Of a stretch of DNA of 64,000 nucleotides, positions 1-64,000 are shown piece by piece. Each line of letters starts with the position of its first letter. The stretch's first letter is position 1. Source of the stretch: Actinoplanes sp. L3-i22 (GTDB taxonomy: Bacteria; Actinomycetota; Actinomycetes; Mycobacteriales; Micromonosporaceae). A program made the translations under genes and the position numbers. Location of the stretch: positions 10,715,501-10,779,500 of the forward strand of contig NZ_AP024745.1 of the NCBI RefSeq assembly GCF_019704555.1. Direction: 5' to 3'. Under the pieces are notes generated by a model. The model made no database searches. It was not told where the DNA came from and saw only the letters and a list, made by a program, of their open reading frames with translations.

Positions 1-566
1 CTCAGCAGGACCGTGCGGGACACCCGCGCCGGATCCACCTCACGGGCCGTGACCAGCACCGCGACCCCCTCGGCGGCGATCTCCCCGAGCAGCGTCCACA
101 GCCGCTCCCGCTCCCCCGCGTCCAGCCCGCTGTCCACCCCGTCGAGCGCGATCACCGCGGGCCGGGCCAGAAGAGCCAGGATCAAACCCAGGAGCTGCCT
201 TTGGTACGGCGTGAGATCCCGTCCCCGGAGCTCCGGGTCGAGCCCGTGCAGCTCCACCGAGGCGGCTTCCTTCCGGGACCGTCCGAGCAGCGCCAGACGC
301 TCGCGCACGTGCTCGCTCACGGTGAACACCGGCTCGAACTCATTGACCCCGGCCACATGGCCGAGTGCCGCCGTACCGAAAAGGGAAACCTTGCCCTGGG
401 ACAACCGCAACCGGCGCGCCAGAGCCAGCAGCGTGCTGGTCCGGCCGCTGCCGGGCGGGCCGGCGACGGCGATCGTCTCGCCGGCCTCGACCGTCAGGTC
501 GAGGTCGCGCAGGAGCCAGCGCCGGTGGTGCCGCACCCCGGCACCGGTAGCGATGAGCACCGCCAT
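1..566 (-). CDS. ABC transporter ATP-binding protein (partial, 3' end beyond window)
   Basis: The first 188 codons of an ABC-type ATPase are visible; the gene runs off the left edge. ATG at 566 follows an AAGGAG ribosome site. The N-terminus carries a Walker A loop GPPGSGRTS (about residues 36-44). About residues 125-155 hold LTPYQRQLLG where the LSGGQ signature belongs, then VIALDGVDSGLD where Walker B and the D-loop belong. The signature is therefore degenerate, and Gly replaces the usual catalytic Glu after the Walker B Asp. It could be a low-activity or regulatory ATPase, or the weak half of a heterodimeric exporter. A TetR-type palindrome lies just upstream, so it is probably controlled by a TetR repressor encoded elsewhere. 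No permease is visible in the window. Confidence 0.85.
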   Translation of the reverse strand, partial: MAVLIATGAGVRHHRRWLLRDLDLTVEAGETIAVAGPPGSGRTSTLLALARRLRLSQGKVSLFGTAALGHVAGVNEFEPVFTVSEHVRERLALLGRSRKEAASVELHGLDPELRGRDLTPYQRQLLGLILALLARPAVIALDGVDSGLDAGERERLWTLLGEIAAEGVAVLVTAREVDPARVSRTVLL

Positions 567-583
567 GATGGCTCCTTGTTTAG

Positions 584-597
584 ACTGACTGGTCAGT
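584..597. promoter_or_regulatory. TetR-type operator palindrome
   Basis: ACTGAC-TG-GTCAGT is a perfect 6-bp inverted repeat with a 2-bp centre, 18 bp upstream of the ABC ATPase start. TetR-family operators next to actinobacterial transporter genes commonly have this form. It lies in the 112-bp gap between the divergent ATPase and LLM genes and could control either one. Confidence 0.6.
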
Positions 598-678
598 TCA
601 AAAACATACCCGCATCGAAGTCGCCGAGAATCCACAGGTGGTGGACATCACGCCGGTGCGGACGGCAGGATCGGGGTC

Positions 679-1668
679 ATGTCAATGCGCTGGGGCATGA
701 CCGTGCCGCTCGGCGGCGTACCGCTCGCCGATCACGCCGCCGCCTTCTCGGCGCTGGCCGACGCCGGCTTCACCGACGTGTGGAGCTCGGAGGTGAACGG
801 CGCGGACGCGTTCACGCCGCTCACCCTGGCCGCCGCCTGGGAACCGCGCCTGCGGCTGGGCACGGCGATCGCCCCGGTCTTCACCCGCGGGCCGGGCCTG
901 ATGGCGATGACCGCGGCCGCGCTCGCCGAGACCGCGCCCGGGCGATTCCAGTTCGGCATCGGCGCGTCCTCACCGGTCGTGGTCGGTGACTGGAACGCCG
1001 CCGACTTCACCCGGCCGTTCGCCCGCAGCCGCGACCTGCTCCGCTTCCTGCGCGCCGCGCTCGCCGGCGAGCTGGTCGACCAGGAGTTCCCGACGTTCAC
1101 CGTGAAACGGTTCCGGCTGGAGCGCCCGCCGGCCGTCCCGCCGCAGCTGATGCTCGCCGCGCTGCGCCCGCAGATGCTGCACCTGGCCGCCGCCGAGGCG
1201 GACGGGGTGATCCTGAACTGGCTCTCCGCCGCCGACGTGCCCACCGCGCTGGCCGAGACCAAGGAGGCCGGGCCGGACTTCGCGGTCGCCGCCCGGATCT
1301 TCGTCGTCCCGACCTCCGACGCGAACTACGCGCGCATGCTGGGGCGGCGGCTCATCACGTCGTACCTGACCGTGCCGGCGTATGCCGCGTTCCACCGCTG
1401 GCTGGGCCGCGAGGAGATCCTGGCGCCGATGTGGCGGGCGTGGGAGTCGGGCGACCGCAAGGGCGCGCTGGCCGCCATCCCGGACTCGCTCGTCGACGAG
1501 CTGATCGTGCACGGCACGCCGGACGAGATCCGGGTCCGGGTCCGGGCGTATGCGGAGGCGGGCATCACCATTCCGGTGATGGCTCTGCTTCCGACGCCGG
1601 AGTTGGAGCGGGGTGGATTCGCCGCGCTGACCACGCTGATCAACGCCCTGAGCCGCCCCGGTTCCTAG
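679..1668 (+). CDS. LLM-class F420-dependent oxidoreductase
   Basis: A 329-residue protein of the luciferase-like monooxygenase superfamily (TIM barrel). It starts with a beta strand of the type MRWGMTVPL, followed by the LADHAAAFSALADAGFTDVW helix, and has GRFQFGIGAS near residue 90, a conserved feature of the TIGR03559-like F420 family. Such proteins use reduced F420 (sometimes FMN) for hydride transfer; the substrate cannot be read from sequence. ATG 679 is used; ATG 685 in frame is an alternative. It is divergent from the ABC ATPase. Its last codons and its TAG stop lie inside the first unit of a 16-bp tandem repeat (1651-1778), so the C-terminus may have been rewritten by repeat expansion. 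Confidence 0.85.
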   Translation: MSMRWGMTVPLGGVPLADHAAAFSALADAGFTDVWSSEVNGADAFTPLTLAAAWEPRLRLGTAIAPVFTRGPGLMAMTAAALAETAPGRFQFGIGASSPVVVGDWNAADFTRPFARSRDLLRFLRAALAGELVDQEFPTFTVKRFRLERPPAVPPQLMLAALRPQMLHLAAAEADGVILNWLSAADVPTALAETKEAGPDFAVAARIFVVPTSDANYARMLGRRLITSYLTVPAYAAFHRWLGREEILAPMWRAWESGDRKGALAAIPDSLVDELIVHGTPDEIRVRVRAYAEAGITIPVMALLPTPELERGGFAALTTLINALSRPGS

Positions 1669-1778
1669 CCGCCCCGGTTCCTAGCCGCCCCAGCTCCCAG
1701 CCACCCCAGCTCCTAGCCACCCCAGCTCCTAGCCACCCCAGCTCCCAGCCACCCCAGCTCCCAGCCACCCCAGCTCCT
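1651..1778. repeat. Eight-copy 16-bp tandem repeat overlapping a stop codon
   Basis: Eight consecutive 16-bp units of the form AGCC(G/A)CCCC(G/A)G(C/T)TCC(C/T) run from 1651 to 1778. The first unit contains the stop codon of the LLM gene. The junction of many units creates the tetranucleotide CTAG, normally very rare in high-GC genomes. The repeats decay into related C-rich text up to about 1880. Confidence 0.9.
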
Positions 1779-1885
1779 AGCCTCGCCGGACTCCTGGCCG
1801 TCCTGGGCTCAGCCATCCCAGGCCCGCCCATCCCAGGCCTGCCCACCCCAGGCCGGCCATCCTGCGCTCGGCCGGGTCCGGGGTC

Positions 1886-1962
1886 CTAGCCTTCGCCGTC
1901 CTAGGCTCCCGTTTGAAGGGTCCTAGGATCCCGCCTGAGGTCCTAGGCTCCGCTGTCCTAGG
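1886..1962. repeat. Cluster of TCCTAGG palindrome-containing repeats
   Basis: The core TCCTAGG occurs at 1899, 1921, 1941 and 1956, and a related TCCTAGC precedes them at 1884. Together with the 16-bp repeats upstream, ten CTAG tetranucleotides lie between 1665 and 1961. The cluster sits directly upstream of the winged-helix regulator at 2054 and could be a repeated protein-binding site or simply repeat drift. No gene is seen between 1669 and 2053. Confidence 0.7.
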
Positions 1963-2053
1963 TTTCGTCCGGGGTCGCGTGACCATCGGTCGAACTTCCG
2001 CCCGTGGGGACGGTTCGGTGGCCGCCGAAACGTTCCGGTCGAAGAATGGGCGC

Positions 2054-2752
2054 ATGACTGATGCGGCAGGGCTGGCGGCGTTCGCGGCGCTCCTGGCCGA
2101 CCGGACCCGGGCGTCGATGTGCCTGGCCCTGCTCGACGGTCGCGCCTGGACCGCCGGAGAGCTCGCCACCCACGCCGGGGTCGCCCGCTCCACGGCCACC
2201 GAGCACCTGGACCGCCTGATCGCCGGCGGCCTGCTCACCGAGGCCCGGCAGGGGCGCCACCGATACGTCCGGCTCGCCGACCCCGGAGTCGCCGGCCTGC
2301 TCGAGGACATCACCGCGCGCCTGGAACCCGCCCTGCCCCCGGCCCGCGGACTACGGGCCACCACGGCCGACGCGGCCCTGCGTCGCGGGCGCACCTGCTA
2401 CGACCATCTCGCCGGCCGCCTCGGCGTCGCGGTCACCGACGCGCTGACCGGCGCCGGGCTACTCGACCAGAACGGCGGCTTCGCGGTCACCAGCGACGGC
2501 GTGACCTGGCTGACCGACCGGCTCGGAGTCGCGCCGGAACAGCTGAGGGCCGGCCGCCGCCCCCTGGCCCGCGCCTGCCTGGACTGGACCGAACGCCGCC
2601 CGCACCTGGGCGGGCTCGCCGGCGCACGGGTCTGCGAGACGTTCCTCGACCGCGGCTGGGTGACCCGGATCGGCTCCGGCCGCGCGGTCCGCGTCACGAC
2701 ACCGGGCCGCACCGCCCTGTCCGACCTGCTCGGCGTAACCAATCTCGACTGA
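2054..2752 (+). CDS. ArsR-type winged-helix transcriptional regulator
   Basis: A 232-residue protein with an N-terminal winged helix. Residues about 5-75 include LADRTRASMCLALLDGRAWT, the helix-turn-helix stretch GELATHAGVARSTATEHLDR and the wing RQGRHRYVRLAD. The C-terminal 130 residues resemble the second domain of larger ArsR-like regulators (helix pairs around TCYDHLAGRLGVAVTDAL and RACLDWTERRPHLGG). The frame is open from 1913, but ATG 2054 fits the start of the domain. Conserved Cys residues (about 21, 122, 180) are too scattered to propose a metal site. A large C-rich repeat tract follows. Ligand and targets are unknown. Confidence 0.8.
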   Translation: MTDAAGLAAFAALLADRTRASMCLALLDGRAWTAGELATHAGVARSTATEHLDRLIAGGLLTEARQGRHRYVRLADPGVAGLLEDITARLEPALPPARGLRATTADAALRRGRTCYDHLAGRLGVAVTDALTGAGLLDQNGGFAVTSDGVTWLTDRLGVAPEQLRAGRRPLARACLDWTERRPHLGGLAGARVCETFLDRGWVTRIGSGRAVRVTTPGRTALSDLLGVTNLD

Positions 2753-2840
2753 TCACCCCCGCCCCGTCCCCGCCCCACCCAACCCCAACAAAATCAGCCG
2801 CCCCCAGCCCAGCCACCCCCGGCCCAGCTCCGCCGCACCC

Positions 2841-2955
2841 AGCGGCCCAGCCCAGCGCGGCCCAGCCCAGCCCAGCCCAGCGCGGCCCAGCCCAGCCCAG
2901 CCCGGCCCGGCACAGCCCGGCCCGGCACAGCCCGGCCCGGCCCGGCACAGCCGCA
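2841..2955. repeat. CCCAG/CCCGG low-complexity tract with G-quadruplex potential on the minus strand
   Basis: The whole gap 2753-3059 is C-rich and has no gene. Runs of CCC at 2861, 2866, 2871 and 2876, and again at 2886, 2891, 2896, 2901 and 2906, are separated by two bases. The minus strand therefore fits the canonical four-G-run quadruplex pattern twice. Period-5 and period-10 repetition is obvious. Confidence 0.8.
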
Positions 2956-3059
2956 CACAGAGCCACACCCAGCACGCCCGGTCGACCCCGCTTTCGCCTC
3001 CACGGGCCGCCTCCACAGCGCTCATCATCGCGCGAAAGCCCAACCCCCCGCTCAAGGCC

Positions 3060-3085
3060 TGTGGATAACTCCCTGGTGTGGACAA
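3060..3085 (+). promoter_or_regulatory. Pair of DnaA-box-like 9-mers, 17-bp spacing
   Basis: TGTGGATAA (3060-3068) is the exact complement of the classical DnaA box TTATCCACA. TGTGGACAA (3077-3085) is the complement of the actinobacterial form TTGTCCACA. Their starts are 17 bp apart. Sites with the same spacing occur at 21117 and 30393. The function is inferred from the motif only. Confidence 0.5.
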
Positions 3086-3191
3086 CTCACCGGGCTCACC
3101 CCGTACAAAGGAGAATGGAGCGCACCCACAAGGGATGCGCTCCATTCCCGCGGACCTCGACCACCGCCTGGCTGATGGCCGAAAGGCCGGT

Positions 3192-3797
3192 TCACTCGCT
3201 GTCGGCGAGGATGGCGTAGAGCTTGCGCTTCGTCTCGTTCAGCACCTCGAGCGCCCGCTGCCGCTGCTCCGGCGTGCCGGAGAAGCCGACCTGCTTGAGG
3301 GCGCTGAAGATGCCGACCGCCGCGTCGCGGAAGTCCTGCACCTGGTTGAGGGTGTCGTCGCCGAACTGGGCCCAGGGCGGGTTCTGCGCGGCGGTCTCGG
3401 CCTCGGGGCGACCGTCCTCGGTGAGGCGGTAGCTCTTGCGGCCGCCCTCGGCGGTGACCTCGATCAGGCCCTCGTCCTCCAGCAGCTGGAGGGTGGGGTA
3501 GATCGAGCCGGGGCTCGGGCGCCAGATGCCGTTGGTGCGGGCGTCCAGCTCCTGAATCATCTCGTAGCCGTGCATCGGGCGCTCCAGGAGCAGCGCCAGG
3601 ACGGCCGGGCGCACGTTGGGCCGGCCCCGGCCACCGCGCCGGCCACCGCCGCGCTGGCCGTGCTCACCGGGGCCGAACGGGCCGCCGGGGCCGAAGCCGC
3701 CGTGCCCGCCCGGGCCACCGGGCCCGAAGGGGAAGCCGGGCGGGAACCCGAACCCGCGCATCCGATGTCCGTGATGTCCTTCGTGGGGGAACCTCAT
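3192..3797 (-). CDS. PadR-family transcriptional regulator
   Basis: A 201-residue repressor-type protein. The first 60 residues are Gly/Pro/His-rich (repeated GPGG motifs) and disordered. They are followed by a PadR winged helix: LALLLERPMHGYEMIQELD, then GIWRPSPGSIYPTLQLLEDE and the wing GGRKSYRLTEDG. A C-terminal helical region about 60 long ends the protein and probably dimerises. ATG 3797 was chosen because translation from it gives a clean N-terminus (MRFPHEGHH); the frame remains open upstream but there crosses the promoter and the neighbouring gene. Such PadR proteins with a Gly/His-rich head usually control a transporter or stress genes and repress themselves. The palindromes just upstream fit autoregulation. 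Confidence 0.9.
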   Translation of the reverse strand: MRFPHEGHHGHRMRGFGFPPGFPFGPGGPGGHGGFGPGGPFGPGEHGQRGGGRRGGRGRPNVRPAVLALLLERPMHGYEMIQELDARTNGIWRPSPGSIYPTLQLLEDEGLIEVTAEGGRKSYRLTEDGRPEAETAAQNPPWAQFGDDTLNQVQDFRDAAVGIFSALKQVGFSGTPEQRQRALEVLNETKRKLYAILADSE

Positions 3798-3813
3798 GAT
3801 CTTCTCCGTTCTG

Positions 3814-3838
3814 TCGTCGATAGTTAGACGATATATCG
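3814..3838. promoter_or_regulatory. Candidate PadR operator/promoter
   Basis: Two dyads lie 17-41 bp upstream of the PadR start: TCGTC(3814)...GACGA(3831), and the perfect palindrome CGATATATCG (3829-3838). AT-rich palindromes are rare in this sequence. The position between the divergent PadR and GNAT genes suits an autoregulatory operator. Confidence 0.5.
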
Positions 3839-3881
3839 GCAACGTGTCGGAAGCAAGGGTTTCCGAACTGATGGGGTTGCC

Positions 3882-4760
3882 ATGCGTGTCGAACGGCCGC
3901 GATCTGGCAATGTGGTAGCTGTGTTGACGGTGCCCATTCGCCAGCTCGGAGAGCCGGAGCGTGCTGCGGTCGAGCGGATCCTGGACGCCGACCCGTTCGC
4001 GGGTGCCCAGATCGCCGAGCGGGTCGCCGCCCACGGGCTGAACTGGTGGCGGTCCGACGGGCGGATCTACGGCTACGAGCCGGCCCGCCGCATCGAGTCG
4101 ATCATCTGGTCCGGCGCGCATCTGGTCCCGGTCGGCGCCAATCCGCCGGCCATCGCGGCCTTCGCCGACCTGCTCAGCCACGAGCCACGGGTCTGCTCGT
4201 CGATCATCGGGCGGGCCGAGGCGGTCCTCGATCTGTGGGATCGGCTCAGCGTGCACTGGGGGCGCGCGCGAGACGTGCGGCCCAACCAGCCGTTGCTGGT
4301 CACCGACCGGTCGCCGCTGGTCGCGTCCGATCCCGAGGTGCGCCTGGTCCGGCCGAACGAGGTGGAGCAGCTGTTCCCGGCCGCGGTGGCGATGTACACC
4401 GAGGAGGTCGGCGTCTCGCCGCTGCAGGACGACGGCGGCCGGGGCTATCGACGCCGCGTCACCGAGCTGGTCAAGGGCAAGCGGGCGTATGCGCGGTTCA
4501 TCGGCGATCAGGTGATCTTCAAGGCCGAGCTGGCGATCATCACCCGGCGCACGACGCAGGTCCAGGGCGTCTGGGTCCACCCGGAGTTCCGCGGGCGCGG
4601 GATCGCGACGGCGGCGATGGCCGCGGTGGTCGACGACGCGCTGCGCCGGGTCGCGCCGACGGTCAGCCTCTACGTCAACGACTACAACACCTCGGCGCGC
4701 CGGGTCTACCAGCGCTGCGGCTTCGTCTCCGCCGGCGCCTTCGCCACCGTCCTCTTCTAA
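3882..4760 (+). CDS. GNAT N-acetyltransferase with DUF4081-like N-terminal domain
   Basis: A 292-residue protein with two parts. Residues about 15-150 match the DUF4081-type domain seen before GNAT domains in actinobacteria (PIRQLGEPERAAVERILDAD at its start). The C-terminal GNAT fold shows the acetyl-CoA loop VHPEFRGRGIATAAM (about 233-247), then VSLYVNDYNTSARRVYQRCG, the last strand and helix. The acceptor substrate is unknown. ATG 3882 is annotated. A GTG at 3921 (giving MLTVPIRQL) matches the usual family start better and may be the true one. Its 3' end shares a bidirectional terminator with ispG. Confidence 0.85.
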   Translation: MRVERPRSGNVVAVLTVPIRQLGEPERAAVERILDADPFAGAQIAERVAAHGLNWWRSDGRIYGYEPARRIESIIWSGAHLVPVGANPPAIAAFADLLSHEPRVCSSIIGRAEAVLDLWDRLSVHWGRARDVRPNQPLLVTDRSPLVASDPEVRLVRPNEVEQLFPAAVAMYTEEVGVSPLQDDGGRGYRRRVTELVKGKRAYARFIGDQVIFKAELAIITRRTTQVQGVWVHPEFRGRGIATAAMAAVVDDALRRVAPTVSLYVNDYNTSARRVYQRCGFVSAGAFATVLF

Positions 4761-4767
4761 AAGAGAC

Positions 4768-4798
4768 TTGCCCGGGTCCGCATCCCAGACCCGGGCAA
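4768..4798. terminator. Bidirectional hairpin terminator
   Basis: An 11-bp perfect stem, TTGCCCGGGTC / GACCCGGGCAA, with a 9-nt loop, 8 bp after the GNAT stop. It is placed between convergent GNAT and ispG. Confidence 0.8.
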
Positions 4799-4864
4799 AT
4801 TCAACATCAAATTCCGATTTGGTACGACCTGAGCACCGCCGCCGCACCCAAAACCCGCAAAACC

Positions 4865-4897
4865 CACGAAACGCCGCCGGTGCGGAAGCGTTTCGTG
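4865..4897 (-). terminator. Intrinsic terminator of the dxr-rseP-ispG operon
   Basis: The stem CACGAAACGC / GCGTTTCGTG (10 bp, 13-nt loop) lies 27 bp beyond the ispG stop. Read on the minus strand it is followed by two TTTT runs within G-rich text, an acceptable actinobacterial intrinsic terminator. Confidence 0.65.
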
Positions 4898-4923
4898 CGC
4901 GGAGCGAAGCGGAGCAATCCGGC

Positions 4924-6096
4924 TCAGTGCACGGTGACGACCGGTCCCGGGAGCAGCTCGCGGAGCTCGTCCGGCAGGTCGGCGCCCATCTGGTCGGCGA
5001 GCCGCAGCGCCTCCTCGACCAGCGTCTCCACGATGATCGACTCCGGCACGGTCTTGATCACCTTGCCCTTGACGAAGATCTGGCCCTTGCCGTTGCCGGA
5101 GGCCACCCCGAGGTCCGCCTCCCGGGCCTCGCCGGGCCCGTTCACGACGCAGCCCATGACGGCCACCCGCAGCGGCACCGGGAACCCGTCGAGCGCCGCG
5201 GTGACCTGCTCGGCGAGCGTGTACACGTCCACCTGGGCGCGCCCGCAGGACGGGCAGGAGACGATCTCCAGGCCACGCTCGCGCAGGCCCAGCGACTCCA
5301 GGATCTGGTTGCCGACCTTGATCTCCTCGACCGGCGGGGCGGAGAGCGAGACCCGGATGGTGTCGCCGATGCCCTCGGCCAGCAGCGCGCCGAACGCGAC
5401 CGCCGACTTGATCGTGCCCTGGAACGACGGGCCGGCCTCGGTCACACCCAGGTGCAGCGGGTAGTCGCACTGCTCGGCGAGCTGCCGGTACGCCCGGATC
5501 ATGACGACCGGGTCGTTGTGCTTGACCGAGATCTTGATGTCCCGGAAGCCGTGCTCCTCGAACAACGAGCACTCCCAGAGCGCCGACTCGACCAGCGCCT
5601 CGGCGGTGGCCTTGCCGTACTTCTCCAGCAGCCGCTTGTCCAGCGAGCCCGCGTTGACACCGATCCGGATCGGGACACCGGCGGCGCCGGCCGCCTTCGC
5701 GATCTCCTTGACCTTGTCGTCGAACTGCCGGATGTTGCCCGGGTTGACCCGGACCGCGGCGCAGCCGGCGTCGATCGCGGCGAACACGTACTTCGGCTGG
5801 AAGTGGATGTCGGCGATCACCGGGATCTGTGACTTCTTGGCGATCGCGGGCAGCGCCTCGACGTCGTCCTGCGACGGCACGGCGACCCGGACGATCTGGC
5901 AGCCGGACGCGGTCAGCTCGGCGATCTGCTGCAGCGTCGCGTTGACGTCGGAGGTGAGGGTCGTGGTCATCGACTGAACGCTGACCGGGGCACCACCACC
6001 GACGAGGACACCACCGACGTTGATCTGCCGGCTCTTACGGCGCGGGGCCAGCGGCGGCGGGGGTACGGCCGGCATTCCGAGACTGATCGCAGTCAT
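4924..6096 (-). CDS. ispG: 4-hydroxy-3-methylbut-2-en-1-yl diphosphate synthase (IspG/GcpE)
   Basis: A 390-residue [4Fe-4S] enzyme of the MEP pathway. It converts MEcPP to HMBPP in the cytoplasm. The N-terminal TIM-barrel part includes [26 protein letters not shown] and [11 protein letters not shown]. The cluster ligands are visible as SCPSCGR (two Cys) and, about 40 residues on, [11 protein letters not shown] (third Cys). ATG 6096 gives the family-typical length; the frame stays open upstream only because it overlaps the rseP 3' end. It is the third gene of dxr-rseP-ispG, 5 bp after the rseP stop, so it is co-transcribed. The same three genes are adjacent in Mycobacterium. Confidence 0.97.
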
Positions 6097-6101
6097 TTCA
6101 C

Positions 6102-7391
6102 TCACTTGAAGATCGTAATCGGGTTGATGATGTCGGCGGTCGCCGTCAGCAGCGTAAACGCGCCACCTATCAGGATGACCGCGTAGGTGAGTGGCATCAG
6201 CTTGTAGTAGTCGACACGCCCCGGATCGGGTCGCCGGAGTCGTCGGTAGAGCAGCGAACGGACCCGTTCGTACCACGCGATGGCGATGTGGCCGCCGTCG
6301 AGCGGGAGCAGGGGCAGCAGGTTGAACAGGCCGATGAACACGTTCAGCGAGATGAAGATCTGCCAGAAGACCTCCGGCACGCCCTTCTCGATCGCCTCGC
6401 CACCGAGCCGGCTCGCGCCGATCACGCTGATCGGGGTGTCCGGGTCACGCTCGTCGCCGGTGATCGAGTTCCACAGGGCGGGGATCTTCTGCGGGATCTT
6501 CCCCATCGCCTTGAACGAGTTCTCCACCAGGTACCAGCCGTACTCACCGGAGCCCTTGACCGCGCCGAGCGGACCGTACTGCACCACGTACGGCTGATCG
6601 GTGTCCCAGCTGATGCCGGCGACCGAGACCAGCGAGACCGCGCCCTTCGGATCCTCGACCGGCGCCCGTTCGTCGCTGATCAGGTCGACCGACAGGACCT
6701 TGGTCTGGCCGTCCCGGATCACCTCGAACTCGGTCGGGCCGGCCTTCGAGGCCCGGATGGCGTCGGTGAGCTGCCCGTAGTTCGCCACCGGGGTGGTGCC
6801 GACCCGGGTGATCCGGTCCAGATCCTGCAGGCCGGCGGTCTTGGCGGGCGGCACGATCGCGCCGTTGGTACCCGGCACACAGGTCTCGGTCGCGGTCTTC
6901 TGCGCCGCGGCGTCCAGCTTCTTGACCTCGGTCTGCACCGAGAGGCAGTCGCCGACGTGGATCATCGCCGGGTAGGACCGCTGGTCGGCGTTGGACTGCG
7001 GGAGGTGAATGTTCGGCAGGCCGACCGAGACGGCCATCACCCACGCGCCGGCCAGGGCCAGCAGGAAGTGGGTGATCGAGCCGGCCGACATCACGATCGT
7101 CCGCTTCCAGACCGGGAACCGCCACATCGCGCGCGGCTGGTCCTCCGGCAGCACGTCGTCGTCCTGCGGGGTCATCCCGACGATCTTGCAGAAGCCGCCG
7201 AGCGGGATGGCCTTGAGCCCGTACTCCGTCTCGCCGCGCTTGAACGAGAAGATCGTGGGGCCGAAGCCGACGAAATACTGCGTCACCTTCATCCCGAAGC
7301 GCTTGCCCGTGATCATGTGACCCAGCTCGTGCAGGCTCACCGAGACGAGGATGGTCAGCGCGAACGCCGCCGCACCCAGCCAGAACAGCAT
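6102..7391 (-). CDS. rseP: RseP/Rip1-type site-2 intramembrane zinc metalloprotease
   Basis: A 429-residue membrane protease. The first transmembrane helix carries the zinc motif HELGH in [16 protein letters not shown] (about residues 21-26). A PDZ domain follows in the middle ([22 protein letters not shown]). Near the C-terminus, [13 protein letters not shown] holds the conserved Asp ligand (LDG). Four transmembrane segments are expected. In mycobacteria the homologue Rip1 cleaves anti-sigma factors and controls envelope gene expression. The ATG overlaps the dxr stop by one base (TGATG), so translation is coupled. Placement between dxr and ispG is conserved in actinobacteria. Confidence 0.95.
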
Positions 7392-8590
7392 CAGGCTCCT
7401 TCAGCCACAGTCGCGATCGTCCGCTGTGCCTGGGCCCGCGCCCAGGCTTCCGCGGCCAGCACGTCATCGACGGTACCCGGCTCCGCGAAATCCGGAGCCG
7501 CCGCGAGCACCTGTTCCAGGGTGTCGACGATGCCCAGAAAAGGTAGCCGACCGGCGACGAAAGCGGCCACACACTCTTCGTTGGCGGCGTTGAAGATCGC
7601 CGGACGGCACCGCCCGGCGCGGCCCGCCGCCTTGGCCAGCTCGACGGCCGGGAACGCCTCGGCGTCCAGCGGACGGAACTCCCAGGTGTGCGCGAGGGTC
7701 CAGTCGACCGCCGGGGCGGCCTCCGGCACCCGGTCCGGCCAGGCCAGGGCCAGCGCGATCGGCAGCCGCATGTCCGGCGGGCTGGCCTGGGCCAGGGTCG
7801 AGCCGTCGGTGAACTCGACCATCGAGTGGATCACCGACTGCGGGTGGACCATCACCTCGAGGTCGTCGTAGGGCACGCCGAACAGCTCGTGCGCCTCGAT
7901 CACCTCGAGCCCCTTGTTCACCATCGTCGCCGTGTTGATCGTGACGACCGGGCCCATGTCCCAGGTCGGGTGCTTGAGCGCGTCCTCCGGAGTGACGTTC
8001 GTCAACTCGCTGCGCCGGCGCCCGCGGAACGCTCCCCCGCTGGCGGTCAGCACCAGGCGGCGCACCTCGTCGGCCCGGCCGCCGCGCAGGCACTGGGCCA
8101 GCGCGGAGTGCTCCGAGTCGACCGGGACGATCTGCCCCTCCTTGGCGATCCGCCGGACCAGCGGACCGCCGGCGACCAGGGACTCCTTGTTGGCCAGGGC
8201 GAGTGTCCGGCCCTCCTCGAGGGCGGCCAGGGTGGGCTTCAGGCCGAGGCTGCCGACCACGCCGTTGAGCACCACGTCACAGCGGTGCCGGGCGAGCTCG
8301 GTCATCGCGTCCGGCCCGGCCACGATCTTCGGAAGCTTGAAGTCGCCGGAGGACCAGCCGCGCTTCTGCGCCTCGGCATAAAAAGCCAACTGCAGATCCT
8401 GTACGGCGGAGGCGCGCGCCACGCCGACCACCTCGACCGCCAGCTCCAACGCCTGCGCGGCGAGCAGCTCGACGTTGCCACCGCCGGCGCCGAGCGCGAC
8501 CACCCGGAACCGGTCCGGGTTGCGGCGCACGATGTCGATGGCCTGGGTGCCGATGGATCCGGTCGAGCCGAGCAGGACGAGGTCTCGCAT
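7391..8590 (-). CDS. dxr: 1-deoxy-D-xylulose 5-phosphate reductoisomerase
   Basis: A 399-residue NADPH enzyme that makes MEP, the committed step of non-mevalonate isoprenoid synthesis. The NADPH loop GSTGSIG is at residues 8-14 after MRDLVLL. The middle has [11 protein letters not shown] and the metal/substrate stretch [22 protein letters not shown] is the flexible substrate region. The C-terminal domain contains [16 protein letters not shown] 8590 gives MRDLVLLGS directly; an ATG at 8599 adds three residues (MGG) and is also possible. It is the first gene of the dxr-rseP-ispG operon. Confidence 0.97.
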
Positions 8591-8618
8591 GCCGCCCATC
8601 TTCCCGGACCGCCCGCGC

Positions 8619-8849
8619 TCAGGCTCCGGCGACCCTGGCCCGGACGAACGCGGTCAGCCCGGCCGCCGTCTCCGGATCGAGCTCGGAGGTCCCCACGGTG
8701 ACGTAGTCACCCTGCACCGTGCTGCACAGCAGCAGTCCGGGCAGTTCCTCGACGCGGGTCAGGGCGGGCCGGCGGTACCGCCCCTCGAACAGGTATCGGT
8801 AACCATGATCGCGTGATCCTGGTGAGCGCGGGGCCCTCGCGGGGTACAC
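8619..8849 (-). CDS. Hypothetical small protein upstream of dxr
   Basis: An open frame of about 76 codons from GTG 8849 (88 from GTG 8885) ends 28 bp before dxr. The C-terminal half looks like a folded domain ([17 protein letters not shown], then [17 protein letters not shown]). The N-terminal residues ([14 protein letters not shown]) look like non-coding text. No ATG is in frame, and any start lies within a few bases of, or overlaps, the divergent YihY start. It may be a real small gene or a 5'-truncated remnant. No family was recognised. Confidence 0.4.
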
Positions 8850-8856
8850 CCTGTTC

Positions 8857-9669
8857 GTGCTGATCAGGGTCCGACGGGCGGTCACGGTGATGCTGCGGCC
8901 GCTGCGGGGGCGGGATCTCGCGCTGCACGCCGCGGCGGTGACGTTCTACAGCGGGATCGCGGTGGTGCCGGTGGCGCTGCTGGCCATCTGGCTGACCGGG
9001 CTGGCGGCCGGCGCGGACCGGGTACGGCGGCTGACCGGCCGGACCATCGCGGCTCTTCCGGACGAGATCGGCGCACCTCGGGCCCTGGCCGCGCTGATCG
9101 ACGCCGGCCTGCACCTCACCCCGCTGCTGGCGCTGGCCAGCCTGCTGCCGGCCACCCTCTACGGCGAGGGGCTGCGCCGGGCGTTCGTCTCGATCTACCA
9201 GCGTGGCGGCGAGTCGCTGGTCGGCTGGCGCGGGCGGGTGCTCTGGCTGCCGCTGCTGGCCGCCGCCCCGGCGCTGCTGCTCGCGCTCTTCCTGGCGCTG
9301 CCCACGACGAGCGCCCTGTGGCTCCGCGGCGGCTGGTGGTCGGTGCTCGGCGTGGTGCTCTCCTTCCTGGCCGCCTGGCTGGTGCTGACGCCGGTGGTGA
9401 TCTGGGTGTTCCGGTACGTCGCCCCGGGCCGCCCGCCGTGGCTGCCCACGGCCCTGATCGGGTCGTTCACCGCCGCCAACCTGTCCGGCTTCCTGCACGG
9501 GTTCGTGCTGTTCTGCTCGCTGCCGCTGAACCTGGGCGCGCCGTTCGGCGGATTCGCCGCGATCGGCGGGACGGTCGCGGTCGGCCTGTGGCTCTACCTG
9601 TTCCACACGATCGTTCTTGTCGGATTCGCGGCAACACACGCCATCAAGCCACATTTATCGGGCGAATAG
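8857..9669 (+). CDS. YihY/BrkB-family inner membrane protein
   Basis: A 270-residue polytopic membrane protein with about six hydrophobic segments. The N-terminal GRDLALHAAAVTFYSGIAVV matches the YihY signature (amphipathic helix, then A-x-x-x-FY-S). Later segments include VLWLPLLAAAPALLLALFLA and the terminal helix VAVGLWLYLFHTIVLVGFAA. The family was once called ribonuclease BN; that activity is not supported for it, and its function is unknown. GTG 8857 is the annotated start. GTG 8889 in the same frame is an alternative. Confidence 0.85.
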   Translation: MLIRVRRAVTVMLRPLRGRDLALHAAAVTFYSGIAVVPVALLAIWLTGLAAGADRVRRLTGRTIAALPDEIGAPRALAALIDAGLHLTPLLALASLLPATLYGEGLRRAFVSIYQRGGESLVGWRGRVLWLPLLAAAPALLLALFLALPTTSALWLRGGWWSVLGVVLSFLAAWLVLTPVVIWVFRYVAPGRPPWLPTALIGSFTAANLSGFLHGFVLFCSLPLNLGAPFGGFAAIGGTVAVGLWLYLFHTIVLVGFAATHAIKPHLSGE

Positions 9670-9710
9670 GCTAAGGCACGAGACACGAACGCGAGGTAGC
9701 GTCGCTCGGC

Positions 9711-11285
9711 ATGACCCCCATTCCCGACCGCGCCGACGTGGTGATCATCGGAGCCGGTCACAACGGCCTGGTGTCCGCGATCCTGCTGGCCCGCGCCGGG
9801 CTCGACGTCGTCGTGCTCGAGGCGGCCGGAGTGCTCGGCGGCGCGACCCGCACCGAGCACCCGTTCCCCAAGGTGCCCGGTCTGGGCCAGTCCACCGGCT
9901 CCTACCTTCTCGGCCTGATGCCGCCCGAGCTGCTGAAGACGCTCGACGTCGACATCCCGGTGCTGCGCCGCGACCCGCACTACTTCCTGCCCACGCCCGG
10001 CCCGGCCGGCTCGCCGTACCTGCTGTTCGGGCGGGACCGCGAGGCCACCCGCCACCAGCTGGAGACGTTCTTCTCGGCGCGCGACGCGGCGGCCGACGAG
10101 GCGCTCGCGGTGGAGATCGGCGCGATCCGGTCCGACCTGGCGCCGGCCTGGCTGGAGGAGCCCGGCTCGGTCGAGCAGATCGCCGATCGGTACATCCGGC
10201 CCCAGCTGCAGAGCACCTTCCTCGACCTGGTGCGCGGCTCCGTGGTCGACTACCTGGCCCGGTTCGGCTTCAAGAGCGAACTGCTGACCAGTATGTACGC
10301 GGTGACCGACGGCCTCTCCGGGCTGACCGCCGGGCCGGACGACCCGGGCACCGGGCACAACTTCCTGGTCCACAACATGTGCCGGCTGCCCGGCTCGGAC
10401 GGCACCTGGCTGATCGCCGAGGGCGGCATGGGCACCGTCTCCCGGACCTTCGCCGACGCCGCCCGGGCGGCCGGCGCCCGGCTCTTCACCGACGCCGCGG
10501 TGACCTCGGTGACCCTGGACGGGGGCGCGGCCGGCGGGGTCGTGCTCGCCGACGGGCGGTCGATCGGCGCCCGGGTGGTCCTGGGCAGCTGCGACCCCTA
10601 CCAGCTGATGTCGCTGGTGCCCGAGGGCACGCTGCCCGCCGCGCTCACCGAGCACATGGCGTCGGTGCGTAAGCCGGGCACCACGCTCAAGGTCAACCTG
10701 GCGCTGCGGGACCTGCCGACGTTCAGCTGCCTGCCGGCGGGCGCGCCGTCGCCGTTCGGTTCGACGGTCCACCTGCTGCCCGGCGCCGGCGACTCGCCGA
10801 TGGCCGCGCTGCGGAACATGTGGGCCGAGGTGCAGGCCGGGAAGCTGCCGGCCGAGCCGACCATCGAGTGGTACGTGCACACCACGGTCGACCCGTCGCT
10901 GCGGGACGACGCCGGGCACCACTCGTCCGCGCTGTTCGTCCAGTCGGTCCCGTTCGAGCCGGCCGGCTCCTCGTGGGACGCCGAGCTGCCGGGGTACGTG
11001 GAGCGTCTGCTGGCGATCTGCGACCGGTACGCCCCGGGCACGTCCGACCTGGTCGCCGACGTGTTCCCGCTCACCCCGCCGGGGATCGAGAAGCACTTCG
11101 GGATCACCGGCGGGCACATCCACCACGTGGACAACACGGTCGCCTTCGACCAGCGGATGCCGTATTTCACCGGGGTGGACGGCCTCTACGCCGGCTCCGC
11201 GGGGACGCACCCGGCCGGCAGCGTGATCGGCGCCGCCGGGCACAACGCGGCGGTCCGGATCCTGAAGGACCTCGGCCGCTCCTGA
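9711..11285 (+). CDS. FAD-dependent oxidoreductase, phytoene desaturase/PYROXD2-like
   Basis: A 524-residue flavoprotein. The N-terminal dinucleotide fold reads DVVIIGAGHNGLVSAILLARAG (GxGxxG at about 14-19), then VVLEAAGVLGGATRTE. The C-terminus has the second FAD contact GVDGLYAGSAGTHPAGSVIG. The family comprises bacterial and mitochondrial PYROXD2-type proteins related to carotenoid desaturases. No other carotenoid genes are near, so a pathway cannot be assigned; a reaction on an isoprenoid or lipid is only a guess. It stands alone, 42 bp after the YihY gene, and converges with the Rieske gene. Confidence 0.88.
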   Translation: MTPIPDRADVVIIGAGHNGLVSAILLARAGLDVVVLEAAGVLGGATRTEHPFPKVPGLGQSTGSYLLGLMPPELLKTLDVDIPVLRRDPHYFLPTPGPAGSPYLLFGRDREATRHQLETFFSARDAAADEALAVEIGAIRSDLAPAWLEEPGSVEQIADRYIRPQLQSTFLDLVRGSVVDYLARFGFKSELLTSMYAVTDGLSGLTAGPDDPGTGHNFLVHNMCRLPGSDGTWLIAEGGMGTVSRTFADAARAAGARLFTDAAVTSVTLDGGAAGGVVLADGRSIGARVVLGSCDPYQLMSLVPEGTLPAALTEHMASVRKPGTTLKVNLALRDLPTFSCLPAGAPSPFGSTVHLLPGAGDSPMAALRNMWAEVQAGKLPAEPTIEWYVHTTVDPSLRDDAGHHSSALFVQSVPFEPAGSSWDAELPGYVERLLAICDRYAPGTSDLVADVFPLTPPGIEKHFGITGGHIHHVDNTVAFDQRMPYFTGVDGLYAGSAGTHPAGSVIGAAGHNAAVRILKDLGRS

Positions 11286-11420
11286 GTCCGCCGGCGGAAC
11301 CGCCTGGCGTCTCCCCGGGCCCGGCCGGCGGCGCCGTGGCGGCCCGGACCGGCCGGATGTCGCGGACTGTGGGGACGGGCGTGGTGACCTGCGGTTGAGG
11401 GGCCGCTACGCCCGTACCGT

Positions 11421-12986
11421 CTAAGGGTTTTCGGTCTTGTGGGCCCTGATCTTGTGGCCGACGCCGGTGAGGCAGCGGCCGCTGGGAAGGTCGAACTTCC
11501 AGCCGTGCAGCTGGCAGGTCAGGACGTTGCCGTCGACGATGCCGAAGCGGGACAGGTCGGCCTTGAGGTGCGGGCAGCGGCGCTGCACGGTCCAGTCGCC
11601 GAACTGGGTGTCCTCGGCGTCGACCGACTTCTCGTGCTCGTCGTACCAGCCCTCGGCGTACTGCAGGCGCTCCTCGGAGAGGCACTTGAAGAACGCGTAG
11701 ACGAACTCGTTGTACTGCCCGATCCGTGCGGCGGAGAAGCGGCAGGACAGGAAGAGCGAGTTGACCCAGTCACCCTCGTCGATGAAGATCAGGTGCTCGA
11801 TCAGGGCGCGGCCGGTCTTGAAGCGGTAGCGCACCTTCTCGTCGGCATACTGCCGGACCTGCTTGCCGGGGAAGTCGACGACGATCGACTCGACGACCTC
11901 GCCGTCCGGGCCGAACGAGTCGGTGAGGTCGAAGCGGACCGGGCCGCCGACCCCGTTGGCCAGGTAGATCGACTCCTCGAGGAGCGGCTCGATCCGCTTC
12001 TTCATCGCGCCGAGCACGTCGATCTCCGGGTGCCGCCAGGACGCCTTCTCGGCGGCGATGATCGGGGCCTTGCGCTCCCGCATCTCCTCCAGGTGGGCGG
12101 TCTTGTTCGCGAAGAACTCGTCGACCGGCATCGGGTGCGTGGTCGTCTCGGTGGTGCCGCCGTCCGAGAGGACCGTCACACTGCCGGGGAGCTGCACGAC
12201 GGCGTTGGTGCCGCCGACCTTCGCGTACTCCGAGAGGAAGACCGACTGGTCGGGGAAGATGTTCCCCTCGTCACCGTGGATGTCGTTGAACTGCCACAGG
12301 CTGTCGTCGAGGAAGCACGGCGGGCCGGCGATCGGGAAGACGAAGTCGGCCTTCAGGTCGTCGATGTAGCGCCAGGTGCGGTCGAACTGCCGGTCCCGCT
12401 TCTGCTTGCCGAACGCGGTCTTCGCGTTCTCCGGCAGCTCGTAGACCATCGGGTACCAGATCGCGCCGGAGAACTGCAGCATGTGCGCGTGCACGTGGCC
12501 CAACTCGGTGAAGCGGGTCAGGTCGGACGGGCGGGCGTCGTTCTGGTTCAGCAGGCGGATGCCGTCGTGCTCGACCCAGAGCGAGGAGTCGCCGATCGGG
12601 CCGTCGGTCGGGCTGATCAGCGCCTGGATCATGATCTTGAGGCCGCCGTCGAGCTCGTGCACCTCGTCCGACCGCGTCCGGAAGAACTTCGTGAAGCCCA
12701 GGTCACGCAGCTCGTCCTCGAGCTGACTCGTCGGGTACTCCGGGAGCAGAACGGTGGCCTTCTTGCTGATGAACCGCTTGAGGTGCGCCGCGTCGAAGTG
12801 GTCCCGGTGCAGGTGGGAGACGTACAGGTAGTCGACGTCGCCGAGGGTCTCCCAGTCGAGCTGGGAATTGTCCGGAAACGGGAACCACGAGGCAAAATAC
12901 GCCGGATTCACCCACGGATCGGTCAGGATGCTGCCGGCGGCCGTGTCGATCCGCATGCTCGCATGGCCGGTGCCCGTGATCCGCAC
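11421..12986 (-). CDS. Metallo-beta-lactamase-fold hydrolase fused to a C-terminal Rieske [2Fe-2S] domain
   Basis: A 521-residue two-domain protein. Residues 1-270 are a UlaG-like metallo-beta-lactamase fold with VSHLHRDHFD (HxHxDH at 58-63) and later metal-ligand candidates. Residues about 465-510 are a Rieske domain with C471, H473, C491 and H494 in CPH...CQLHGWKFDL. The middle region (about 290-440) is not recognised. The pairing resembles, in parts though not in order, vertebrate CMP-Neu5Ac hydroxylase (CMAH), whose Rieske domain is N-terminal. A redox hydroxylation or N-oxygenation role is plausible but unproven. ATG 12986 gives MRITGTGHASM, a typical fold start. It is divergent from the small membrane protein gene at 13110. 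Confidence 0.85.
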   Translation of the reverse strand: MRITGTGHASMRIDTAAGSILTDPWVNPAYFASWFPFPDNSQLDWETLGDVDYLYVSHLHRDHFDAAHLKRFISKKATVLLPEYPTSQLEDELRDLGFTKFFRTRSDEVHELDGGLKIMIQALISPTDGPIGDSSLWVEHDGIRLLNQNDARPSDLTRFTELGHVHAHMLQFSGAIWYPMVYELPENAKTAFGKQKRDRQFDRTWRYIDDLKADFVFPIAGPPCFLDDSLWQFNDIHGDEGNIFPDQSVFLSEYAKVGGTNAVVQLPGSVTVLSDGGTTETTTHPMPVDEFFANKTAHLEEMRERKAPIIAAEKASWRHPEIDVLGAMKKRIEPLLEESIYLANGVGGPVRFDLTDSFGPDGEVVESIVVDFPGKQVRQYADEKVRYRFKTGRALIEHLIFIDEGDWVNSLFLSCRFSAARIGQYNEFVYAFFKCLSEERLQYAEGWYDEHEKSVDAEDTQFGDWTVQRRCPHLKADLSRFGIVDGNVLTCQLHGWKFDLPSGRCLTGVGHKIRAHKTENP

Positions 12987-13109
12987 TTGTCACTCCTCTG
13001 CTTCGGCGCCTGGTGCCGCATCGAAAGTACAGCCGGGTTGGTAGCTTCCGCCCGGCGACCCCGTGACAGACTGTGGACGACGGTCAGATCATCGACGAGG
13101 AGGACCGAC

Positions 13110-13343
13110 GTGTCCGCGGAAGAACATGGCGAGGTCTACGCCCCGGACCAGTTGAAGCCGACCAACCGGCGGCGGGCCCAGCGCGGCGCGATCATCTCCG
13201 CTGTGGTGCTGCTCATGTTCCTCTGGGGCAACCAGTCCGGGAACACCGAGAAGGTGTGGCTCGTCCTGATCGCGGCCGGTCTGGTCGCCGTCGTGATCGG
13301 CGACGCGGTGCTGCGCAAGGCCGGTCTGCGGCCGAACGACTGA
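13110..13343 (+). CDS. Small membrane protein, DUF2631-like
   Basis: 77 residues from GTG 13110, supported by a GAGGAGG ribosome site about 6 bp upstream. A charged N-terminus (EEHGEVYAPDQLKPTNRRRA) is followed by two hydrophobic helices (IISAVVLLMFLWG and VWLVLIAAGLVAVVIGDAVL). Size, topology and location near dxr-rseP-ispG and rlmN-cdsA match the actinobacterial DUF2631 gene (for example Rv2876, from memory), which also lies opposite to its neighbours. No function is known. It ends just before a strong bidirectional terminator. Confidence 0.75.
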   Translation: MSAEEHGEVYAPDQLKPTNRRRAQRGAIISAVVLLMFLWGNQSGNTEKVWLVLIAAGLVAVVIGDAVLRKAGLRPND

Positions 13344-13362
13344 AGCTTCTCAACGAGCGCGA

Positions 13363-13396
13363 AAGAAGGGGAGGGCCGACCGGCCCTCCCCTTCTT
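13363..13396. terminator. Strong bidirectional intrinsic terminator
   Basis: The perfect 15-bp stem AAGAAGGGGAGGGCC / GGCCCTCCCCTTCTT with a 4-nt loop sits between the convergent DUF2631-like and DivIVA-like genes. It ends both transcripts. Confidence 0.9.
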
Positions 13397-13410
13397 CGTC
13401 GTCGCTGTGC

Positions 13411-14667
13411 CTACCGGCGACCGCCGCGCAGGAGGATGTCCTTCACCTCGCGCAGGGCCGCGTCGACCTCGGCCTCGAAATACCCGTTCGGCACCAGGCC
13501 GAACTGCAGCATGTCCAGGTCGTTCTCGTTCACCGGCATCGGGCCGCGGCCGGTCATCGCCTGCAGGATGCCCTCGAACAGCCGGTCGACCTGCATCGGG
13601 TCGTACCCACTGCCGAAGCGCCGCGGCTGGAACGTCCGGCGCAGCTGGTCCACCCGGTAGAGCTCGCCACCGGGCTCGCCCATCGGCGGGCCCAGGTGCG
13701 ACTGCTGCTGCTGCGGCGGCTGACCGTAGCCACCGGGCGGGCCACCCATCGGGTCGCCCGGCATCCCGGACGGCGGCGGCTGCATCGGCGGACCCATCGG
13801 GCCCTGCGGCATCTGCGGCGGGCCGCCGTAGCCACCACTGCGCGGGTCGCGGTCCGGCATCCGCATCTCGGCGGTCATGTCGGTGCGGCCGTGCCGGCCG
13901 GGCTCGAAGCCGCCGAACGTGGTCGGCTCGTCGTAGCCCTGCTGCTGCGGCGGCTGCTGCTCGTAGCCCTGCGGGGCGTTGCGCTGCGGGAGCTGCGGCT
14001 GCTGGGGCTGGCCACCGTAGGACGTGGGCTCGTCGTAGCGACCGCCGCCACCGTACTGCTCCTGCGGGGGCATCTGCGGGCGCTGCGGCATCTGCGGCGG
14101 CATCTGGAGCCGCTCGGTCTGCGCCATGCCCGGGTTCATCCCCTGACCGCCGAACTGCTGCTGGTTCGGGTTGCCGAACTGCTGCTGCTGGTTCGGGTTG
14201 CCGAACTGCGGCGGACCGGGCGGCGGGCCGCCCTGCGGGCCACCCATGCCCATGCCGGCGCCGGCCATCCCGTTGCGCGGCATGCCGCCGGAGAGCGCGG
14301 GCGGGCCGCTGGGCTGGCCGATCGGGCCGGACCGGTCGATGGAGCCGCGATCGATGGCACCGGAGCGCTCGGCGGACAGGCCACCGCGCATCGAGTCCCG
14401 CATCGGGTCGACCGGGCGGCCGCCACGCTCCTCGAACTCGGCGAGTTGCCGCTCGACCCGGTCGAGGTGCAGGTCCACCTGCCACTCGTCGTAGCCACCG
14501 AAACGCACCCGGAAGACGACGTCGTGCACTTCCTGAGCGGCGACCGGCGGGCCGGCCTGCTCACCGGAGAGGGTCGCCTCGACCCGGTCCAGGAAGGCGT
14601 CGACCTCGTCGACCTTGTAGCCCCGGCGCAGCGCACGCCGCCGGAAACGCTGTCCCTGACTCGTCAC
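13411..14667 (-). CDS. DivIVA-domain protein with two DivIVA-type ends and a Gln/Pro/Gly-rich centre
   Basis: 418 residues from GTG 14667, chosen for the GGGAG site 5 bp upstream; GTG 14679 adds four residues. The N-terminal DivIVA segment reads FRRRALRRGYKVDEVDAFLDRVE, followed by a short helix region. Residues about 90-320 are low-complexity Gln/Pro/Gly/Met (for example GNPNQQQQFGNPNQQQFGG). The C-terminal 80 residues repeat the theme: FQPRRFGSGYDPMQVDRLFEGIL, another DivIVA-like motif, then a helix. DivIVA proteins sense membrane curvature and organise polar growth or septation. It is the last gene of rpsB-tsf-pyrH-frr-cdsA-rlmN, 38 bp downstream of rlmN. Confidence 0.85.
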   Translation of the reverse strand: MTSQGQRFRRRALRRGYKVDEVDAFLDRVEATLSGEQAGPPVAAQEVHDVVFRVRFGGYDEWQVDLHLDRVERQLAEFEERGGRPVDPMRDSMRGGLSAERSGAIDRGSIDRSGPIGQPSGPPALSGGMPRNGMAGAGMGMGGPQGGPPPGPPQFGNPNQQQQFGNPNQQQFGGQGMNPGMAQTERLQMPPQMPQRPQMPPQEQYGGGGRYDEPTSYGGQPQQPQLPQRNAPQGYEQQPPQQQGYDEPTTFGGFEPGRHGRTDMTAEMRMPDRDPRSGGYGGPPQMPQGPMGPPMQPPPSGMPGDPMGGPPGGYGQPPQQQQSHLGPPMGEPGGELYRVDQLRRTFQPRRFGSGYDPMQVDRLFEGILQAMTGRGPMPVNENDLDMLQFGLVPNGYFEAEVDAALREVKDILLRGGRR

Positions 14668-14704
14668 AACGTCTCCCACTCCGCTCGCTGGGACCTGCGC
14701 CCAG

Positions 14705-15883
14705 TCACTGTGCCACCTCCGCGTCGGCTGCGACGCTCCCTGCGCCCGCCTGCGTCAACTCTCCCGCGGCCAGTTGGCCACAGGCACCGTCGATCTCCCG
14801 GCCCCGGGTGTCGCGAACCGTGGTCGACACGCCCGCCTCACGCAGCCGCCGGACGAACTCGCGCTCGACCGGTTTCGGACTGGCATCCCACTTACTACCC
14901 GGAGTCGGGTTGAGCGGGATGAGATTCACATGGGCAAGCTTGCCGTGCAGTAGGCGGCCTAACAGGTCGGCACGCCAGGGCTGATCGTTTACGTCCCGGA
15001 TCAGGGCGTATTCGATGGAGACCCGGCGACCGGTCTGCGCCGCGTAATCAAACGCGGCATCGAGCACCTCGGCCACCTTCCAACGCTGGTTGACGGGCAC
15101 AAGCTCATCGCGCAGATCATCATCGGGGGCATGCAGTGACAACGCAAGAGTCACAGAGAGCTGTTCGGCGATCAACCGGCGCATTGCGGGCACCAAACCC
15201 ACCGTGGACACCGTGATGTGCCGTTGTGAAAGACCGAGACCCTCCGGAGCGGGGGTCGTCAGGCGCCGAACGGCCTCGATGACCCGCGGATAGTTGGCCA
15301 GCGGCTCGCCCATTCCCATGAAGACGACGCGGGACAGCCGGGGCGGGGAACCGGTCACCGCGCCCGAGGCGGCCACCCCGGCGAGATAGACCACCTGGTC
15401 GACGATCTCGGCCACCGACAGGTTGCGGGTCAGACCCTGCTGGCCGGTCGCGCAGAACGGACAGGCCATGCCGCAGCCGGCCTGGCTGGAGACACAGGCC
15501 GTGACGCGGTCCGGATAACCCATCAGCACGCTCTCGACGAGCGCGCCGTCGTGCAGCCGCCAGAGCGTCTTGCGGGTCGCGCCGTCGTCGCAGGCCTGCT
15601 CGCGGATCGGGGTCAGCAGCGTGGGGAGCAGCTCGGAGGTGAGCTTGTCACGCGTGGCCGACGGCAGGTCGGTCATCGCGGCGGCGTCACGCACCAGGCG
15701 GCCGAAGTAGTGGGTGGAGAGCTGCTTGGCCCGGAAGGCCGGCTCGCCGAGCGCGGTCACCGCGGCTTGGCGCGCGGCGAGGTCGAGGTCGGCGAGGTGG
15801 CGCGGGGGCATGCTGGGACGGCGGCGGGTGAGCACCGCGTCCGGCTGGTCGGGACTGATCGGGATGACCGGAAGAATCGTCAT
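14705..15883 (-). CDS. rlmN: Dual-specificity 23S rRNA/tRNA adenine-C2 methyltransferase RlmN
   Basis: A 392-residue radical-SAM enzyme that methylates C2 of A2503 in 23S rRNA and A37 in some tRNAs. The iron-sulphur site is C137-x3-C141-x2-C144 in [16 protein letters not shown]. Also present are [30 protein letters not shown] and [18 protein letters not shown]. The C-terminal catalytic Cys is in [13 protein letters not shown] 15883 is used; residues 1-24 are weakly conserved and Met25 could also start. It is 43 bp after cdsA. Confidence 0.96.
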
Positions 15884-15926
15884 GGCGTATCCAGTCTCCC
15901 ACGCTCCACCGGCACGTCGCCCATGG

Positions 15927-16889
15927 CTAGTTCGGCGCGATGATCGCGAAGAGCAGGTAGGCCGTGGGGACCGCGAAGAGGATGGAGTCCAGCCGGTCCA
16001 TCAGCCCGCCATGGCCGGGCAGCAGGTTGCTCATGTCCTTCACGCCGAGGTCCCGCTTCAGCATCGACTCGGCCAGGTCGCCCATCACCGCGACGATCGA
16101 GATCACCGCGCCGAACAGCAGGCCGTAGTAGACCGGGACCTCCATCAGGAAGAACAGCAGCGCGCCGGAGCCGATCGCGGCCGCCGTCATCGAGCCGGCG
16201 AAGCCCTCCCAGGACTTCTTCGGGCTGATCTTCGGCGCCATCGGGTGCTTGCCGAGGAACACGCCGGCGGCGTAGCCACCTGTGTCGGAGAGCACCACGG
16301 CGACCACCGTGGCCAGCACCCGCCACTTGCCGTCGTCCGGCTGCACCAGCATCGCGGCGAAGCTCAGCAGGAACGGCACGTAGACCGCGATCAACGTGAT
16401 CGAGGTGAAGTCGCGGCGGACCGCGGCGGCGCCGTCGGCGAGACGCCACAGGGCCGCGGCGCCGATCGTGGCGAGCAGGCCCAGGGTGAGCGCGTCCGGC
16501 CCGGCGTACCAGGCCAGGCCGGTCATGCCGATCGTGCCGGCGATCAGCGGGATGACCGGCGGGCGGGCGCCGGTGACGTGCACCGCGCGGGCGGTCTCCC
16601 AGACGCCGACCGAGGCGGCCAGCACCAGGACCCCCAGCAGGGCCGGGGGCCAGATCAGCAGGGAGGCCAGGACCACCAGGCCGAGGCTGAGCCCGACCGC
16701 GATCGCGGCGGGCAGGTTACGGCCGGCCCGGCTCTTGCCGTCGGGCTTGCGGCCACGGCCGGCCCGGCGCTTTCCGGGACCGCGCTTGGCCTGCTCGTCG
16801 TCCGCGTGCCAGGCGGGATTCTGGTACGCCAGGGCGTCGGCGTGCGGTTCGCCCGGGATCTGCCCGGCACGCGGATCGAGGTAGGACAT
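15927..16889 (-). CDS. cdsA: Phosphatidate cytidylyltransferase
   Basis: A 320-residue membrane enzyme that makes CDP-diacylglycerol from CTP and phosphatidate, the branch point of phospholipid synthesis. The first 70 residues are a basic, Gly/Arg/Lys-rich cytoplasmic tail ([20 protein letters not shown]). About eight hydrophobic helices follow. The family signature region spans [18 protein letters not shown] and [14 protein letters not shown] (Asp/Lys metal and CTP site). The start overlaps the frr stop as TGATG, giving coupled translation. Order frr-cdsA-rlmN is standard in actinobacteria. Confidence 0.95.
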
Positions 16890-17446
16890 CAGACTTCGAG
16901 CAGCTCGGCTTCCTTGTGCTTGACCAGCTCGTCCACCACCGCGACGTACCGGTGGGTGACGTCGTCGAGCTCCTTCTCGGCGCGACGGCCATCATCCTCG
17001 CCGGTCTCGCCGTCCTTGACCAGCTTGTCGATCTGCTCCTTGGCCCGGCGGCGCACGTTGCGGATCGCGACCCGGCCCTCCTCGGCCTTGGAACGCGCCA
17101 CCTTGATCATCTCGCGGCGGCGTTCCTCGGTCATCTGCGGGAGGTGGATGCGCAGCTGGGTGCCCTCGTTGTTCGGGTTGACCCCGAGGTCCGAGTCCCG
17201 GATGGCGCGCTCGATCGGGCCGAGCTGGGTGCTGTCGTACGGCTTGACGATGACCATGCGCGGCTCCGGAACGCCGACGGAGGCCATCTGCGTCACCGGC
17301 GTAGGAGCGCCGTAGTAGTCGACCATGATCTTGGAGAACATCGCCGGGGTGGCCCGCCCGGTCCGGATGGCGGCGAACTCCTCCTTGGCGTGCTCGACCG
17401 CACCGTCCATCTTCTCTTCGGCCTCGAAAAGGGTTTCCTCGATCAC
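16889..17446 (-). CDS. frr: Ribosome recycling factor
   Basis: 185 residues, the exact family length. It splits post-termination ribosomes together with EF-G. The sequence has the usual three-helix bundle and beta-sandwich: [20 protein letters not shown] near the N-terminus, then [12 protein letters not shown], and the C-terminal helix [16 protein letters not shown]. The ATG is 43 bp downstream of pyrH. Confidence 0.98.
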
Positions 17447-17489
17447 CGGCTCTCCTCGCTCTCTTGGGTGGGTACGGAAGGTGGCTGGC

Positions 17490-18251
17490 TCACGCGGTGA
17501 TCAGCGTGCCGATCTTCTCGCCGGCGCACGCGCGCACGATGGTGTCGTCGCCGTCCGCGCCGAAGACGAGCATCGGCAGCTTGTTCTCCTCGCAGAGGCT
17601 GAACGCGGCCTGGTCGGCCACCCGCAGCCCGCGCTGGAGGATCTCCTGGAAGGTGATGTTGTCCAGCTTGCGCGCGGTCGGGTCGACCCGGGGGTCGGCG
17701 GTGTACACCCCGTCGACACCGTTCTTGCTCATCAGCACCATGTCGGCGTGGATCTCCAGCGCGCGCTGGGCGGTGACCGTGTCGGTGGAGAAGTACGGCA
17801 TGCCGGCGCCGGCGCCGAAGATCACGACGCGGCCCTTCTCCAGGTGCCGGATCGCGCGGAGCGGGATGTACGGCTCGGCGACCTGGGCCATCGTGATGGC
17901 CGTCTGGACCCGGGTCTCGATGCCCTCCTTCTCCAGGAAGTCCTGGAGGGCCAGGCAGTTCATCACCGTCCCGAGCATGCCCATGTAGTCGGCGCGGTTC
18001 CGGTCCATACCGCGTTTCTGCAGCTCGGCGCCGCGGAAGAAGTTGCCGCCACCGACCACCACGGCAACCTGAATGCCGCGCCGGTTCACCGTGGCGATCT
18101 GCTTGGCCAGCGCCTGCACCACATCGGGATCGACGCCGACCGCACCACCACCGAAAACCTCGCCGGACAGCTTGAGCACGACCCGGCGCGGCCTCATGGT
18201 CTGCGGGTCCTGATCCTCAACCGTGGCGGACTGCTCGGTCACCATCGTCAT
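17490..18251 (-). CDS. pyrH: UMP kinase
   Basis: A 253-residue amino-acid-kinase-fold enzyme that phosphorylates UMP to UDP. The N-terminal catalytic strand [15 protein letters not shown] is followed by [14 protein letters not shown] and [20 protein letters not shown] (UMP site). [16 protein letters not shown] is the kinase C-terminal signature. ATG 18251 has a GAAGGGA ribosome site; the open frame extends to 18314 without one, and Met3 (18245) is possible. About 16 residues precede the usual start, a common actinobacterial extension. Confidence 0.96.
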
Positions 18252-18295
18252 GAGACCCGCCTTCCCTTCACTTTCTGCAGGAGACCTTATGCGAC

Positions 18296-18333
18296 CGGGA
18301 GGCCGGACGCTCAATCGCGTACCCGACCTCCCG
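18296..18333 (-). terminator. Possible attenuator hairpin between tsf and pyrH
   Basis: The dyad CGGGAGG ... CCTCCCG (7 bp, 24-nt loop) lies in the 102-bp tsf-pyrH gap. There is no T-run, so this may only be a weak pause or an mRNA processing site. Confidence 0.3.
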
Positions 18334-18353
18334 TGCCATTGCTTTGTGGTGCC

Positions 18354-19184
18354 TTACTCCTGGCCGACCTCGTACCGGACGAACCGGGTGATCTCGATGC
18401 CCGCCTCGGTGGCGATCTGCTTGACCGTCTTCTTGTTGTCGACGACCGAAGCCTGCTCCAGCAGGACGAAGTCCTTGAAGAAGGAGTTCACCCGGCCGTC
18501 GACGATCTTGGTGATCGCCTGCTCGGGCTTGCCCTCCTCGCGAGCGGTCTGCTCGGCGATCCGGCGCTCGGACTCGACGACCTCGGCCGGGACGTCCTCG
18601 CGGGTCAGGTACTTCGGCCGCATCGCGGCGGCCTGCATGCCGATGCCACGGGCATCCGCGTCGGCGGCCTCGTCGTCCTTGCCGGTGTACTCCACCAGCA
18701 CGCCGACCTGCGGCGGCAGGTCCTGCGCCTTGCGGTGCAGGTAGACCGCGACGGTGCCGTCGAGGATCGTGAAGCGGTTCACCACGATCTTCTCACCGAT
18801 CTTGGCGGCGTACTCCTGAACGATGTCGGCGACGGTCTTGCCGTCCTCCAGCGTCGCGGCGAGCAGCCCGGCGGCGTCGGCGATCTTGTTGGCCTCGCCG
18901 AACTCGACGAAGCGCTGACCCAGCGCGACGAAGTCCGGGGTCTTGGCGACGAAGTCAGTCTCACAGTTCAGCTCGAGCAGAGCCCCACCGGAGTGGCTGA
19001 CGATGCCGTTGGCGGCGGTCCGGCCGGCGCGCTTGCCGACGTCCTTCGCACCCTTGATGCGCAGGAACTCGACGGCCTTGTCGAAGTCGCCCGCGGACTC
19101 CTCGAGCGCCTTCTTGCAGTCCATCATGCCGGCACCGGTGAGTTCGCGGAGCTTCTTCACGTCCGCGGCGGTGTAGTTAGCCAT
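18354..19184 (-). CDS. tsf: Translation elongation factor Ts
   Basis: 276 residues. It is the nucleotide-exchange factor for EF-Tu. The N-terminal UBA-like domain holds [19 protein letters not shown], followed by the EF-Tu-contacting motif [12 protein letters not shown]. The C-terminal part carries [13 protein letters not shown] near the dimerisation region. It lies 74 bp after rpsB, separated by a hairpin that may lower its transcription relative to S2. Confidence 0.98.
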
Positions 19185-19214
19185 GACTCTTCTCTCGATG
19201 TCAGTCGGGAAAAC

Positions 19215-19240
19215 GGCCGCCGCCTTTGACGGCGGCGGCC
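19215..19240 (-). terminator. Intergenic hairpin between rpsB and tsf
   Basis: The perfect 10-bp stem GGCCGCCGCC / GGCGGCGGCC has a 6-nt loop. On the minus strand it is followed by GTTTTCCC. It probably acts as a partial terminator or processing site that sets the S2 to EF-Ts ratio; rpsB-tsf spacers with a terminator are known in other bacteria. Confidence 0.65.
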
Positions 19241-19258
19241 GGAAGCACGTCGGTTGAC

Positions 19259-20167
19259 TTACTCGGCCGGGACGGCGGCAACCGGCTCGGCGACAGCGGC
19301 CGGCTCGGCAGCGACCGGCTCAGCGGCGGCAGCCGGCTCGGCGGCGACGACGGCAGCGGGCTCGTCGGCCTTCTTCTCGGCACCCTCGTAGAGGTCCCGC
19401 TCCCACTCGGGCAGCGGCTCGCCGGCGGCGACGGTGCCCGCCTCGGGCTTCGCGTCCGCGTCACCGCGGTTGCGGCCGGAACGCTGGATCAGGCCGTCGG
19501 CGACCGCGGTCGCGATGACCCGGGTCAGCAGCTCGGCCGAGCGGATCGCGTCGTCGTTGCCCGGGATCGGGAAGTCGACCTCGTCCGGGTCACAGTTGGT
19601 GTCCAGCACCGCGATGACCGGGATGCCCAGCTTGCGGGCCTCGTCGACCGCGATGTGCTCCTTCTTGGTGTCCACGACCCAGATCGCCGACGGCGTCTTG
19701 GTCATGTCCCGGAGGCCACCGAGGGTCTTGGTGAGCTTGGTCTTCTCACGGAAGAGCTGGAGGGTCTCCTTCTTGGTGTAACCCGCGGCGGTGCCGGTCA
19801 GGTCACCCAGGCCCTCGAGCTCCTTCATCCGCTGAAGGCGCTTGTAAACGGTCTGGAAGTTGGTCAGCATGCCGCCGAGCCAACGGTGGTTCACGTACGG
19901 CTGGCCGACCCGCGTCGCCTGCTCGGCGATGGCCTCCTGCGCCTGCTTCTTGGTGCCGACGAAGAGGATGTGACCACCCTCGGCGACGGTGTCCCGCACG
20001 AAGGCGTACGCCTTCTCGATGTACTCGAGAGTCTGGCGCAGGTCGATGATGTAGATGCCGTTACGCTCGGTGAAGATGAAGCGCTTCATCTTCGGGTTCC
20101 AGCGGCGGGTCTGGTGCCCGAAGTGGACACCGCTCTCCAACAGCTGACGCATGGTCACAACGGCCAT
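19259..20167 (-). CDS. rpsB: 30S ribosomal protein S2
   Basis: 302 residues. The S2 core runs from [20 protein letters not shown] through [41 protein letters not shown] and [20 protein letters not shown]. After about residue 250 there is an Ala/Glu/Pro/Val-rich tail ([22 protein letters not shown] and similar), longer than in most phyla but usual in actinobacteria. ATG 20167 gives the family start; the 17 extra upstream codons in frame look non-coding. It is first in the rpsB-tsf-pyrH-frr-cdsA-rlmN-divIVA run. Confidence 0.98.
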
Positions 20168-20199
20168 GGTGGTGCTCCCTGATCTGCCCTGGTTGTCAC

Positions 20200-20216
20200 G
20201 CTCACCGGCGGTGAGC
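20200..20216 (-). promoter_or_regulatory. Leader hairpin upstream of rpsB
   Basis: The 7-bp perfect stem GCTCACC / GGTGAGC with a 3-nt loop lies 33 bp upstream of the rpsB start, within its presumed 5' leader. rpsB leaders are autoregulated by S2 in other bacteria; whether this hairpin takes part is a guess. Confidence 0.4.
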
Positions 20217-20364
20217 ATCCTGGCGCCCGGTCAGCGGCCGCAGTCGGGCCCGAAGATCATCGGGACCAGGGAGGGCCGTTGCCGCCGAACCGGCTCGCCA
20301 GGAACAGCGATCGGGACGGTCGGAGGGCGCGCGAGGTCGACCGCGTGGGCGGTCGCCGGGTCCA

Positions 20365-20391
20365 AGCATACGCCAACCCGATTTTTGGCAA
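20365..20391 (-). promoter_or_regulatory. Candidate promoter of rpsB
   Basis: On the minus strand TTGCCA (20391-20386) and TATGCT (20370-20365) form a -35/-10 pair with a 15-bp spacer, slightly short. It lies about 200 bp upstream of rpsB, leaving a long leader typical of ribosomal operons. No gene is seen between 20168 and 20419. Confidence 0.4.
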
Positions 20392-20419
20392 GCCCCGGCC
20401 CGTTTGCCGGCCGCTTCGC

Positions 20420-21040
20420 TCAGGAAACTGCCAGGCCTGCGGCCAAGAGCAAGATCAAACCAATTGGCACGTACGCCGTGGGCGTGCGCAACCACGCACT
20501 GCGATCCGTCCGCACGGCGCCGCTCCCGGCCGCCGCGAACAGGCCGAAGCCGGTGAGCGCCAGGCCGAGCGTGAGCAGGACCGCGGGGACGATCCCACCG
20601 GCCGTCGGCTTGGCGGCGAACGTGGCGGTCATCAGCAGCCGCAGCACCGGGACGAACAGGACGAGCACCCCGATCGCCACGATCACCGACGAGAGCGGGC
20701 GGCGCTTCGCGGTGACCGGCGGGGCCAGGGCGGTCGGCTCGTTCGGGACCGGCGGCGGGGCCGGCGGCAACTCCCGCTGCCGCTGGGGCTGCGGCGGAGG
20801 CGGCGGGATCGTCGGGTACTCCGGGCCGCGGATCGGGATGCGGCCGGACTCGTACGGGCCGCGCGGCTCGGGCTCGGCGGGGCGCTGCTCGGGCAGCCGG
20901 ACACCGCCGGTGTCGTAGGCGTCCTCCCGCAGCGCGTGCGAGCCGGAGGCCTCCGGCTCGTTCGGGTACCGGGGTGGATCGGTGTACCGGCTGCCGGAGT
21001 ACCAGCTCGGGGCGGACTCGTCCGCGTAACGATGCTCCAC
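20420..21040 (-). CDS. Proline-rich membrane protein of unknown function
   Basis: 206 residues from GTG 21040 (GTG 21088 would add 16). The first 110 residues are Pro/Glu/Arg-rich and disordered (for example IRGPEYPTIPPPPPQPQRQ). Three hydrophobic helices follow: SVIVAIGVLVLFVPVLRLLM, IVPAVLLTLGLALTGFGLFA and the C-terminal VPIGLILLLAAGLAVS. No domain was recognised. Proline-rich cytoplasmic heads with a short membrane anchor are common in actinobacterial envelope proteins. It sits between rpsB and yraN, on the same strand as rpsB, at the left edge of the inverted block. Confidence 0.75.
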   Translation of the reverse strand: MEHRYADESAPSWYSGSRYTDPPRYPNEPEASGSHALREDAYDTGGVRLPEQRPAEPEPRGPYESGRIPIRGPEYPTIPPPPPQPQRQRELPPAPPPVPNEPTALAPPVTAKRRPLSSVIVAIGVLVLFVPVLRLLMTATFAAKPTAGGIVPAVLLTLGLALTGFGLFAAAGSGAVRTDRSAWLRTPTAYVPIGLILLLAAGLAVS

Positions 21041-21116
21041 GGATTCGCACCGTAGGCGACCGCGGGCGTTCAGGCCACAGCCAGGCACATATCACACCTC
21101 ATCGGTGACCGTTCGG

Positions 21117-21142
21117 GAATCCACAGTGACGCTCTGTCCACA
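21117..21142 (-). promoter_or_regulatory. Paired DnaA-box-like element (minus-strand orientation)
   Basis: GAATCCACA (21117-21125) and CTGTCCACA (21134-21142) start 17 bp apart, the spacing also seen at 3060 and 30393. TGTCCACAGGCCGGGTCGTCG (21135-21155) matches the complement of 30380-30400 at 19 of 21 positions. The site lies between the divergent membrane protein and yraN. Confidence 0.5.
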
Positions 21143-21185
21143 GGCCGGGTCGTCGCGGGCGGCCGTTCCTGCCACGGTCCGCGGC

Positions 21186-21545
21186 ATGACGACTCAGCGG
21201 CAGGCGATCGGGGCGTACGGCGAACGACTCGCCGCCCGGCATCTGGAGGAACACGGGCTGCGCATCCTGGCCCGCAACTGGCGATGCGCGGACGGCGAGG
21301 TCGACCTGATCCTGCGGGACGGGGACGACGTGGTGTTCTGCGAGGTCAAGACACGGCGGACGGGAACCTTCGGGCCACCGGCCGCCGCGGTCGACCCGCG
21401 GAAGGTCAAGAAGTTGCGGCAGCTGGCGCTGCGGTGGCTGGCCGAGTCCGGGACGTACGCGCCGCGGATCCGGTTCGACGTGGTGGAGGTGCTGCCGCAG
21501 CCGCGGGGGGCCAGCCGGGTGGTGCACATTCGGGCGGCGTTCTGA
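21186..21545 (+). CDS. YraN/UPF0102 family nuclease-fold protein
   Basis: 119 residues with a restriction-endonuclease-like fold. It has GAYGERLAARHLEEHG at the start, then NWRCADGEVDLILRDGDDVVFCEVKTRR, which carries the E-x-D...ExK catalytic pattern. The function is unsettled; a role with DNA processing is suggested by constant linkage to comM and dprA. ATG 21186 is the conserved start; 27 extra codons upstream cross the DnaA-box-like element. The stop overlaps the comM start as TGATG. Confidence 0.92.
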   Translation: MTTQRQAIGAYGERLAARHLEEHGLRILARNWRCADGEVDLILRDGDDVVFCEVKTRRTGTFGPPAAAVDPRKVKKLRQLALRWLAESGTYAPRIRFDVVEVLPQPRGASRVVHIRAAF

Positions 21546-23182
21546 TGAGTTATGCCCGAGTGCTCTGCGTGGGCCTGGTCGGCGTCGGCGGCCGCCTGGT
21601 CGAGGTCGAAGCCGACCTCTCCCAAGGCCTGCCCACCGTGGTGCTGACCGGCCTGCCGGACGCCGCCCTGCACCAGGCCCGGGATCGGGTCCGCGCGGCG
21701 GTGGTCAACAGCGGCCGCGAGTGGCCCAATCGCCGCATCACGGTGAATCTGCTGCCGGCCGCACTGCCGAAGCACGGCAGCAGCTTCGATCTGGCGATCG
21801 CGGCGGCTCTGCTCGCCGGGGCCGGCGATCTCCCCGCCGAGCCGTTGGAGGGCGTCGTCCTCCTCGGCGAGCTGGGCCTGGACGGCGCGGTCCGCCCGGT
21901 GCGCGGTGTGCTCCCGATGGTGGCGGCCGCCGCCCGGGCCGGAATCACCCGGGTGATCGTGCCGCTGGCCAACGCCCGCGAAGCGACCGTGGTGCCCGGG
22001 GTGACCGTGCGCGCCGTCGACTCGCTGCGCCGCCTGGTCGACTTCGTGAACGGTGCCGACCAGCTGCTCGAACCACCGCCGGAATCGCCGCCGCCGGCCC
22101 ACACCGGCCCCGATCTGGCCGACGTCGCCGGCCAGTCGTTCGGGCGGTACGCGTTGGAGATCGCCGCCGCGGGCGGCCACCATCTCGCGCTGCTGGGGCC
22201 GCCCGGCGCGGGCAAGACGATGCTCGCGGAACGGCTCCCGTCGATCCTGCCCGCCCTGAACGACGAGGCAGCGCTCGAGGTCACCGCGTTGCAGTCGATC
22301 GCGGGGGTGCTCCCGCCGGACATCGGCCTGGTGCGGCAGCCGCCCTACCAGGCCCCACACCACAGCTCCAGTCTCGCGGCGCTGATCGGCGGGGGCAGCG
22401 GGCTGGCCCGCCCCGGGGCGCTCTCCCTGGCCCATCGGGGCGTTTTGTTCCTGGACGAGGCCCCCGAAATCGCGAGGAGCACGCTGCAGGCGTTGCGGCA
22501 GCCGCTGGAGAGCGGGCGGGTCGTGCTGGCCCGGTCCCGCGGCACGACCGAATACCCCGCGCAGGTTCAGTTGGTGATGGCCTCCAACCCCTGCCCGTGC
22601 GCCACCGCGGATCAGCGCTGCACCTGCAGTCCCGTCGTGCGACGCCGCTACCTGGGCAGGCTCTCCGGGCCCCTGCTGGACCGGATCGACATGAAGGTCG
22701 ACCTCCTCCCGATGCGAGCCGCGCAGTTGATCACGACAACGGTGCCGGCCGAGTCCTCCACGGCTGTCGCGGCCCGCGTCCGCCGAGCCCGGGACGCCGC
22801 CGCAGAACGCTGGAAGGAGTACCGATGGCAGGTCAACGCCGAGGTGCCGGGACCACGCCTGCGGCGGCCACCCTGGCTGCTGCCCGCCAAGGACACCGCG
22901 GCGCTGCGGACCGCGCTGGATCGGGGAACGGTCTCGGCACGAGGATTCGATCGGGTGCTGCGGCTGGCGTGGACCATCGCCGACCTCGACGGGCGCGACC
23001 GGCCCCGCGGGGAGGATGTGGCGGAAGCACTGCAGTTGCGGACCGGCATCACCGGACCGGCCGCCGCGGTGACCTCGGCCAAGCGGCTGTGGCTCGCTGA
23101 CGTGCCTTCCTCCGGCACCCCGGACGGCGTCGCGGACTCACTTGCCGCCTTGCCCGGCGCCGATTCGCAGGTGGCGCGATGA
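21545..23182 (+). CDS. ComM/YifB-family Mg-chelatase-like AAA+ ATPase
   Basis: 545 residues. An N-terminal Lon-protease-like domain (MSYARVLCVGLVGVGGRLVEV; TVVLTGLPDAALHQARDRV) is followed by an AAA+ Mg-chelatase domain with Walker A GPPGAGKTM (about 218-226), Walker B GVLFLDEAPE and the Cys-rich NPCPCATADQRCTC insertion. The C-terminal helical domain contains SARGFDRVLRLAWTIADLD. ComM drives branch migration during natural transformation in Gram-negatives; its role in actinobacteria is unproven. ATG 21545 overlaps the yraN stop, and the 3' end overlaps dprA as ATGA. Confidence 0.94.
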   Translation: MSYARVLCVGLVGVGGRLVEVEADLSQGLPTVVLTGLPDAALHQARDRVRAAVVNSGREWPNRRITVNLLPAALPKHGSSFDLAIAAALLAGAGDLPAEPLEGVVLLGELGLDGAVRPVRGVLPMVAAAARAGITRVIVPLANAREATVVPGVTVRAVDSLRRLVDFVNGADQLLEPPPESPPPAHTGPDLADVAGQSFGRYALEIAAAGGHHLALLGPPGAGKTMLAERLPSILPALNDEAALEVTALQSIAGVLPPDIGLVRQPPYQAPHHSSSLAALIGGGSGLARPGALSLAHRGVLFLDEAPEIARSTLQALRQPLESGRVVLARSRGTTEYPAQVQLVMASNPCPCATADQRCTCSPVVRRRYLGRLSGPLLDRIDMKVDLLPMRAAQLITTTVPAESSTAVAARVRRARDAAAERWKEYRWQVNAEVPGPRLRRPPWLLPAKDTAALRTALDRGTVSARGFDRVLRLAWTIADLDGRDRPRGEDVAEALQLRTGITGPAAAVTSAKRLWLADVPSSGTPDGVADSLAALPGADSQVAR

Positions 23183-24354
23183 GCGAGCCCGGGAGTCACG
23201 CCGATCGGATGGCCAGGGCGGCGCTCACCTGGCTGGCGGAGCCGGGGAATCGGGCGGTCTGGACGCTGGTTCAGCGGGTCGGGGCGCCGGCCGCGCTGGA
23301 GCGGCTGCTGGCCGGGAACCTGCCGGACAAGTGGCTGCAGGCGGCGATCTCGGCCCGGACCGCCGCCGGGGACGCCCGGCAGATGGCCGAGGAGGCGATG
23401 AGCCGGGCCGACGAGGTCGGTGCCCGGCTGGTGGTGCCGTCCGACCCGGAGTGGCCGGCCCGGGTGGACGCGCTGGCCAGGCTGGAGATCGACAGCGGCT
23501 CCCGGGTGAACCGGGACACCCGGCCGCCGCTCTGCTTCTGGGTGCGCGGCGAACTACGGCTCGGCGCGGCCCTGGACCGGTCGGTGGCGATCGTCGGGGC
23601 GCGGGCGTCGACCGGATACGGGACCTACGTGACCAACGATCTGGCGTACGGACTGGCCGAGAAGGGCTGGACCGTGGTGTCGGGCGGCGCCTGCGGGATC
23701 GACGCGGCGGCTCACCGGGCGGCGCTCGCCGCCGACGGCGTGACCGTGTCCGTGCTGGCCTGTGGCGTGGACCGGCCGTACCCCGTACTGAATGCGGAGA
23801 TGTTCGCCCAGATCGCCGAGCGCGGTCTGCTGATCAGTGAGTGGCCACCGGGCGCCGAGCCGCTGAGGCACCGCTTCCTGATCCGGAACCGGGTGATCGC
23901 GGCGGCCACCGCGGGCACGGTCGTGGTCGAGGCCGCGGCGCGCAGTGGCGCCACCCAGACGATGAGCCGGGTGCTGGCCCTGGACCGGCCCGCGATGGTC
24001 GTGCCGGGGCCGGTGACCTCGGCGATGTCGGTGGGCTGCCACGAGTTGTTGCGGAAACATCCGTACACGCGGCTGGTCACCTCGGTCGCCGACGTGCTGG
24101 AGGAGGTCGGCCGGATCGGCGAGTACCTGGAGCCGCCGCCGCGCGGGCGCGAGCGGGTCCGGGACCGGCTGGACGAGGAGTCGGCGCTGATCATGGAGGC
24201 GCTGCCCCGGCGCGGGGCGGTGAGCGCGGAGGAGATCGCGGCCGAGGCGCGGCTGGATCTGCGGACGGTGCTCCGGCGTCTGTCCCTGTTGGAGGCCGCG
24301 GGTTTGGTGGTGCGGACCGAGTCCGGAATCACGCTCGCGCGGCGGGGTGGTTAG
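23179..24354 (+). CDS. dprA: DNA-processing protein DprA
   Basis: 391 residues. An N-terminal helical (SAM-like) region is followed by the Rossmann-fold core: VAIVGARASTGYGTYVTNDLAYG, WTVVSGGACGIDAAAHRAAL, SVLACGVDRPYPVLN, RNRVIAAATAGTVVVEAAARSGA. The C-terminal winged helix begins about residue 325 (EESALIMEALPRRGAVS). DprA loads RecA onto incoming single-stranded DNA. The start overlaps the comM stop. After it the conserved synteny breaks: the accessory cassette follows instead of the sigma factor or xerC expected from relatives. Confidence 0.96.
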   Translation: MSEPGSHADRMARAALTWLAEPGNRAVWTLVQRVGAPAALERLLAGNLPDKWLQAAISARTAAGDARQMAEEAMSRADEVGARLVVPSDPEWPARVDALARLEIDSGSRVNRDTRPPLCFWVRGELRLGAALDRSVAIVGARASTGYGTYVTNDLAYGLAEKGWTVVSGGACGIDAAAHRAALAADGVTVSVLACGVDRPYPVLNAEMFAQIAERGLLISEWPPGAEPLRHRFLIRNRVIAAATAGTVVVEAAARSGATQTMSRVLALDRPAMVVPGPVTSAMSVGCHELLRKHPYTRLVTSVADVLEEVGRIGEYLEPPPRGRERVRDRLDEESALIMEALPRRGAVSAEEIAAEARLDLRTVLRRLSLLEAAGLVVRTESGITLARRGG

Positions 24355-24601
24355 TCACGTGGACTCCGTCACCCGTTCGGGGGAAATCCTCGAAGTTCTC
24401 CGGCGCCCGGAATGTCGCTGTTCCCGCCGCGAAGCGGATCGTCCGCAGTGGACCAGGCCGGCCGCGGTCCCACCCTTCACCACGGTCCCCACCACGGCTT
24501 TCACCGCGAATCATTGCGGAAACTTTGTGTCAGGGTCGCGGGGTCACGCGGCGGCCGGGACGCTTGGCGCGCGCCGGCCGTCGCGTACCGAACAGAGGCG
24601 A
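24355..24601. other. Intergenic stretch at the dprA/cassette junction
   Basis: 247 bp without a supported gene between convergent dprA and the AlpA-like regulator. Its GC content is lower than that of its neighbours, with short AT-rich pieces around 24505-24535. No terminator with a clear stem was found. It could be a junction scar of the accessory insertion. Confidence 0.5.
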
Positions 24602-24811
24602 TCAGTCCTCGGATTCATCCAGGTCACGACGGTGGACCTTCATCCAGGCCTCGACGTCCTCGGTCAGCCACACCTTGCCCTGAGCCAGATCGGCAGCCGG
24701 CTTGGGAAAGTCCGCACGGCTGGTGATCTGGTACGCCCGCTGACGGCTCACACCGCCCAGGCGGATACGGATCTCGTGTGCGCCCATGAGGCGGATCGGC
24801 TTCACTCCCAC
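24602..24811 (-). CDS. AlpA/MerR-type helix-turn-helix DNA-binding protein
   Basis: 69 residues. A single winged HTH reads MGAHEIRIRLGGVSRQRAYQ, then ITSRADFPKPAADLAQGKVWL and TEDVEAWMKVHR. This is the compact HTH_17/AlpA-like fold used by excisionases and small regulators of mobile elements. GTG 24811 is preceded by TACGGT (a TANNNT -10 box) 7 nt upstream, suggesting a leaderless mRNA; ATG 24787 inside the frame is the alternative. It is divergent from the Gly/Ala/Asp-rich gene and probably controls the shared 84-bp region. As I recall, similar small HTH genes accompany this cassette in other Micromonosporaceae. Confidence 0.88.
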   Translation of the reverse strand: MGVKPIRLMGAHEIRIRLGGVSRQRAYQITSRADFPKPAADLAQGKVWLTEDVEAWMKVHRRDLDESED

Positions 24812-24818
24812 ATGATCG

Positions 24819-24888
24819 ACCGTAGGCGCGGGACTATTAGGCGCTCAGCAGGTTGGCGGGAGACAGCTAGTCGTACGTTCACTAGGAT
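24819..24888. promoter_or_regulatory. Divergent leaderless promoters
   Basis: On the minus strand TACGGT (24824-24819) ends 7 nt before GTG 24811. On the plus strand TAGGAT (24883-24888) ends 7 nt before ATG 24896. Both fit actinobacterial -10 boxes that place +1 at the start codon. The motif CTAG occurs at 24867, 24882 and 24899, around the plus-strand promoter. Confidence 0.55.
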
Positions 24889-24895
24889 CTCCGCC

Positions 24896-25762
24896 ATGAC
24901 TAGACGTCGCATGACAACTGGACAGGTGCCTTTTTCCCCACGTCATCGTCGCGACTGGCGGACTCTGTGGCGCCGCTGCCGCTGCGGCCTGAAGGCCCCG
25001 TGCATCGACCGTTTGGTGCCGGCGCCGGCGAAGCCCTACCCGCCGGGGGACGCTCCGCAGCGCCGGGCCGTGGTCGCCCATTCCGACAATGCGTCTCCGG
25101 ACCGGCAAAAGCCCCGGCTGTCGGCGCCGCCGCGGGTGGAGGTTCCCCGGCAGCGCCAGGGCCCGGGCGTCCACAACGGGCGGCCGGTGTCCACCGAGCG
25201 CGAGACCGACGATCCGCATGACAACCATTCCCCCGGCCGGGACGGCGCCGCCCCCGCCCGGGACGGAGGCGACCCCGGCCAAGGCGGCGGCGACTCCGGC
25301 CAAGACGGGGGCAGCGGAGAGGCTGGTCCGCGGCCAGACGGGGGCAATGGAGAGATGGGTGGGCGGCCAAGCGAGGGCGGCGGAGATACAGGTGCGTGGG
25401 CGGACGCGGGCGGTGCGGAGGCCGGCGGTGCAGACGCGGGCCGTGCGGACGCGGGCGGTGCGGACGCGGGCCGTGCAGACGCGGGCGGTGCGGAGGCGGG
25501 CGCGGGCGGTGCGGAGGCGGGCGCGGGCGGTGCGGAGGCGGGCGCGGGCGGCGGGCAGCGCGCGGTTCGGGGAGGGCCTGGGGAGACAGCGGGCGGGCAG
25601 GACGGGCGGCCGGTGGGGCGAGCTTCGGTGCCGCGGCCGCGGACCAGGCACCTGGAGGCGAACGTGGGACGCGCCGGGAACCTGACGCCCGGGCAGCGGC
25701 ATCGGACGGTCTGCAACGACCCGTTCAAGAACCATTTGCACCGCCGTCGCCACCAGCGCTGA
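24896..25762 (+). CDS. Cys-motif protein with Gly/Ala/Asp-rich repeats (cassette protein 1)
   Basis: 288 residues in three parts. The basic N-terminus (residues 1-45) reads MTTGQVPFSPRHRRDWRTLW then RRCRCGLKAPCIDR, a CxCx5C pattern that could bind zinc. The middle (about 95-235) is low complexity, with repeats such as GADAGRADAGG and GAEAGAG encoded by 15-bp DNA units (25400-25555). The C-terminus (about 255-288) returns to conserved-looking text, NVGRAGNLTPGQRHRTVCND. I recall a family with this same head and tail in Micromonosporaceae but know no function. The start is leaderless-type. Codon use in the middle is dominated by repeat expansion. Confidence 0.75.
   Translation: MTRRRMTTGQVPFSPRHRRDWRTLWRRCRCGLKAPCIDRLVPAPAKPYPPGDAPQRRAVVAHSDNASPDRQKPRLSAPPRVEVPRQRQGPGVHNGRPVSTERETDDPHDNHSPGRDGAAPARDGGDPGQGGGDSGQDGGSGEAGPRPDGGNGEMGGRPSEGGGDTGAWADAGGAEAGGADAGRADAGGADAGRADAGGAEAGAGGAEAGAGGAEAGAGGGQRAVRGGPGETAGGQDGRPVGRASVPRPRTRHLEANVGRAGNLTPGQRHRTVCNDPFKNHLHRRRHQR
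25400..25555 (+). repeat. In-frame 15-bp repeats encoding Gly-Ala-Asp/Glu units
   Basis: Units like GCGGACGCGGGCGGT and GCGGAGGCGGGCGCG recur about ten times in frame. They encode alternating GGADA, GRADA and GAEAGAG blocks. Confidence 0.8.
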
Positions 25763-25843
25763 GCAGCACATCAAGGAACTTTGGCGCCGGGGGCCGACCG
25801 GCGCGTGAGGCGTAAGCGAAATTACTGAGGGGCACCGCCGGGC

Positions 25844-25930
25844 ATGAGCTCGCGGATCCGGGCCTTCGGAGGGAAGCCACGGACACGGGACGGCCACGAC
25901 GGGCCCGGCCGGATTCGGGGGCACCGTTGA
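25844..25930 (+). CDS. Possible 28-residue basic peptide coupled to the next gene
   Basis: ATG 25844 opens a frame of 28 codons rich in Arg and Gly (starts MSSRIRAFGG). Its TGA (25928-25930) overlaps the TTG start at 25927 as TTGA. GAGGGG lies 11 bp upstream of the ATG. It may be a real small cassette protein or a coupling leader for the TTG start. It is too short to support by composition alone. Confidence 0.35.
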   Translation: MSSRIRAFGGKPRTRDGHDGPGRIRGHR

Positions 25931-26157
25931 CCACCGCACAAGAAGCCGAACACCTGCACGACCGGCCGGATTGGAACTGCCGCATCTGCGGCGGCGCCTG
26001 GCCGTGCTCCGACGCGCGGGCCAAACTCCTGTACGAGTACCGCGCTTTCCCGTCGCTGCTGCGGATCTACATGTCGAATCAGATGTACGAGGCCCTTGAG
26101 GACATGGCCGTCGACGAGCCGGTGAACCTGTACGAACGCTTCCTGGCCTGGGCCTGA
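25927..26157 (+). CDS. Small Cys-rich protein (CxxCxxxxPC) of the accessory cassette (cassette protein 2)
   Basis: 76 residues from TTG 25927. After an acidic/His head (EAEHLHDRPDW) comes NCRICGGAWPCSDARAKLL, with three Cys in a CxxCx4C pattern that suggests a small metal site. The rest is helical: EYRAFPSLLRIYMSNQMYEA, then ending NLYERFLAWA. I recall similar proteins (sometimes misnamed flavin reductase) next to the same partners in Micromonosporaceae; nothing in the sequence supports flavin reduction. The TTG start is weak, but the frame and conserved ending are convincing. Confidence 0.8.
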   Translation: MTTAQEAEHLHDRPDWNCRICGGAWPCSDARAKLLYEYRAFPSLLRIYMSNQMYEALEDMAVDEPVNLYERFLAWA

Positions 26158-26199
26158 CAAAACCCTCCTGACCAGCCGCCATCCCTCCTGATCAGCCAC

Positions 26200-26263
26200 T
26201 GCCCAACCTCGACCGGGAGGCAGCCCTCGCACACGACGCGGGCAGCGCAGGCGAGGTTGGGCA
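26200..26263. terminator. 12-bp inverted repeat after the Cys-rich gene
   Basis: TGCCCAACCTCG (26200-26211) and CGAGGTTGGGCA (26252-26263) are perfect complements with a 40-nt loop, 42 bp after the stop. It lacks a T-run. It may be a terminator, or an inverted pair left by rearrangement. Confidence 0.45.
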
Positions 26264-26440
26264 CGGCCAGCGCAACGAGCACACGCACAGCCCGAGCGGC
26301 CACAGTTGGCGTCGGCGGCCGGGCCACGTTGGGCCGCGGCCTGGACTGGGCAGGGCCGAGCCTGGCGTGCGGCGGAGCCGGACATGCGGCGCGTTAGCTG
26401 AACCATCCGGGAGAGCTGTGCCGAGCGAACTGTGCCGGGC

Positions 26441-26500
26441 GGCCGGAGTCGGAGTCGGCTGACCGGAGTCGGAGTCGGCTGACCGGAGTCGGAGTCGGCT
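26441..26500. repeat. Three-copy 20-bp tandem repeat
   Basis: GACCGGAGTCGGAGTCGGCT is repeated at 26461 and 26481, with a one-base variant at 26441. Each unit holds two GGAGTC hexamers. The whole gap 26158-26710 (550 bp) has no supported gene. Confidence 0.9.
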
Positions 26501-26710
26501 GCCTGGAGCGGGGCTGGCCGGAGCGGCGGGGCTGGCTGGGGTGGAGTCCCGGTGGCTGAGGGTGGGCGAGGGTGGCGAGCGGGCGGCGGTCGCGCCCAGC
26601 AGTCGCGTTGGACCGGCCTGGCAAAACCGTCGCCCGCTCTTCCGTCCCGGGGTGGCTGGGCCGCTGCGGGGCGGTGGGTCCATCATAGTTTCATTGGGCT
26701 GTAGGTACAA

Positions 26711-26739
26711 CGTGACGGATCATCGTGGTCACGTAAAAT
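26711..26739 (+). promoter_or_regulatory. Leaderless promoter and likely operator of the GntR gene
   Basis: TAAAAT (26734-26739) ends 7 nt before ATG 26747. The perfect dyad CGTGAC (26711-26716) / GTCACG (26728-26733) lies just upstream, overlapping the -35 position and abutting the -10. This is a natural site for self-repression by the GntR protein. Confidence 0.6.
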
Positions 26740-26746
26740 ACTTGCC

Positions 26747-27151
26747 ATGATCGATCATTCGGCGGACCGGGCGGTCTTTCGACAGCTTGCTGACCTGCTG
26801 CGGGATCGTATCCAGTCCGGCGAGTTGGGGCCGGGTGAGCCGCTGCCCAGTGAGCTGCGGCTGGCTCAGGACTATGGGATCAGCCGGACCACGGTGCGCC
26901 AGGCGATCGGGCAGCTGCGGACCGAGGGGCTCGTCACGGTCGACCGGCCACGTGGGACATTCGTCCGGGTGCCGGAGCCGGTGCAGGTCATCGCCCTGGC
27001 CCGCGGCGAGCGGGCCGGCGCCCGGATGCCGACCGACGCCGAGCGACGGAAATACCGCCTCGGCGAGGGCGTGCCGGTCCTGGTGGTCACCACGCAGGAG
27101 GGTGTGGAGACGGTCCACCCCGCCGACCGCGTCCAGCTCACCCGCCCCTGA
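26747..27151 (+). CDS. Short GntR-family transcriptional regulator
   Basis: 134 residues. The N-terminal GntR winged helix covers residues 5-75: FRQLADLLRDRIQSGELGPG, LPSELRLAQDYGISRTTVRQ, LRTEGLVTVDRPRGTFV. The C-terminus is only about 60 residues (PVQVIALARGERAGARMPTD, then GEGVPVLVVTTQEG), much shorter than a UTRA or FadR ligand domain. It may be a minimal sensor or act without ligand. Its own promoter contains a dyad, so autoregulation is likely. It closes the AlpA-like/CxC/CxxC cassette. KorSA-type GntR repressors of integrative elements are a functional parallel, not a proven relation. Confidence 0.9.
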   Translation: MIDHSADRAVFRQLADLLRDRIQSGELGPGEPLPSELRLAQDYGISRTTVRQAIGQLRTEGLVTVDRPRGTFVRVPEPVQVIALARGERAGARMPTDAERRKYRLGEGVPVLVVTTQEGVETVHPADRVQLTRP

Positions 27152-27335
27152 CCAACCAAGCCGCATTCCAGCACCATAGGGACGGGGTACGACAAGAACG
27201 CCCGCCCGCGCAATAGACGCGCGCAACGCCAGTGTCGCCCGAGCCAATCGGAGCGCGGATGCGCCCGTCGGGCGGCGGATCGCTCAGATGGTGGCCGCGC
27301 GCTGGCAAGAGCCAGACTGTTCGGATGACGGCCGG

Positions 27336-27401
27336 GCGCCGGGAAAAGCTCGACGACTCGGATGAAGGCAGAGCGCCGGGAAAAGCTCGACGACTCGGAT
27401 G
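27336..27401. repeat. 29-bp perfect direct repeat (37-bp period)
   Basis: 27336-27364 and 27373-27401 are identical over 29 bp, starting GCGCCGGGAAAAGCTCGACG. A partial third copy (TCGGATGACGGC...) precedes them at 27321. It lies in the 337-bp gene-free gap between the GntR gene and xerC and could be an iteron-like binding site. Confidence 0.9.
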
Positions 27402-27488
27402 GCGGCTGAACGCAGCGCCGATATCGGCTGGGCGCGGGGCACACTGAACATCGTGGACGCCTATCGCCGCCGGCCGAGAACGAAGCGT

Positions 27489-28706
27489 GTGACCGAGCTG
27501 CACGAAGCGCTGCCCCCGGCCCTGCGCGACGCCGTGGACCGGTTCGGGCATCACCTCGCGGTCGTCGAGGACCGCTCGGCGCACACCGTCCGGGCCTACC
27601 TGGGCGACGTCGTCTCGCTGCTCGCGCACGCCGCCGACCAGGGCTGCACGACAGTGGACGACCTGGACCTCACGGTGCTCCGCGGATGGCTGGCGGCCCG
27701 GCTGGGCGAGGGCGCCGCCCGTACGTCGCAGGCCCGTCGTGCCGCAGCGGCCCGGACCTTCACCGCATGGTCGCACCGCATCGGCCTCGCCCCCGCCGAC
27801 GCCGGCGCCGGTCTGGCCAGCCCGCGCGCCCACCGCGACCTACCCCACGTCCTCCGCGCCGACCAGGCCGCCGCCCTGGTCACCGCCCCCGGCTCCCGCC
27901 CGGCCCCAAGAAACGCCCCCGAACCCGGCACCGCCTCAGAAAACGCACCAAAAAGCGCCCTAAAAGATGCCCTGGAAGGCGCCCTGGAAGACGACCAAGC
28001 GCCCGACACCACCTACCGGGCCGACGAAAGCGATCACCCGGACCAGGCCGCGGACAACGCGGAAGCGATCCGGGACCGAGCAGTACTGGAACTCCTCTAC
28101 GCGACCGGAATCCGCGTCAGCGAGCTCTGCAACCTCGACCAGTCCGATATCGATCACACTCGGCAGGTGGTCCGGGTCTTCGGCAAGGGCGGCAAGGAGC
28201 GCGCCGTCCCCTACGGCCACCCGGCCCGCGACGCCCTCGCCACCTGGCTCCGCCTCGGCCGCCCGGCACTGGCCACCGCGAACAACGCAGCCCGCCCAGC
28301 GTCTGCCACCGCGAACAACGCGAACAACGCAGCCCGCCCGACGCCAGCCACCGCCAACAGCGCAGCCCGCCCAGCATCGGCCGCCGCAAACCGCGTGGCC
28401 CGCCCGAACCAGGGAAAGGCGAAGAAAGCCGGAGACCCCCTGTTCCTAGGACTAAAGGGCGCCCGCCTACAACCCACCGTCGTCCGCCGAATAGTCTCCG
28501 CCGCCGCCCAGCTCGCCGGCCTCCCCCACACCAAACCCCACGACCTGCGCCACTCCGCCGCCACCCACCTGCTCGACGGCGGCGCCGACCTGCGCGCCGT
28601 CCAGGAACTGCTCGGCCACAGCTCCCTGTCGAGCACCCAGATCTACACTCACGTCTCCACCGAGCGGCTGCGTGCCGCTTTCAATCAGGCCCATCCACGG
28701 GCCTGA
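27489..28706 (+). CDS. xerC: XerC-type tyrosine recombinase with two low-complexity insertions
   Basis: 405 residues from GTG 27489 (GTG 27453 possible), about 100 longer than usual. The N-terminal core-binding domain is normal (RFGHHLAVVEDRSAHTVRAY). All catalytic residues are present: Arg in YATGIRVSELCNL, Lys in GKGGKERAVPYGH, HxxR in HDLRHSAATH, His in LGHSSLSSTQIYTH with the nucleophile Tyr. Two unusual inserts occur. One of about 60 acidic/Ala residues (nt 27888-28065) precedes the catalytic Arg. One of about 55 residues made of 11-residue ATANNAARPAS-type repeats (nt 28273-28406) lies between Lys and HxxR. It resolves chromosome dimers at dif if still active. Confidence 0.9.
   Translation: MTELHEALPPALRDAVDRFGHHLAVVEDRSAHTVRAYLGDVVSLLAHAADQGCTTVDDLDLTVLRGWLAARLGEGAARTSQARRAAAARTFTAWSHRIGLAPADAGAGLASPRAHRDLPHVLRADQAAALVTAPGSRPAPRNAPEPGTASENAPKSALKDALEGALEDDQAPDTTYRADESDHPDQAADNAEAIRDRAVLELLYATGIRVSELCNLDQSDIDHTRQVVRVFGKGGKERAVPYGHPARDALATWLRLGRPALATANNAARPASATANNANNAARPTPATANSAARPASAAANRVARPNQGKAKKAGDPLFLGLKGARLQPTVVRRIVSAAAQLAGLPHTKPHDLRHSAATHLLDGGADLRAVQELLGHSSLSSTQIYTHVSTERLRAAFNQAHPRA
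28273..28406 (+). repeat. About 33-bp in-frame repeats inside xerC
   Basis: Four degenerate units of about 33 bp beginning CCACCGCGAACAACGCAGCC encode Ala/Asn/Arg/Pro-rich blocks inserted in the catalytic domain. Confidence 0.8.
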
Positions 28707-30349
28707 ACACCGTACGATCGGAGACCATGAGCGCCGAAGATCCACCGCCGCCCATTCCCGGCGCCCGGCTCCTGTTCTCCCTGGACCCGGCGGTCTCCTA
28801 CCTCAACCACGGCTCGTTCGGGGCGCTCCCGATCACCGTGCAGCGCGCCCAGCAACGGCTCCGCGACGAGATGGACCTGAATCCGATGCGCTTCTTCGGC
28901 GTCGGGCTGCTGGACCGGATCGTCCACACCCGACGGCATCTGGCCGCGTTCCTCGGCGCCGACCCGGACGGCAGCGCGCTGACCACGAACACCACGACCG
29001 CGGTCAGCCTGGTGCTGCAGTCGGCCGGCCTGGGCGGCTCGGACGAGGTGCTGCTCACGGATCACACCTACGGCGCGGTCGCGATGGCGGTGCGGCGGGA
29101 GTGCCGGCGGACGGGCGCGACCGCGCGCACGGTCGCGGTGCCGCTGGGCGCTTCCGGGCCGGAGATCGTCGCCCGGGTCCGGACCGCGCTGCGCCCCGGC
29201 CGCACGAAGCTGCTCATCATCGACCAGCTGACCTCGGCCACCGCCACGCTCCTCCCGGTCCGGCAGATCGTGGCGGAGGCCCGTGCCCAGGGCATCCCGG
29301 TCTTCGTCGACGGCGCGCACGTGCCCGGCATGCTGCCGGTGAACGTGTCCGAGATCGGCGCCGACTTCTGGGTCGGCAATCTGCACAAGTGGGCCTGGGC
29401 GCCGCGCGGCACGTCGCTGCTGGTGGTCGCCCCGGAGTGGCGGCGGCGGATCGACCCGCTGGTCGTCTCGTGGGAGCACGACCAGGGTTTTCCGCTGTCG
29501 GTCGAGTTCCAGGGGACGCTCGACTACACCCCGTGGCTGGCCGCGCCGGCGGGCGTCTTCGCGATGCGCACGCTGGGACTGGACGCGATCCGGGAGCACA
29601 ACGTGCGGCTCGCGGCGTACGGGCAACGGGTTCTCGGCGAAGCCCTCGGCCTCGCGCCGGCGGACCTGCCGGAGCCCGGCGCGGGGGTGTCGATGCGGAT
29701 CGTGCCGCTGCCGGCCGGCGTGGCCACCACCATCCCGGAGGCGCACGCGCTGCGTGGGCACATCGCCGACAAGCTGGGCGTGGAGACGCAGGTCAACGCG
29801 TGGGGCGGGCGGGGTCTGCTGCGGTTGAGCGCGCAGATCTACAACCGGCCGGAGGAATATCATCACCTGGCCGACCGGCTGCCCGCCCTGCTCAGCGCCT
29901 GGCATTGGTAGGAGCCGGACCCGGCCGAGCCCGAGCAGGGTGAGCGGGTCGAGGTAATCCGCCCCGCGCCGGACGCCCCAGTGCAGGCAGGCGGCGACCG
30001 GGCAGCCGGGATGCCCGGCGACCAGGGTGCCGAGCGGCTCCCCGGCGCGCACCGGGTCGCCGACCGTGACGGCCGCCGTGACCGGCTCATAGGTGCTGCG
30101 CAGGCCGCCCGCGTGGGCGACGCTGACCACCCCGCGCCCGGCCAGTGGGCCGGCGAAGACGACCGTCCCGCCCGCGGCGGCCCGGACGGTGTCGCCGGGC
30201 GTGCCGCCGAGGTCGACCCCGCGATGCCCGGGCAGCCACGGCGCCGGTGGCGCCTCGAAGCGCCGGGTCACCTGTGCCGGGGTCAGCGGCCACGACCAGG
30301 GGCCGGCGATCGGCATCGCGGCCAGGAGAAGAGCCCAGAAGAGGAACAT
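28685..30349 (-). CDS. M23 (LysM-less) metallopeptidase with runaway C-terminal frame
   Basis: The real domain is the first about 150 residues. It begins with the signal-like MFLFWALLLAAMPIAG, then HRGVDLGGTPGDTVRAAAGG (HxxxD zinc site), VSVAHAGGLRSTYEPV and CLHWGVRRGADYLDPLTLLG (second His pair). Actinobacterial homologues end about there. Here no stop codon occurs near 29900; the frame stays open to 28685, antisense to the whole aminotransferase, giving a 554-residue product whose last 400 residues look non-coding. Either the stop was lost by mutation or inversion, or the sequence has an indel. It likely acts on peptidoglycan outside the cell. Confidence 0.7.
   Translation of the reverse strand: MFLFWALLLAAMPIAGPWSWPLTPAQVTRRFEAPPAPWLPGHRGVDLGGTPGDTVRAAAGGTVVFAGPLAGRGVVSVAHAGGLRSTYEPVTAAVTVGDPVRAGEPLGTLVAGHPGCPVAACLHWGVRRGADYLDPLTLLGLGRVRLLPMPGAEQGGQPVGQVMIFLRPVVDLRAQPQQTPPAPRVDLRLHAQLVGDVPTQRVRLRDGGGHAGRQRHDPHRHPRAGLRQVRRREAEGFAENPLPVRREPHVVLPDRVQSQRAHREDARRRGQPRGVVERPLELDRQRKTLVVLPRDDQRVDPPPPLRGDHQQRRAARRPGPLVQIADPEVGADLGHVHRQHAGHVRAVDEDRDALGTGLRHDLPDREERGGGRGQLVDDEQLRAAGAQRGPDPGDDLRPGSAQRHRDRARGRARPPALPPHRHRDRAVGVIREQHLVRAAQAGRLQHQADRGRGVRGQRAAVRVGAEERGQMPSGVDDPVQQPDAEEAHRIQVHLVAEPLLGALHGDRERPERAVVEVGDRRVQGEQEPGAGNGRRWIFGAHGLRSYGVQARGWA
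28727..29911 (+). CDS. Class V PLP-dependent aminotransferase (isopenicillin-N-epimerase-like)
   Basis: 394 residues. It has YLNHGSFGALPITVQRAQQR at the start, TNTTTAVSLVLQSAG, then VFVDGAHVPGMLPVNVSEIGA, and the PLP lysine in FWVGNLHKWAWAPRGTS. This matches the CefD-like branch of class V enzymes (cysteine desulfurase fold). Members act as epimerases, transaminases or C-S lyases, so the substrate cannot be named. ATG 28727 lies 20 bp after xerC. The 3' end converges on an M23 peptidase gene whose frame stays open through the whole aminotransferase. Confidence 0.9.
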   Translation: MSAEDPPPPIPGARLLFSLDPAVSYLNHGSFGALPITVQRAQQRLRDEMDLNPMRFFGVGLLDRIVHTRRHLAAFLGADPDGSALTTNTTTAVSLVLQSAGLGGSDEVLLTDHTYGAVAMAVRRECRRTGATARTVAVPLGASGPEIVARVRTALRPGRTKLLIIDQLTSATATLLPVRQIVAEARAQGIPVFVDGAHVPGMLPVNVSEIGADFWVGNLHKWAWAPRGTSLLVVAPEWRRRIDPLVVSWEHDQGFPLSVEFQGTLDYTPWLAAPAGVFAMRTLGLDAIREHNVRLAAYGQRVLGEALGLAPADLPEPGAGVSMRIVPLPAGVATTIPEAHALRGHIADKLGVETQVNAWGGRGLLRLSAQIYNRPEEYHHLADRLPALLSAWHW

Positions 30350-30392
30350 GCGGGCGAGTCTGGCCAGCCGTCACCCGGCCGGCGACCCGCCC

Positions 30393-30418
30393 TGTGGACA
30401 ACCTCGCGGTGTGGAAAA
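30393..30418 (+). promoter_or_regulatory. Paired DnaA-box-like element (plus-strand orientation)
   Basis: TGTGGACAA (30393-30401) and TGTGGAAAA (30410-30418) start 17 bp apart. The flank 30380-30400 is an imperfect inverted copy of 21135-21155. It lies between the M23 and DUF2469 genes, at the right edge of the inverted block. Confidence 0.5.
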
Positions 30419-30422
30419 CCCG

Positions 30423-30746
30423 TCAGCCGCCGAAGTTGGCGTCATCCGGCAGCGAGATGTCCGGCTTCTCCAGCTCCTCGACGTTCACGTCCTTGAACGT
30501 CATCACCCGCACGTTCTTGACGAACCGGGCCGGACGGTACATGTCCCAGACCCAGGCGTCGTGCATCTCGACCTCGAAATACACCTCGCCGTCGGAGTTA
30601 CGCACGTGCAGGTCCACCTGGTTGGCCAGGTAGAACCGGCGCTCGGTCTCCACGACGTAGGAGAACTGGCGGACGATGTCGCGGTACTCCCGGTAGAGCT
30701 GCAGCTCCATCTCGGTCTCGTACTTCTCGAGATCCTCTGCGCTCAT
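30423..30746 (-). CDS. DUF2469 family protein
   Basis: 107 residues, typical size. It starts MSAEDLEKYETEMELQLYRE and contains DIVRQFSYVVETERRFYLAN, EVYFEVEMHDAWVWDMYRPA and FVKNVRVMTFKDVNVEELEK. It is highly conserved in actinobacteria next to rnhB; the function is unknown. ATG overlaps the rnhB stop (ATGA), so it is translated with rnhB. Confidence 0.96.
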   Translation of the reverse strand: MSAEDLEKYETEMELQLYREYRDIVRQFSYVVETERRFYLANQVDLHVRNSDGEVYFEVEMHDAWVWDMYRPARFVKNVRVMTFKDVNVEELEKPDISLPDDANFGG

Positions 30747-31579
30747 CGTGTCTCGCCCTCCATGGCCTCATCTTCCCCCACCGACGGCGACGGCTGAGGC
30801 TGCTCGCCCGACGCCACGCCGACGGTACCCTCAGCCGCGACCGGAAGCAGCAGCGGCTCGGTAACGGAAACATCGAACAGGGACGGCACCGGCGCCGGAA
30901 CGGGCCGTCTGGCCCGTGGCGGCACGTTGACCCGGCCCGAGGCGGCGGCCACGTTCACATACGAGAACCGGTGCTCGGTGCAGGGACCGTGCCGCAGCAG
31001 TGCGGCGCTGTGCTCGTCCGTTATATAACCTTTGTGCACGGCGAAGCCGTAATCCGGGAACTTGTCGTGCAACTCCACCATCAGCCGGTCCCGGGTGACC
31101 TTGGCCAGCACGCTCGCCGCCGCGACGCACGCCGCCACCCGGTCGCCCTTCCACACCGCCAGGCCGGGCACGCCCAGCCCGTCCACCGGGAAGCCGTCGG
31201 TCAGCACATAATCCGGCCGGACGGTCAGCGAGGCCAGTGCCCGCCGCATCGCCGCCAGGTTGCAGACGTGCAGGCCGCGGGCATCCACCTCGGTGGGCGG
31301 GATGATCATCACGGACCAGGCCAGCGCGCGGGCGACGACCTCGTCATACACCCGCTCGCGGGCGGCCGCGGTGAGCAGCTTGGAGTCGGCCAGGCCGGGC
31401 ACCTCGCCGCGCTTGCCCGCGGGCAGGATCGCCGCGGCCGCGACCAGCGGACCGGCGCACGCGCCGCGGCCGGCCTCGTCGGCGCCGGCCACGTGCTCGA
31501 AGCCGCGCCGCTGCAAGGCCTGTTCCAGGGCGTAGAGCCCGGCTTCGCGCCGGACCACCGTGCGGGGCGGAGCAAACAT
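30743..31579 (-). CDS. rnhB: Ribonuclease HII
   Basis: 278 residues. It removes RNA from RNA-DNA hybrids. The catalytic strand VAGADEAGRGACAGPLVAAA supplies the DEAGRG motif; LADSKLLTAAARERVYDEV and KGDRVAACVAAASVLAKVTRDRLM complete the site. GYITDEHSAALLRHGPC is the conserved C-terminal box. The last about 55 residues (after NVAAASGRVNVPPRARRP) are a Pro/Glu-rich tail not found in most homologues. ATG 31579 overlaps the NUDIX stop by one base. Confidence 0.96.
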   Translation of the reverse strand: MFAPPRTVVRREAGLYALEQALQRRGFEHVAGADEAGRGACAGPLVAAAAILPAGKRGEVPGLADSKLLTAAARERVYDEVVARALAWSVMIIPPTEVDARGLHVCNLAAMRRALASLTVRPDYVLTDGFPVDGLGVPGLAVWKGDRVAACVAAASVLAKVTRDRLMVELHDKFPDYGFAVHKGYITDEHSAALLRHGPCTEHRFSYVNVAAASGRVNVPPRARRPVPAPVPSLFDVSVTEPLLLPVAAEGTVGVASGEQPQPSPSVGEDEAMEGETR

Positions 31580-32091
31580 CACAAACCCGCTTCCGGTACG
31601 TCGTGAGCCCCGCCCGAGACCCCGTCGACCTGCTGCGACCGGAGCAACGCCGCCAGGTCCACCGGATAGATCAGCTCGTCGCTGGCCTCGATCTCGGCCG
31701 CCGACCACCACCGGTGCTCGATGATGGTGAGCTTCTCCTCCTCGTCCATCCCCGCGGTGTCGACCTGCCAGTCGGCCACCCGGAACAGGAAGAAGTCCTG
31801 CGTCTGCACGTAGTCGCGACCGTTGTAGGAGAACTCGGCCCGCTCGTGCCGGATCGGGGCGCCCAGCTCGGCCGGGCCGGCGACCCGCAGCCCGGTCTCC
31901 TCGAAGAGCTCGCGGGCGGCCGCCTCGACCGTGCTCTCGCCCGGCTCCAGCCCGCCGCCCGGGGTGAACCACCAGCGCATCCCCGGCCGGGCCGGATCGC
32001 CGCCGTGCAGCAGCAGGGCGCGCCCGGCCAGATCGACCAGGAGCACCCGGCCGGCACGGCGCGCGATGGCGGGCTGGTTCGACTCGGTCAC
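31579..32091 (-). CDS. NUDIX hydrolase
   Basis: 170 residues with the complete Nudix box GGGLEPGESTVEAAARELFEETGL split over 46-69 (GX5EX7REUXEEXGU). WWFTPGG precedes it and FFLFRVADWQV follows. The substrate is some nucleoside diphosphate derivative and is unknown. It is the first gene of NUDIX-rnhB-DUF2469 and lies 44 bp downstream of lepB. Confidence 0.93.
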   Translation of the reverse strand: MTESNQPAIARRAGRVLLVDLAGRALLLHGGDPARPGMRWWFTPGGGLEPGESTVEAAARELFEETGLRVAGPAELGAPIRHERAEFSYNGRDYVQTQDFFLFRVADWQVDTAGMDEEEKLTIIEHRWWSAAEIEASDELIYPVDLAALLRSQQVDGVSGGAHDVPEAGL

Positions 32092-32135
32092 CGGTCAAGC
32101 CTAAGCGCCCGGGATGGATCTTTCGAACCGCCCTC

Positions 32136-32798
32136 TCAACGGGCCGCGGCGTCCGGGACGTCGTTGTACGTATCGGGCACCGTCAGCCAGGTCGCCCGGC
32201 CCGCCGGCCAGAAGATGGTGAACGCCCGCCCGACCACCGAGTCGATGGTGATCGTCGCGTCCTGGATCTTGCCGGCCTCGTCGGCCGCGGTGCTCTGCTC
32301 GTAGTGCTCCAGCGAGTCACCGGAGGCCTCGCGGTGGTCGCCCATCACCCAGAGGCGCCCGGCCGGGACGGTGATGTCGAACTTCTCGTCCGCCACCTGG
32401 TTCCGGTTGCCGTCCGCGTCGGTGTAGATGTACGGCTCGTCCAGCGAGTGCCCGTTGATCACCAGACGGTTCTGGGTGTCGCAGCAGACCAGGTGGTCAC
32501 CGGGGGTGCCGATAACCCGCTTGATGAAGTCCTCACCCTCGGTGCCGGACTGCCACTCGGTCGGCGCCTTGAAGACGATGATCTCGCCGCGCTTCGGATC
32601 CCGGAAGTCGTAGACGAGCTTGTTGACGAGCACCCGGTCCCACACGTTCAGCGTGTGCTCCATCGAGGGGGACGGGATGTAGAACGTCTGCAACACGAAC
32701 GCGCGCACCAGGACGGCGACCAGGATGGCCACGCCCAGCAGAATGGGAAGCTCGCGCCAGAAGGATCCCCGGCGCTTTTCGGTCTGCTCGTCAATCAC
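32136..32798 (-). CDS. lepB: Type I signal peptidase (second copy)
   Basis: 220 residues. One N-terminal membrane helix (ELPILLGVAILVAVLVRAFV) is followed by catalytic Ser in QTFYIPSPSMEHTLNVWDRV and Lys in GEDFIKRVIGTPGD. The C-terminal box is RLWVMGDHREASGDS. It cleaves Sec/Tat signal peptides on the outer face of the membrane. ATG overlaps the stop of the first lepB (ATGA), making a co-translated pair; the two copies differ enough to have separate preferences. Confidence 0.95.
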   Translation of the reverse strand: MIDEQTEKRRGSFWRELPILLGVAILVAVLVRAFVLQTFYIPSPSMEHTLNVWDRVLVNKLVYDFRDPKRGEIIVFKAPTEWQSGTEGEDFIKRVIGTPGDHLVCCDTQNRLVINGHSLDEPYIYTDADGNRNQVADEKFDITVPAGRLWVMGDHREASGDSLEHYEQSTAADEAGKIQDATITIDSVVGRAFTIFWPAGRATWLTVPDTYNDVPDAAAR

Positions 32799-33691
32799 GC
32801 TCGGAGCCTACGTCGTCGGCTTATGAATCTCATGCCGGAACGCGCGGACAGGGCGGCGGTCAACAACAACGGGAAAATGCTCCCGGCCACCTGGGGATCC
32901 TGTCGCGGCTGCGGTCCCGCGGGCCCGAGCGCGGCGGTCGGATGGTCCTGCGCGTACTGCTTCCAGACGTCCGGGACGTCGTGGCCGGTGAATCTGCTGC
33001 TCGGCCAGACGGTCACGAACGCGCGCCCGATCACGTTCTCGATCGGGACCGGACCCTGGCAGCGGGCGTCCTGGGAGACCTGGCGATGGTCGCCCATCAC
33101 GAACATCTGCCCGGCCGGCACGGTGACCGCGGCGAACTTCCGGCTGGTGCACTGACCGGCGATCGGGGGCTGACTCAGGTCGGAGTTGTAGCCGTCGGCG
33201 ATGTAAGGCTCGTCGATGCCGACCCCGTTGACCGTGATCCGGCCCTGGTCATCACAGCAGGCGACGATGTCACCCGGAAGGCCGATCACCCGTTTGATGA
33301 AGTCCCGCTCACCGGGACGGCTGACCCCGACCAGGTCGCCGATGGTCCGGCCGAGTTTCGCCCCGAACGTGTTGCTGACCGGCTCGGTGACCTCGGGCGC
33401 CCAGTTGTCGGTGCCGCGGAACACCACGATCTCGCCGCGCAGCGGGTCGCGCATGTCGTAGACGACCTTGTTGACCAGCACCCGGTCCTTGAGCTCCAGC
33501 GTCTTCTGCATCGACCCGGAGGGGATGTAGAACGCCTGGACCAGGAATGTCCGGATGAGCACGGCCAGGCAGAACGCCACCACCAGCAGCAGCGGCAACT
33601 CCTGCCAGAGCGGCATCTCCTTGCGCCTGCTGAGCATCGACCGCCGACGAGGGGACGGACGATAGCCTTCCATCGGATCCACGCTTCGCAT
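32795..33691 (-). CDS. lepB: Type I signal peptidase (first copy, longer)
   Basis: 298 residues. A basic cytoplasmic head (MEGYRPSPRRRSMLSRRKEM) is followed by the membrane helix ELPLLLVVAFCLAVLIRTFL, catalytic Ser in FYIPSGSMQKTLELKDRV, catalytic Lys in ERDFIKRVIGLPGDIVACC and the box GQMFVMGDHRQVSQDARC. Unlike its partner it ends in a C-terminal hydrophobic segment (SIFPLLLTAALSA), a possible second anchor. Extra residues lie between Ser and Lys (NTFGAKLGRTIGDLVGVSRP). Multiple signal peptidases in a row are also known in Streptomyces. Confidence 0.95.
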   Translation of the reverse strand: MRSVDPMEGYRPSPRRRSMLSRRKEMPLWQELPLLLVVAFCLAVLIRTFLVQAFYIPSGSMQKTLELKDRVLVNKVVYDMRDPLRGEIVVFRGTDNWAPEVTEPVSNTFGAKLGRTIGDLVGVSRPGERDFIKRVIGLPGDIVACCDDQGRITVNGVGIDEPYIADGYNSDLSQPPIAGQCTSRKFAAVTVPAGQMFVMGDHRQVSQDARCQGPVPIENVIGRAFVTVWPSSRFTGHDVPDVWKQYAQDHPTAALGPAGPQPRQDPQVAGSIFPLLLTAALSARSGMRFISRRRRLRA

Positions 33692-33794
33692 CTCCTGACG
33701 CCTACCGGCCGAACCGCCCCCGGATACAGCACTACCGCCCGGGTTTCCCGACTAGGGGAAGTTACGGGCGGTAGGACTGGAATGGTTCACCATC

Positions 33795-33832
33795 CGGCAC
33801 AGCAGCCAGCCTAGGCCCTCGCCGCTGTGCCG
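33795..33832. terminator. Hairpin between rplS and lepB
   Basis: The 9-bp stem CGGCACAGC / GCTGTGCCG with a 20-nt loop lies just after the rplS stop (33845). No T-run is present; a partial terminator is likely. Confidence 0.45.
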
Positions 33833-33844
33833 AATCTGAGAGGC

Positions 33845-34201
33845 TCAGACAGTCTGCTTCTCGCGAAGCTCCTTGATCTTGGCCTTCTTGCCCCGCAGCT
33901 CACGCAGGTAGTAGAGCTTGGCGCGGCGGACGTCACCACGGGTGACGACCTCGATCTTGTCGATCACCGGGCTGTTGAACGGGTAGGTCCGCTCGACGCC
34001 GACACCGAAGCTGATCTTGCGGATCTTGAAGGTCTCGCGCAGGCCACTGCCCTGACGACCGATAACGACGCCCTGGAAGACCTGGACACGGGAACGGTTG
34101 CCCTCGACGACCCGGGCGTACACCTTGAGGGTGTCACCGGCGCGGAAGTCGGGGAGGTCGGTGCGCTGCGACTGGGAGTCGAGCTCATCCAGCGTGTTCA
34201 T
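33845..34201 (-). CDS. rplS: 50S ribosomal protein L19
   Basis: 118 residues: [60 protein letters not shown] and the C-terminal [20 protein letters not shown] are typical. L19 sits at the subunit interface. It is separated from trmD by 123 bp with a hairpin, so it may have its own control. Confidence 0.98.
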
Positions 34202-34260
34202 CGCTGCATCCTTGTAGAACTAAAGCGCACCGGGTGTTCGGCGCGCGGATGAGTACTTCT

Positions 34261-34284
34261 GACCCCCCGCGACATCAGGGGGTC
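34261..34284 (-). promoter_or_regulatory. Hairpin in the trmD-rplS spacer
   Basis: The 7-bp stem GACCCCC / GGGGGTC with a 10-nt loop lies 60 bp upstream of rplS. It could be a terminator of trmD or a leader element of rplS. Confidence 0.4.
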
Positions 34285-34324
34285 CTCGTCGCACCGCACG
34301 GCGTGAGGCGAGACGGCAACCTCC

Positions 34325-35089
34325 CTACTTTGCCACACCGGGTGGCGGGAGCTCCAATCCGGCCTCGGCCAGCGCCTTCCGATCCTTCTTGTCCAGATTC
34401 TCGGAAGGGTAGGAGGCGAAGAGGTCCGGCCTCCGGGCCGAGGTGCGCAAGAGGCTTTCGGTACGGCGCCACCGGGCGATCCGCCCGTGATCCCCGGACC
34501 GCAGCACGTCCGGCACCTCGCGCTCCCGCCAGGCCGCCGGCTTCGTGTAGACCGGGGCCTCCAGCAGGCCGGCCGCGTGGGACTCCTCGGTCAGCGAGTC
34601 CGCGTTGCCGAGCACGCCGGGCAGCAGCCGGGTGATCGCCTCCATGATCACGATGACCGCGACCTCGCCACCGAACAGCACGTAGTCGCCGAGGGAGACC
34701 TCGCGCACCGGCATCCGGTCCGCGGCGTCGTCGATCACCCGCTGGTCGATGCCCTCGTACCGGCCGCACGCGAAGACCAGGTGCGGCAGCGCGGCCAGCT
34801 CGTACGCGTCGGCCTGGGTGAACGGGCGGCCGACCGGGGACGGGATGACCAGGGTCGCCCCGGGTGCGGCGACCGCGTCCAGCGCCTCGCCCCACGGCTC
34901 CGGGCGCATCACCATGCCGGGGCCGCCGCCGTACGGGCTGTCGTCCACCGTCCGGTGCACGTCATGGGTCCAGGTGCGCAGGTCGTGCACGGTGAGATCG
35001 AGCGTCCCGGTGCTCCGCGCCTTGCCGATCAGCGAGAGGTCGAGCGGGGCGAAGTAGTCCGGGAAGATCGAGACGATGTCGACCTTCAC
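34325..35089 (-). CDS. trmD: tRNA (guanine-N1)-methyltransferase
   Basis: 254 residues. It methylates G37 of tRNAs and prevents +1 frameshifting. It is a SPOUT knot enzyme: [53 protein letters not shown] and [20 protein letters not shown] (SAM-binding knot). The start overlaps rimM (ATGA). It belongs to the rpsP-KH-rimM-trmD operon. Confidence 0.98.
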
Positions 35090-35655
35090 AGATCCAGCAG
35101 TCCTTCGGGAAGGTCGACCACCACACGGCCACCGGCCAGGTCCACGGTCGGGACGATCGCCATCACGAACGGGATGAGCGCGGTCCCGCCTTCCGGCTTG
35201 GCCAGGACGATCAGGTCCGACGACGGCGCGTGGTCGATCCGCTGCACGGTGCCGAGCACGGCCCCGTCGAGCGACTCCACGCGCAGCCCGACCAACTGGT
35301 GGTCGTGGAACTCCTCCGGGTCCTCCGGGGGTGCCATGTCGGCGCTGTCCAGCTGCAGGTACACGCCGCGCATCGCCTCGGCGACGTTGCGGTCGTGGAT
35401 GCCCTCGAAGACGGCGATGCCCCGGCCCTGATGCCAGCGGATCGACTCGAGAGTGAGTTGTTTCGGAACTTCGAAGAGAGCCCCGGGGGCGGGCGCGGCC
35501 GCCGGGCCGGTGCTCACCCGGCGGTCCCGGGGGACCTCCGTGGTGAACACCTGCCCGGCGGTGAAGCGTGCCTCGGGCTCATCGGTCCGCACGACCACCG
35601 AGACCTCGCCCCGGATGCCGTGCGGTTTGCCGATCTGGCCGACGACGAGCAGCAT
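35086..35655 (-). CDS. rimM: 16S rRNA processing protein RimM
   Basis: 189 residues. The N-terminal RimM beta-barrel starts [20 protein letters not shown]; the C-terminal PRC-barrel is [19 protein letters not shown] through [16 protein letters not shown]. It helps 30S assembly through S19. A 15-residue Ala/Pro insert ([14 protein letters not shown]) separates strands of the first barrel. It lies 3 bp after the KH gene. Confidence 0.96.
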
Positions 35656-35658
35656 CGA

Positions 35659-35916
35659 TCAGTACGCGTCGACGATGTCGACGCGGATACCGCGCCCACC
35701 GATCGACCCGATCACCTGACGCAACGCCTTGGCCGTACGCCCGCCGCGCCCGATGACCGTTCCCAGGTCCTCGGGGTGCACACGGACCTCGAGCCGCTTG
35801 CCGCGGCGCGAGTCGACCAGGCGAACCCGGACGTCGTCCGGGTTGTCGACGATGCCCTTGACGAGGTGCTCCAGCGCCGGCCGGAGCGCCCCGTCAGCTC
35901 GCGTCGGCGCCGGCAC
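35659..35916 (-). CDS. KH-domain RNA-binding protein (KhpA-type)
   Basis: About 85 residues from GTG 35916. The type II KH fold is [20 protein letters not shown], then [20 protein letters not shown] (GxxG loop IGRGGR) and [20 protein letters not shown]. Homologues normally begin at LRPALEHL; here that point has no start codon (CTC), and the first in-frame start is GTG 35916, 23 bp inside rpsP. This predicts an N-terminal extension (PAPTRADGA) and translation by re-initiation from rpsP. KhpA homologues affect cell size and small-RNA stability in Gram-positives. Confidence 0.9.
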
Positions 35917-36421
35917 CGGCCGGGTCCTCCGCCGTCTCGGCGACAGCCTCACGGGTCGGCTCGGCGGCCTCGGCGGGCTTCGACTCGGCAGCCGGCTTCT
36001 CAGCCGCAGCCTTCTCGGCGGCGGGCTTCTCAGCCTTGGCCTTCTTCGGCGTGGTGGCCGGCTTGGTGGTCTCGGCGAGCCCCAGGGCAGCCTTGGCCTC
36101 CGCCTCGTACACCTCGGTCTTGCTCTGCTTGCTCGGCGCGACCAGCAGCGGCGGCGGAGCCGGCAGGTTCTTGAACTTCTGCCAGTCGCCGGTCTTCTCC
36201 AGGATGCGCTGCACCGGCTCGGACGGCTGCGCGCCGACGGAGAGCCAGTACTGCACACGCTCGGACTTGACCTCGATCACCGAGGGGTGTTCCTTCGGCT
36301 GGTAGATGCCGATGTACTCGATGGCGCGACCGTCACGCTTGGTGCGCGAGTCGGCGACGACGATGCGGTACTGCGGGTTGCGGATCTTGCCCATCCGCAG
36401 GAGCCGGATCTTAACGGCCAC
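35894..36421 (-). CDS. rpsP: 30S ribosomal protein S16 with long C-terminal tail
   Basis: 175 residues. The S16 core is the first 85: [60 protein letters not shown]. Then comes a 70-residue Ala/Lys/Glu/Pro tail (for example [20 protein letters not shown]). Such tails occur in other actinobacteria but this one is long. It is the first gene of rpsP-KH-rimM-trmD, and the tail region carries the KH start codon. Confidence 0.97.
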
Positions 36422-36587
36422 GGTTTATTCGCTCCTGATGACTGCGTGGGTGAGCCGACCGGACACCACGTGGGGATGCGGGACCGATGCCTCGTGGATT
36501 GGCAATGCGAGAGGGGTTAGAGGGCGCCTCACGACATGCCGGATACCAACAAGCCATTCTGCCAGATGGGAGGCCGGGAATCCCAAC

Positions 36588-36607
36588 CGGGTGGCAGCGA
36601 CCACCCG
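36588..36607. terminator. Weak hairpin downstream of proS
   Basis: CGGGTGG / CCACCCG (7 bp, 6-nt loop) lies 22 bp after the proS stop, in the 207-bp gap between proS and rpsP. No T-run is seen. The rest of the gap carries the rpsP promoter region without a motif I can place. Confidence 0.4.
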
Positions 36608-36628
36608 ACCCCCGTCAAAAGCCATTTC

Positions 36629-38035
36629 TCAGTACGAACGGCCCAGGTACGCGATCAGGTCCGGCTCCTCGTCCGACTCCGGCATGGTGCCGTCCTCGCG
36701 GGTCAGGCAGCGGACCGTGACGGCCTTGCCGTTCGCCTGCTTCTCGCCGGCCTCGCCGACCGCCGACCACGGCACCCGGGCCCAGCCGGTCTGCGATGCC
36801 TCGATCGCCTCGTCCAGCGTCTTCACGTCGACGGTGCGCTCGACCCGGAACGCCAGCGCGTCGTCGTAGAGCCGCTGCTGGTCGGCCTTGAGCGCGGCGA
36901 CCACCGCGTTGGCCACCTCGGCCAGGGCGATCGGCGACTTCGAGCCGTCCACCCGGCGGGCCACCACCGCGTTGCCGTTGGCCAGGTCCCGCGGACCGAC
37001 CTCGACCCGGATCGGGATGCCCTGCAGTTCGGCGTCGACCGCCCGGCGACCGAAGGGGATGTCGCTGCGGTCGTCGAGTTTCACCCGTACACCCGCGGTT
37101 TTGAGATCGTCGCGGAGCTGGGTGGCCGCCTCGGTGACGCCCTCGCCTGCCTTGACCACCATGATCTGGACCTGGATCGGCGCCAGCCGCGGCGGCAGCC
37201 GCAGGCCGTTGTCGTCGCCGTGCACCATGATCAGGCCGCCCAGCATCCGCGTCGAGGTGCCCCACGACGTGGTCCAGGCGTGCTCGACGGTGCGCTCGGC
37301 GGACGAGTAGGTGATGTCGAACGCCTTCGCGAAGTTCTGCCCGAGCTCGTGCGAGGTGCCCATCTGCAGCGCCTTGCCGTCGCCCATCATGGCCTCGACG
37401 GTCATCGTGTTGGTCGCGCCGGCGAACCGCTCGCCCTTGGTCTTGCGGCCGGGCACCACCGGGATCGCCAGGATCTCCTCCATAAACGCCTGGTAGACGT
37501 TGTGGTGGATGTCACGGGCGTGGTCCCGGGCGTCCTGCTCGGTGGCGTGCGCGGTGTGCCCCTCCTGCCAGAGGAACTCGGTGGTCCGCAGGAAGGTCCG
37601 CGGGCGCAGCTCCCAGCGGACCACGTTGGCCCACTGGTTGAGCAGCAGCGGCAGGTCCCGGTACGAGTCGACCCACTTGGCCATGAACTCGCCGATCACG
37701 GTCTCGCTGGTGGGGCGCACCACGAGCGGCTCGGCGAGCTGCTTGCCGCCGGCGTGGGTGACCACGGCCAGCTCCGGCGAGAAGCCCTCGACGTGGTCGG
37801 CCTCACGGCGCAGGTAGCTCTCCGGGATGAAGAGCGGGAAGTACGCGTTCTGTACGCCCTGGTCCTTGATCCGGGCGTCCATGTCGGCCTGCATGCGCTC
37901 CCAGATGGCGTAGCCGACCGGCCGGATCACCATCGTGCCGCGCACCGGGCCGTTGTCGGCGAGTTGCGCCTTGGCGATGAGGTCCTGGTACCAGCGGGGG
38001 AAGTCCTCCGCACGGGGAGTGAGCACGCGAGCCAT
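36629..38035 (-). CDS. proS: Prolyl-tRNA synthetase (type 3, archaeal/eukaryotic-like)
   Basis: 468 residues. Class II motifs are present: motif 1 around YAIWERMQADMDARIKDQGV, motif 2 FLRTTEFLWQEGHTAHATEQ, motif 3 within SSWGTSTRMLGG-like text (TTSWGTSTRMLGGLIMVHGD). The anticodon-binding domain follows (IQVQIMVVKAGEGVTEAA). The lack of an editing insertion and the short length identify the archaeal-type ProS, common in actinobacteria. The C-terminus ends YLGRSY with an aromatic, as in that type. ATG 38035 is the start; upstream in-frame text overlaps the divergent sigma factor. Confidence 0.96.
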   Translation of the reverse strand: MARVLTPRAEDFPRWYQDLIAKAQLADNGPVRGTMVIRPVGYAIWERMQADMDARIKDQGVQNAYFPLFIPESYLRREADHVEGFSPELAVVTHAGGKQLAEPLVVRPTSETVIGEFMAKWVDSYRDLPLLLNQWANVVRWELRPRTFLRTTEFLWQEGHTAHATEQDARDHARDIHHNVYQAFMEEILAIPVVPGRKTKGERFAGATNTMTVEAMMGDGKALQMGTSHELGQNFAKAFDITYSSAERTVEHAWTTSWGTSTRMLGGLIMVHGDDNGLRLPPRLAPIQVQIMVVKAGEGVTEAATQLRDDLKTAGVRVKLDDRSDIPFGRRAVDAELQGIPIRVEVGPRDLANGNAVVARRVDGSKSPIALAEVANAVVAALKADQQRLYDDALAFRVERTVDVKTLDEAIEASQTGWARVPWSAVGEAGEKQANGKAVTVRCLTREDGTMPESDEEPDLIAYLGRSY

Positions 38036-38118
38036 GAGGCAGCATCCTAGTCTCGCCCCGAGCGCAACCAGCCGGGTGGGCATCCCGTGTCCCTCTGCGG
38101 AGAAGGACGGGGTGACGG

Positions 38119-38604
38119 ATGGATTTCGACGGCTTCTACCGGGACACCTCCCGGCGGCTGCTGCGATACGCGTACGGACTGACCGGCGATCCGGGCGAGG
38201 CACAGGACCTGGTCCAGGAGGCCTACGCCCGGGCGTGGCAGCGATGGCGCAAGGTTTCCGGCTATCAGGATCCGGAGGCGTGGCTGCGGCTGGTGGTGAA
38301 CCGGCTCTCGGCCGACCGGTGGCGCCGGATCGGGGTCCGCCGGACCCGGGCCGCGGCCGAACCACCCCTCGACCCGGTGAGCCCGCCGTCCGAGGACGTG
38401 GTGCTGCTGGTCCGGGCGATGCGGGCGCTGCCGGACACGCAGCGGCGCGCGCTCGCCCTGCACTACCTGCTGGATCGTTCGATCGCCGAGATCGCGGCCG
38501 AGACCGGGACCTCGCTCGGCACCGTCAAGTCCTGGCTGTCCCGGGGCCGCGCCGCGCTCGCGGTCGCCCTGGGCACCGAGGAAGGAGCTCGCCGTGTCCA
38601 CTGA
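38119..38604 (+). CDS. ECF RNA polymerase sigma factor (SigE-family, SigE/Sig-70 regions 2 and 4)
   Basis: 161 residues. Region 2 contains RRLLRYAYGLTGDPGEAQDL followed by VQEAYARAWQRW; region 4 is ALHYLLDRSIAEIAAETGTS then LGTVKSWLSRGRAAL. There is no extra C-terminal domain. The 3' end overlaps the next gene by 11 bp, so the two are co-translated; that partner has the layout of a membrane-bound regulator of the sigma factor. Promoter targets are unknown. It is divergent from proS with 83 bp between. Confidence 0.93.
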   Translation: MDFDGFYRDTSRRLLRYAYGLTGDPGEAQDLVQEAYARAWQRWRKVSGYQDPEAWLRLVVNRLSADRWRRIGVRRTRAAAEPPLDPVSPPSEDVVLLVRAMRALPDTQRRALALHYLLDRSIAEIAAETGTSLGTVKSWLSRGRAALAVALGTEEGARRVH

Positions 38605-40012
38605 ACTGGACGACCTGTTCACGGCGCTGAGCCGGCAGGCCGACGCGCTCCCGATCGGCACCGCCTCGCAGGCCCGCCGCCGGGGCGAGCAGCGCCGCGC
38701 GCGGTCTCGGGCAGTGCTGGCCACCACCGCCGCGGTGGTGCTGATCCTGACCGGGGTGGGGGTGGTCAACGCCAAGCGGCACCGGGGTGCGGAGCCGATC
38801 CTGCCGGCCACCACCCCGACCCGGGTCCGCGGTATGACCCCGGTCGGGTCGCCGGTGCAGCCGCCGGCCGGGCAGACGTTCACCTCGGCGCGGATCTCCG
38901 GGACCCGGGTGATCGGGTACACCGGCTCCACGGTGGTCGCGCTGGACGCCACGACCGGGCGGACCGTCTGGACCCTGCCCGGGCTGGACGCGACCTACCG
39001 CGGCGTGGCCACCTCGGAGAACGCGGTCCTGCTGCTGCGCCAGACCGGGACGAGCGACGAGCCGACCGCGCCGGTCACCCGGGTCCTGGAGATCCACGAC
39101 CCGGCCACCGGCGCGAAGCGCTGGGAACTGAAGCACACCTCCGCCGACCAGCTCGTGCTGCACCGGGACACGCTGGTCCGGCTGGTCGACGGCGGGCGGC
39201 TCGAGGCGTACGACCTGGCCACCGGCCAGACGCGCTGGGTGTCCCGGTCGGACGCGGTGCTGGTCAGCGGGATGCGGACCGAGGCGGACGCGTCCGAGGA
39301 CGCCGACGGGGGCCTGCTGGACCCGGCGACCGGCAAGGTCTTCCCGTACCGCGACGACCGGGTGGTCACGGTCACCGCGCCGGGCCGGGTGGTGATCCGC
39401 GACATCCACACCGGCAAGGTCCGCTCGGCGGTCCAGGGCCGGCCGGAGCCACAGGGGCTGTTCGCGTACGAGGGGATGGTCTACACCGAGCAGTCCGGCA
39501 CCGAGGGCCGGGCGATCGGCACCCCGTCCAAGATCGTCTACGAGCCGAAGCCGCCCTGGTACCTGGAGGCCGCGTTCCCGTGCGGGCACGACCGGCTCTG
39601 CGCGTACGAGTCCAGCTCGGAAACCGACATGCGGCTGACCATGGTCGACGCGACCACCGGACAGGTGCTGCGGACCACCACGGCGGTGCCGTTGACCGGC
39701 AGCACCGGGGTCCGGCTCGGCCACGTCATGACCAGCAGCGGGACCGGCAGCGGGACCGCGCTCTACGACGAGAGCGGGCAGGCCCGGTACTCGGACCGCG
39801 GGATCGGCGGGTTCGTCGACGACGGCAACGCGCTGACCCTGACCCGGGACGCCGGCGACGGGCGGTTCACCGCCCGGGGCGTCTCCAACATCGACTTCCG
39901 CGCGGTCACGCTCGGGACGATGCCGGAGATCGCCGGCCGGTGCGACTGGACCGCGGACCTGCTCACCTGCCCGACCCAGCAGGGCCTCTACACCTGGCGG
40001 TTCACCCGCTGA
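38594..40012 (+). CDS. Membrane-anchored PQQ-like beta-propeller protein, possible anti-sigma partner
   Basis: 472 residues. A cytoplasmic N-terminus of about 45 (TELDDLFTALSRQADALPIG) is followed by one membrane helix (AVLATTAAVVLILTGVGVVN, about 48-65) and an extracellular beta-propeller with PQQ/WD-like repeats: STVVALDATTGRTVWTLPGL, RVLEIHDPATGAKRWELKH, RLEAYDLATGQTRWVSRS. No zinc anti-sigma motif (HxxxCxxC) is present in the short head. Its head could bind the sigma factor and its propeller could sense an external signal, but this rests only on gene overlap and topology. GTG 38594 lies 11 bp within the sigma gene. Confidence 0.85.
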   Translation: MSTELDDLFTALSRQADALPIGTASQARRRGEQRRARSRAVLATTAAVVLILTGVGVVNAKRHRGAEPILPATTPTRVRGMTPVGSPVQPPAGQTFTSARISGTRVIGYTGSTVVALDATTGRTVWTLPGLDATYRGVATSENAVLLLRQTGTSDEPTAPVTRVLEIHDPATGAKRWELKHTSADQLVLHRDTLVRLVDGGRLEAYDLATGQTRWVSRSDAVLVSGMRTEADASEDADGGLLDPATGKVFPYRDDRVVTVTAPGRVVIRDIHTGKVRSAVQGRPEPQGLFAYEGMVYTEQSGTEGRAIGTPSKIVYEPKPPWYLEAAFPCGHDRLCAYESSSETDMRLTMVDATTGQVLRTTTAVPLTGSTGVRLGHVMTSSGTGSGTALYDESGQARYSDRGIGGFVDDGNALTLTRDAGDGRFTARGVSNIDFRAVTLGTMPEIAGRCDWTADLLTCPTQQGLYTWRFTR

Positions 40013-40028
40013 CGGCCTGTTTGGCGGC

Positions 40029-41108
40029 TCATTTGATGACGGCGCCCCGCAGCACGATGCGGCGGGGCGCCCGCACCACCCGCAGGTCCTTGCGCGGGTC
40101 GGCGTCGTAGACCACCAGGTCGGCCAGGCCACCCTCGACCAGGCCGCCGAAGCCCAGCCACTCCCGGGCCCGCCAGGACGCCGCGGCGAGCACGTCCACC
40201 GCCGGGATCCCGGCGTCCTCGTGCAGGTAGAGCATCTCCTCGGCGGCCAGCCCGTGCCGGATCCCGCCGCCCGCGTCGGTGCCCACGTAGATCGGCACGC
40301 CCGCCTCGTAGGCCGCGCGCACCACGTCGGGGAAGTTGTCCCGCAGCGCGATCATGTGATCCGCGTACCCGGCGAACTTCTCCCGCGCCTGGTCCGCGAT
40401 CGTCCCGAACGTCCGGATGTTGATCATCGTGGGCACCAGGGCGGTGCCCCGCCGGGCCATCTCGTCGATCAGCTCCAGGGACAGGCCGGTGCCGTGCTCC
40501 ACCGAGTCCACCCCGGCCTTCACCATCACCTCCACGCCCTCCTCGGAGAACGTGTGCACGGCAGCCCGGGCGCCCGCCGCGTGCGCGGCCTCGACCGCCG
40601 CGGTCATGGTCTTCGCGTCCCAGCTCGGCGCCAGGTCGCCGACCTCCCGGTCGATCCAGTCGCCGACCAGCTTCACCCAGCCGTTGCCGGCCTTGGCCTG
40701 CGCGGTCACCGCGGCGGCGACCTCCTCGGCGGCCACCTCCACGCCGATGTCCCGCAGGTAGCGGCGCGGGGCCGCGACGTGCCGGCCGGCGCGGGCCAGG
40801 CGGGGCACTCCGGGTTCGTCGTCCAATTCGGGGTACGGGTACGGCGAGCCCGCGTCCCGCAGCGCCAGCACCCCGGCGTCCCGGTCGACGTGGGCCAGCT
40901 CGCGGGCCTGGTCGAGGCTCTCGATCGGCTTCGCCCCGTAGGCGATCCCGAGGTGACAGTGCGCGTCGACCAGCCCCGGCACGATCCACCCGCCGTCACT
41001 GATCGTCTCGGCCCCGGCCACGGGCTCGAACGTCACCCGATCCCCGACCAGCCAGATGTCCCGAACCTCACCGTCCGGCAGGACCACCCCACGCACATGC
41101 AACGCCAT
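40029..41108 (-). CDS. Metal-dependent amidohydrolase
   Basis: 359 residues of the amidohydrolase superfamily (TIM barrel with a small beta-sandwich from both ends). The metal ligands are visible: VDAHCHLG (HxH near 48-50), Lys in NGWVKLVGDWID, His in AAVHTF, His in VEHGTGL, Asp in VGTDAGGGIRHG. The last strands are VEGGLADLVVYDADPRKDL. Substrate unknown; the family includes imidazolonepropionase-like enzymes. A homologous gene lies beside ffh in Mycobacterium (Rv2915c, from memory), so it belongs to the conserved neighbourhood. A Uma2 gene now separates it from ffh. Confidence 0.92.
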   Translation of the reverse strand: MALHVRGVVLPDGEVRDIWLVGDRVTFEPVAGAETISDGGWIVPGLVDAHCHLGIAYGAKPIESLDQARELAHVDRDAGVLALRDAGSPYPYPELDDEPGVPRLARAGRHVAAPRRYLRDIGVEVAAEEVAAAVTAQAKAGNGWVKLVGDWIDREVGDLAPSWDAKTMTAAVEAAHAAGARAAVHTFSEEGVEVMVKAGVDSVEHGTGLSLELIDEMARRGTALVPTMINIRTFGTIADQAREKFAGYADHMIALRDNFPDVVRAAYEAGVPIYVGTDAGGGIRHGLAAEEMLYLHEDAGIPAVDVLAAASWRAREWLGFGGLVEGGLADLVVYDADPRKDLRVVRAPRRIVLRGAVIK

Positions 41109-41125
41109 GGAACAGTCCTACCGGA

Positions 41126-41734
41126 TCAGGACTCCTCCTGCGCAGCCAGGATCTCATCACGCAGCACGGTCAGCGCCGCAACATCGATCTTTATCGGATA
41201 GGGAACTTCCGTTTCGAAGATCTTGTTGGTGCTGGTAACGAGGTCATAGCCGGTTTCACCCAGCCGGAACTCGCTCAGTTCGATGCCATCCGCGAAGGAG
41301 ATCGGATCAACGATCAGGTAGGTCTCGACGCCTGCCGCGGCAAAGATTCTGATCTTGCCCCACGTGTCACGAAAATGAGAACTCGGCGAGACGATCTCGA
41401 CCACGAGGATCGCCTTTTCGATGGGCGCCGGGGTACGCGCGAGCACACTCTTGCGGACAACCACGACGTCCGGCCTCGGCTCGTTGCCGCTGTCGACCTT
41501 CATCGAGTAGTCCGTCACGGGCAAAAACTCCTTGGGGCAATTCTGCTCCAAGATCGCGGCCAGCTTCTGGCCGAGTATCTGATGAATGCCAGTGGGGGAT
41601 GGCAAGACAAGCCTTCCGTCGATCAACTCATAACGGAGATCCGGCGGAAGGCTGGCCAGGTCGTCAACGGTCCAATCGTCCTTGTCGGGCGAGAACAGCC
41701 GCGGGTCGATAGGCGCGTGCAGGACAGCGGTCAT
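41126..41734 (-). CDS. Uma2-family PD-(D/E)XK nuclease-fold protein
   Basis: 202 residues. The core reads YELIDGRLVLPSPTGIHQIL, EPRPDVVVVRKS (catalytic Asp), AILVVEIVSPSSHFRDTWGK (ExK-type end). ATG 41734 has GAGGAGG 8 bp upstream; the frame is open to ATG 41764, less well supported. GC is lower than in its neighbours, and the family is very patchy in actinobacteria and cyanobacteria, so it is likely a recent arrival between ffh and the amidohydrolase. The function is unknown; it is often duplicated and may be a mobile or regulatory nuclease. Confidence 0.92.
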   Translation of the reverse strand: MTAVLHAPIDPRLFSPDKDDWTVDDLASLPPDLRYELIDGRLVLPSPTGIHQILGQKLAAILEQNCPKEFLPVTDYSMKVDSGNEPRPDVVVVRKSVLARTPAPIEKAILVVEIVSPSSHFRDTWGKIRIFAAAGVETYLIVDPISFADGIELSEFRLGETGYDLVTSTNKIFETEVPYPIKIDVAALTVLRDEILAAQEES

Positions 41735-41801
41735 GAGCTCCTCCTCGCTGGGATCGACACTCATGCTACTTGCCCCGCGACTAGTTGCGCCATGACTCGA
41801 T

Positions 41802-43343
41802 TCAGCGATCCTTGTCCTTCGGCTTCTGCAGCTTGTTGAAGTCGAGTTTCGGCAGCTTGAAGCCCGGCGGCATGCCACCCCCGGCGAGCGCGCCCGGGTC
41901 CAGCCCCGGCGGCAGCTGCGGCATCCCGCCCGGGAATCCGGCCGGCATCCCACCCCCACCCGTACGCGGGCGGTTGTTCTTGCCCTTGCGCTTGTTCTTC
42001 GAGCTCTTGGTGGCGCTGCGGCGGCCGCCCGGGAGGCCCATCATGCCGCTCATCTGCTTCATCATCTTCTGCGCGTCGGTGAAGCGGTTGAGCAGCTGGT
42101 TCACGTCCATCACGGTGACGCCGGAGCCGTTGGCGATGCGCAGCCGGCGGGACGCGTTGATGATTTTCGGCTCGGTGCGCTCCTTCGGCGTCATCGAGCG
42201 GATGATCGCGGTGACCCGGTCGAAGTGGCTGTCGTCGAGCTCGGCCAGCTGGTCCTTCATCTGGCCCATGCCCGGCATCATGCCGAGGATGTTGGCGATC
42301 GGGCCCATCCGCCGGACGGCGATCAGCTGGTCCAGGAAGTCCTCCAGCGTGAACTGCTCGCCACCGAGCAGCTTGCTGGTCATCTTCTCTTTTTGATCGT
42401 CATCGAAGGCCGCCTCGGCCTGCTCGATGAGGGTCAGCACGTCACCCATGCCGAGGATCCGGCTGGCCATCCGGTCCGGGTGGAAGACGTCGAAGTCCTC
42501 CAGCTTCTCACCGGTGGAGGCGAACAGGATCGGCTGGCCGGTGACGTGCCGGACGGAGAGCGCGGCGCCACCGCGGGCGTCGCCGTCGAGCTTGGAGAGG
42601 ACCACGCCGGTGACGCCGACGCCGTCGCGGAACGCCTCGGCGGTCTGCACCGCGTCCTGGCCGACCATGGCGTCGATGACGAAGATGACCTCGTCCGGGT
42701 TGACCGCGTCCCGGATGTCGCGGGCCTGCTGCATCATCTCCTCGTCGATGCCGAGACGCCCGGCGGTGTCGACGATGACGATGTCCTTCGCGGTGCGCTT
42801 GGCGACCTCGATGGAGTCCTTGGCGACCTTGACCGGGTCGCCGACGCCGCTGCCCGGCTCGGGCGCGTAGACGTCGACGCCGGCCCGGCCGCCGACCACC
42901 TGCAGCTGGTTGACCGCGTTGGGGCGCTGCAGGTCGGCGGCGACCAGCAGCGGCTGGTGACCCTGGCCCTTGAGCCAGCGCGACAGCTTGCCGGCCAACG
43001 TCGTCTTACCGGCGCCCTGGAGGCCGGCGAGCATGATGACGGTGGGCGGCTGCTTGGCGAAGACCAGGCGCCGCCCCTCACCACCGAGCGTGTTGATCAG
43101 CTCTTCGTGGACGATCTTGATGATCTGCTGGGCAGGGTTGAGGGCTTGGGATACCTCGGCGCCCCGCGCCCGCTCCTTCAAGCTGGCGACGAACGCCTTG
43201 ACCACCGGCAACGCCACGTCGGCCTCCAGCAACGCGAGACGGATCTCGCGTGCGGTGGCGTCGATGTCGGCATCGGTGAGTTTGCCTTTGCCGCGGAGCT
43301 TGGTGAAGATCCCGGACAGGCGGTCACTCAGGGTGTCAAACAC
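41802..43343 (-). CDS. ffh: Signal recognition particle protein Ffh
   Basis: 513 residues. The N domain (FDTLSDRLSGIFTKLRGKGK) is followed by the G domain with P-loop GLQGAGKTTLAGKLSRWL (about 107-115), VDTAGRLGID and LSKLDGDARGGAALSVRHVT. The M domain starts about 300 (FTLEDFLDQLIAVRRMGPIA) and has MNVNQL-like LLNRFTDAQKMMKQMSGMM. The C-terminus is Gly/Pro/Met-rich (GGGMPAGFPGGMPQLPPGLD) and Lys-rich. It delivers nascent membrane proteins to FtsY. In relatives glnD lies just upstream; here about 18.9 kb separates them. Confidence 0.97.
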   Translation of the reverse strand: MFDTLSDRLSGIFTKLRGKGKLTDADIDATAREIRLALLEADVALPVVKAFVASLKERARGAEVSQALNPAQQIIKIVHEELINTLGGEGRRLVFAKQPPTVIMLAGLQGAGKTTLAGKLSRWLKGQGHQPLLVAADLQRPNAVNQLQVVGGRAGVDVYAPEPGSGVGDPVKVAKDSIEVAKRTAKDIVIVDTAGRLGIDEEMMQQARDIRDAVNPDEVIFVIDAMVGQDAVQTAEAFRDGVGVTGVVLSKLDGDARGGAALSVRHVTGQPILFASTGEKLEDFDVFHPDRMASRILGMGDVLTLIEQAEAAFDDDQKEKMTSKLLGGEQFTLEDFLDQLIAVRRMGPIANILGMMPGMGQMKDQLAELDDSHFDRVTAIIRSMTPKERTEPKIINASRRLRIANGSGVTVMDVNQLLNRFTDAQKMMKQMSGMMGLPGGRRSATKSSKNKRKGKNNRPRTGGGGMPAGFPGGMPQLPPGLDPGALAGGGMPPGFKLPKLDFNKLQKPKDKDR

Positions 43344-43408
43344 GGTGCGACTTCCCGTTGGTCGGTGGTGATGGCGTCGCCCGCAAGCCTATCCGCAGCG
43401 GACGACCC

Positions 43409-43636
43409 TCACCGGTTCCGCATCCGGTACGTCTTCGTCGCCGCCTCGATCCGCCGCTGCGTGCGGGTCCCCGGAGCGATCTCGCGCTTGACCTTTCCGT
43501 AGAGCCAGAGCCCACCGCCGACCACCGCGGCGATCAGCACCAGGTAGAAGAACGCGCCGAACAGCGCGTGCGCCACCCAGCTCACCACGACCACGCTACC
43601 GATCACCGCCAGCAGGAATACGACTGCCTTGCCCAT
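43409..43636 (-). CDS. Small membrane protein of unknown function
   Basis: 75 residues. Two hydrophobic helices (AVVFLLAVIGSVVVVSWVAH and AFFYLVLIAAVVGGGLWLYG) are followed by a basic tail (KVKREIAPGTRTQRRIEAAT). ATG 43636 gives MGKAVVFLL. It lies 65 bp upstream of ffh on the same strand. No family recognised. Confidence 0.7.
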   Translation of the reverse strand: MGKAVVFLLAVIGSVVVVSWVAHALFGAFFYLVLIAAVVGGGLWLYGKVKREIAPGTRTQRRIEAATKTYRMRNR

Positions 43637-43787
43637 CTGGACCCTCCCGGTCTCGACTGCGCTTACCACCATGCCTGGTCCGCGCAACGGCCCGCATCGG
43701 CCGAGCCCCTGAGACGTTCCCCTAGGGGTGGGACTTTCCGGATAACCCCCACCACGTGAACAACAGCCGTATACCGGCATTAAAGGG

Positions 43788-43793
43788 TATAGA
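43788..43793 (+). promoter_or_regulatory. Candidate -10 box for the glycan island
   Basis: TATAGA at 43788 is the only clear AT-rich -10-like hexamer before the Stealth gene. It lies inside the longest open frame, downstream of GTG 43756, so a start at GTG 43855 is favoured. No clear -35 is seen. Confidence 0.4.
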
Positions 43794-43854
43794 CCGCAAC
43801 TTCCCTCTCGACCGTGGCGTTGAAGCACGCGTGGTGCGGCGAAAGGACGACGGC

Positions 43855-45591
43855 GTGACCCTGCGGCGGATTCTGCGTCGGACGCCCTGGCCGATCCGGA
43901 GACGGATCGCCCAGGCCGCCGGAAGCCGGCTCCTGCCCCGGATGGCGCCCCGGCGACGACTGCGGGTGGCCCGCGCCCTGATGCCGATCGAACCGGCCCG
44001 CGGCGGCCGGCCCGCCGCCACCGGACAGGCCATCCGGGTGCGTACCCCGCAGGGCCGGCTCAGCGCCCGGGTGGTGGCCGCGACCAGCCCCGCCGCCGCG
44101 CGCCGGGCCAACCTCGACCGGGTCGCCGACGCGCTGGACCTGGCCGGCGTCGACTGGTTCCGGCTGCCCGCCCCGCAGCCCACCGGCACCGCGGTCGGCG
44201 TCCCGGAGACCGACCGCGACCTGGTGCTGCGCATCCTGGCCGGAATCGCCGAGCGGGACCACGGGAGGATCCGGCGCAGCGGCCCGGACGGACGCGTCAT
44301 CGCCGTCTGCTGGCCGGTCACCGACCCCGGCGGCAGCCTGGTCCTCGGCCCGGAGCAGGCCTGCGAGGTCGAGCTCTGGCGGGTCGAGCGGGGCAGTCTG
44401 GTCGCGCCGCGGCCCAACCCGATCGCCGACCGGATCCCGGCCGCCGAGCCGGTCGTGATCGCCCCGGAGCCGGTCTTCGGCGCGTTCTGCTCGCCGGACG
44501 ACACCACCGGCTACCGCACCCGGCAGGTCTTCACCACGCTCGACCCGGACCGGATCGACTTCCCCGTGGACGTGGTCTACACCTGGGTGGACGGGGACGA
44601 TCCGGCCTGGCGGCGGCGCAAGGAGCGGGCGCTGGCCGAGAACCCGTGGGTCGGCGCGGCGCACGGGCAGGCGGCCAACGACGCCCGCTTCACCAACCGG
44701 GACGAGCTGCGCTACTCGATGCGCGCGCTGCACCACTTCGCGCCCTGGGTCCGCCACGTCTACCTGGTCACCGACGATCAGGTGCCGGCCTGGCTGGACC
44801 TGGCCCACCCGCGGCTGACCGTGGTCGGCCACCGGGAGGTCTTCGGCGACACCGGCACGCTGCCCACCTTCAACTCGCAGGCGATCGAGTCGCGGCTGCA
44901 CCGGATCCCCGGGCTGGCCGAGCACTTCCTCTACCTGAACGACGACGTGATCCTGGCCCGGCCGGTCACCCCGGACCTGTTCTTCACGGCCGGCGGGCTG
45001 ACCAAGTTCTTCCCGTCGCCGTCGCTGGTCGACCTGTCCCCGCGCGGGCCCGGCGACCGGCCGGCCGACTCGGCGGCGAAGAACAACCGGCGGCTGATCC
45101 GGGACACCTTCGGGCGGGTGCTGACCCGCAAGATGATGCACACCCCGCACCCGTGCCGGCGCAGCGTGCTGACCGAGGTCGAGTCGCGCTTCGCCGAGCA
45201 GGTCCGGAGCACCGCCGGGCACCAGTTCCGGCACCCGGACGACGTGTCGCTGCTCTCCTCGCTGCAGCAGTACTACGCGTACCTGACCGGCCAGGCCACC
45301 CCCGGGAAGATCCGCCACCGGTACGCCGACCTGGCCGACCCGTGGACGCCGTTGAAGCTGGCCACCCTGCTGCGCCTGCGCAACGCCGACACGCTCTGCC
45401 TCAACGACGTGGACGGCCGGGACGCCGCGCCGGACGAGCTGGATTCGCTGCTGGCCGACTTCCTGCCGGCGTACCTGCCCTTCTCCGCCCCCTTCGAGCT
45501 GCGCGAACCACGCGCCGCCACGATGCCGGCCCCGCCGGCCCGTCAACCCCGCCGGCCGGTCCGGACCGTCGCGCTGCCCCCCGTCGCGTGA
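43855..45591 (+). CDS. Stealth-family sugar-1-phosphate transferase
   Basis: 578 residues from GTG 43855, chosen for GAAAGGA 7 bp upstream and the promoter-like TATAGA before it; the frame is open to GTG 43756. All four Stealth regions are present: CR1 FPVDVVYTWVDGDDPAW (about 236-252), CR2 RDELRYSMRALHHFAPWVRH and LVTDDQVPAWL (282-314), CR3 FNSQAIESRLHRIPGLAEHF with LYLNDD (339-364), CR4 MMHTPHPCRRS (about 427). Stealth proteins link hexose-1-phosphates by phosphodiester bonds in capsule-like polymers. The N-terminal about 230 residues are a basic family-specific extension. It is first in the operon with the sugar dehydrogenase. Confidence 0.92.
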   Translation: MTLRRILRRTPWPIRRRIAQAAGSRLLPRMAPRRRLRVARALMPIEPARGGRPAATGQAIRVRTPQGRLSARVVAATSPAAARRANLDRVADALDLAGVDWFRLPAPQPTGTAVGVPETDRDLVLRILAGIAERDHGRIRRSGPDGRVIAVCWPVTDPGGSLVLGPEQACEVELWRVERGSLVAPRPNPIADRIPAAEPVVIAPEPVFGAFCSPDDTTGYRTRQVFTTLDPDRIDFPVDVVYTWVDGDDPAWRRRKERALAENPWVGAAHGQAANDARFTNRDELRYSMRALHHFAPWVRHVYLVTDDQVPAWLDLAHPRLTVVGHREVFGDTGTLPTFNSQAIESRLHRIPGLAEHFLYLNDDVILARPVTPDLFFTAGGLTKFFPSPSLVDLSPRGPGDRPADSAAKNNRRLIRDTFGRVLTRKMMHTPHPCRRSVLTEVESRFAEQVRSTAGHQFRHPDDVSLLSSLQQYYAYLTGQATPGKIRHRYADLADPWTPLKLATLLRLRNADTLCLNDVDGRDAAPDELDSLLADFLPAYLPFSAPFELREPRAATMPAPPARQPRRPVRTVALPPVA

Positions 45592-45620
45592 TCACACCCA
45601 AACACGACAAGGAGATTCGC

Positions 45621-46868
45621 TTGAGCTACGACGTGGTCATCCTCGGCCTGGGGTACGTCGGCCTGCCGCTCGCCCAGCAGGCGATCCGGGCCGGCCTGTC
45701 GGTGCTCGGCTTCGACGTCGACGAGACCGTGGTCAAGTCACTGACCGACGGCCGGTCGCACGTGGACGACCTGAGCGACGCCGACGTCGCCGCCATGGTC
45801 GCCGCCGGCTTCCGGCCGACCTGCGACGAGACCGAGATCGCCGCGGCGCGGACCGCGGTGATCTGCGTGCCGACGCCGCTCTCCGAGGGCGACGGGCCGG
45901 ACCTGCGCGCGGTCACCGGCGCGTCCGCCGCGGTGGGCCGCAACCTGCGCCCGGGGATGCTCGTGGTGCTGGAGTCGACGACCTATCCGGGCACCACCGA
46001 CGACGTGGTCCGGCCGCTGCTCGAGGAGCTCTCCGGGCTGACCGCGGGCACCGGCTTCCGGCTGGCGTTCTCGCCGGAGCGGATCGACCCGGGCAACGCC
46101 GAGTACGGCGCGCACAACACCCCGAAGGTGGTCGGCGGGTTCACGCCGGCCTGCACGGACGCGGCGGCCGAGTTCTACGGGCGGTTCATCGAGACGGTGG
46201 TCCGGGCCCGCGGCACCCGGGAGGCGGAGACCGCGAAGCTGCTCGAGAACACCTACCGGCACGTCAACATCGCGCTGGTCAACGAGATGGCGCGGTTCTG
46301 CCACGAGCTGGACATCGACCTCTGGGACGTGATCAACGCGGCGTCCACCAAGCCGTTCGGCTTCCAGGCGTTCTACCCCGGGCCGGGCGTCGGCGGGCAC
46401 TGCATCCCGATCGACCCGAACTATCTTTCGCACAATGTGCGGAGCAAGCTCGGCTACCCGTTCCGCTTCGTGGAGCTGGCCCAGGAGATCAACGCGACCA
46501 TGCCGGCCTACGTCGCCCGGCGCGCGCAGAACCTGCTCAACGCGGACGGGCAGGCGGTGCGCGGGGCGACCGTGCTGCTGCTGGGCGTCACCTACAAGGC
46601 GAACATCGCCGACCAGCGCGAATCGCCGGCCACCCCGCTGGCCCGCCAGCTCGCCGCGCTCGGCGCCACCGTCGTCTATCACGACCCGCATGTCCGGAAC
46701 TGGTCATTCCCCCGCACCGACGACCTGGAGGGCGCGGTCGCCTCGGCCGACCTGGTGATCCTGGTCCAGAACCACCGCGAATACGACGCCGATCACCTGG
46801 CCCGCCTGGCCAAACGCTTCTTCGACACCCGCGGCGTCACCACCGTCCGCGAGGCGCACCGCCTCTGA
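45621..46868 (+). CDS. Nucleotide-sugar 6-dehydrogenase (UDP-glucose/UDP-HexNAc type)
   Basis: 415 residues from TTG 45621, supported by AAGGAG 6 bp upstream. The NAD fold is DVVILGLGYVGLPLAQQ (GxGxxG 9-14). SPERIDPGN and GAHNTPKVVGG resemble UDP-HexNAc dehydrogenases (WbpA/TviB branch). The catalytic Cys is C261 in GPGVGGHCIPIDPNYL; NTYRHVNIALVNEMARF and GVTYKANIADQRESPA are family blocks. It makes a UDP-uronic acid for a surface polymer. Whether UDP-glucose or a UDP-HexNAc is used cannot be read. It lies 29 bp after the Stealth gene. Confidence 0.93.
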   Translation: MSYDVVILGLGYVGLPLAQQAIRAGLSVLGFDVDETVVKSLTDGRSHVDDLSDADVAAMVAAGFRPTCDETEIAAARTAVICVPTPLSEGDGPDLRAVTGASAAVGRNLRPGMLVVLESTTYPGTTDDVVRPLLEELSGLTAGTGFRLAFSPERIDPGNAEYGAHNTPKVVGGFTPACTDAAAEFYGRFIETVVRARGTREAETAKLLENTYRHVNIALVNEMARFCHELDIDLWDVINAASTKPFGFQAFYPGPGVGGHCIPIDPNYLSHNVRSKLGYPFRFVELAQEINATMPAYVARRAQNLLNADGQAVRGATVLLLGVTYKANIADQRESPATPLARQLAALGATVVYHDPHVRNWSFPRTDDLEGAVASADLVILVQNHREYDADHLARLAKRFFDTRGVTTVREAHRL

Positions 46869-47016
46869 TCTTCCGCGCGCTTCATCGGCCCGGTCCATGT
46901 CCGCTGTGGTCCGGGCCGCTTCGTTTGCCTCGGTACGTCCTGGCGAGGCACCAACCGCACCGGCCCACGCCCTGGGTCCGACGACGCGACGCCGATGCCA
47001 CTCAAGACTCCGGCCG

Positions 47017-47083
47017 GCGGCTTGCGCGTCAGTCCGTGGGCACGGCCGGCGCTCCCCGGACCACAGACTGACGCGCAAGCCGC
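47017..47083. terminator. 18-bp perfect inverted repeat between convergent operons
   Basis: GCGGCTTGCGCGTCAGTC (47017-47034) and its exact complement (47066-47083) are separated by 31 nt. It is placed between the sugar dehydrogenase (plus) and GtrA (minus) in a 290-bp gap without genes. No T-run follows in either direction. It works as a bidirectional hairpin terminator, or could be a remnant of a mobile element. Confidence 0.6.
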
Positions 47084-47159
47084 GGGCCGGGGCCGGGACC
47101 GGCCGCGGCGTCGCGAGGTTGGACCGGGGGCCGGACACCGGCCGTACCGTCGAAGGGTT

Positions 47160-47531
47160 TCAAGAGAAGGTCCAGCGTGAGTTGAGGTAGTAGTTGAGCA
47201 GGGGAATGAGGGTCAGCGCGACCGGCTGGACCAGCGGATACGGCGCGTCGAGGACCTCGGTGCCCAGCCAGAGGACGGTCGTGTTGATCGTGAAGGCGAC
47301 CGCGGTGACGATCAGGAACTTCGATCCGGCGAGCGCGTGGCCGGCCGAGGAGCGGAACACCCACATCCGCTGCAGCAGGTAGGACACCGCGATGCTGGCG
47401 ACGAACCCGGTCGTCGAGGCGAGCACCGGGCGCAGGTGCAGCACGTGCACCCCGAACAGGCCGATGCCGAAATGGGTGATTGTGCTGGCTCCGCCGCTCA
47501 ACGCATACCGGATCAGGCGCCCCCACCGCAT
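47160..47531 (-). CDS. GtrA-like membrane protein
   Basis: 123 residues from ATG 47531 (frame open upstream to 47600). Four hydrophobic helices: LIRYALSGGASTITHFGIGL, VLASTTGFVASIAVSYLLQ, FLIVTAVAFTINTTVLWLG, PVALTLIPLLNYYLNSRWTF; the ending NYYLNSRWTF is the family mark. GtrA-type proteins help flip lipid-linked sugars. It follows the GT2 gene by one base, so it is co-translated; the GT2/GtrA pair matches a GtrB/GtrA-type system for adding single sugars on the outer side. Confidence 0.92.
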   Translation of the reverse strand: MRWGRLIRYALSGGASTITHFGIGLFGVHVLHLRPVLASTTGFVASIAVSYLLQRMWVFRSSAGHALAGSKFLIVTAVAFTINTTVLWLGTEVLDAPYPLVQPVALTLIPLLNYYLNSRWTFS

Positions 47532-47532
47532 C

Positions 47533-48513
47533 TCAGTGGTGACGGGCACGCTCGGCCCACTGTTCCGGGACATCGAGCGACCGTAACGTGTCCGCGCCAC
47601 CGGGCCGCGGCCCGGCCCACTCTTGGACCAGGTAGCGCGGCCGGCCCCGGACCTCCTCGTGGATCCGGGCCAGGTACTCCCCGATCACCCCGAGCCCGAG
47701 CAGCACGAACGTCCCGGTGATCAGCAGCAGCAGGATCACCGTGGGGAACCCGGCCACCGAATGGCCCTGCATCCACCGGACCAGGGTCTGGATCCCGAGC
47801 ACCACCGAGAACCCCGCGAACGTCAGCCCCCCGAGCGTGACCAGGTGCAACGGCGCCGAGGTGAACGACGTGAGGCCGTTGACCGCGAGCCGGAACAGCG
47901 ACCGCGCGGTCCACCGCGACGCGCCGCCCTCCCGGTGATCGATGTCGATCTCGACGGTCTCCCGGGTGAAGCCGATCCAGCTGCTGGTGCCGCGGAAGAA
48001 CGACGAGTGCTCGGGCATCCGCAGCAGCGCGTCCAGCGCCGGCCGGGCGAGCAGCCGGAAGTCGGTCGCGTTGACCAGGTCCACCTGGGTCAGCCGGGTG
48101 AACGCGCGGTTGAACACCCGCGCGCCGAGCCGGCTGCTCAGCGACTGGCCGGTGCGGTTGCGCTTGACCGCCTCGACCACCTGCGCGCCGGCCCGCCAGC
48201 GCCGGATCATCTCCGGGATCACCGCCGGCGGGTGCTGCAGGTCGGCGTCGATCACGATGGTCGCGTCGCCGGCCGCGTGCTCCAGACCGGCCAGCAGCGC
48301 GGCCTCCTTGCCGAAGTTGCGGGACAGCCGCAGCCCGCGGACCCGCGGATCGGCGCCGGCGTGCGCGGCCACCCGGCTCCACGAGTCGTCGGCCGAGCCG
48401 TCGTCGACCAGGATCAGCTCGTAGTCGTGGCCGTCAAGCACCTCGGCCATCCGCCGGACGAACCGGTCGACGCCCGCGCCCTCGTTGTAGACCGGCGCCA
48501 CCACCGAGATCAC
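47533..48513 (-). CDS. GtrB/DPM1-like family 2 glycosyltransferase with two membrane helices
   Basis: 326 residues from GTG 48513. The GT-A domain starts VISVVAPVYNEGAGVDRFVR, with ELILVDDGSADDSWSRV, IVIDADLQHPP (DxD-type) and DFRLLARPALDALL. After about residue 230 come two helices (LVTLGGLTFAGFSVVLGIQT and VILLLLITGTFVLLGLGVIG) and IHEEVRGRPRYLVQEW, as in GtrB. It makes polyprenyl-phosphate sugars. GTG overlaps the stop of the upstream membrane gene (GTGA), and GtrA follows immediately. Confidence 0.93.
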   Translation of the reverse strand: MISVVAPVYNEGAGVDRFVRRMAEVLDGHDYELILVDDGSADDSWSRVAAHAGADPRVRGLRLSRNFGKEAALLAGLEHAAGDATIVIDADLQHPPAVIPEMIRRWRAGAQVVEAVKRNRTGQSLSSRLGARVFNRAFTRLTQVDLVNATDFRLLARPALDALLRMPEHSSFFRGTSSWIGFTRETVEIDIDHREGGASRWTARSLFRLAVNGLTSFTSAPLHLVTLGGLTFAGFSVVLGIQTLVRWMQGHSVAGFPTVILLLLITGTFVLLGLGVIGEYLARIHEEVRGRPRYLVQEWAGPRPGGADTLRSLDVPEQWAERARHH

Positions 48514-50135
48514 GACGGTGCCCGGGTGCAGAACGGGCGGTGCGCGAGCCGGTAGGTGGCCTGGTTCACGGCCTGGTCGAAGCGCCGCATCTCGGCCGGG
48601 TAGCCGGTCCGCCGGTCGCGCGGCAGGCTCGCCCGGAACTGGTCGCGCAGCGTGCAGCGGCGCCCGTCGCCGGCCACCGAGCGGTCGAAGTCGACGATCT
48701 CCTGGGCCACCCGGTCGTGGACGTACGCCGGTTTCTCCGAAGCCACGCCGGCCCGGTAGTCCCGGTTCGCCGAGGTGGAGACCGCGGCGATCACCACGAG
48801 CAGCAGCACCCCGGCGAGCGTGCCGCGCCGGTGCGCCCGCCCGCTGAGCCGGTCCCGCGCGCACACCGCGGTCAGCAGCGCGACCGTGAGCAGGGTGCCG
48901 CCCGCCCCGGCCAGCGCGCTGTCCCGCCAGCCCAGGCCCCACCAGCCGGCCGCGGCGAGGTGCTGCATCTGCTCGTTGAGCGCGCCCATCGTGGCGGCCG
49001 GCACCAGCACGGCCAGGCCGGTCGCGGCGAGCGCCAGGGCCTGCCGGCGGTCCGGGGTGTCGCAGCGCGGCAGGTCCCGCCAGAACCGGCGGACCAGCAG
49101 GAGCAGGGCGATCAGGGCGACCAGCAGGGCCGGGCCGACGGTGTGCCCGTACGGCCCCTCACTCGCCCGCTGCCACATCAGCGGCGGCACCCACGAGGTG
49201 AGCCGGTTCGGCAGCGCGCCCAGCGTCCCGGCCGGCGCCACGTCCGAGCCGGAGTAGCAGGTCCCGGCCGCGCACCGGCGCGCGATGATCATCCGGACCG
49301 GGATCGCCACCGGCAGGAAGCCGGCCCAGAGCAGCCCGGTGAAGCGCGCGCCCGCGCCGGTGCCGATCTCCCGCCACCGCAGGGCGAGCACCGTCCGGGC
49401 CCGGATCAGCACGGCGAACACCGCCAGCGGCAGCGCCAGCCAGGCCATCTCGTTGAACCCGGCCAGCACCGCGCCGGTCAGCACGGCGAGCCCGCCCAGC
49501 CGCGGGCCGAGCCGGATCCGCCCCACGGTCCGGGCCGCGGCCGCGGCGACCAGCAGCACCAGCGCGGCGGTCAGGAAGTAGAGCCCGCCGAACAGGACCG
49601 TGGTGCTGGTCCGGCCGGCCGCCACGAAACTCCCGCCGACCGCGAACGGCAGCACCGCGGCGACCAGCGACGGCGGCCCGGCGAACGCGCGTCCACGGCT
49701 CAGCACCGACTCGGCCAGCACCACGGTGGCCAGCGTCAGCACCACCGCACTCGCCGACGAGACCAGCCGCAGCGACACGTTGGCCGGCAGCCCGAGCAGG
49801 TCGGTGAGCGCGAACGTGACGGTGTCCAGCGCCCACTCGACCATCCGGCCGAGCGGGCGGAAATTGCCCAGGTTCAGGTACTGCGGCACCGAGCGGAACG
49901 CCTCGGCGGCCAGTTCCCACGGGCGGGTCAGGTAGCGGGCGCCGTTGGCGTAGACGTTGAACCGGTGGTCGGCGCTGGGCGGCAGCGCGATCAACGGGGC
50001 CAGCACGATCACCGGGACCAGCACGCAGCGGAGCACGATGGCCCGCCACACCGGCCGCCAGGGCCGCGGCGGCGCGGTCACCGGAGCCGGCCGGGCCGGT
50101 GGCCGGTCGATGGCGCTCAACGTCTCGGCTGTCAC
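48510..50135 (-). CDS. Polytopic membrane protein of the glycan island
   Basis: 541 residues from GTG 50135; about eleven hydrophobic segments (for example AIVLRCVLVPVIVLAPLIAL, VLTGAVLAGFNEMAWLALPL, GPALLVALIALLLLVRRFWR). A loop holds NVYANGARYLTRPWELAAEA, and the C-terminal about 90 residues are extracellular or cytoplasmic (EIVDFDRSVAGDGRRCTLRD). The layout is that of GT-C glycosyltransferases or O-antigen-type flippases/ligases, but no DxD/ExD motif stands out. It is the first gene of the operon membrane protein-GT2-GtrA and is divergent from the acyltransferase by 69 bp. Confidence 0.8.
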   Translation of the reverse strand: MTAETLSAIDRPPARPAPVTAPPRPWRPVWRAIVLRCVLVPVIVLAPLIALPPSADHRFNVYANGARYLTRPWELAAEAFRSVPQYLNLGNFRPLGRMVEWALDTVTFALTDLLGLPANVSLRLVSSASAVVLTLATVVLAESVLSRGRAFAGPPSLVAAVLPFAVGGSFVAAGRTSTTVLFGGLYFLTAALVLLVAAAAARTVGRIRLGPRLGGLAVLTGAVLAGFNEMAWLALPLAVFAVLIRARTVLALRWREIGTGAGARFTGLLWAGFLPVAIPVRMIIARRCAAGTCYSGSDVAPAGTLGALPNRLTSWVPPLMWQRASEGPYGHTVGPALLVALIALLLLVRRFWRDLPRCDTPDRRQALALAATGLAVLVPAATMGALNEQMQHLAAAGWWGLGWRDSALAGAGGTLLTVALLTAVCARDRLSGRAHRRGTLAGVLLLVVIAAVSTSANRDYRAGVASEKPAYVHDRVAQEIVDFDRSVAGDGRRCTLRDQFRASLPRDRRTGYPAEMRRFDQAVNQATYRLAHRPFCTRAPS

Positions 50136-50204
50136 ACCAGAGGCAACGAGGGCCGCCGGAGCGAGGTTGCGACACCTCCGCCCGGGGCGGCGCGTTGAGA
50201 GGCG

Positions 50205-52178
50205 GTGAGCCTCCCCCCGAAGAACTTCCGTCCCGACATCGAGGGCCTCCGGGCGGTCGCCGTGCTCCTGGTGGTGCTCGGGCACGCCGGGGCGCCGTGG
50301 CTGGCCGGCGGCTACGTGGGCGTGGACGTCTTCTTCGTGATCTCCGGGTTCCTGATCACCTCGCTGCTGCTGCGCGAGGCGGCCGGGGGCGGGATCTCGA
50401 TCCGGCGCTTCTACGCCCGGCGGGCCCTGCGGCTGCTCCCGGCCGCGGCGCTGGTGCTGGTCACCACGCTGGTCGCGGCCCGGCTGTGGCTGCCCGCGAT
50501 CCGGATGGGCGAGCTGGCCCGGGACGCGATGTCGGCCGCCGGGTACGTGGCAAACCTGCGGTTCGCCGTCACCGGTACGGACTACCTGAACGCCGACGCG
50601 CCGCCGTCCCCGTTCCAGCACTTCTGGTCGCTCGCCGTCGAGGAGCAGTTCTACCTGGTCTGGCCGCTCCTGCTGCTCCTGCCGAAGCGGAAGCCGCTGC
50701 TGGTGGCGCTGGTGCTGGCGTCGTTCACGGCCGGGGTGCTGGAGACCGCACGGTCGGCGCCGTGGGCGTACTTCGGGCCGCACGCCCGGGCCTGGGAGCT
50801 GGGCGTGGGGGCGCTGCTGGCGGTGTTCGGGGTGCGCCGGGAGAGCCGGCTGCTGGGCGGGGCCGGACTGGTCGCGATCCTGGCGGCGGCGCTGGTGTTC
50901 GACGACTCCACGTCGTACCCCGGGATCTATGCTCTGCTGCCGGTCGCGGGCACCGCGGCCGTGCTGGTCGGCGGGTTCCGGCCGCTCGGGGCCGGTCCGC
51001 TGCAGGCGGTCGGGCGGCTCTCCTACGGCTGGTACCTGTGGCACTGGCCACTGCTGCTGATCGCCCCGGCCGCGCTCGGCGTCGACTCCTCGCTGCCGCT
51101 CGCGCTGCTGCTGTCGGTGCTCGCGCTGGGCCTGGCCTGGGCGACGTATCACCTGGTGGAGAACCCGCTGCGGCACAGCCGGCGGCTGCGCGTCCGGCCG
51201 CGCCGGGCGCTCGGGCTGGGCGTCGGGCTGTCCGGGGCGGTGGCCGCGGTCGCGGTCACCATCGCGCTGCTGCCGCACCCGGTGCCGGCCGGCGCGGCGA
51301 TCCGGGACCTGCGGGCGGCGACCGCGCACGCGGCCGACCCGTACGCGGTGATCACCCGGACCGTGCGGGCCGGCCGGCTCGCCCGGGAGCTGCCGGCGAA
51401 CCTGACGCCGACGCTGGCCCGGGTGAACGACGACAAGGCCCGGGTCTGGGCGGACGGGTGTCACGTCGAGGCGCCGGTGGTGGTCGCGCCGGGCGGCTGC
51501 GTCTACGGCGACCCGGCCTCGCCGACGACCGTGGTGCTGTTCGGCGACTCGCACGCCGCGCAGTGGTTCCCGGCCCTGGAACGGCTCGCGACCGAGCACC
51601 GCTGGCGGCTGGTGTCGCTGACCAAGTCGTCCTGCTCGGCGGCCGATCTGCCGCTCTGGCACGACGGGCTGAAGCGGGAGTACACCGAGTGCGCGCGGTT
51701 CCGGGCGTCGGCGCTGGCCCGGTTCCGGGCGTTGAAGCCGGCCCTGGTGGTGATCGGGTCGAGCTTCAACTACCGCCCGGTGGACACCACGACCGACGAG
51801 GCGGTGCAGTGGCGGGCCGCCTGGCAGCGGACGTACGGCGCGTTCACCGGGATGGGCGCGAAGGTGGCGATGCTCGCGGACACCCCGTACTTCGCCGAGC
51901 GGGTGCCGGTCTGTCTGGCCCGCCAGGCCCGGCTCAAGCGGATCAACCGGTGCGGGTTGAGCACCGCGGCGGCGCTGCGCGGGCCGGTCCAGCGGAGCGT
52001 CGTGGCCGGCTTCACCACGGTCACCGTGATCGACCCGGTGCCGTGGCTCTGCGGCACGTTCTGCCCGCCGGTGATCGGCAACGTGCTCGTCTACCGGGAC
52101 TCCAACCACCTGACCACGACGTACGCCCGGACCGTCGCGCCGCTGCTGGACCGGGCGCTACCGCAGCAGATCGGCTAG
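50205..52178 (+). CDS. Acyltransferase-3/SGNH surface acyltransferase (OafA-type)
   Basis: 657 residues from GTG 50205 (GAGAGG upstream). The N-terminal ten-helix acyltransferase-3 domain begins RPDIEGLRAVAVLLVVLGHA (His27 catalytic) and contains FFVISGFLITSLLL, FQHFWSLAVEEQFYLVWPLL and LSYGWYLWHWPLL. An extracytoplasmic SGNH domain occupies about residues 420-657: VVLFGDSHAAQWFPAL (Ser about 448) and the C-terminal DSNHLT (Asp/His about 632-635). Such fusions move acetyl groups across the membrane and O-acetylate polysaccharides. The 3' end overlaps the convergent gene at 52158 by 21 bp. Confidence 0.94.
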   Translation: MSLPPKNFRPDIEGLRAVAVLLVVLGHAGAPWLAGGYVGVDVFFVISGFLITSLLLREAAGGGISIRRFYARRALRLLPAAALVLVTTLVAARLWLPAIRMGELARDAMSAAGYVANLRFAVTGTDYLNADAPPSPFQHFWSLAVEEQFYLVWPLLLLLPKRKPLLVALVLASFTAGVLETARSAPWAYFGPHARAWELGVGALLAVFGVRRESRLLGGAGLVAILAAALVFDDSTSYPGIYALLPVAGTAAVLVGGFRPLGAGPLQAVGRLSYGWYLWHWPLLLIAPAALGVDSSLPLALLLSVLALGLAWATYHLVENPLRHSRRLRVRPRRALGLGVGLSGAVAAVAVTIALLPHPVPAGAAIRDLRAATAHAADPYAVITRTVRAGRLARELPANLTPTLARVNDDKARVWADGCHVEAPVVVAPGGCVYGDPASPTTVVLFGDSHAAQWFPALERLATEHRWRLVSLTKSSCSAADLPLWHDGLKREYTECARFRASALARFRALKPALVVIGSSFNYRPVDTTTDEAVQWRAAWQRTYGAFTGMGAKVAMLADTPYFAERVPVCLARQARLKRINRCGLSTAAALRGPVQRSVVAGFTTVTVIDPVPWLCGTFCPPVIGNVLVYRDSNHLTTTYARTVAPLLDRALPQQIG

Positions 52179-52817
52179 CGACGGCGGGCTGAGCCGGTCC
52201 ACCACCACGGTCCGTTCGGTGTGGTGGTCCCGGCACAGCTGCGCCAGCCGCTCGGCGAGCAGGTCGTCCCAGGCCCGGTCCGGCCGGTGCCGCTCCCAGG
52301 TGGCCCGGTCCGGCAGGTACTCCATCAGCACCCCGAGCTTGCGGAACAGGGCGAACGCCGGATCGTCGGTCAGCACCACCGGCCGGTGGTCCGGCGTCAC
52401 CAGCAGCCGCTGGTTGACCGTCACCAGGAAGTCGCGCAGTCCGTCGTGGTCCAGGCCGAGGGCCACGTACAGGTGGGCCGGCCGCCGCTTCGCGGCCGGC
52501 GGACGAGAGGCCTGCTCCGGTACGACCGGCACGCCCGGCCGGAGTCGGCGGGCCAGCCCCCGGACCAGCCGCGGTGAGGTGCCGAACGGATCCCGCGCGA
52601 ACGAGACCAGTGCCCTCCCGAGCCGGTAGGACCCGCTGGTGCGCAGCCGCCGGCTCTTCTCCCGCTCCCCGTCACGCTGCTCGGTGAGCCGGTCGCAGCG
52701 GGCCCGCCAGGAGTCGCGCTCCAGCTCGACCGAGCGCATCCGCCCGGTCAGCGCCGCGATCTCCCACTGCATCCGCTCCAGCTCCGGTTTTGTGGATAAA
52801 TCGGACATGTCGTTCAC
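52158..52817 (-). CDS. Coiled-coil protein with glycosyltransferase-associated C-terminus
   Basis: 219 residues from GTG 52817 (GTGA overlap with the upstream stop); ATG 52808 is an alternative. Residues 5-70 are a coiled coil (LERMQWEIAALTGRMRSVEL and following), then SGSYRLGRALVSFARDP, often found before GT domains. The C-terminal half (LYVALGLDHDGLRDFLVTVN, RPVVLTDDPAFALFRKLGVL) resembles a GT-B N-terminal fold but lacks the second half. It may be a truncated GT or a scaffold for the double GT encoded just upstream. Confidence 0.75.
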   Translation of the reverse strand: MNDMSDLSTKPELERMQWEIAALTGRMRSVELERDSWRARCDRLTEQRDGEREKSRRLRTSGSYRLGRALVSFARDPFGTSPRLVRGLARRLRPGVPVVPEQASRPPAAKRRPAHLYVALGLDHDGLRDFLVTVNQRLLVTPDHRPVVLTDDPAFALFRKLGVLMEYLPDRATWERHRPDRAWDDLLAERLAQLCRDHHTERTVVVDRLSPPSLADLLR

Positions 52818-54997
52818 GCTCCGCTTCGTACGTTGTCCGCGGCCAGCCCTGCCAGCCAGCGCGCGGCGGCCTCCGCGCCGTTGCCGAACCCGAGCTCGGC
52901 GCAGCGCCGGGCCAGTTGTCGCCGTACCTCGGGCCGGACCGCCTCGGCCAGCACCCGGTCCAGCTCGTCGCTCTCCGGGTCCTCGACGCACAGCGCCGCG
53001 CCGGCCGCCGCGGCGAACCGGGCCCGGGCCAGCTGATCGTCCAGCGACGTGGCCCGGTTCGGCACGAACACCGCCGGCACCCCGAAGGCGAGCAGCTCAT
53101 GGAAGGAGTTGTAACCGGACGCGCTGACCACCAGGTCCAATCCGCGCAGATACCGGCTGATCGGGTACACCTTGACCACCCGGGCGCCGGGCACCGGCGG
53201 CATCGGCTCGGTCGCGATCATCGACTCGGCGAGCAGCACCTGGAACCCGGCCTCGCGCAGGTGCCGGGCGATCCGGCCGACCGGCGACGCGATGTCGTTG
53301 ATGTTCCCGGCACCGAGCTGCAGCAGCGCCGCCGGACGGTCGTCGGTCAGCCCCAGCGCGGCCCGGGCCTCGGCCGGCTCGGCCAGGTCGGCACGGTCCA
53401 GCAGCATGATCGGCTCGACCGCGTGCACGCCGGCCCGGTCCGCCACGGTCGGGCCCTCGTCGGCCTCCGCGGCGAACTCGCCCGGCTCCAGGATGCCGTC
53501 GAACGCCGAACCACGGGCGATCCACTCGGCGCCGGTGTCCCGCCGCCACATCGGGCGGCGCACCCAGACCCAGGTGACGTCCGGGCGGGCCGCGGCGGCG
53601 GCCACGATGCCCTCGTGCGGGACGCTGTCCACCGCGACGACGGCCGGGCGGTGCAGGTCGACCAGGTGCTCCAGCCGGGACTGCAGGAAGCCGGCCCAGC
53701 GCTGCTTGGCCAGGCCGAGCACGGTCCGGGACGGCAGGTACTCGGTGAGGAAGCCCTCCTGGTGGGCGACCGAGGCGCCGTACGACTGGGTCGCGATCAC
53801 CGCGGGATGCGCCGACGGCAGCCGGCGGCCGATCGCCATCAGGCGGGACAGGTGCCCGAGGCCGGCGCCGTTGTCGCTGAGCAGCAGCACCGGGCGGGGC
53901 CGCTCGGCCGGCTCCGGCACGCGGTCCGGCCCGGGCGCCCGGTGCGCGGCCGGGCGGGCGCCGGCGCCCCGGTCGGCGAGCCGGGTCAGGTGCGAGGCGG
54001 TGCCGTAGCGGCTCTCGACGAACTCCCGGGCCCGGGTGACCACCCGCCGGTACCGGTCCGGATCCGCCCACAGCTCCCGGACCAGCGACTCCACCCCGGC
54101 CGGCGTCGAGTACAGCGCGGCGTCGCCGAAGATCGGGCGGAAGTGCTCGCCGATGATCGCGGGCACGCCGGCCGCCATCGCCTCCAGGATCGTCCGGCCG
54201 AACGCCTCGACCAGGTCCGGGTCGTGGAAGTAGACGAAGAAGTCGACGCTCTGCAGGAAGTGCAGCGGGGGCTCGGCGCCGAACGGGACCACCTCCCAGT
54301 TCGCCGGGCGCCGGCCCAGCAGCCGGGTGGCGATCTCGCCGCCGCCCAGGATCCGCACCCGCAGGTCCGGCCGGTCCGGGTAGGCCAGCAGCAGCTCCTC
54401 GGCGGTGCGCGGCCACTTCACCGGGTCGGCCCGCCCGTGCCGGCCGAGCACCGGGACGTCGTGCGTCTGCCGGGTGCCCGCCGACCACTCGGCGACGTCG
54501 ATGATCTCGTGCCAGTCCCGCTCGTGGAACGGCGCGCCCGGCACCCGCTGCCGGATCTGCGGGCTGATCGGCGCCCACTCGATGTCCAGCCCGAAATACA
54601 GCTCGACCCGGTCCCGCACCTCGTGGAAGTCGTAGTACCGGCGCGGGTCGGCGGCGTCGCCGGGCGCCTGGTTGATCACCATGACGGTGTGGTCGGCGCG
54701 CACCCGCGGCACCACCGCCAGGTCCTCGGTGAAGATCCGGGGCTGGCGGATCACCAGCAGGCGGGTGTGCGTCACGGCGTCCGGCGCGGCCAGCTCGGCC
54801 AGCCCGTCCCGGAGCAGCTCGGCGATCCGCGGACTGAACGGCAGCCCGTCCCGGTTGTGCGGGGACGGCACGTGCACCAGCACCGTGCGCAGTCCGGCCT
54901 CGGCCTGGGCCCGCACCTCGGCCGCGATCGCCGCGGAGTTGCCCCCGGGGTACCGGAAGTCCGAGAGGATCGCCACGTCATGGACGGTCGCGGTCAT
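52814..54997 (-). CDS. Fused double GT-B glycosyltransferase (GT4-like plus GT28/MurG-like)
   Basis: 727 residues from ATG 54997 with GGGGAG 8 bp upstream. Residues 1-345 form a GT4-like unit: SDFRYPGGNSAAIAAEVRAQ, VLGRHGRADPVKWPRTAEEL, PFGAEPPLHFLQSVDFFVYF, then DPDLVEAFGRTILEAMAAGV (sugar-nucleotide site, E-x7-E). After a Pro/Ala/Arg linker (about 355-385) a second GT-B starts: PVLLLSDNGAGLGHLSRLMA, LQLGAGNINDIASP and DLVVSASGYNSFHELLAFGV (MurG-like acceptor and donor sites). The two units probably add two successive sugars. The stop is coupled to the coiled-coil gene downstream. Confidence 0.88.
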   Translation of the reverse strand: MTATVHDVAILSDFRYPGGNSAAIAAEVRAQAEAGLRTVLVHVPSPHNRDGLPFSPRIAELLRDGLAELAAPDAVTHTRLLVIRQPRIFTEDLAVVPRVRADHTVMVINQAPGDAADPRRYYDFHEVRDRVELYFGLDIEWAPISPQIRQRVPGAPFHERDWHEIIDVAEWSAGTRQTHDVPVLGRHGRADPVKWPRTAEELLLAYPDRPDLRVRILGGGEIATRLLGRRPANWEVVPFGAEPPLHFLQSVDFFVYFHDPDLVEAFGRTILEAMAAGVPAIIGEHFRPIFGDAALYSTPAGVESLVRELWADPDRYRRVVTRAREFVESRYGTASHLTRLADRGAGARPAAHRAPGPDRVPEPAERPRPVLLLSDNGAGLGHLSRLMAIGRRLPSAHPAVIATQSYGASVAHQEGFLTEYLPSRTVLGLAKQRWAGFLQSRLEHLVDLHRPAVVAVDSVPHEGIVAAAAARPDVTWVWVRRPMWRRDTGAEWIARGSAFDGILEPGEFAAEADEGPTVADRAGVHAVEPIMLLDRADLAEPAEARAALGLTDDRPAALLQLGAGNINDIASPVGRIARHLREAGFQVLLAESMIATEPMPPVPGARVVKVYPISRYLRGLDLVVSASGYNSFHELLAFGVPAVFVPNRATSLDDQLARARFAAAAGAALCVEDPESDELDRVLAEAVRPEVRRQLARRCAELGFGNGAEAAARWLAGLAADNVRSGA

Positions 54998-55095
54998 GAT
55001 CGTGTACTCCCCGTTGGTCAGGTTTTTCCCTCGGGTAGCAACGACCCGCGGGGTGCTCACGTCACGCCGGGCCGGGGCCGGGCGTTGGGCAGACC

Positions 55096-57411
55096 ATGCG
55101 GACGCACATCACCCCCGGCACGTACGGATCCGCCCTGCTCGACCGGCATCTGCGAACGTTGCGCAAGTCCGGCCCGGACGGACCGGCGACCGCGGCGCTG
55201 CAGGCCCGCTCGGCGGACGCGCGGGTGCTGCTCGCGTACGCCGCCGGGCTCACCGACCCGCGCGGCCCGCTCCCGGACGACGCCGACCCGTGGGCGGTCG
55301 GCGAGCTGGCCCGGGTGATCGCGTGCCAGGACCTCGAGCCGGAGGACCGGTCCGACGGGCTCGCCCTGCTCGACGCGCTGCTGCGCGCCCAGGGGCCGGC
55401 CGCGGTCGCGCCGGCCCATCAGGGGCTGCACGCGCAGCTCGGATTCGCCGTCGGACGGGCCGCTGACCTGCTCGAACGGTATCCGCGGGTGCCCCGGCCG
55501 ATCCGCGAGGCGCTGGGCGTGGACCTGGCCGAGCCGGCGGTCTGGCCGGCCCGCTTCAACGAGCTGCTCCCGGCGCCCGGGCTGACGATCGCCGACGGGG
55601 TGGGGCCGCGGTTCGACCGGATCGTGTCCGGGGCGGTTCCCCCGGTGGACGGGCCGCCGGTCACCACGATCGTGACGACGTACCGGCCCGGGCCGGCGCT
55701 GCTGGTCACGGTCCGCTCGCTGCTGGCGCAGAGCTGGGCGGCGCAGGAGATCCTGATCGTGGACGACGGCAGCGGGGAGTCCCCGGTCCTGGACGAGGTG
55801 GCCGGGCTGGACCCGCGGATCCGGGTGCTGCGGCTCGCGGTCAACGGCGGGACGTACGCCGCCCGCAACGCCGGGCTGGACGCCGCGACCGGCGAGCTCG
55901 TCACGTTCCAGGACTCCGACGACTGGTCGCACCCGCTGCGGCTGGAGCGGCAGGCCGATCTGCTGCTCGCCGACCCGGGGCTGATCGCGACCACGTCGGC
56001 GGGGATGCGGGTGACCGGGGACCTGGTGATCACCCGGCCCGGGCACGCGCGGCACCGGACGTACAACCTGTCGTCGCTGATGCTGCGCCGGGAGCCGGCG
56101 CTGGCCCGGCTCGGTTACCTCGACCCGATCCGCAAGGGCGCCGACGCGGAGTACGTGGAGCGGGCCCGCGCGGTGTTCGGCCGCTCGGCCGTCCAGCACC
56201 TGGGTGCCGAGACGCTCGCGCTGATCCGGCTCTCGGCCGGCTCGTTGTCCAGCGCGGACCTGGCGCCCGGCTGGATGCATCCGGCTCGGCAGGCGTACCT
56301 GTCGGCGTTCCAGGCGTGGCACACGCGGGTGGTCGCCGGGCGGGAGCCGGGCTTCCGGCCCCGCACGCCCGCGCGCCGCGCCTTCGCCGCACCCCAGCGC
56401 CTCACCGCCGCGTCCGATGCTTCCGTGCCCGCTGCTTCCGTGCCCGCTGCTTCCGTGCTCGCCGTCGACCTGGTGCTGGCCGGGGACTTCACCGTGCCGG
56501 AGAGCGCCGGGCCGATCCGCGCCCTGCTCGACAGCGTGCCCACCCCGATCGCGCTGCTGCACCTCCCGGCACTCGGCGCCGCGGCTCGCAACCTCGACCC
56601 GGACGTCCAGCGGATGATCAACGTGGCCGCGGTGCGGCAGGTCATGCTCACCGATCGGGTACACGCGAAGCTCCTGGTGGTCCGCACCCCGGCCGCGCTG
56701 GCCTTCGCCACCGGTCTGCCCAGCACCGTCCGCGCCGATCGGGTGGTGATCGAGGAGGACCCCGCCTGGGTCTCTGCCACCGGCCCGGTCGAAGCCGCCG
56801 CGCAGCGCCTGTTCGGCACCGCGCCGGTTTTCCTGCCGCTGCCCAAGACCGTCGATCCACACCGGTGGCGCGCGATCCGCACCGACCCGTCGCCGGACCG
56901 CCCGGTCCTCGGCCGCTTTGCCGCCGAGAGCCCGTCCGAGCTGCGCGCTCTGCGGACCATTTTCAAGGACACACCCGATTTCGACGTACGGATCCTGGAC
57001 CGCACCGCCGAGGCCAAGGCCGCCTTCGGGCCGCGGCCGCCGTTGAACTGGCTCATCTACCAGGCCCCGGACCTCCCCCCGCGGGCGTTCCTCCACCAGC
57101 TCGACTTCTACGTGGCCCTCCCGGAGCCCGCCGATTCGCTGGCGGACCTGCTCGCCCCGCTGGCCGCCGGTTGTGTCCTGCTGCTCCCCCCGGAGCGCGA
57201 ACCGGAGTTCGGCCCCGCCGCCGTCTACTGCACCCCGGCGACCCTCCACCAGACGTTGCGCCGCCTGCACCGCAACCCGTCCCGCTGGTCCACCCAGAGC
57301 GCCCGGGGCCGGGACTTCGCCCGCCGCCACCACCACGGCCGCTACGCCGACGCGGTCCTGTCCCTGCTCCGCGAGCCCACCAACCTCCCCCACCCCCGCG
57401 CCGCCCACTGA
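55096..57411 (+). CDS. Three-part glycosyltransferase (helical head, GT2, GT-B-like tail), paralogue A
   Basis: 771 residues. The helical head (about 1-150: ALLDRHLRTLRKSG, LARVIACQDLEPEDRSDGLA) is followed by a GT2 domain: VTTIVTTYRPGPALLVTVRS, ILIVDDGSGE, VNGGTYAARNAGLDAATGEL, FQDSDDWSHPLRLE (DxD-like). A tandem 15-bp repeat at 56418 encodes an ASVPA linker. The tail (about 470-770) resembles the C-terminal half of a GT4 (PADSLADLLAPLAAGCVLLL, VYCTPATLHQTLRRLHRNP). It aligns along its length with the product of 60131-62269. It is divergent from the double GT. Confidence 0.88.
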   Translation: MRTHITPGTYGSALLDRHLRTLRKSGPDGPATAALQARSADARVLLAYAAGLTDPRGPLPDDADPWAVGELARVIACQDLEPEDRSDGLALLDALLRAQGPAAVAPAHQGLHAQLGFAVGRAADLLERYPRVPRPIREALGVDLAEPAVWPARFNELLPAPGLTIADGVGPRFDRIVSGAVPPVDGPPVTTIVTTYRPGPALLVTVRSLLAQSWAAQEILIVDDGSGESPVLDEVAGLDPRIRVLRLAVNGGTYAARNAGLDAATGELVTFQDSDDWSHPLRLERQADLLLADPGLIATTSAGMRVTGDLVITRPGHARHRTYNLSSLMLRREPALARLGYLDPIRKGADAEYVERARAVFGRSAVQHLGAETLALIRLSAGSLSSADLAPGWMHPARQAYLSAFQAWHTRVVAGREPGFRPRTPARRAFAAPQRLTAASDASVPAASVPAASVLAVDLVLAGDFTVPESAGPIRALLDSVPTPIALLHLPALGAAARNLDPDVQRMINVAAVRQVMLTDRVHAKLLVVRTPAALAFATGLPSTVRADRVVIEEDPAWVSATGPVEAAAQRLFGTAPVFLPLPKTVDPHRWRAIRTDPSPDRPVLGRFAAESPSELRALRTIFKDTPDFDVRILDRTAEAKAAFGPRPPLNWLIYQAPDLPPRAFLHQLDFYVALPEPADSLADLLAPLAAGCVLLLPPEREPEFGPAAVYCTPATLHQTLRRLHRNPSRWSTQSARGRDFARRHHHGRYADAVLSLLREPTNLPHPRAAH
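56418..56464 (+). repeat. 15-bp tandem repeat encoding ASVPA linker
   Basis: GCTTCCGTGCCCGCT occurs twice exactly, and a third copy changes two bases (ASVLA). It marks the junction between the GT2 and tail domains. Confidence 0.85.
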
Positions 57412-57514
57412 CCCCCTCCCCAGCCGGCCGTCCGGGGTACGGCCGTGCGCCCGAAACCACAACGCCGGGCCGCACCACGGACCCCAGCGGCGCCCGCGGA
57501 TCCGGCCGGCCGCC

Positions 57515-57543
57515 GGGCTGCTTCAAGGCCCGCGAAGCAGCCC
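57515..57543 (+). terminator. Hairpin terminator after paralogue A
   Basis: GGGCTGCTTC / GAAGCAGCCC, 10-bp perfect stem, 9-nt loop, 103 bp after the stop. Another hairpin, CAGGGCGC / GCGCCCTG (57650-57669), follows. The gap 57412-57882 has no gene; its last 160 bp are AT-rich (TTTGATCTTGATTTAAG near 57737) and hold the promoter of the CAP gene. Confidence 0.55.
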
Positions 57544-57882
57544 TCGGTCAAGCGGCGGCCGGGACCGCGGGTCGTGGCCGGGCCGGGAGTGACGTGGGTC
57601 CTTTGAAACCGCAACCACCCGCGGACGTCGCCCTGGAGGGCTTCGCGTTCAGGGCGCGCCAGCGCCCTGCGAGGCCCGGAAGGGTCCCCGCGGGAGCGAC
57701 GATCAGTTATTGGCCGCAGCGTAGGCAAAAAAGAATTTGATCTTGATTTAAGACCGGCGGAAATCCGGCAACCAACTGGTGACGTATCGACAACCGTTCA
57801 ACAATCAACGGGATCGGAGCAGGGCCGAAGGGAACGGTGAACCTGGCAGTGAGCCAGGCGCCGCACTTCGAAAGGGCCCCAC

Positions 57883-58368
57883 TTGCGCTCGCTGTTCCGT
57901 CGCCTCGCCGTTGTCGCCGCGCTCGCCCCCGCCGCCGCCCTGGGCGTCACGCTCTTCGCGGCTCCGGCCGACGCCGCCGCGGTCTCCGAGACGACGCTGC
58001 AGGCGGACATCGTCAAGCTGACGAACGCGCAGCGGACCGCGCACGGCTGTGCGGCGCTGAAGGTGGACAACCGGCTGATCACCGCGGCTCGCGGGCACAG
58101 CGCCGACATGGCGCAGACCGGCGCGTTCAGTCACACCGGGCGGGGCGGCTCGAACTTCGTGGCGCGGGAGAAGGCGGCCGGGTACCCGAAGCCGTCGGCG
58201 GAGAACATCGCGTGGGGCTACCGGACCGGCCGGGACGTGGTCAGCGCGTGGATGAAGAGCCCGGGTCACCGCGCGAACATCCTGAACTGCAAGTCGCGGA
58301 CCGTGGGTGTCGGGGCCGTCTACAGCGAGGGCGGCGCGCCGTACTTCACGCAGGACTTCGGTTACTGA
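57883..58368 (+). CDS. Secreted CAP/SCP-domain protein
   Basis: 161 residues from TTG 57883, supported by GAAAGGG 6 bp upstream. The signal peptide is MRSLFRRLAVVAALAPAAAL ... ADA (cleavage about 32). The CAP core shows VKLTNAQRTAHGCAALKVDN, ITAARGHSADMAQTGAFSHT (His/Glu pocket), SAENIAWGYRTGRDVVSAWM, SPGHRANILNCKSRTVGVGA and YFTQDFGY at the end. CAP proteins in bacteria are cell-wall or lipid-binding secreted proteins; function here unknown. The expanded 5' region may carry regulation. Confidence 0.93.
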   Translation: MRSLFRRLAVVAALAPAAALGVTLFAAPADAAAVSETTLQADIVKLTNAQRTAHGCAALKVDNRLITAARGHSADMAQTGAFSHTGRGGSNFVAREKAAGYPKPSAENIAWGYRTGRDVVSAWMKSPGHRANILNCKSRTVGVGAVYSEGGAPYFTQDFGY

Positions 58369-58389
58369 GCGAGTGACCGGATGAGCGTT

Positions 58390-58493
58390 CCCGCCGATCC
58401 CCCTGCGGCGGGAGCGCTCGCACCACCCCCGCACGAACCGGCCCCCGCCGGCTCGTGCCCGGCCCGCGTCCCCGCCGATCCCCCTGCGGCGGG
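58390..58493. repeat. Twin 23-bp hairpin repeats flanking a palindrome
   Basis: A 23-bp sequence (58390-58412) is repeated exactly at 58471-58493. Each copy forms the hairpin CCCGCCG / CGGCGGG. Between them, CACGAaCCGGC / GCCGGcTCGTG (58433-58458) forms a third imperfect hairpin. The cluster ends the CAP gene and the opposing gene at 58509. Confidence 0.8.
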
Positions 58494-58508
58494 GGCGCGG
58501 GCCGTCCG

Positions 58509-59027
58509 TCAGTCGCCGGTCAGTCGATCCGGGCGGATGACCAGTGTGCTGATCGTCCCGCTGCCCCAGACCGTCACGCAGAGCATCGCCTTGTGGTCGG
58601 TGGACAGCATGGTGAACTCGGGCAGGTAGCGCTCGGTGAACAGCTCCCCGAAGCCGCTCCCCAGCAGGGTCGACCCGCTTCCGGCCAGGTCCCACTCGTC
58701 GGCCAGGCGGACCCGGGCGAAGGTGTACTCGTTGTACCTGACCTCGCCGAAGCTGACCGCGAGCAGAAGTTCCCGCCGCTCGTCGAGCACGCCGAATTCG
58801 GTCGCCATCCGGAACCAGTCGGCGTTGACCTTCGCCACCAGATCCGGATCGTCGGGCTGGAACGCCCGGTCCGAGTCGAATCTCCCGTGCTCCCAGCGGC
58901 AACTGGCCGGCGTGTAATAGGGCGGCGGGTTCGGCAGCGGCGGGGTGACCTTCTCCCGGACCCGGTTCAGGAAGATCAGCCCGGCCGGGGCCAGGTCCGC
59001 CGCGACATCGGCATCGGTGAGCGCCAC
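58509..59027 (-). CDS. Hypothetical cytoplasmic protein
   Basis: 172 residues from GTG 59027. The sequence is well folded and has Trp/Tyr/Phe: FLNRVREKVTPPLPNPPPYY, WEHGRFDSDRAFQPDDPDLV, ADWFRMATEFGVLDERRELL, EVRYNEYTFARVRLADEWDL, EFTMLSTDHKAMLCVTVWG. No domain is recognised; size and composition recall SUKH/Imm-type immunity proteins, but no motif supports this. It lies 17 bp after the methyltransferase gene, same strand. Confidence 0.8.
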   Translation of the reverse strand: MALTDADVAADLAPAGLIFLNRVREKVTPPLPNPPPYYTPASCRWEHGRFDSDRAFQPDDPDLVAKVNADWFRMATEFGVLDERRELLLAVSFGEVRYNEYTFARVRLADEWDLAGSGSTLLGSGFGELFTERYLPEFTMLSTDHKAMLCVTVWGSGTISTLVIRPDRLTGD

Positions 59028-59044
59028 CGCGGCAGGCTAGTCGA

Positions 59045-60064
59045 TCACCGCAGGGACAGGTCGGCCGCCCGGTCCAGGACCAGGACCGCGTGCCGGCCCA
59101 GCATCTCGTTGGCGCGGGCGAGCCCGTCGACCGTGGACAGCCAGCTCTCGATCGCGGCCTGCTCGTCCTTGCGGTTGGCGTCGTCGAAGACGATCGTCGC
59201 GCGGTCGGCGAGGCGCGGGCCGGCGACCGGCAGCGCCGGGTAGCGGCTGTCCGGGCCGACGGCCGCGGGTGGGCCGTCGACCAGCAGGAAGTCGATGTCG
59301 TCGAGGTCTTCCAGGACGGCCGGGTCGTACCAGGAGTAGGTCCGGTCGTCGAGCTCGACCGGGGCCAGTGGCGCGTCCCGGACCTCGGCGACGGCGGTCA
59401 GGCCGTGGGCGCGGAGCGCGTCGCGGGTGCGGTTGGCGTACTCCGGGTCGTGGTCGAGCGAGATCAGCCGGCCGCCGGTCTGTTCCAGCACGTAGGCGAG
59501 CCAGACCGTGGACGTGCCGCTGCCCAGTTCCAGCACCAGCCGCGGCCGGCGGGTGCGCACCAGGAAGAGCAGTTCCAGCAGGTCGGTCGGGTTCAGCGCG
59601 TAGTCGCCGGAGGACGGCATCGGCGCGCGCGGCGTGAAGCCCTGGAACAGCTGGACCGTCGCCTCCAGCTCGCGGGGTACGGCGAACCGCAGGTCCCGCA
59701 CGCCCCGGTCGGCGATCCGCTGCACCCGGGCGAGCGCGTCGGACAGCTCGCGGTGCCGGTCCTCGGTGTCGAGCCGCTGCCGTTCCACCGCGGAGACCAC
59801 CCGTCGCTGGGTCTGGTCCAGCACCGTGCGCAGGTCGCGGATCTCCCGGCGGTCGGCGCGCATCCCGAGCAGCCGCAGGTTGACCCGCAGCACCCCGGCG
59901 ACGGCGAGCGCGAGCAGCAGGGCGAGCAGGCAGACCGCGACCCGGGTGCTGCCGAGCGCGGCCGCGAGGGTGGTGCCGGCGACGAGCGCCGCGGTGGCCG
60001 CGACGGCGCCGATGGTCAGCGGGCCGAGTTCCCGTACCCGGCCGGCCAGCTTGCGAAGGACCAT
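59045..60064 (-). CDS. Membrane-anchored class I SAM methyltransferase
   Basis: 339 residues from ATG 60064; GTG 60070 or 60076 would add two or four. Two N-terminal helices (GAVAATAALVAGTTLAAALG and VAVCLLALLLALAVAGVLRV) anchor it. A coiled-coil linker (RREIRDLRTVLDQTQRRVVS) follows. The MTase core has LVLELGSGTSTVWLAYVL (motif I), LISLDHDPEYANRTRDALRA, IDFLLVDGPPAAVG and ATIVFDDANRKDEQAAIESW. The methyl acceptor may be the surface glycan of the island. Cap-type methylation of polysaccharides by such membrane enzymes is an inference. Confidence 0.85.
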   Translation of the reverse strand: MVLRKLAGRVRELGPLTIGAVAATAALVAGTTLAAALGSTRVAVCLLALLLALAVAGVLRVNLRLLGMRADRREIRDLRTVLDQTQRRVVSAVERQRLDTEDRHRELSDALARVQRIADRGVRDLRFAVPRELEATVQLFQGFTPRAPMPSSGDYALNPTDLLELLFLVRTRRPRLVLELGSGTSTVWLAYVLEQTGGRLISLDHDPEYANRTRDALRAHGLTAVAEVRDAPLAPVELDDRTYSWYDPAVLEDLDDIDFLLVDGPPAAVGPDSRYPALPVAGPRLADRATIVFDDANRKDEQAAIESWLSTVDGLARANEMLGRHAVLVLDRAADLSLR

Positions 60065-60130
60065 GAACACCGCCACCTCCCGTGCCTGCGTGCGGCCGCG
60101 GGGGCGACCACACTCCCCTAACGGAGCAAC

Positions 60131-62269
60131 TCATCGGGCGTTACGCGCGAGCTCCGCTATCCGATTCGCGAACTTTTCCGGGCTGTGCGCCATCAGCAAC
60201 GTCGCCCGGTCGTGCCGCCGGCGCTCGGTCGCGAGCGCCGGATCCGCCGAGTAGCGCCGGATCTCCTGGGCGACCCGGTTCGGAGGGACCACGATGCAAC
60301 CCATCGCCGTGGCGTCGAGCACCGAGCGCGGCGACGCGGACAGGTCCACGTAGAAGTCGAGCTGCCCGAAGAACTCCAGCGGCGTCACCTCGGACGCCCG
60401 GTAGACCAGCCGCTTCGCGGGTTGCCGGGGCAGCCGCACGTCGTCGGCGACCCGGATCCGCACGTCCGCGCCGGTCAGCCCGTTCAGCTGCCGCTGGTCG
60501 GTCACCTCGGCGCCGACCACCGGGGTCCCCGGCATCCGGAGCCGGCGGGGCGCGACGGACGCCGGAAGCGCGACGGTCGGCAGGTCGAATGCGGTCATGG
60601 CGTGGTCCATCAGCGCGGCCCGGACGGCCGGGGACTGCGGGCACCAGAGGGGTGCGACGCCGAACATCTCGACGTCGAAGGCGCCTTGCGGCGCACTTTC
60701 CAGGACCACGGCGACGGTACGGGGTACCAGCCCGACCGCCTCCACGGGCGGATGCCGCAGCACCTCGGCCTGCCGGACCAGCAGCAGCCCGCAGCCGACC
60801 GTCTCGGTCAGCGTGACCTGCCCGATCCGGCCCGCGTTGACCAGGTCCTGCGCGGTGTGGTGCACCGGCAGCCGCTCGCGCACCGGGCGCCGCCAGTCCT
60901 CCAGGTGCAGGATCGCCACCCGCAGTCCCCGGGTGACCAGCGCCTCGATCTCGGCGAGCGCGGACCGCTGGGTCTCCTCCGGGAACCGCCAGTCGGCGGT
61001 GACGATCACGTCGTACGGCGCGGTCGTCTCCTGCTCGGAGGCGGACCGCAACAGATGCGCCGGGGCCGGGAACGGGCGACCCGATCCGTCCCGCGGCCGG
61101 AAGGCCGCCGCCGTGCCCGCCGCGATCCGGCGATGCCAGGCGAGGTAGGCGGAGCGGTAGACGGCCCGGGCCGGATGGATCCAGTACGGCCGGATCTCGG
61201 CCCGGGACAGCGACCCGCCGGAGAGCCGGATCAGCGCCAGGTGCAGCGGCAACCGGCGGACCGCGGGCGCGCCGAACGCCGCGGTGATCCGGTCGATGTA
61301 CTCGGAGTCGCCGCCCTTGCGGACCACGTCGAGGTAACCGACCGCGGCCAGCACCGCGTCCTTGCGGAACAGCAGGGCGGACGGGTTGAGCTTGCCGCCG
61401 CTGCGGCCCAGCCGGGTCAGCGTCAGGTCCTCGGTGACCCGCAGGCCGTCCGACGTGGACGCGACCAGCCCGGGATCCCGCAGCAACGGCGTGACCTGCA
61501 GCTCCAGCCGCCGCGGGTGGGACCAGTCGTCGGAGTCCTGAAAGGTCACGAACTGGCCGGTGGCGGCGTCCAGCCCGGCGTTGCGGGCCACGTACGTCCC
61601 GGCGTTCGTGGTCTGGCAGAGCAGCCGGACCCGCGGGTCGAGGGCCACCGCCCGGTCCAGGATCGGCGCGAACTCCGGCGGGGACGCGTCGTCGACCACC
61701 AGCACCTCCAGGTTCCGCCAGGACTGGCCGAGGATCGACCGGACCGCGGTCAGCAACCCCTGGTCCGGCCGGTACGCGGTGACCACCACGGTGATCTTCT
61801 CCGGGCGGTCGACCGGCGCCGGGGCGGCCGTGCACAGCCGGTCGAACGGCGGCAGGTGCTCGCGCCCGTCCAGCCGGATCGCCGGGGCCGGCAGGCCGGC
61901 CCGGAACAGCCGCAGCCAGCGGGCCCGGGAGCGGCGCGGATGACGGAACGGGTTGGCCAGGTCGGTGCGGATCTCGTGGCGGACCCGGCGGGGGGCTCGC
62001 GTCCGGGCGGAGCGGGTCAGCTGGGCGTGGATCGCGCGCTGCTGGGGCGGGATCCGGCGGGCGCCGATGCGCTCGAAGAGAGCCAGCGCGTCGGCCTGGT
62101 CGGTCGGCTCGATGTCCTGCAGCGCGATGATCTGCGCGAGGAGAGCGAGCAGCCGGACGTCGTCCGGGTGCTCGTCATGGGCCGCGCGGGTCAGCTCTTC
62201 CCGCAGGCCCACCGCGCGATTGCGGACCGCGGCGGCGACGAAGGCCACCGGATTCTCCACCTGGAACAT
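60131..62269 (-). CDS. Three-part glycosyltransferase (helical head, GT2, GT-B-like tail), paralogue B
   Basis: 712 residues. The helical head (about 1-110: ARRIPPQQRAIHAQLTRSAR) precedes the GT2 domain: ITVVVTAYRPDQGLLTAVRS, VLVVDDASPPEF, TNAGTYVARNAGLDAATGQF, FQDSDDWSHPRRLELQ; then KGGDSEYIDRITAAF. The tail contains PVVGAEVTDQRQLNGLTGAD and FFGQLDFYVDLSASPRSVLD. It is a paralogue of 55096-57411 with the same domain order. It is 30 bp upstream of glnD's stop, and on the same strand as glnD, so glnD read-through into the island is possible. Confidence 0.88.
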   Translation of the reverse strand: MFQVENPVAFVAAAVRNRAVGLREELTRAAHDEHPDDVRLLALLAQIIALQDIEPTDQADALALFERIGARRIPPQQRAIHAQLTRSARTRAPRRVRHEIRTDLANPFRHPRRSRARWLRLFRAGLPAPAIRLDGREHLPPFDRLCTAAPAPVDRPEKITVVVTAYRPDQGLLTAVRSILGQSWRNLEVLVVDDASPPEFAPILDRAVALDPRVRLLCQTTNAGTYVARNAGLDAATGQFVTFQDSDDWSHPRRLELQVTPLLRDPGLVASTSDGLRVTEDLTLTRLGRSGGKLNPSALLFRKDAVLAAVGYLDVVRKGGDSEYIDRITAAFGAPAVRRLPLHLALIRLSGGSLSRAEIRPYWIHPARAVYRSAYLAWHRRIAAGTAAAFRPRDGSGRPFPAPAHLLRSASEQETTAPYDVIVTADWRFPEETQRSALAEIEALVTRGLRVAILHLEDWRRPVRERLPVHHTAQDLVNAGRIGQVTLTETVGCGLLLVRQAEVLRHPPVEAVGLVPRTVAVVLESAPQGAFDVEMFGVAPLWCPQSPAVRAALMDHAMTAFDLPTVALPASVAPRRLRMPGTPVVGAEVTDQRQLNGLTGADVRIRVADDVRLPRQPAKRLVYRASEVTPLEFFGQLDFYVDLSASPRSVLDATAMGCIVVPPNRVAQEIRRYSADPALATERRRHDRATLLMAHSPEKFANRIAELARNAR

Positions 62270-62299
62270 CGGTGGTCCAACGCGCTCCGGCGCCGCCGG

Positions 62300-64000
62300 T
62301 TACACCGCCGCGAGCACCGCTTGTTCGACCCGGTCCCGCTCGGCCACCGACGACCATGCCCCGACCAGGTAGAACGCGTCCACCACGTCCCCGCCGAGGG
62401 TGGAGATGCGGGCCGCCCGGATCTCCGCGCCGGCCGCGTCGAGCGCCGCCGTCACCCGGTAGAGCAGGCCCGGCGAGTCCGCCGAGCGCAGTTCGAGGAC
62501 CACCGCGTCGGTCGCCGCGGCCCGCTGCCAGATCACCTTCGGCTCGGCGGTGCCGCCACGGGCGCTCATCGCACGGGCGCGGACCCGCTGGGTGACCGAG
62601 ACGTCCCCGGACGCGACCCGGCGCAGGTCGGCGGTGAGGGCGACCGGATCGTAGGGCGTCCCGTACCGCGGCGACGTGTAGAACTCGACGATCGCCCGCC
62701 CGTCCACCGTCGAGGTGTTCGCGGCGACCACGTCCAGCCGGTGCATCGCCAGGCAGGCGGCCACACCGGCGAGCAGGCCCCGCCGGTCGGCCGCGGCCAC
62801 CGACACCTGGTCGCCGTCCAGGTGCACCACCGGCAGCACCCCGGTGAGCAGCTCCGGATCGGGCTCGGGCGGCTCGGGCAGGGCGCCGGTGTCCAGCGCG
62901 GTGTGCACCCGGCGGACCAGCTCGGCCATCAGCCGGCCCTTCCAGTCCGACCAGGCGGCCGGGCCGGTGGCCATCGAATCGGCCCGGGCCAGCGCGTGCA
63001 GCAGGTCGAGGGTGGCCGGGTCGCCGACCGCCTCGGCGACCGTGGAGATGGTCTTCGGATCGTCCAGGTCGCGGCGGGTGGCCACGTCCGGCAGCAGCAG
63101 GTGCAGCCGGACCATCTTCTCGATGGTGGCCACGTCGGCCGGCGGCAGGCCGATCCGGGTGGCGATGTCGGCCGCGATCGGGGCGCCGACCAGGCTGTGG
63201 TCGCCGGGCAGGCCCTTGCCGACGTCGTGCAGGAACGCGCCGATCAGCAGCAGGTCGGGGCGGTCCACCTCCCGGGCGTGCCGGGTGGCCTCGTAGGCGG
63301 CCTGCACCAGGTGCCGGTCCAGGGTGAACCGGTGGATCGGGTGGTGCTGCGGCAGGCTGCGCATCCGGGCCCACTCCGGGAGCCAGGCGTCGATCAGGCC
63401 GTACCGGTCGCAGGTCTCCCAGGCCGGGAGCAGGCCGGGCCCGGCGCCGAGCAGCGAGACCAGCGCGGCCCGGGCGGAGGCCGGCCACGGGTGCGGCAGC
63501 GGCGGGCAGAACGCGGCCAGCCACTCGCAGGTGGCCCGGGCGATCGGCAGCTGCACGGTGGCGGCCGCGGCGGCCACCCGCAGGGACAGGCTGGGGTCGG
63601 CGACCGGGCCGATCGCGGTCCGGGCCAGGACCAGCTCGCCGTCCTGCTCGACCACGTCCCGGGCGACCGGGCGGCGGCTCGGGCCGGGCGGGATGCCGGG
63701 GCCCCGGCGGCGGCCACCGCGCAGCCGGTCGACGGCGCGCCAGGCGTCGTCGACGGCGTGCGCGACCGTGCGCGCGTCGCCGGAGACCCGGCGCAGCAGG
63801 GTGTCCGGGTCCTCGATCTCGAGCAGGCCGGCGACCGCGGCCCGCTCCTGGGCGACCAGCCGGTCGACCCGGCGGCCGACGGCGAGGTGCAGGGCGTCCC
63901 GGGTGTCCAGCAGCCGCAGGGTGGCGGCGCGCACCGCGGGGCGCATGGTGTCGGCGATCCCGGCGCGGCCGATGCCGCGCAGCAGGGTCACGTCGCGCAG
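62300..64000 (-). CDS. glnD: [Protein-PII] uridylyltransferase/uridylyl-removing enzyme (partial, N-terminus beyond window)
   Basis: 567 C-terminal codons are visible and the frame continues past the edge. The HD domain is LLLIGAFLHDVGKGLPGDHS with RLHLLLPDVATRRDLDDPKT. Two ACT domains follow: DQVSVAAADRRGLLAGVAAC (first) and DAVVLELRSADSPGLLYRVT (second), ending YLVGAWSSVAERDRVEQAVL. The nucleotidyltransferase domain is outside. GlnD modifies PII protein and reports glutamine level. In Streptomyces it sits in amtB-glnK-glnD just before ffh; here an 18.5-kb glycan island follows it. Confidence 0.95.
   Translation of the reverse strand: MRDVTLLRGIGRAGIADTMRPAVRAATLRLLDTRDALHLAVGRRVDRLVAQERAAVAGLLEIEDPDTLLRRVSGDARTVAHAVDDAWRAVDRLRGGRRRGPGIPPGPSRRPVARDVVEQDGELVLARTAIGPVADPSLSLRVAAAAATVQLPIARATCEWLAAFCPPLPHPWPASARAALVSLLGAGPGLLPAWETCDRYGLIDAWLPEWARMRSLPQHHPIHRFTLDRHLVQAAYEATRHAREVDRPDLLLIGAFLHDVGKGLPGDHSLVGAPIAADIATRIGLPPADVATIEKMVRLHLLLPDVATRRDLDDPKTISTVAEAVGDPATLDLLHALARADSMATGPAAWSDWKGRLMAELVRRVHTALDTGALPEPPEPDPELLTGVLPVVHLDGDQVSVAAADRRGLLAGVAACLAMHRLDVVAANTSTVDGRAIVEFYTSPRYGTPYDPVALTADLRRVASGDVSVTQRVRARAMSARGGTAEPKVIWQRAAATDAVVLELRSADSPGLLYRVTAALDAAGAEIRAARISTLGGDVVDAFYLVGAWSSVAERDRVEQAVLAAV

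Follow-up and report, generated by a model that had tools for sequence, protein, structure and literature searches.

A candidate AlpA-controlled switch with a putative metal-binding cysteine-protein pair as output between dprA and xerC of Actinoplanes

Actinobacteria carry large numbers of regulatory WhiJ/BldB loci, which are still poorly understood. In the WhiJ/BldB literature surveyed, work on output genes has dealt with abaA and iosA, both from Streptomyces. Activation of iosA in S. venezuelae depends on WhiJ9, which binds the DNA between iosA and whiJ9, and iosA is transcribed as a leaderless message (PMC10294661). Here we describe a locus of Actinoplanes that resembles whiJ-bldB-abaA/iosA loci in layout and differs from them in both its regulator and its output genes.

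The window is a 64,000-nt stretch of contig NZ_AP024745.1 from Actinoplanes sp. L3-i22. Four reading frames between dprA and xerC were all borne out by an ORF check of the window, which confirms that the locus described by the initial annotation is real. The features, in window coordinates, are as follows.

24354 and 27399: end of dprA and start of xerC, the flanking genes
24602..24811, minus strand: AlpA69, predicted wHTH/AlpA-like regulator, 69 aa, GTG start
24812..24895, no strand assigned: divergent promoter region common to AlpA69 and CRC, 84 bp, conserved in 22 aligned loci
24832..24842, plus strand: box 1, GACTATTAGGC (GACTATTAGTC in most relatives), CWNNNWG core in 22/22
24847..24857, plus strand: box 2, core CAGGTTG (ATCAAGTTGAT in some relatives), 15 bp from box 1
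24862..24872, plus strand: box 3, GACAGCTAGTC, 15 bp from box 2
24883..24888, plus strand: predicted CRC promoter -10 element, TAGGAT, 7 nt ahead of the ATG
24896..25762, plus strand: CRC, tri-Cys protein, 288 aa, found in 22/23 canonical loci
25231..25551, plus strand: tandem DNA repeats (15-, 21-, 33- and 45-bp units) encoding the variable middle of CRC
25927..26157, plus strand: C76, 76 aa, TTG start, conserved H-x8-C-x2-C-x5-C
26747..27151, plus strand: GntR, 134 aa, PF00392 plus a short C-terminal part

Canonical loci (n = 23) were taken from C76 matches in the genus. The order dprA-AlpA-C76-xerC is kept in 23/23, a figure for a selected sample since the loci were chosen among those matches; GntR is present in 16. 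For comparison, 20 loci from 14 other genera were hand-picked from 81 genomes. C76 and AlpA were missing after dprA in 20/20 of these, and xerC, called in all except L174 and L183 (18/20), either adjoined dprA or lay beyond unrelated genes. The locus genes are under purifying selection (median pN/pS: AlpA69, 0.037; GntR, 0.15; CRC head, 0.32; C76, 0.47; compared with tsf, 0.33; xerC, 0.36; dprA, 0.40), and gene order and selection together make the locus more than chance. AlpA69 is the most strongly constrained gene tested, with 89-98.5% identity across the 22 other canonical loci; in two of the 23 (L040 and L073) it aligned only partly, and may therefore be broken there. The same order and the near-invariant AlpA argue against the term accessory cassette, which the initial annotation had used.

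That annotation also proposed that the genes might have formed the regulatory core of an integrative element now decayed. On this view an AlpA gene of the excisionase type and GntR would have stayed in place together with cargo. AlpA proteins are indeed known from prophages, and the interval lacks C76 and AlpA in the 20 other-genus loci; but there is no tRNA in the window, no genes were called between dprA and xerC beyond AlpA69, CRC, C76 and GntR, and none of these is an integrase, relaxase or FtsK-type gene. Conserved order and the low pN/pS of AlpA69 are moreover the opposite of decay, and we regard this origin as very improbable. The label AlpA-like itself rests on a PF05930 match below the Pfam gathering cut-off (13.6 bits vs 21, E 0.061) and on one weak match in PDB (8c3t, named AlpA family, E 0.014). 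AlpA69 shares with that family its small size and an alignable HTH region (residues 16-57); it differs in scoring under the cut-off, in having no prophage context, and in being a near-invariant chromosomal gene in the genus.

The conserved promoter region common to AlpA69 and CRC was an addition to the initial description of the locus. Its three boxes are palindrome-like. A CWNNNWG triple at 15-bp period occurs in 14/22 intergenic regions vs 94/20,000 windows of 170 bp drawn at random from these loci, a comparison using a pattern picked after viewing the alignment and box rules set post hoc; the complete triple is missing in 8/22, and box 1 alone is present in every region. L040, with its short AlpA frame, dropped out of this alignment for that reason. 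A strict two-box pattern was found in 15/24 genus genomes, at a single site in each and in 15/15 cases between AlpA and the CRC head; the other nine genus genomes lacked it, it occurred in 0/16 other-family genomes, and the reversed controls gave 0 occurrences. Upstream of other AlpA-like genes we found similar words and not the three-box 15-bp arrangement. The TAnnnT of the predicted -10 element is retained across the intergenic alignment, and its position predicts a near-leaderless CRC message.

CRC consists of a conserved head carrying CRCGLKAPC (CxCx5C), Gly/Ala/Asp repeats, and a tail that is conserved among closer relatives. In C76 the initial annotation had recognized a similar tri-Cys site; the site holds, with the spacing corrected, since CRICGGAWPC is CxxCx5C and not CxxCx4C. 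A conserved His, nine residues ahead of the first Cys, belongs to the motif. Conservation of the cysteines, which that annotation had made a test of its proposal, is nearly complete: in alignment A3 (103 rows from 120 listed of 240 homologues found, the omitted rows being mostly longer proteins) the His, Cys2, Cys3 and the W-P preceding Cys3 occur in 103/103 and Cys1 in 102/103, and the motif is present in 64/64 sequences of alignment A1, where the motif filter removed no copy. With these four conserved His/Cys ligands, as in zinc-type sites, C76 would be metal-binding. The protein is without a match in Pfam, NCBIfam and PDB, its model has a pLDDT of 84, and outside the core it evolves fast, as its pN/pS indicates. 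The matches obtained are almost confined to Micromonosporaceae (138/200 genomes, often in many copies), with 1-17 copies per genome in the genus by single-sequence search and a top count of at least 29 family-wide, in agreement with the initial suggestion of a lineage-specific module occurring several times per genome.

We surveyed C76 elsewhere using non-canonical loci chosen from genus and family match lists; loci L109-L128, anchored on AlpA, were excluded from C76 counts. The resulting 81 copies are not independent, since syntenic and same-genome copies are included. By a tri-Cys rule that, like the 2.3-kb rule below, was set post hoc, a tri-Cys ORF lies directly upstream of 22/81 copies vs 56/1625 control genes, and the strict CxCG form directly upstream of 17/81 vs 13/1625. 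A natural tri-Cys::C76 fusion also exists, with both halves present in 10/13 proteins examined. Pairing and fusion support the proposed partnership of the two Cys proteins; the model of the fusion, of low confidence (pLDDT 59.5), lends no support to contact between their Cys sites.

The initial annotation expected all four genes to recur together. The tri-Cys protein does recur with C76, and so does a divergent HTH gene, but GntR does not: it was found in 2/37 non-canonical loci of one set and called in 0/40 further C76-anchored loci, and in outgroup L169 it occupies the dprA-xerC site without the C76/AlpA module. A four-gene unit in which GntR senses a ligand on behalf of the Cys proteins would accord with the pN/pS of GntR and with its 75-95.5% identity among the 15 further canonical loci containing it; its absence from 7/23 canonical loci and nearly all repeated modules, together with L169, leaves that arrangement improbable. 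GntR is probably a neighbour that is conserved in its own right. Like GntR/HutC regulators (PF00392; YvoA, DasR) it has a clearly matched N-terminal wHTH (74 bits vs a Pfam cut-off of 27), whereas only about 60 residues follow, with no Pfam effector-domain match.

Divergent regulators are frequent beside C76. At the canonical loci a divergent-AlpA rule fires in 21/23. Among the non-canonical copies, 43/81 face XRE and/or DUF397 genes, or AlpA, nine of these 43 being one syntenic locus (L059 and relatives), and 38/81 have none of the divergent regulators tested. An XRE match faces 37/81 (by a model seeded from one DUF5753 protein), and a DUF397 match lies beside 38/81. In four genomes, with one of the seven G010 copies left out, 13/31 C76 copies lie no more than 2.3 kb from a DUF397 gene in divergent orientation, where 0.10 would be expected. 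WhiJ/BldB-type genes facing about half of the non-canonical copies did not figure in the initial annotation.

Like whiJ-bldB-abaA/iosA of Streptomyces, the C76 loci are present many times in a genome and have a small gene faced by an HTH regulator, and at about half of the non-canonical sites XRE-DUF5753 and DUF397 genes occupy the facing position. The divergent message of the window locus is predicted to be near-leaderless, a further likeness to iosA. At the window locus an HTH regulator is divergent from a small output gene, but it is AlpA69 and not an XRE-HTH protein with DUF5753, and there is no DUF397 (PF04149) match within 2.3 kb. The slot is filled by C76 and a tri-Cys protein instead of the HATPase AbaA or IosA (IosA compared by description only). 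By position, the C76 locus may correspond in Micromonosporaceae to abaA/iosA, which lie beside whiJ/bldB paralogues as their output genes, and at dprA-xerC AlpA69 appears to take the place of the WhiJ/BldB pair.

The pairing of small divergent genes and an HTH gene could also suggest a toxin-antitoxin-like locus, the HTH protein being the antitoxin and the small Cys proteins the toxins; XRE-DUF397 pairs were formerly proposed as type II systems (PMC10364602). The same source, however, states that 0/14 XRE/DUF397 pairs behave in that way, and here the regulator gene points away from the Cys genes instead of sharing an operon with them, and the locus is retained across the genus loci examined. 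We consider such a function quite unlikely.

C76 relatives also occur inside, or fused within, RiPP clusters of the FxLD lanthipeptide and AmcA/AmcB cyclophane types. In L063 C76 forms the N-terminal part of an FxLD methyltransferase (TIGR04364/PCMT) that is encoded next to an FxLD precursor and a LanB-type dehydratase; in L154 it precedes a flavin reductase domain, and in L093 a Methyltransf_19 domain. At L148 it has the AmcA precursor on one side and the radical-SAM maturase AmcB on the other. Since several copies are in or fused to enzymes, an enzyme adaptor fits as well as a regulatory output. C76 might then be mainly an accessory, metal-binding docking domain of peptide-modifying or other enzymes, and the dprA-xerC copy an orphan rather than the output of a switch. 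Against this, C76 is encoded as a small protein of its own at the canonical locus and many other sites, gene calls in the dprA-xerC interval include no enzyme, precursor or maturase, and the copies facing divergent regulators have varied genes downstream (in a survey from which eight syntenic loci and proteins >900 aa were dropped). We rate this alternative as rather unlikely, and still the strongest of those considered.

Our preferred reading, to which we give about an even chance, is a local AlpA switch whose output would be a metal-binding CRC/C76 pair acting together. AlpA69 is predicted to bind the three-box operator in the 84-bp region, and would thereby probably set the level of CRC and C76. 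The two proteins may form one metal-binding complex, which could serve as an adaptor acting on a client, either a regulator or, elsewhere, a peptide-modifying enzyme. The elements of this proposal that can be read from the DNA are the layout, the constraint on AlpA69, the boxes, the HCCC set of C76, the tri-Cys pairing, and the divergent placement of XRE-DUF5753/DUF397 genes. Since a near-invariant AlpA and a Cys pair surround conserved DNA, and C76 relatives lie beside developmental-type regulators and peptide-antibiotic-type genes, the locus is probably a genetic switch that has yet to be studied and whose output is of a new kind. More tentatively, C76 and the tri-Cys protein might be the two subunits of a metal adaptor that is so far undescribed and specific to Micromonosporaceae, with HCCC and CCC sites that are shared or paired. 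It would serve WhiJ/BldB- and AlpA-type switches alike as an interchangeable output, and would have been reused by fusion for docking in lanthipeptide/cyclophane maturation; the dprA-xerC copy would be its genus-fixed developmental form in Actinoplanes.

Such switches would gain a second candidate output family, unrelated to abaA/iosA, present in many copies per genome in Micromonosporaceae, and found in some RiPP clusters, and C76 would give a name-worthy domain to many proteins now labelled hypothetical or flavin reductase. With a near-invariant regulator and a candidate operator at one locus, what such switches control may be directly testable in Actinoplanes.

The 12.0-Mb genome holding the window is a single contig, and the four reading frames that the initial annotation placed between dprA and xerC are all present. 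They are listed here with the repeats around them.

24602..24811, minus strand: AlpA69, a 69-aa AlpA-like predicted regulator
24896..25762, plus strand: CRC, a 288-aa protein with a three-cysteine (tri-Cys) motif
25927..26157, plus strand: C76, a 76-aa Cys protein
26443-26501: perfect 20-bp tandem repeat, three copies, between C76 and GntR
26747..27151, plus strand: GntR, 134 aa
27321-27413: 37-bp repeat, 2.5 copies, 87% matching, at the xerC start
28259-28412: repeats of 33 and 42 bp within xerC, encoding an Ala/Asn-rich insert

At 435 aa, xerC as called in the window is a longer frame than the ones called in other genera. The C76 motif had been written one residue too short and is CxxCx5C. 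In a Pfam/NCBIfam scan GntR matches PF00392 clearly and AlpA69 matches PF05930 below threshold, with nothing stronger in Pfam; CRC and C76 have no match in either collection.

The dprA-xerC locus with AlpA69 and C76 is a fixture of the genus. With genus (Actinoplanes) and family (Micromonosporaceae) assigned from the names of close protein relatives, C76 relatives were found in 60/60 same-genus genomes examined, own genome counted, and in one of 40 other genomes of the order, as a weak match. Within a 200-genome family sample, each of the 36 same-genus genomes has an AlpA69 relative; the match reaches E <= 3.2e-34 in 35 and spans 45 residues in the other (G047). The order dprA-AlpA-C76-xerC holds in 23/23 selected canonical loci (L039-L058, L067, L073, L085; AlpA69 aligns only partially in L040 and L073), which include CRC in 22 and GntR in 16. 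Elsewhere in the family, 20 loci downstream of dprA, representing 14 further genera, all lack C76 and AlpA, and 18 have a called xerC; outgroup L169 has a 68%-identical GntR there, and L173 a longer one (45%).

With each relative compared to the window copy as reference, AlpA69 has a median amino acid identity of 95.5% (range 89.2-98.5) and a pN/pS of 0.037; the other values are 0.15 for GntR, 0.32 for the CRC head, 0.33 for tsf, 0.36 for xerC, 0.40 for dprA and 0.47 for C76. The intergenic region between AlpA and CRC, which measures 84 bp in the window, is alignable over 22 loci. It carries as many as three CWNNNWG cores spaced 15 bp apart, the first in 22/22 and all three in 14/22; such a triple occurs in 94/20,000 control windows. 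A strict two-box pattern was found in 15/24 genus genomes, as a single site in each, always flanked by an AlpA and a CRC head (15/15), and in none of 16 genomes from other families nor in reversed controls. A TAnnnT hexamer lies 7 nt upstream of the CRC ATG in the window, and we predict that boxes and hexamer are operator and promoter elements.

A C76 profile built from 64 copies, with at most 29 candidates scored per genome, detected the family in 138/200 family genomes and 25/44 genera. Over 396 genomes from the phylum, clear matches came from the own genome and one more of the same family, and weak partial matches from two others. The His and three Cys are each kept in 102-103 of 103 homologues. 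The structure, predicted with good confidence (pLDDT 84.3), has short beta segments where the Cys residues lie, then three helices, and no solved structure resembled it at a meaningful score.

Facing 81 non-canonical C76 copies, which were picked and are not independent, are divergent XRE plus DUF397 genes (33), DUF397 only (5), XRE only (4) or AlpA (1), and none of these at 38; nine of the 43 copies with a regulator represent one syntenic locus (L059 and relatives), and the regulator families (PF19054, PF13560, PF04149) were verified for one representative. Counted over four genomes, a divergent DUF397 gene lies within 2.3 kb of 13 of 31 C76 copies (expected, 0.10), and 15 of the 79 DUF397 genes stand in this arrangement. 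Among AlpA-anchored loci, 9/20 have a divergent C76.

In 22/81 non-canonical copies, a tri-Cys ORF reaches C76 or stops shortly before it, versus 56/1625 control genes; the ORF overlaps C76 by a few bases in the three loci inspected closely (L082, L083, L092). Only 10/23 canonical copies pass this narrow rule, most of the rest falling outside it owing to the length of the CRC linker. Upstream of C76 in L063, L071, L077 and L089 is a short protein with a hydrophobic stretch, then a WCxxCG motif, possibly a membrane-anchored partner variant; of these four, L063 and L077 alone have a third Cys. A CSCGCxWYPC-type head is fused to C76 in ten proteins; the own genome has such a gene (L168 8806-9261) amid allantoicase, amidohydrolase and malate synthase genes, a setting that L096 resembles by sequence. 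In L083, L084, L066 and L091, CRC-C76 is followed by members of a single protein cluster, the one in L083 with a JmjC_2 domain, so that the gene set recurs; L083 additionally encodes an APH-like kinase and a protein of 158 aa.

The strongest rival reading sees C76 mainly as a domain for docking to enzymes. C76 is fused to a flavin reductase domain in L154, and such a fusion is a likely source of the 'flavin reductase' label that some sources give to some members. In L063 it occurs with FxLD lanthipeptide genes (TIGR04363/TIGR04364, Lant_dehydr), fused to or placed before FxLD-system methyltransferases near the precursors; the setting comes from a family scan in L063, with L062, L090 and L094 added by sequence likeness, and C76 is possibly an unreported component of this class. 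In the AmcA/AmcB cyclophane RiPP cluster of L148 (7548-9380; family scan, with L149, L150 and L142 similar), C76 lies between the upstream precursor AmcA and the maturase AmcB; the cluster also includes a divergent gene for a 408-aa protein that matches the NsdA family below threshold.

For the dprA-xerC locus itself, layout and conservation lead us to infer a mechanism in which AlpA69 would bind DNA, CRC would contact C76, and zinc may be bound. No account of C76 or of this locus was recognised from titles and abstract beginnings in a literature search that covered a minority of subscription papers. PMC10294661 describes S. venezuelae bldB paralogues adjoining whiJ paralogues, five of ten also near abaA; iosA, whose message is leaderless, occupies the same kind of place as abaA, and WhiJ9 binds between iosA and whiJ9, with iosA activation depending on it. 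Fourteen XRE/DUF397 pairs are reported to be pleiotropic regulators and not type II TA systems (PMC10364602), and some graspetide clusters have DUF397/DUF5753 genes nearby (PMC13097080). The C76 module of Micromonosporaceae occupies the slot that abaA/iosA hold in Streptomyces; the regulator at dprA-xerC is AlpA69. Since neither XRE-DUF5753 nor DUF397 was found there, the locus is no member of the WhiJ/BldB type, but by analogy it appears to work like one.
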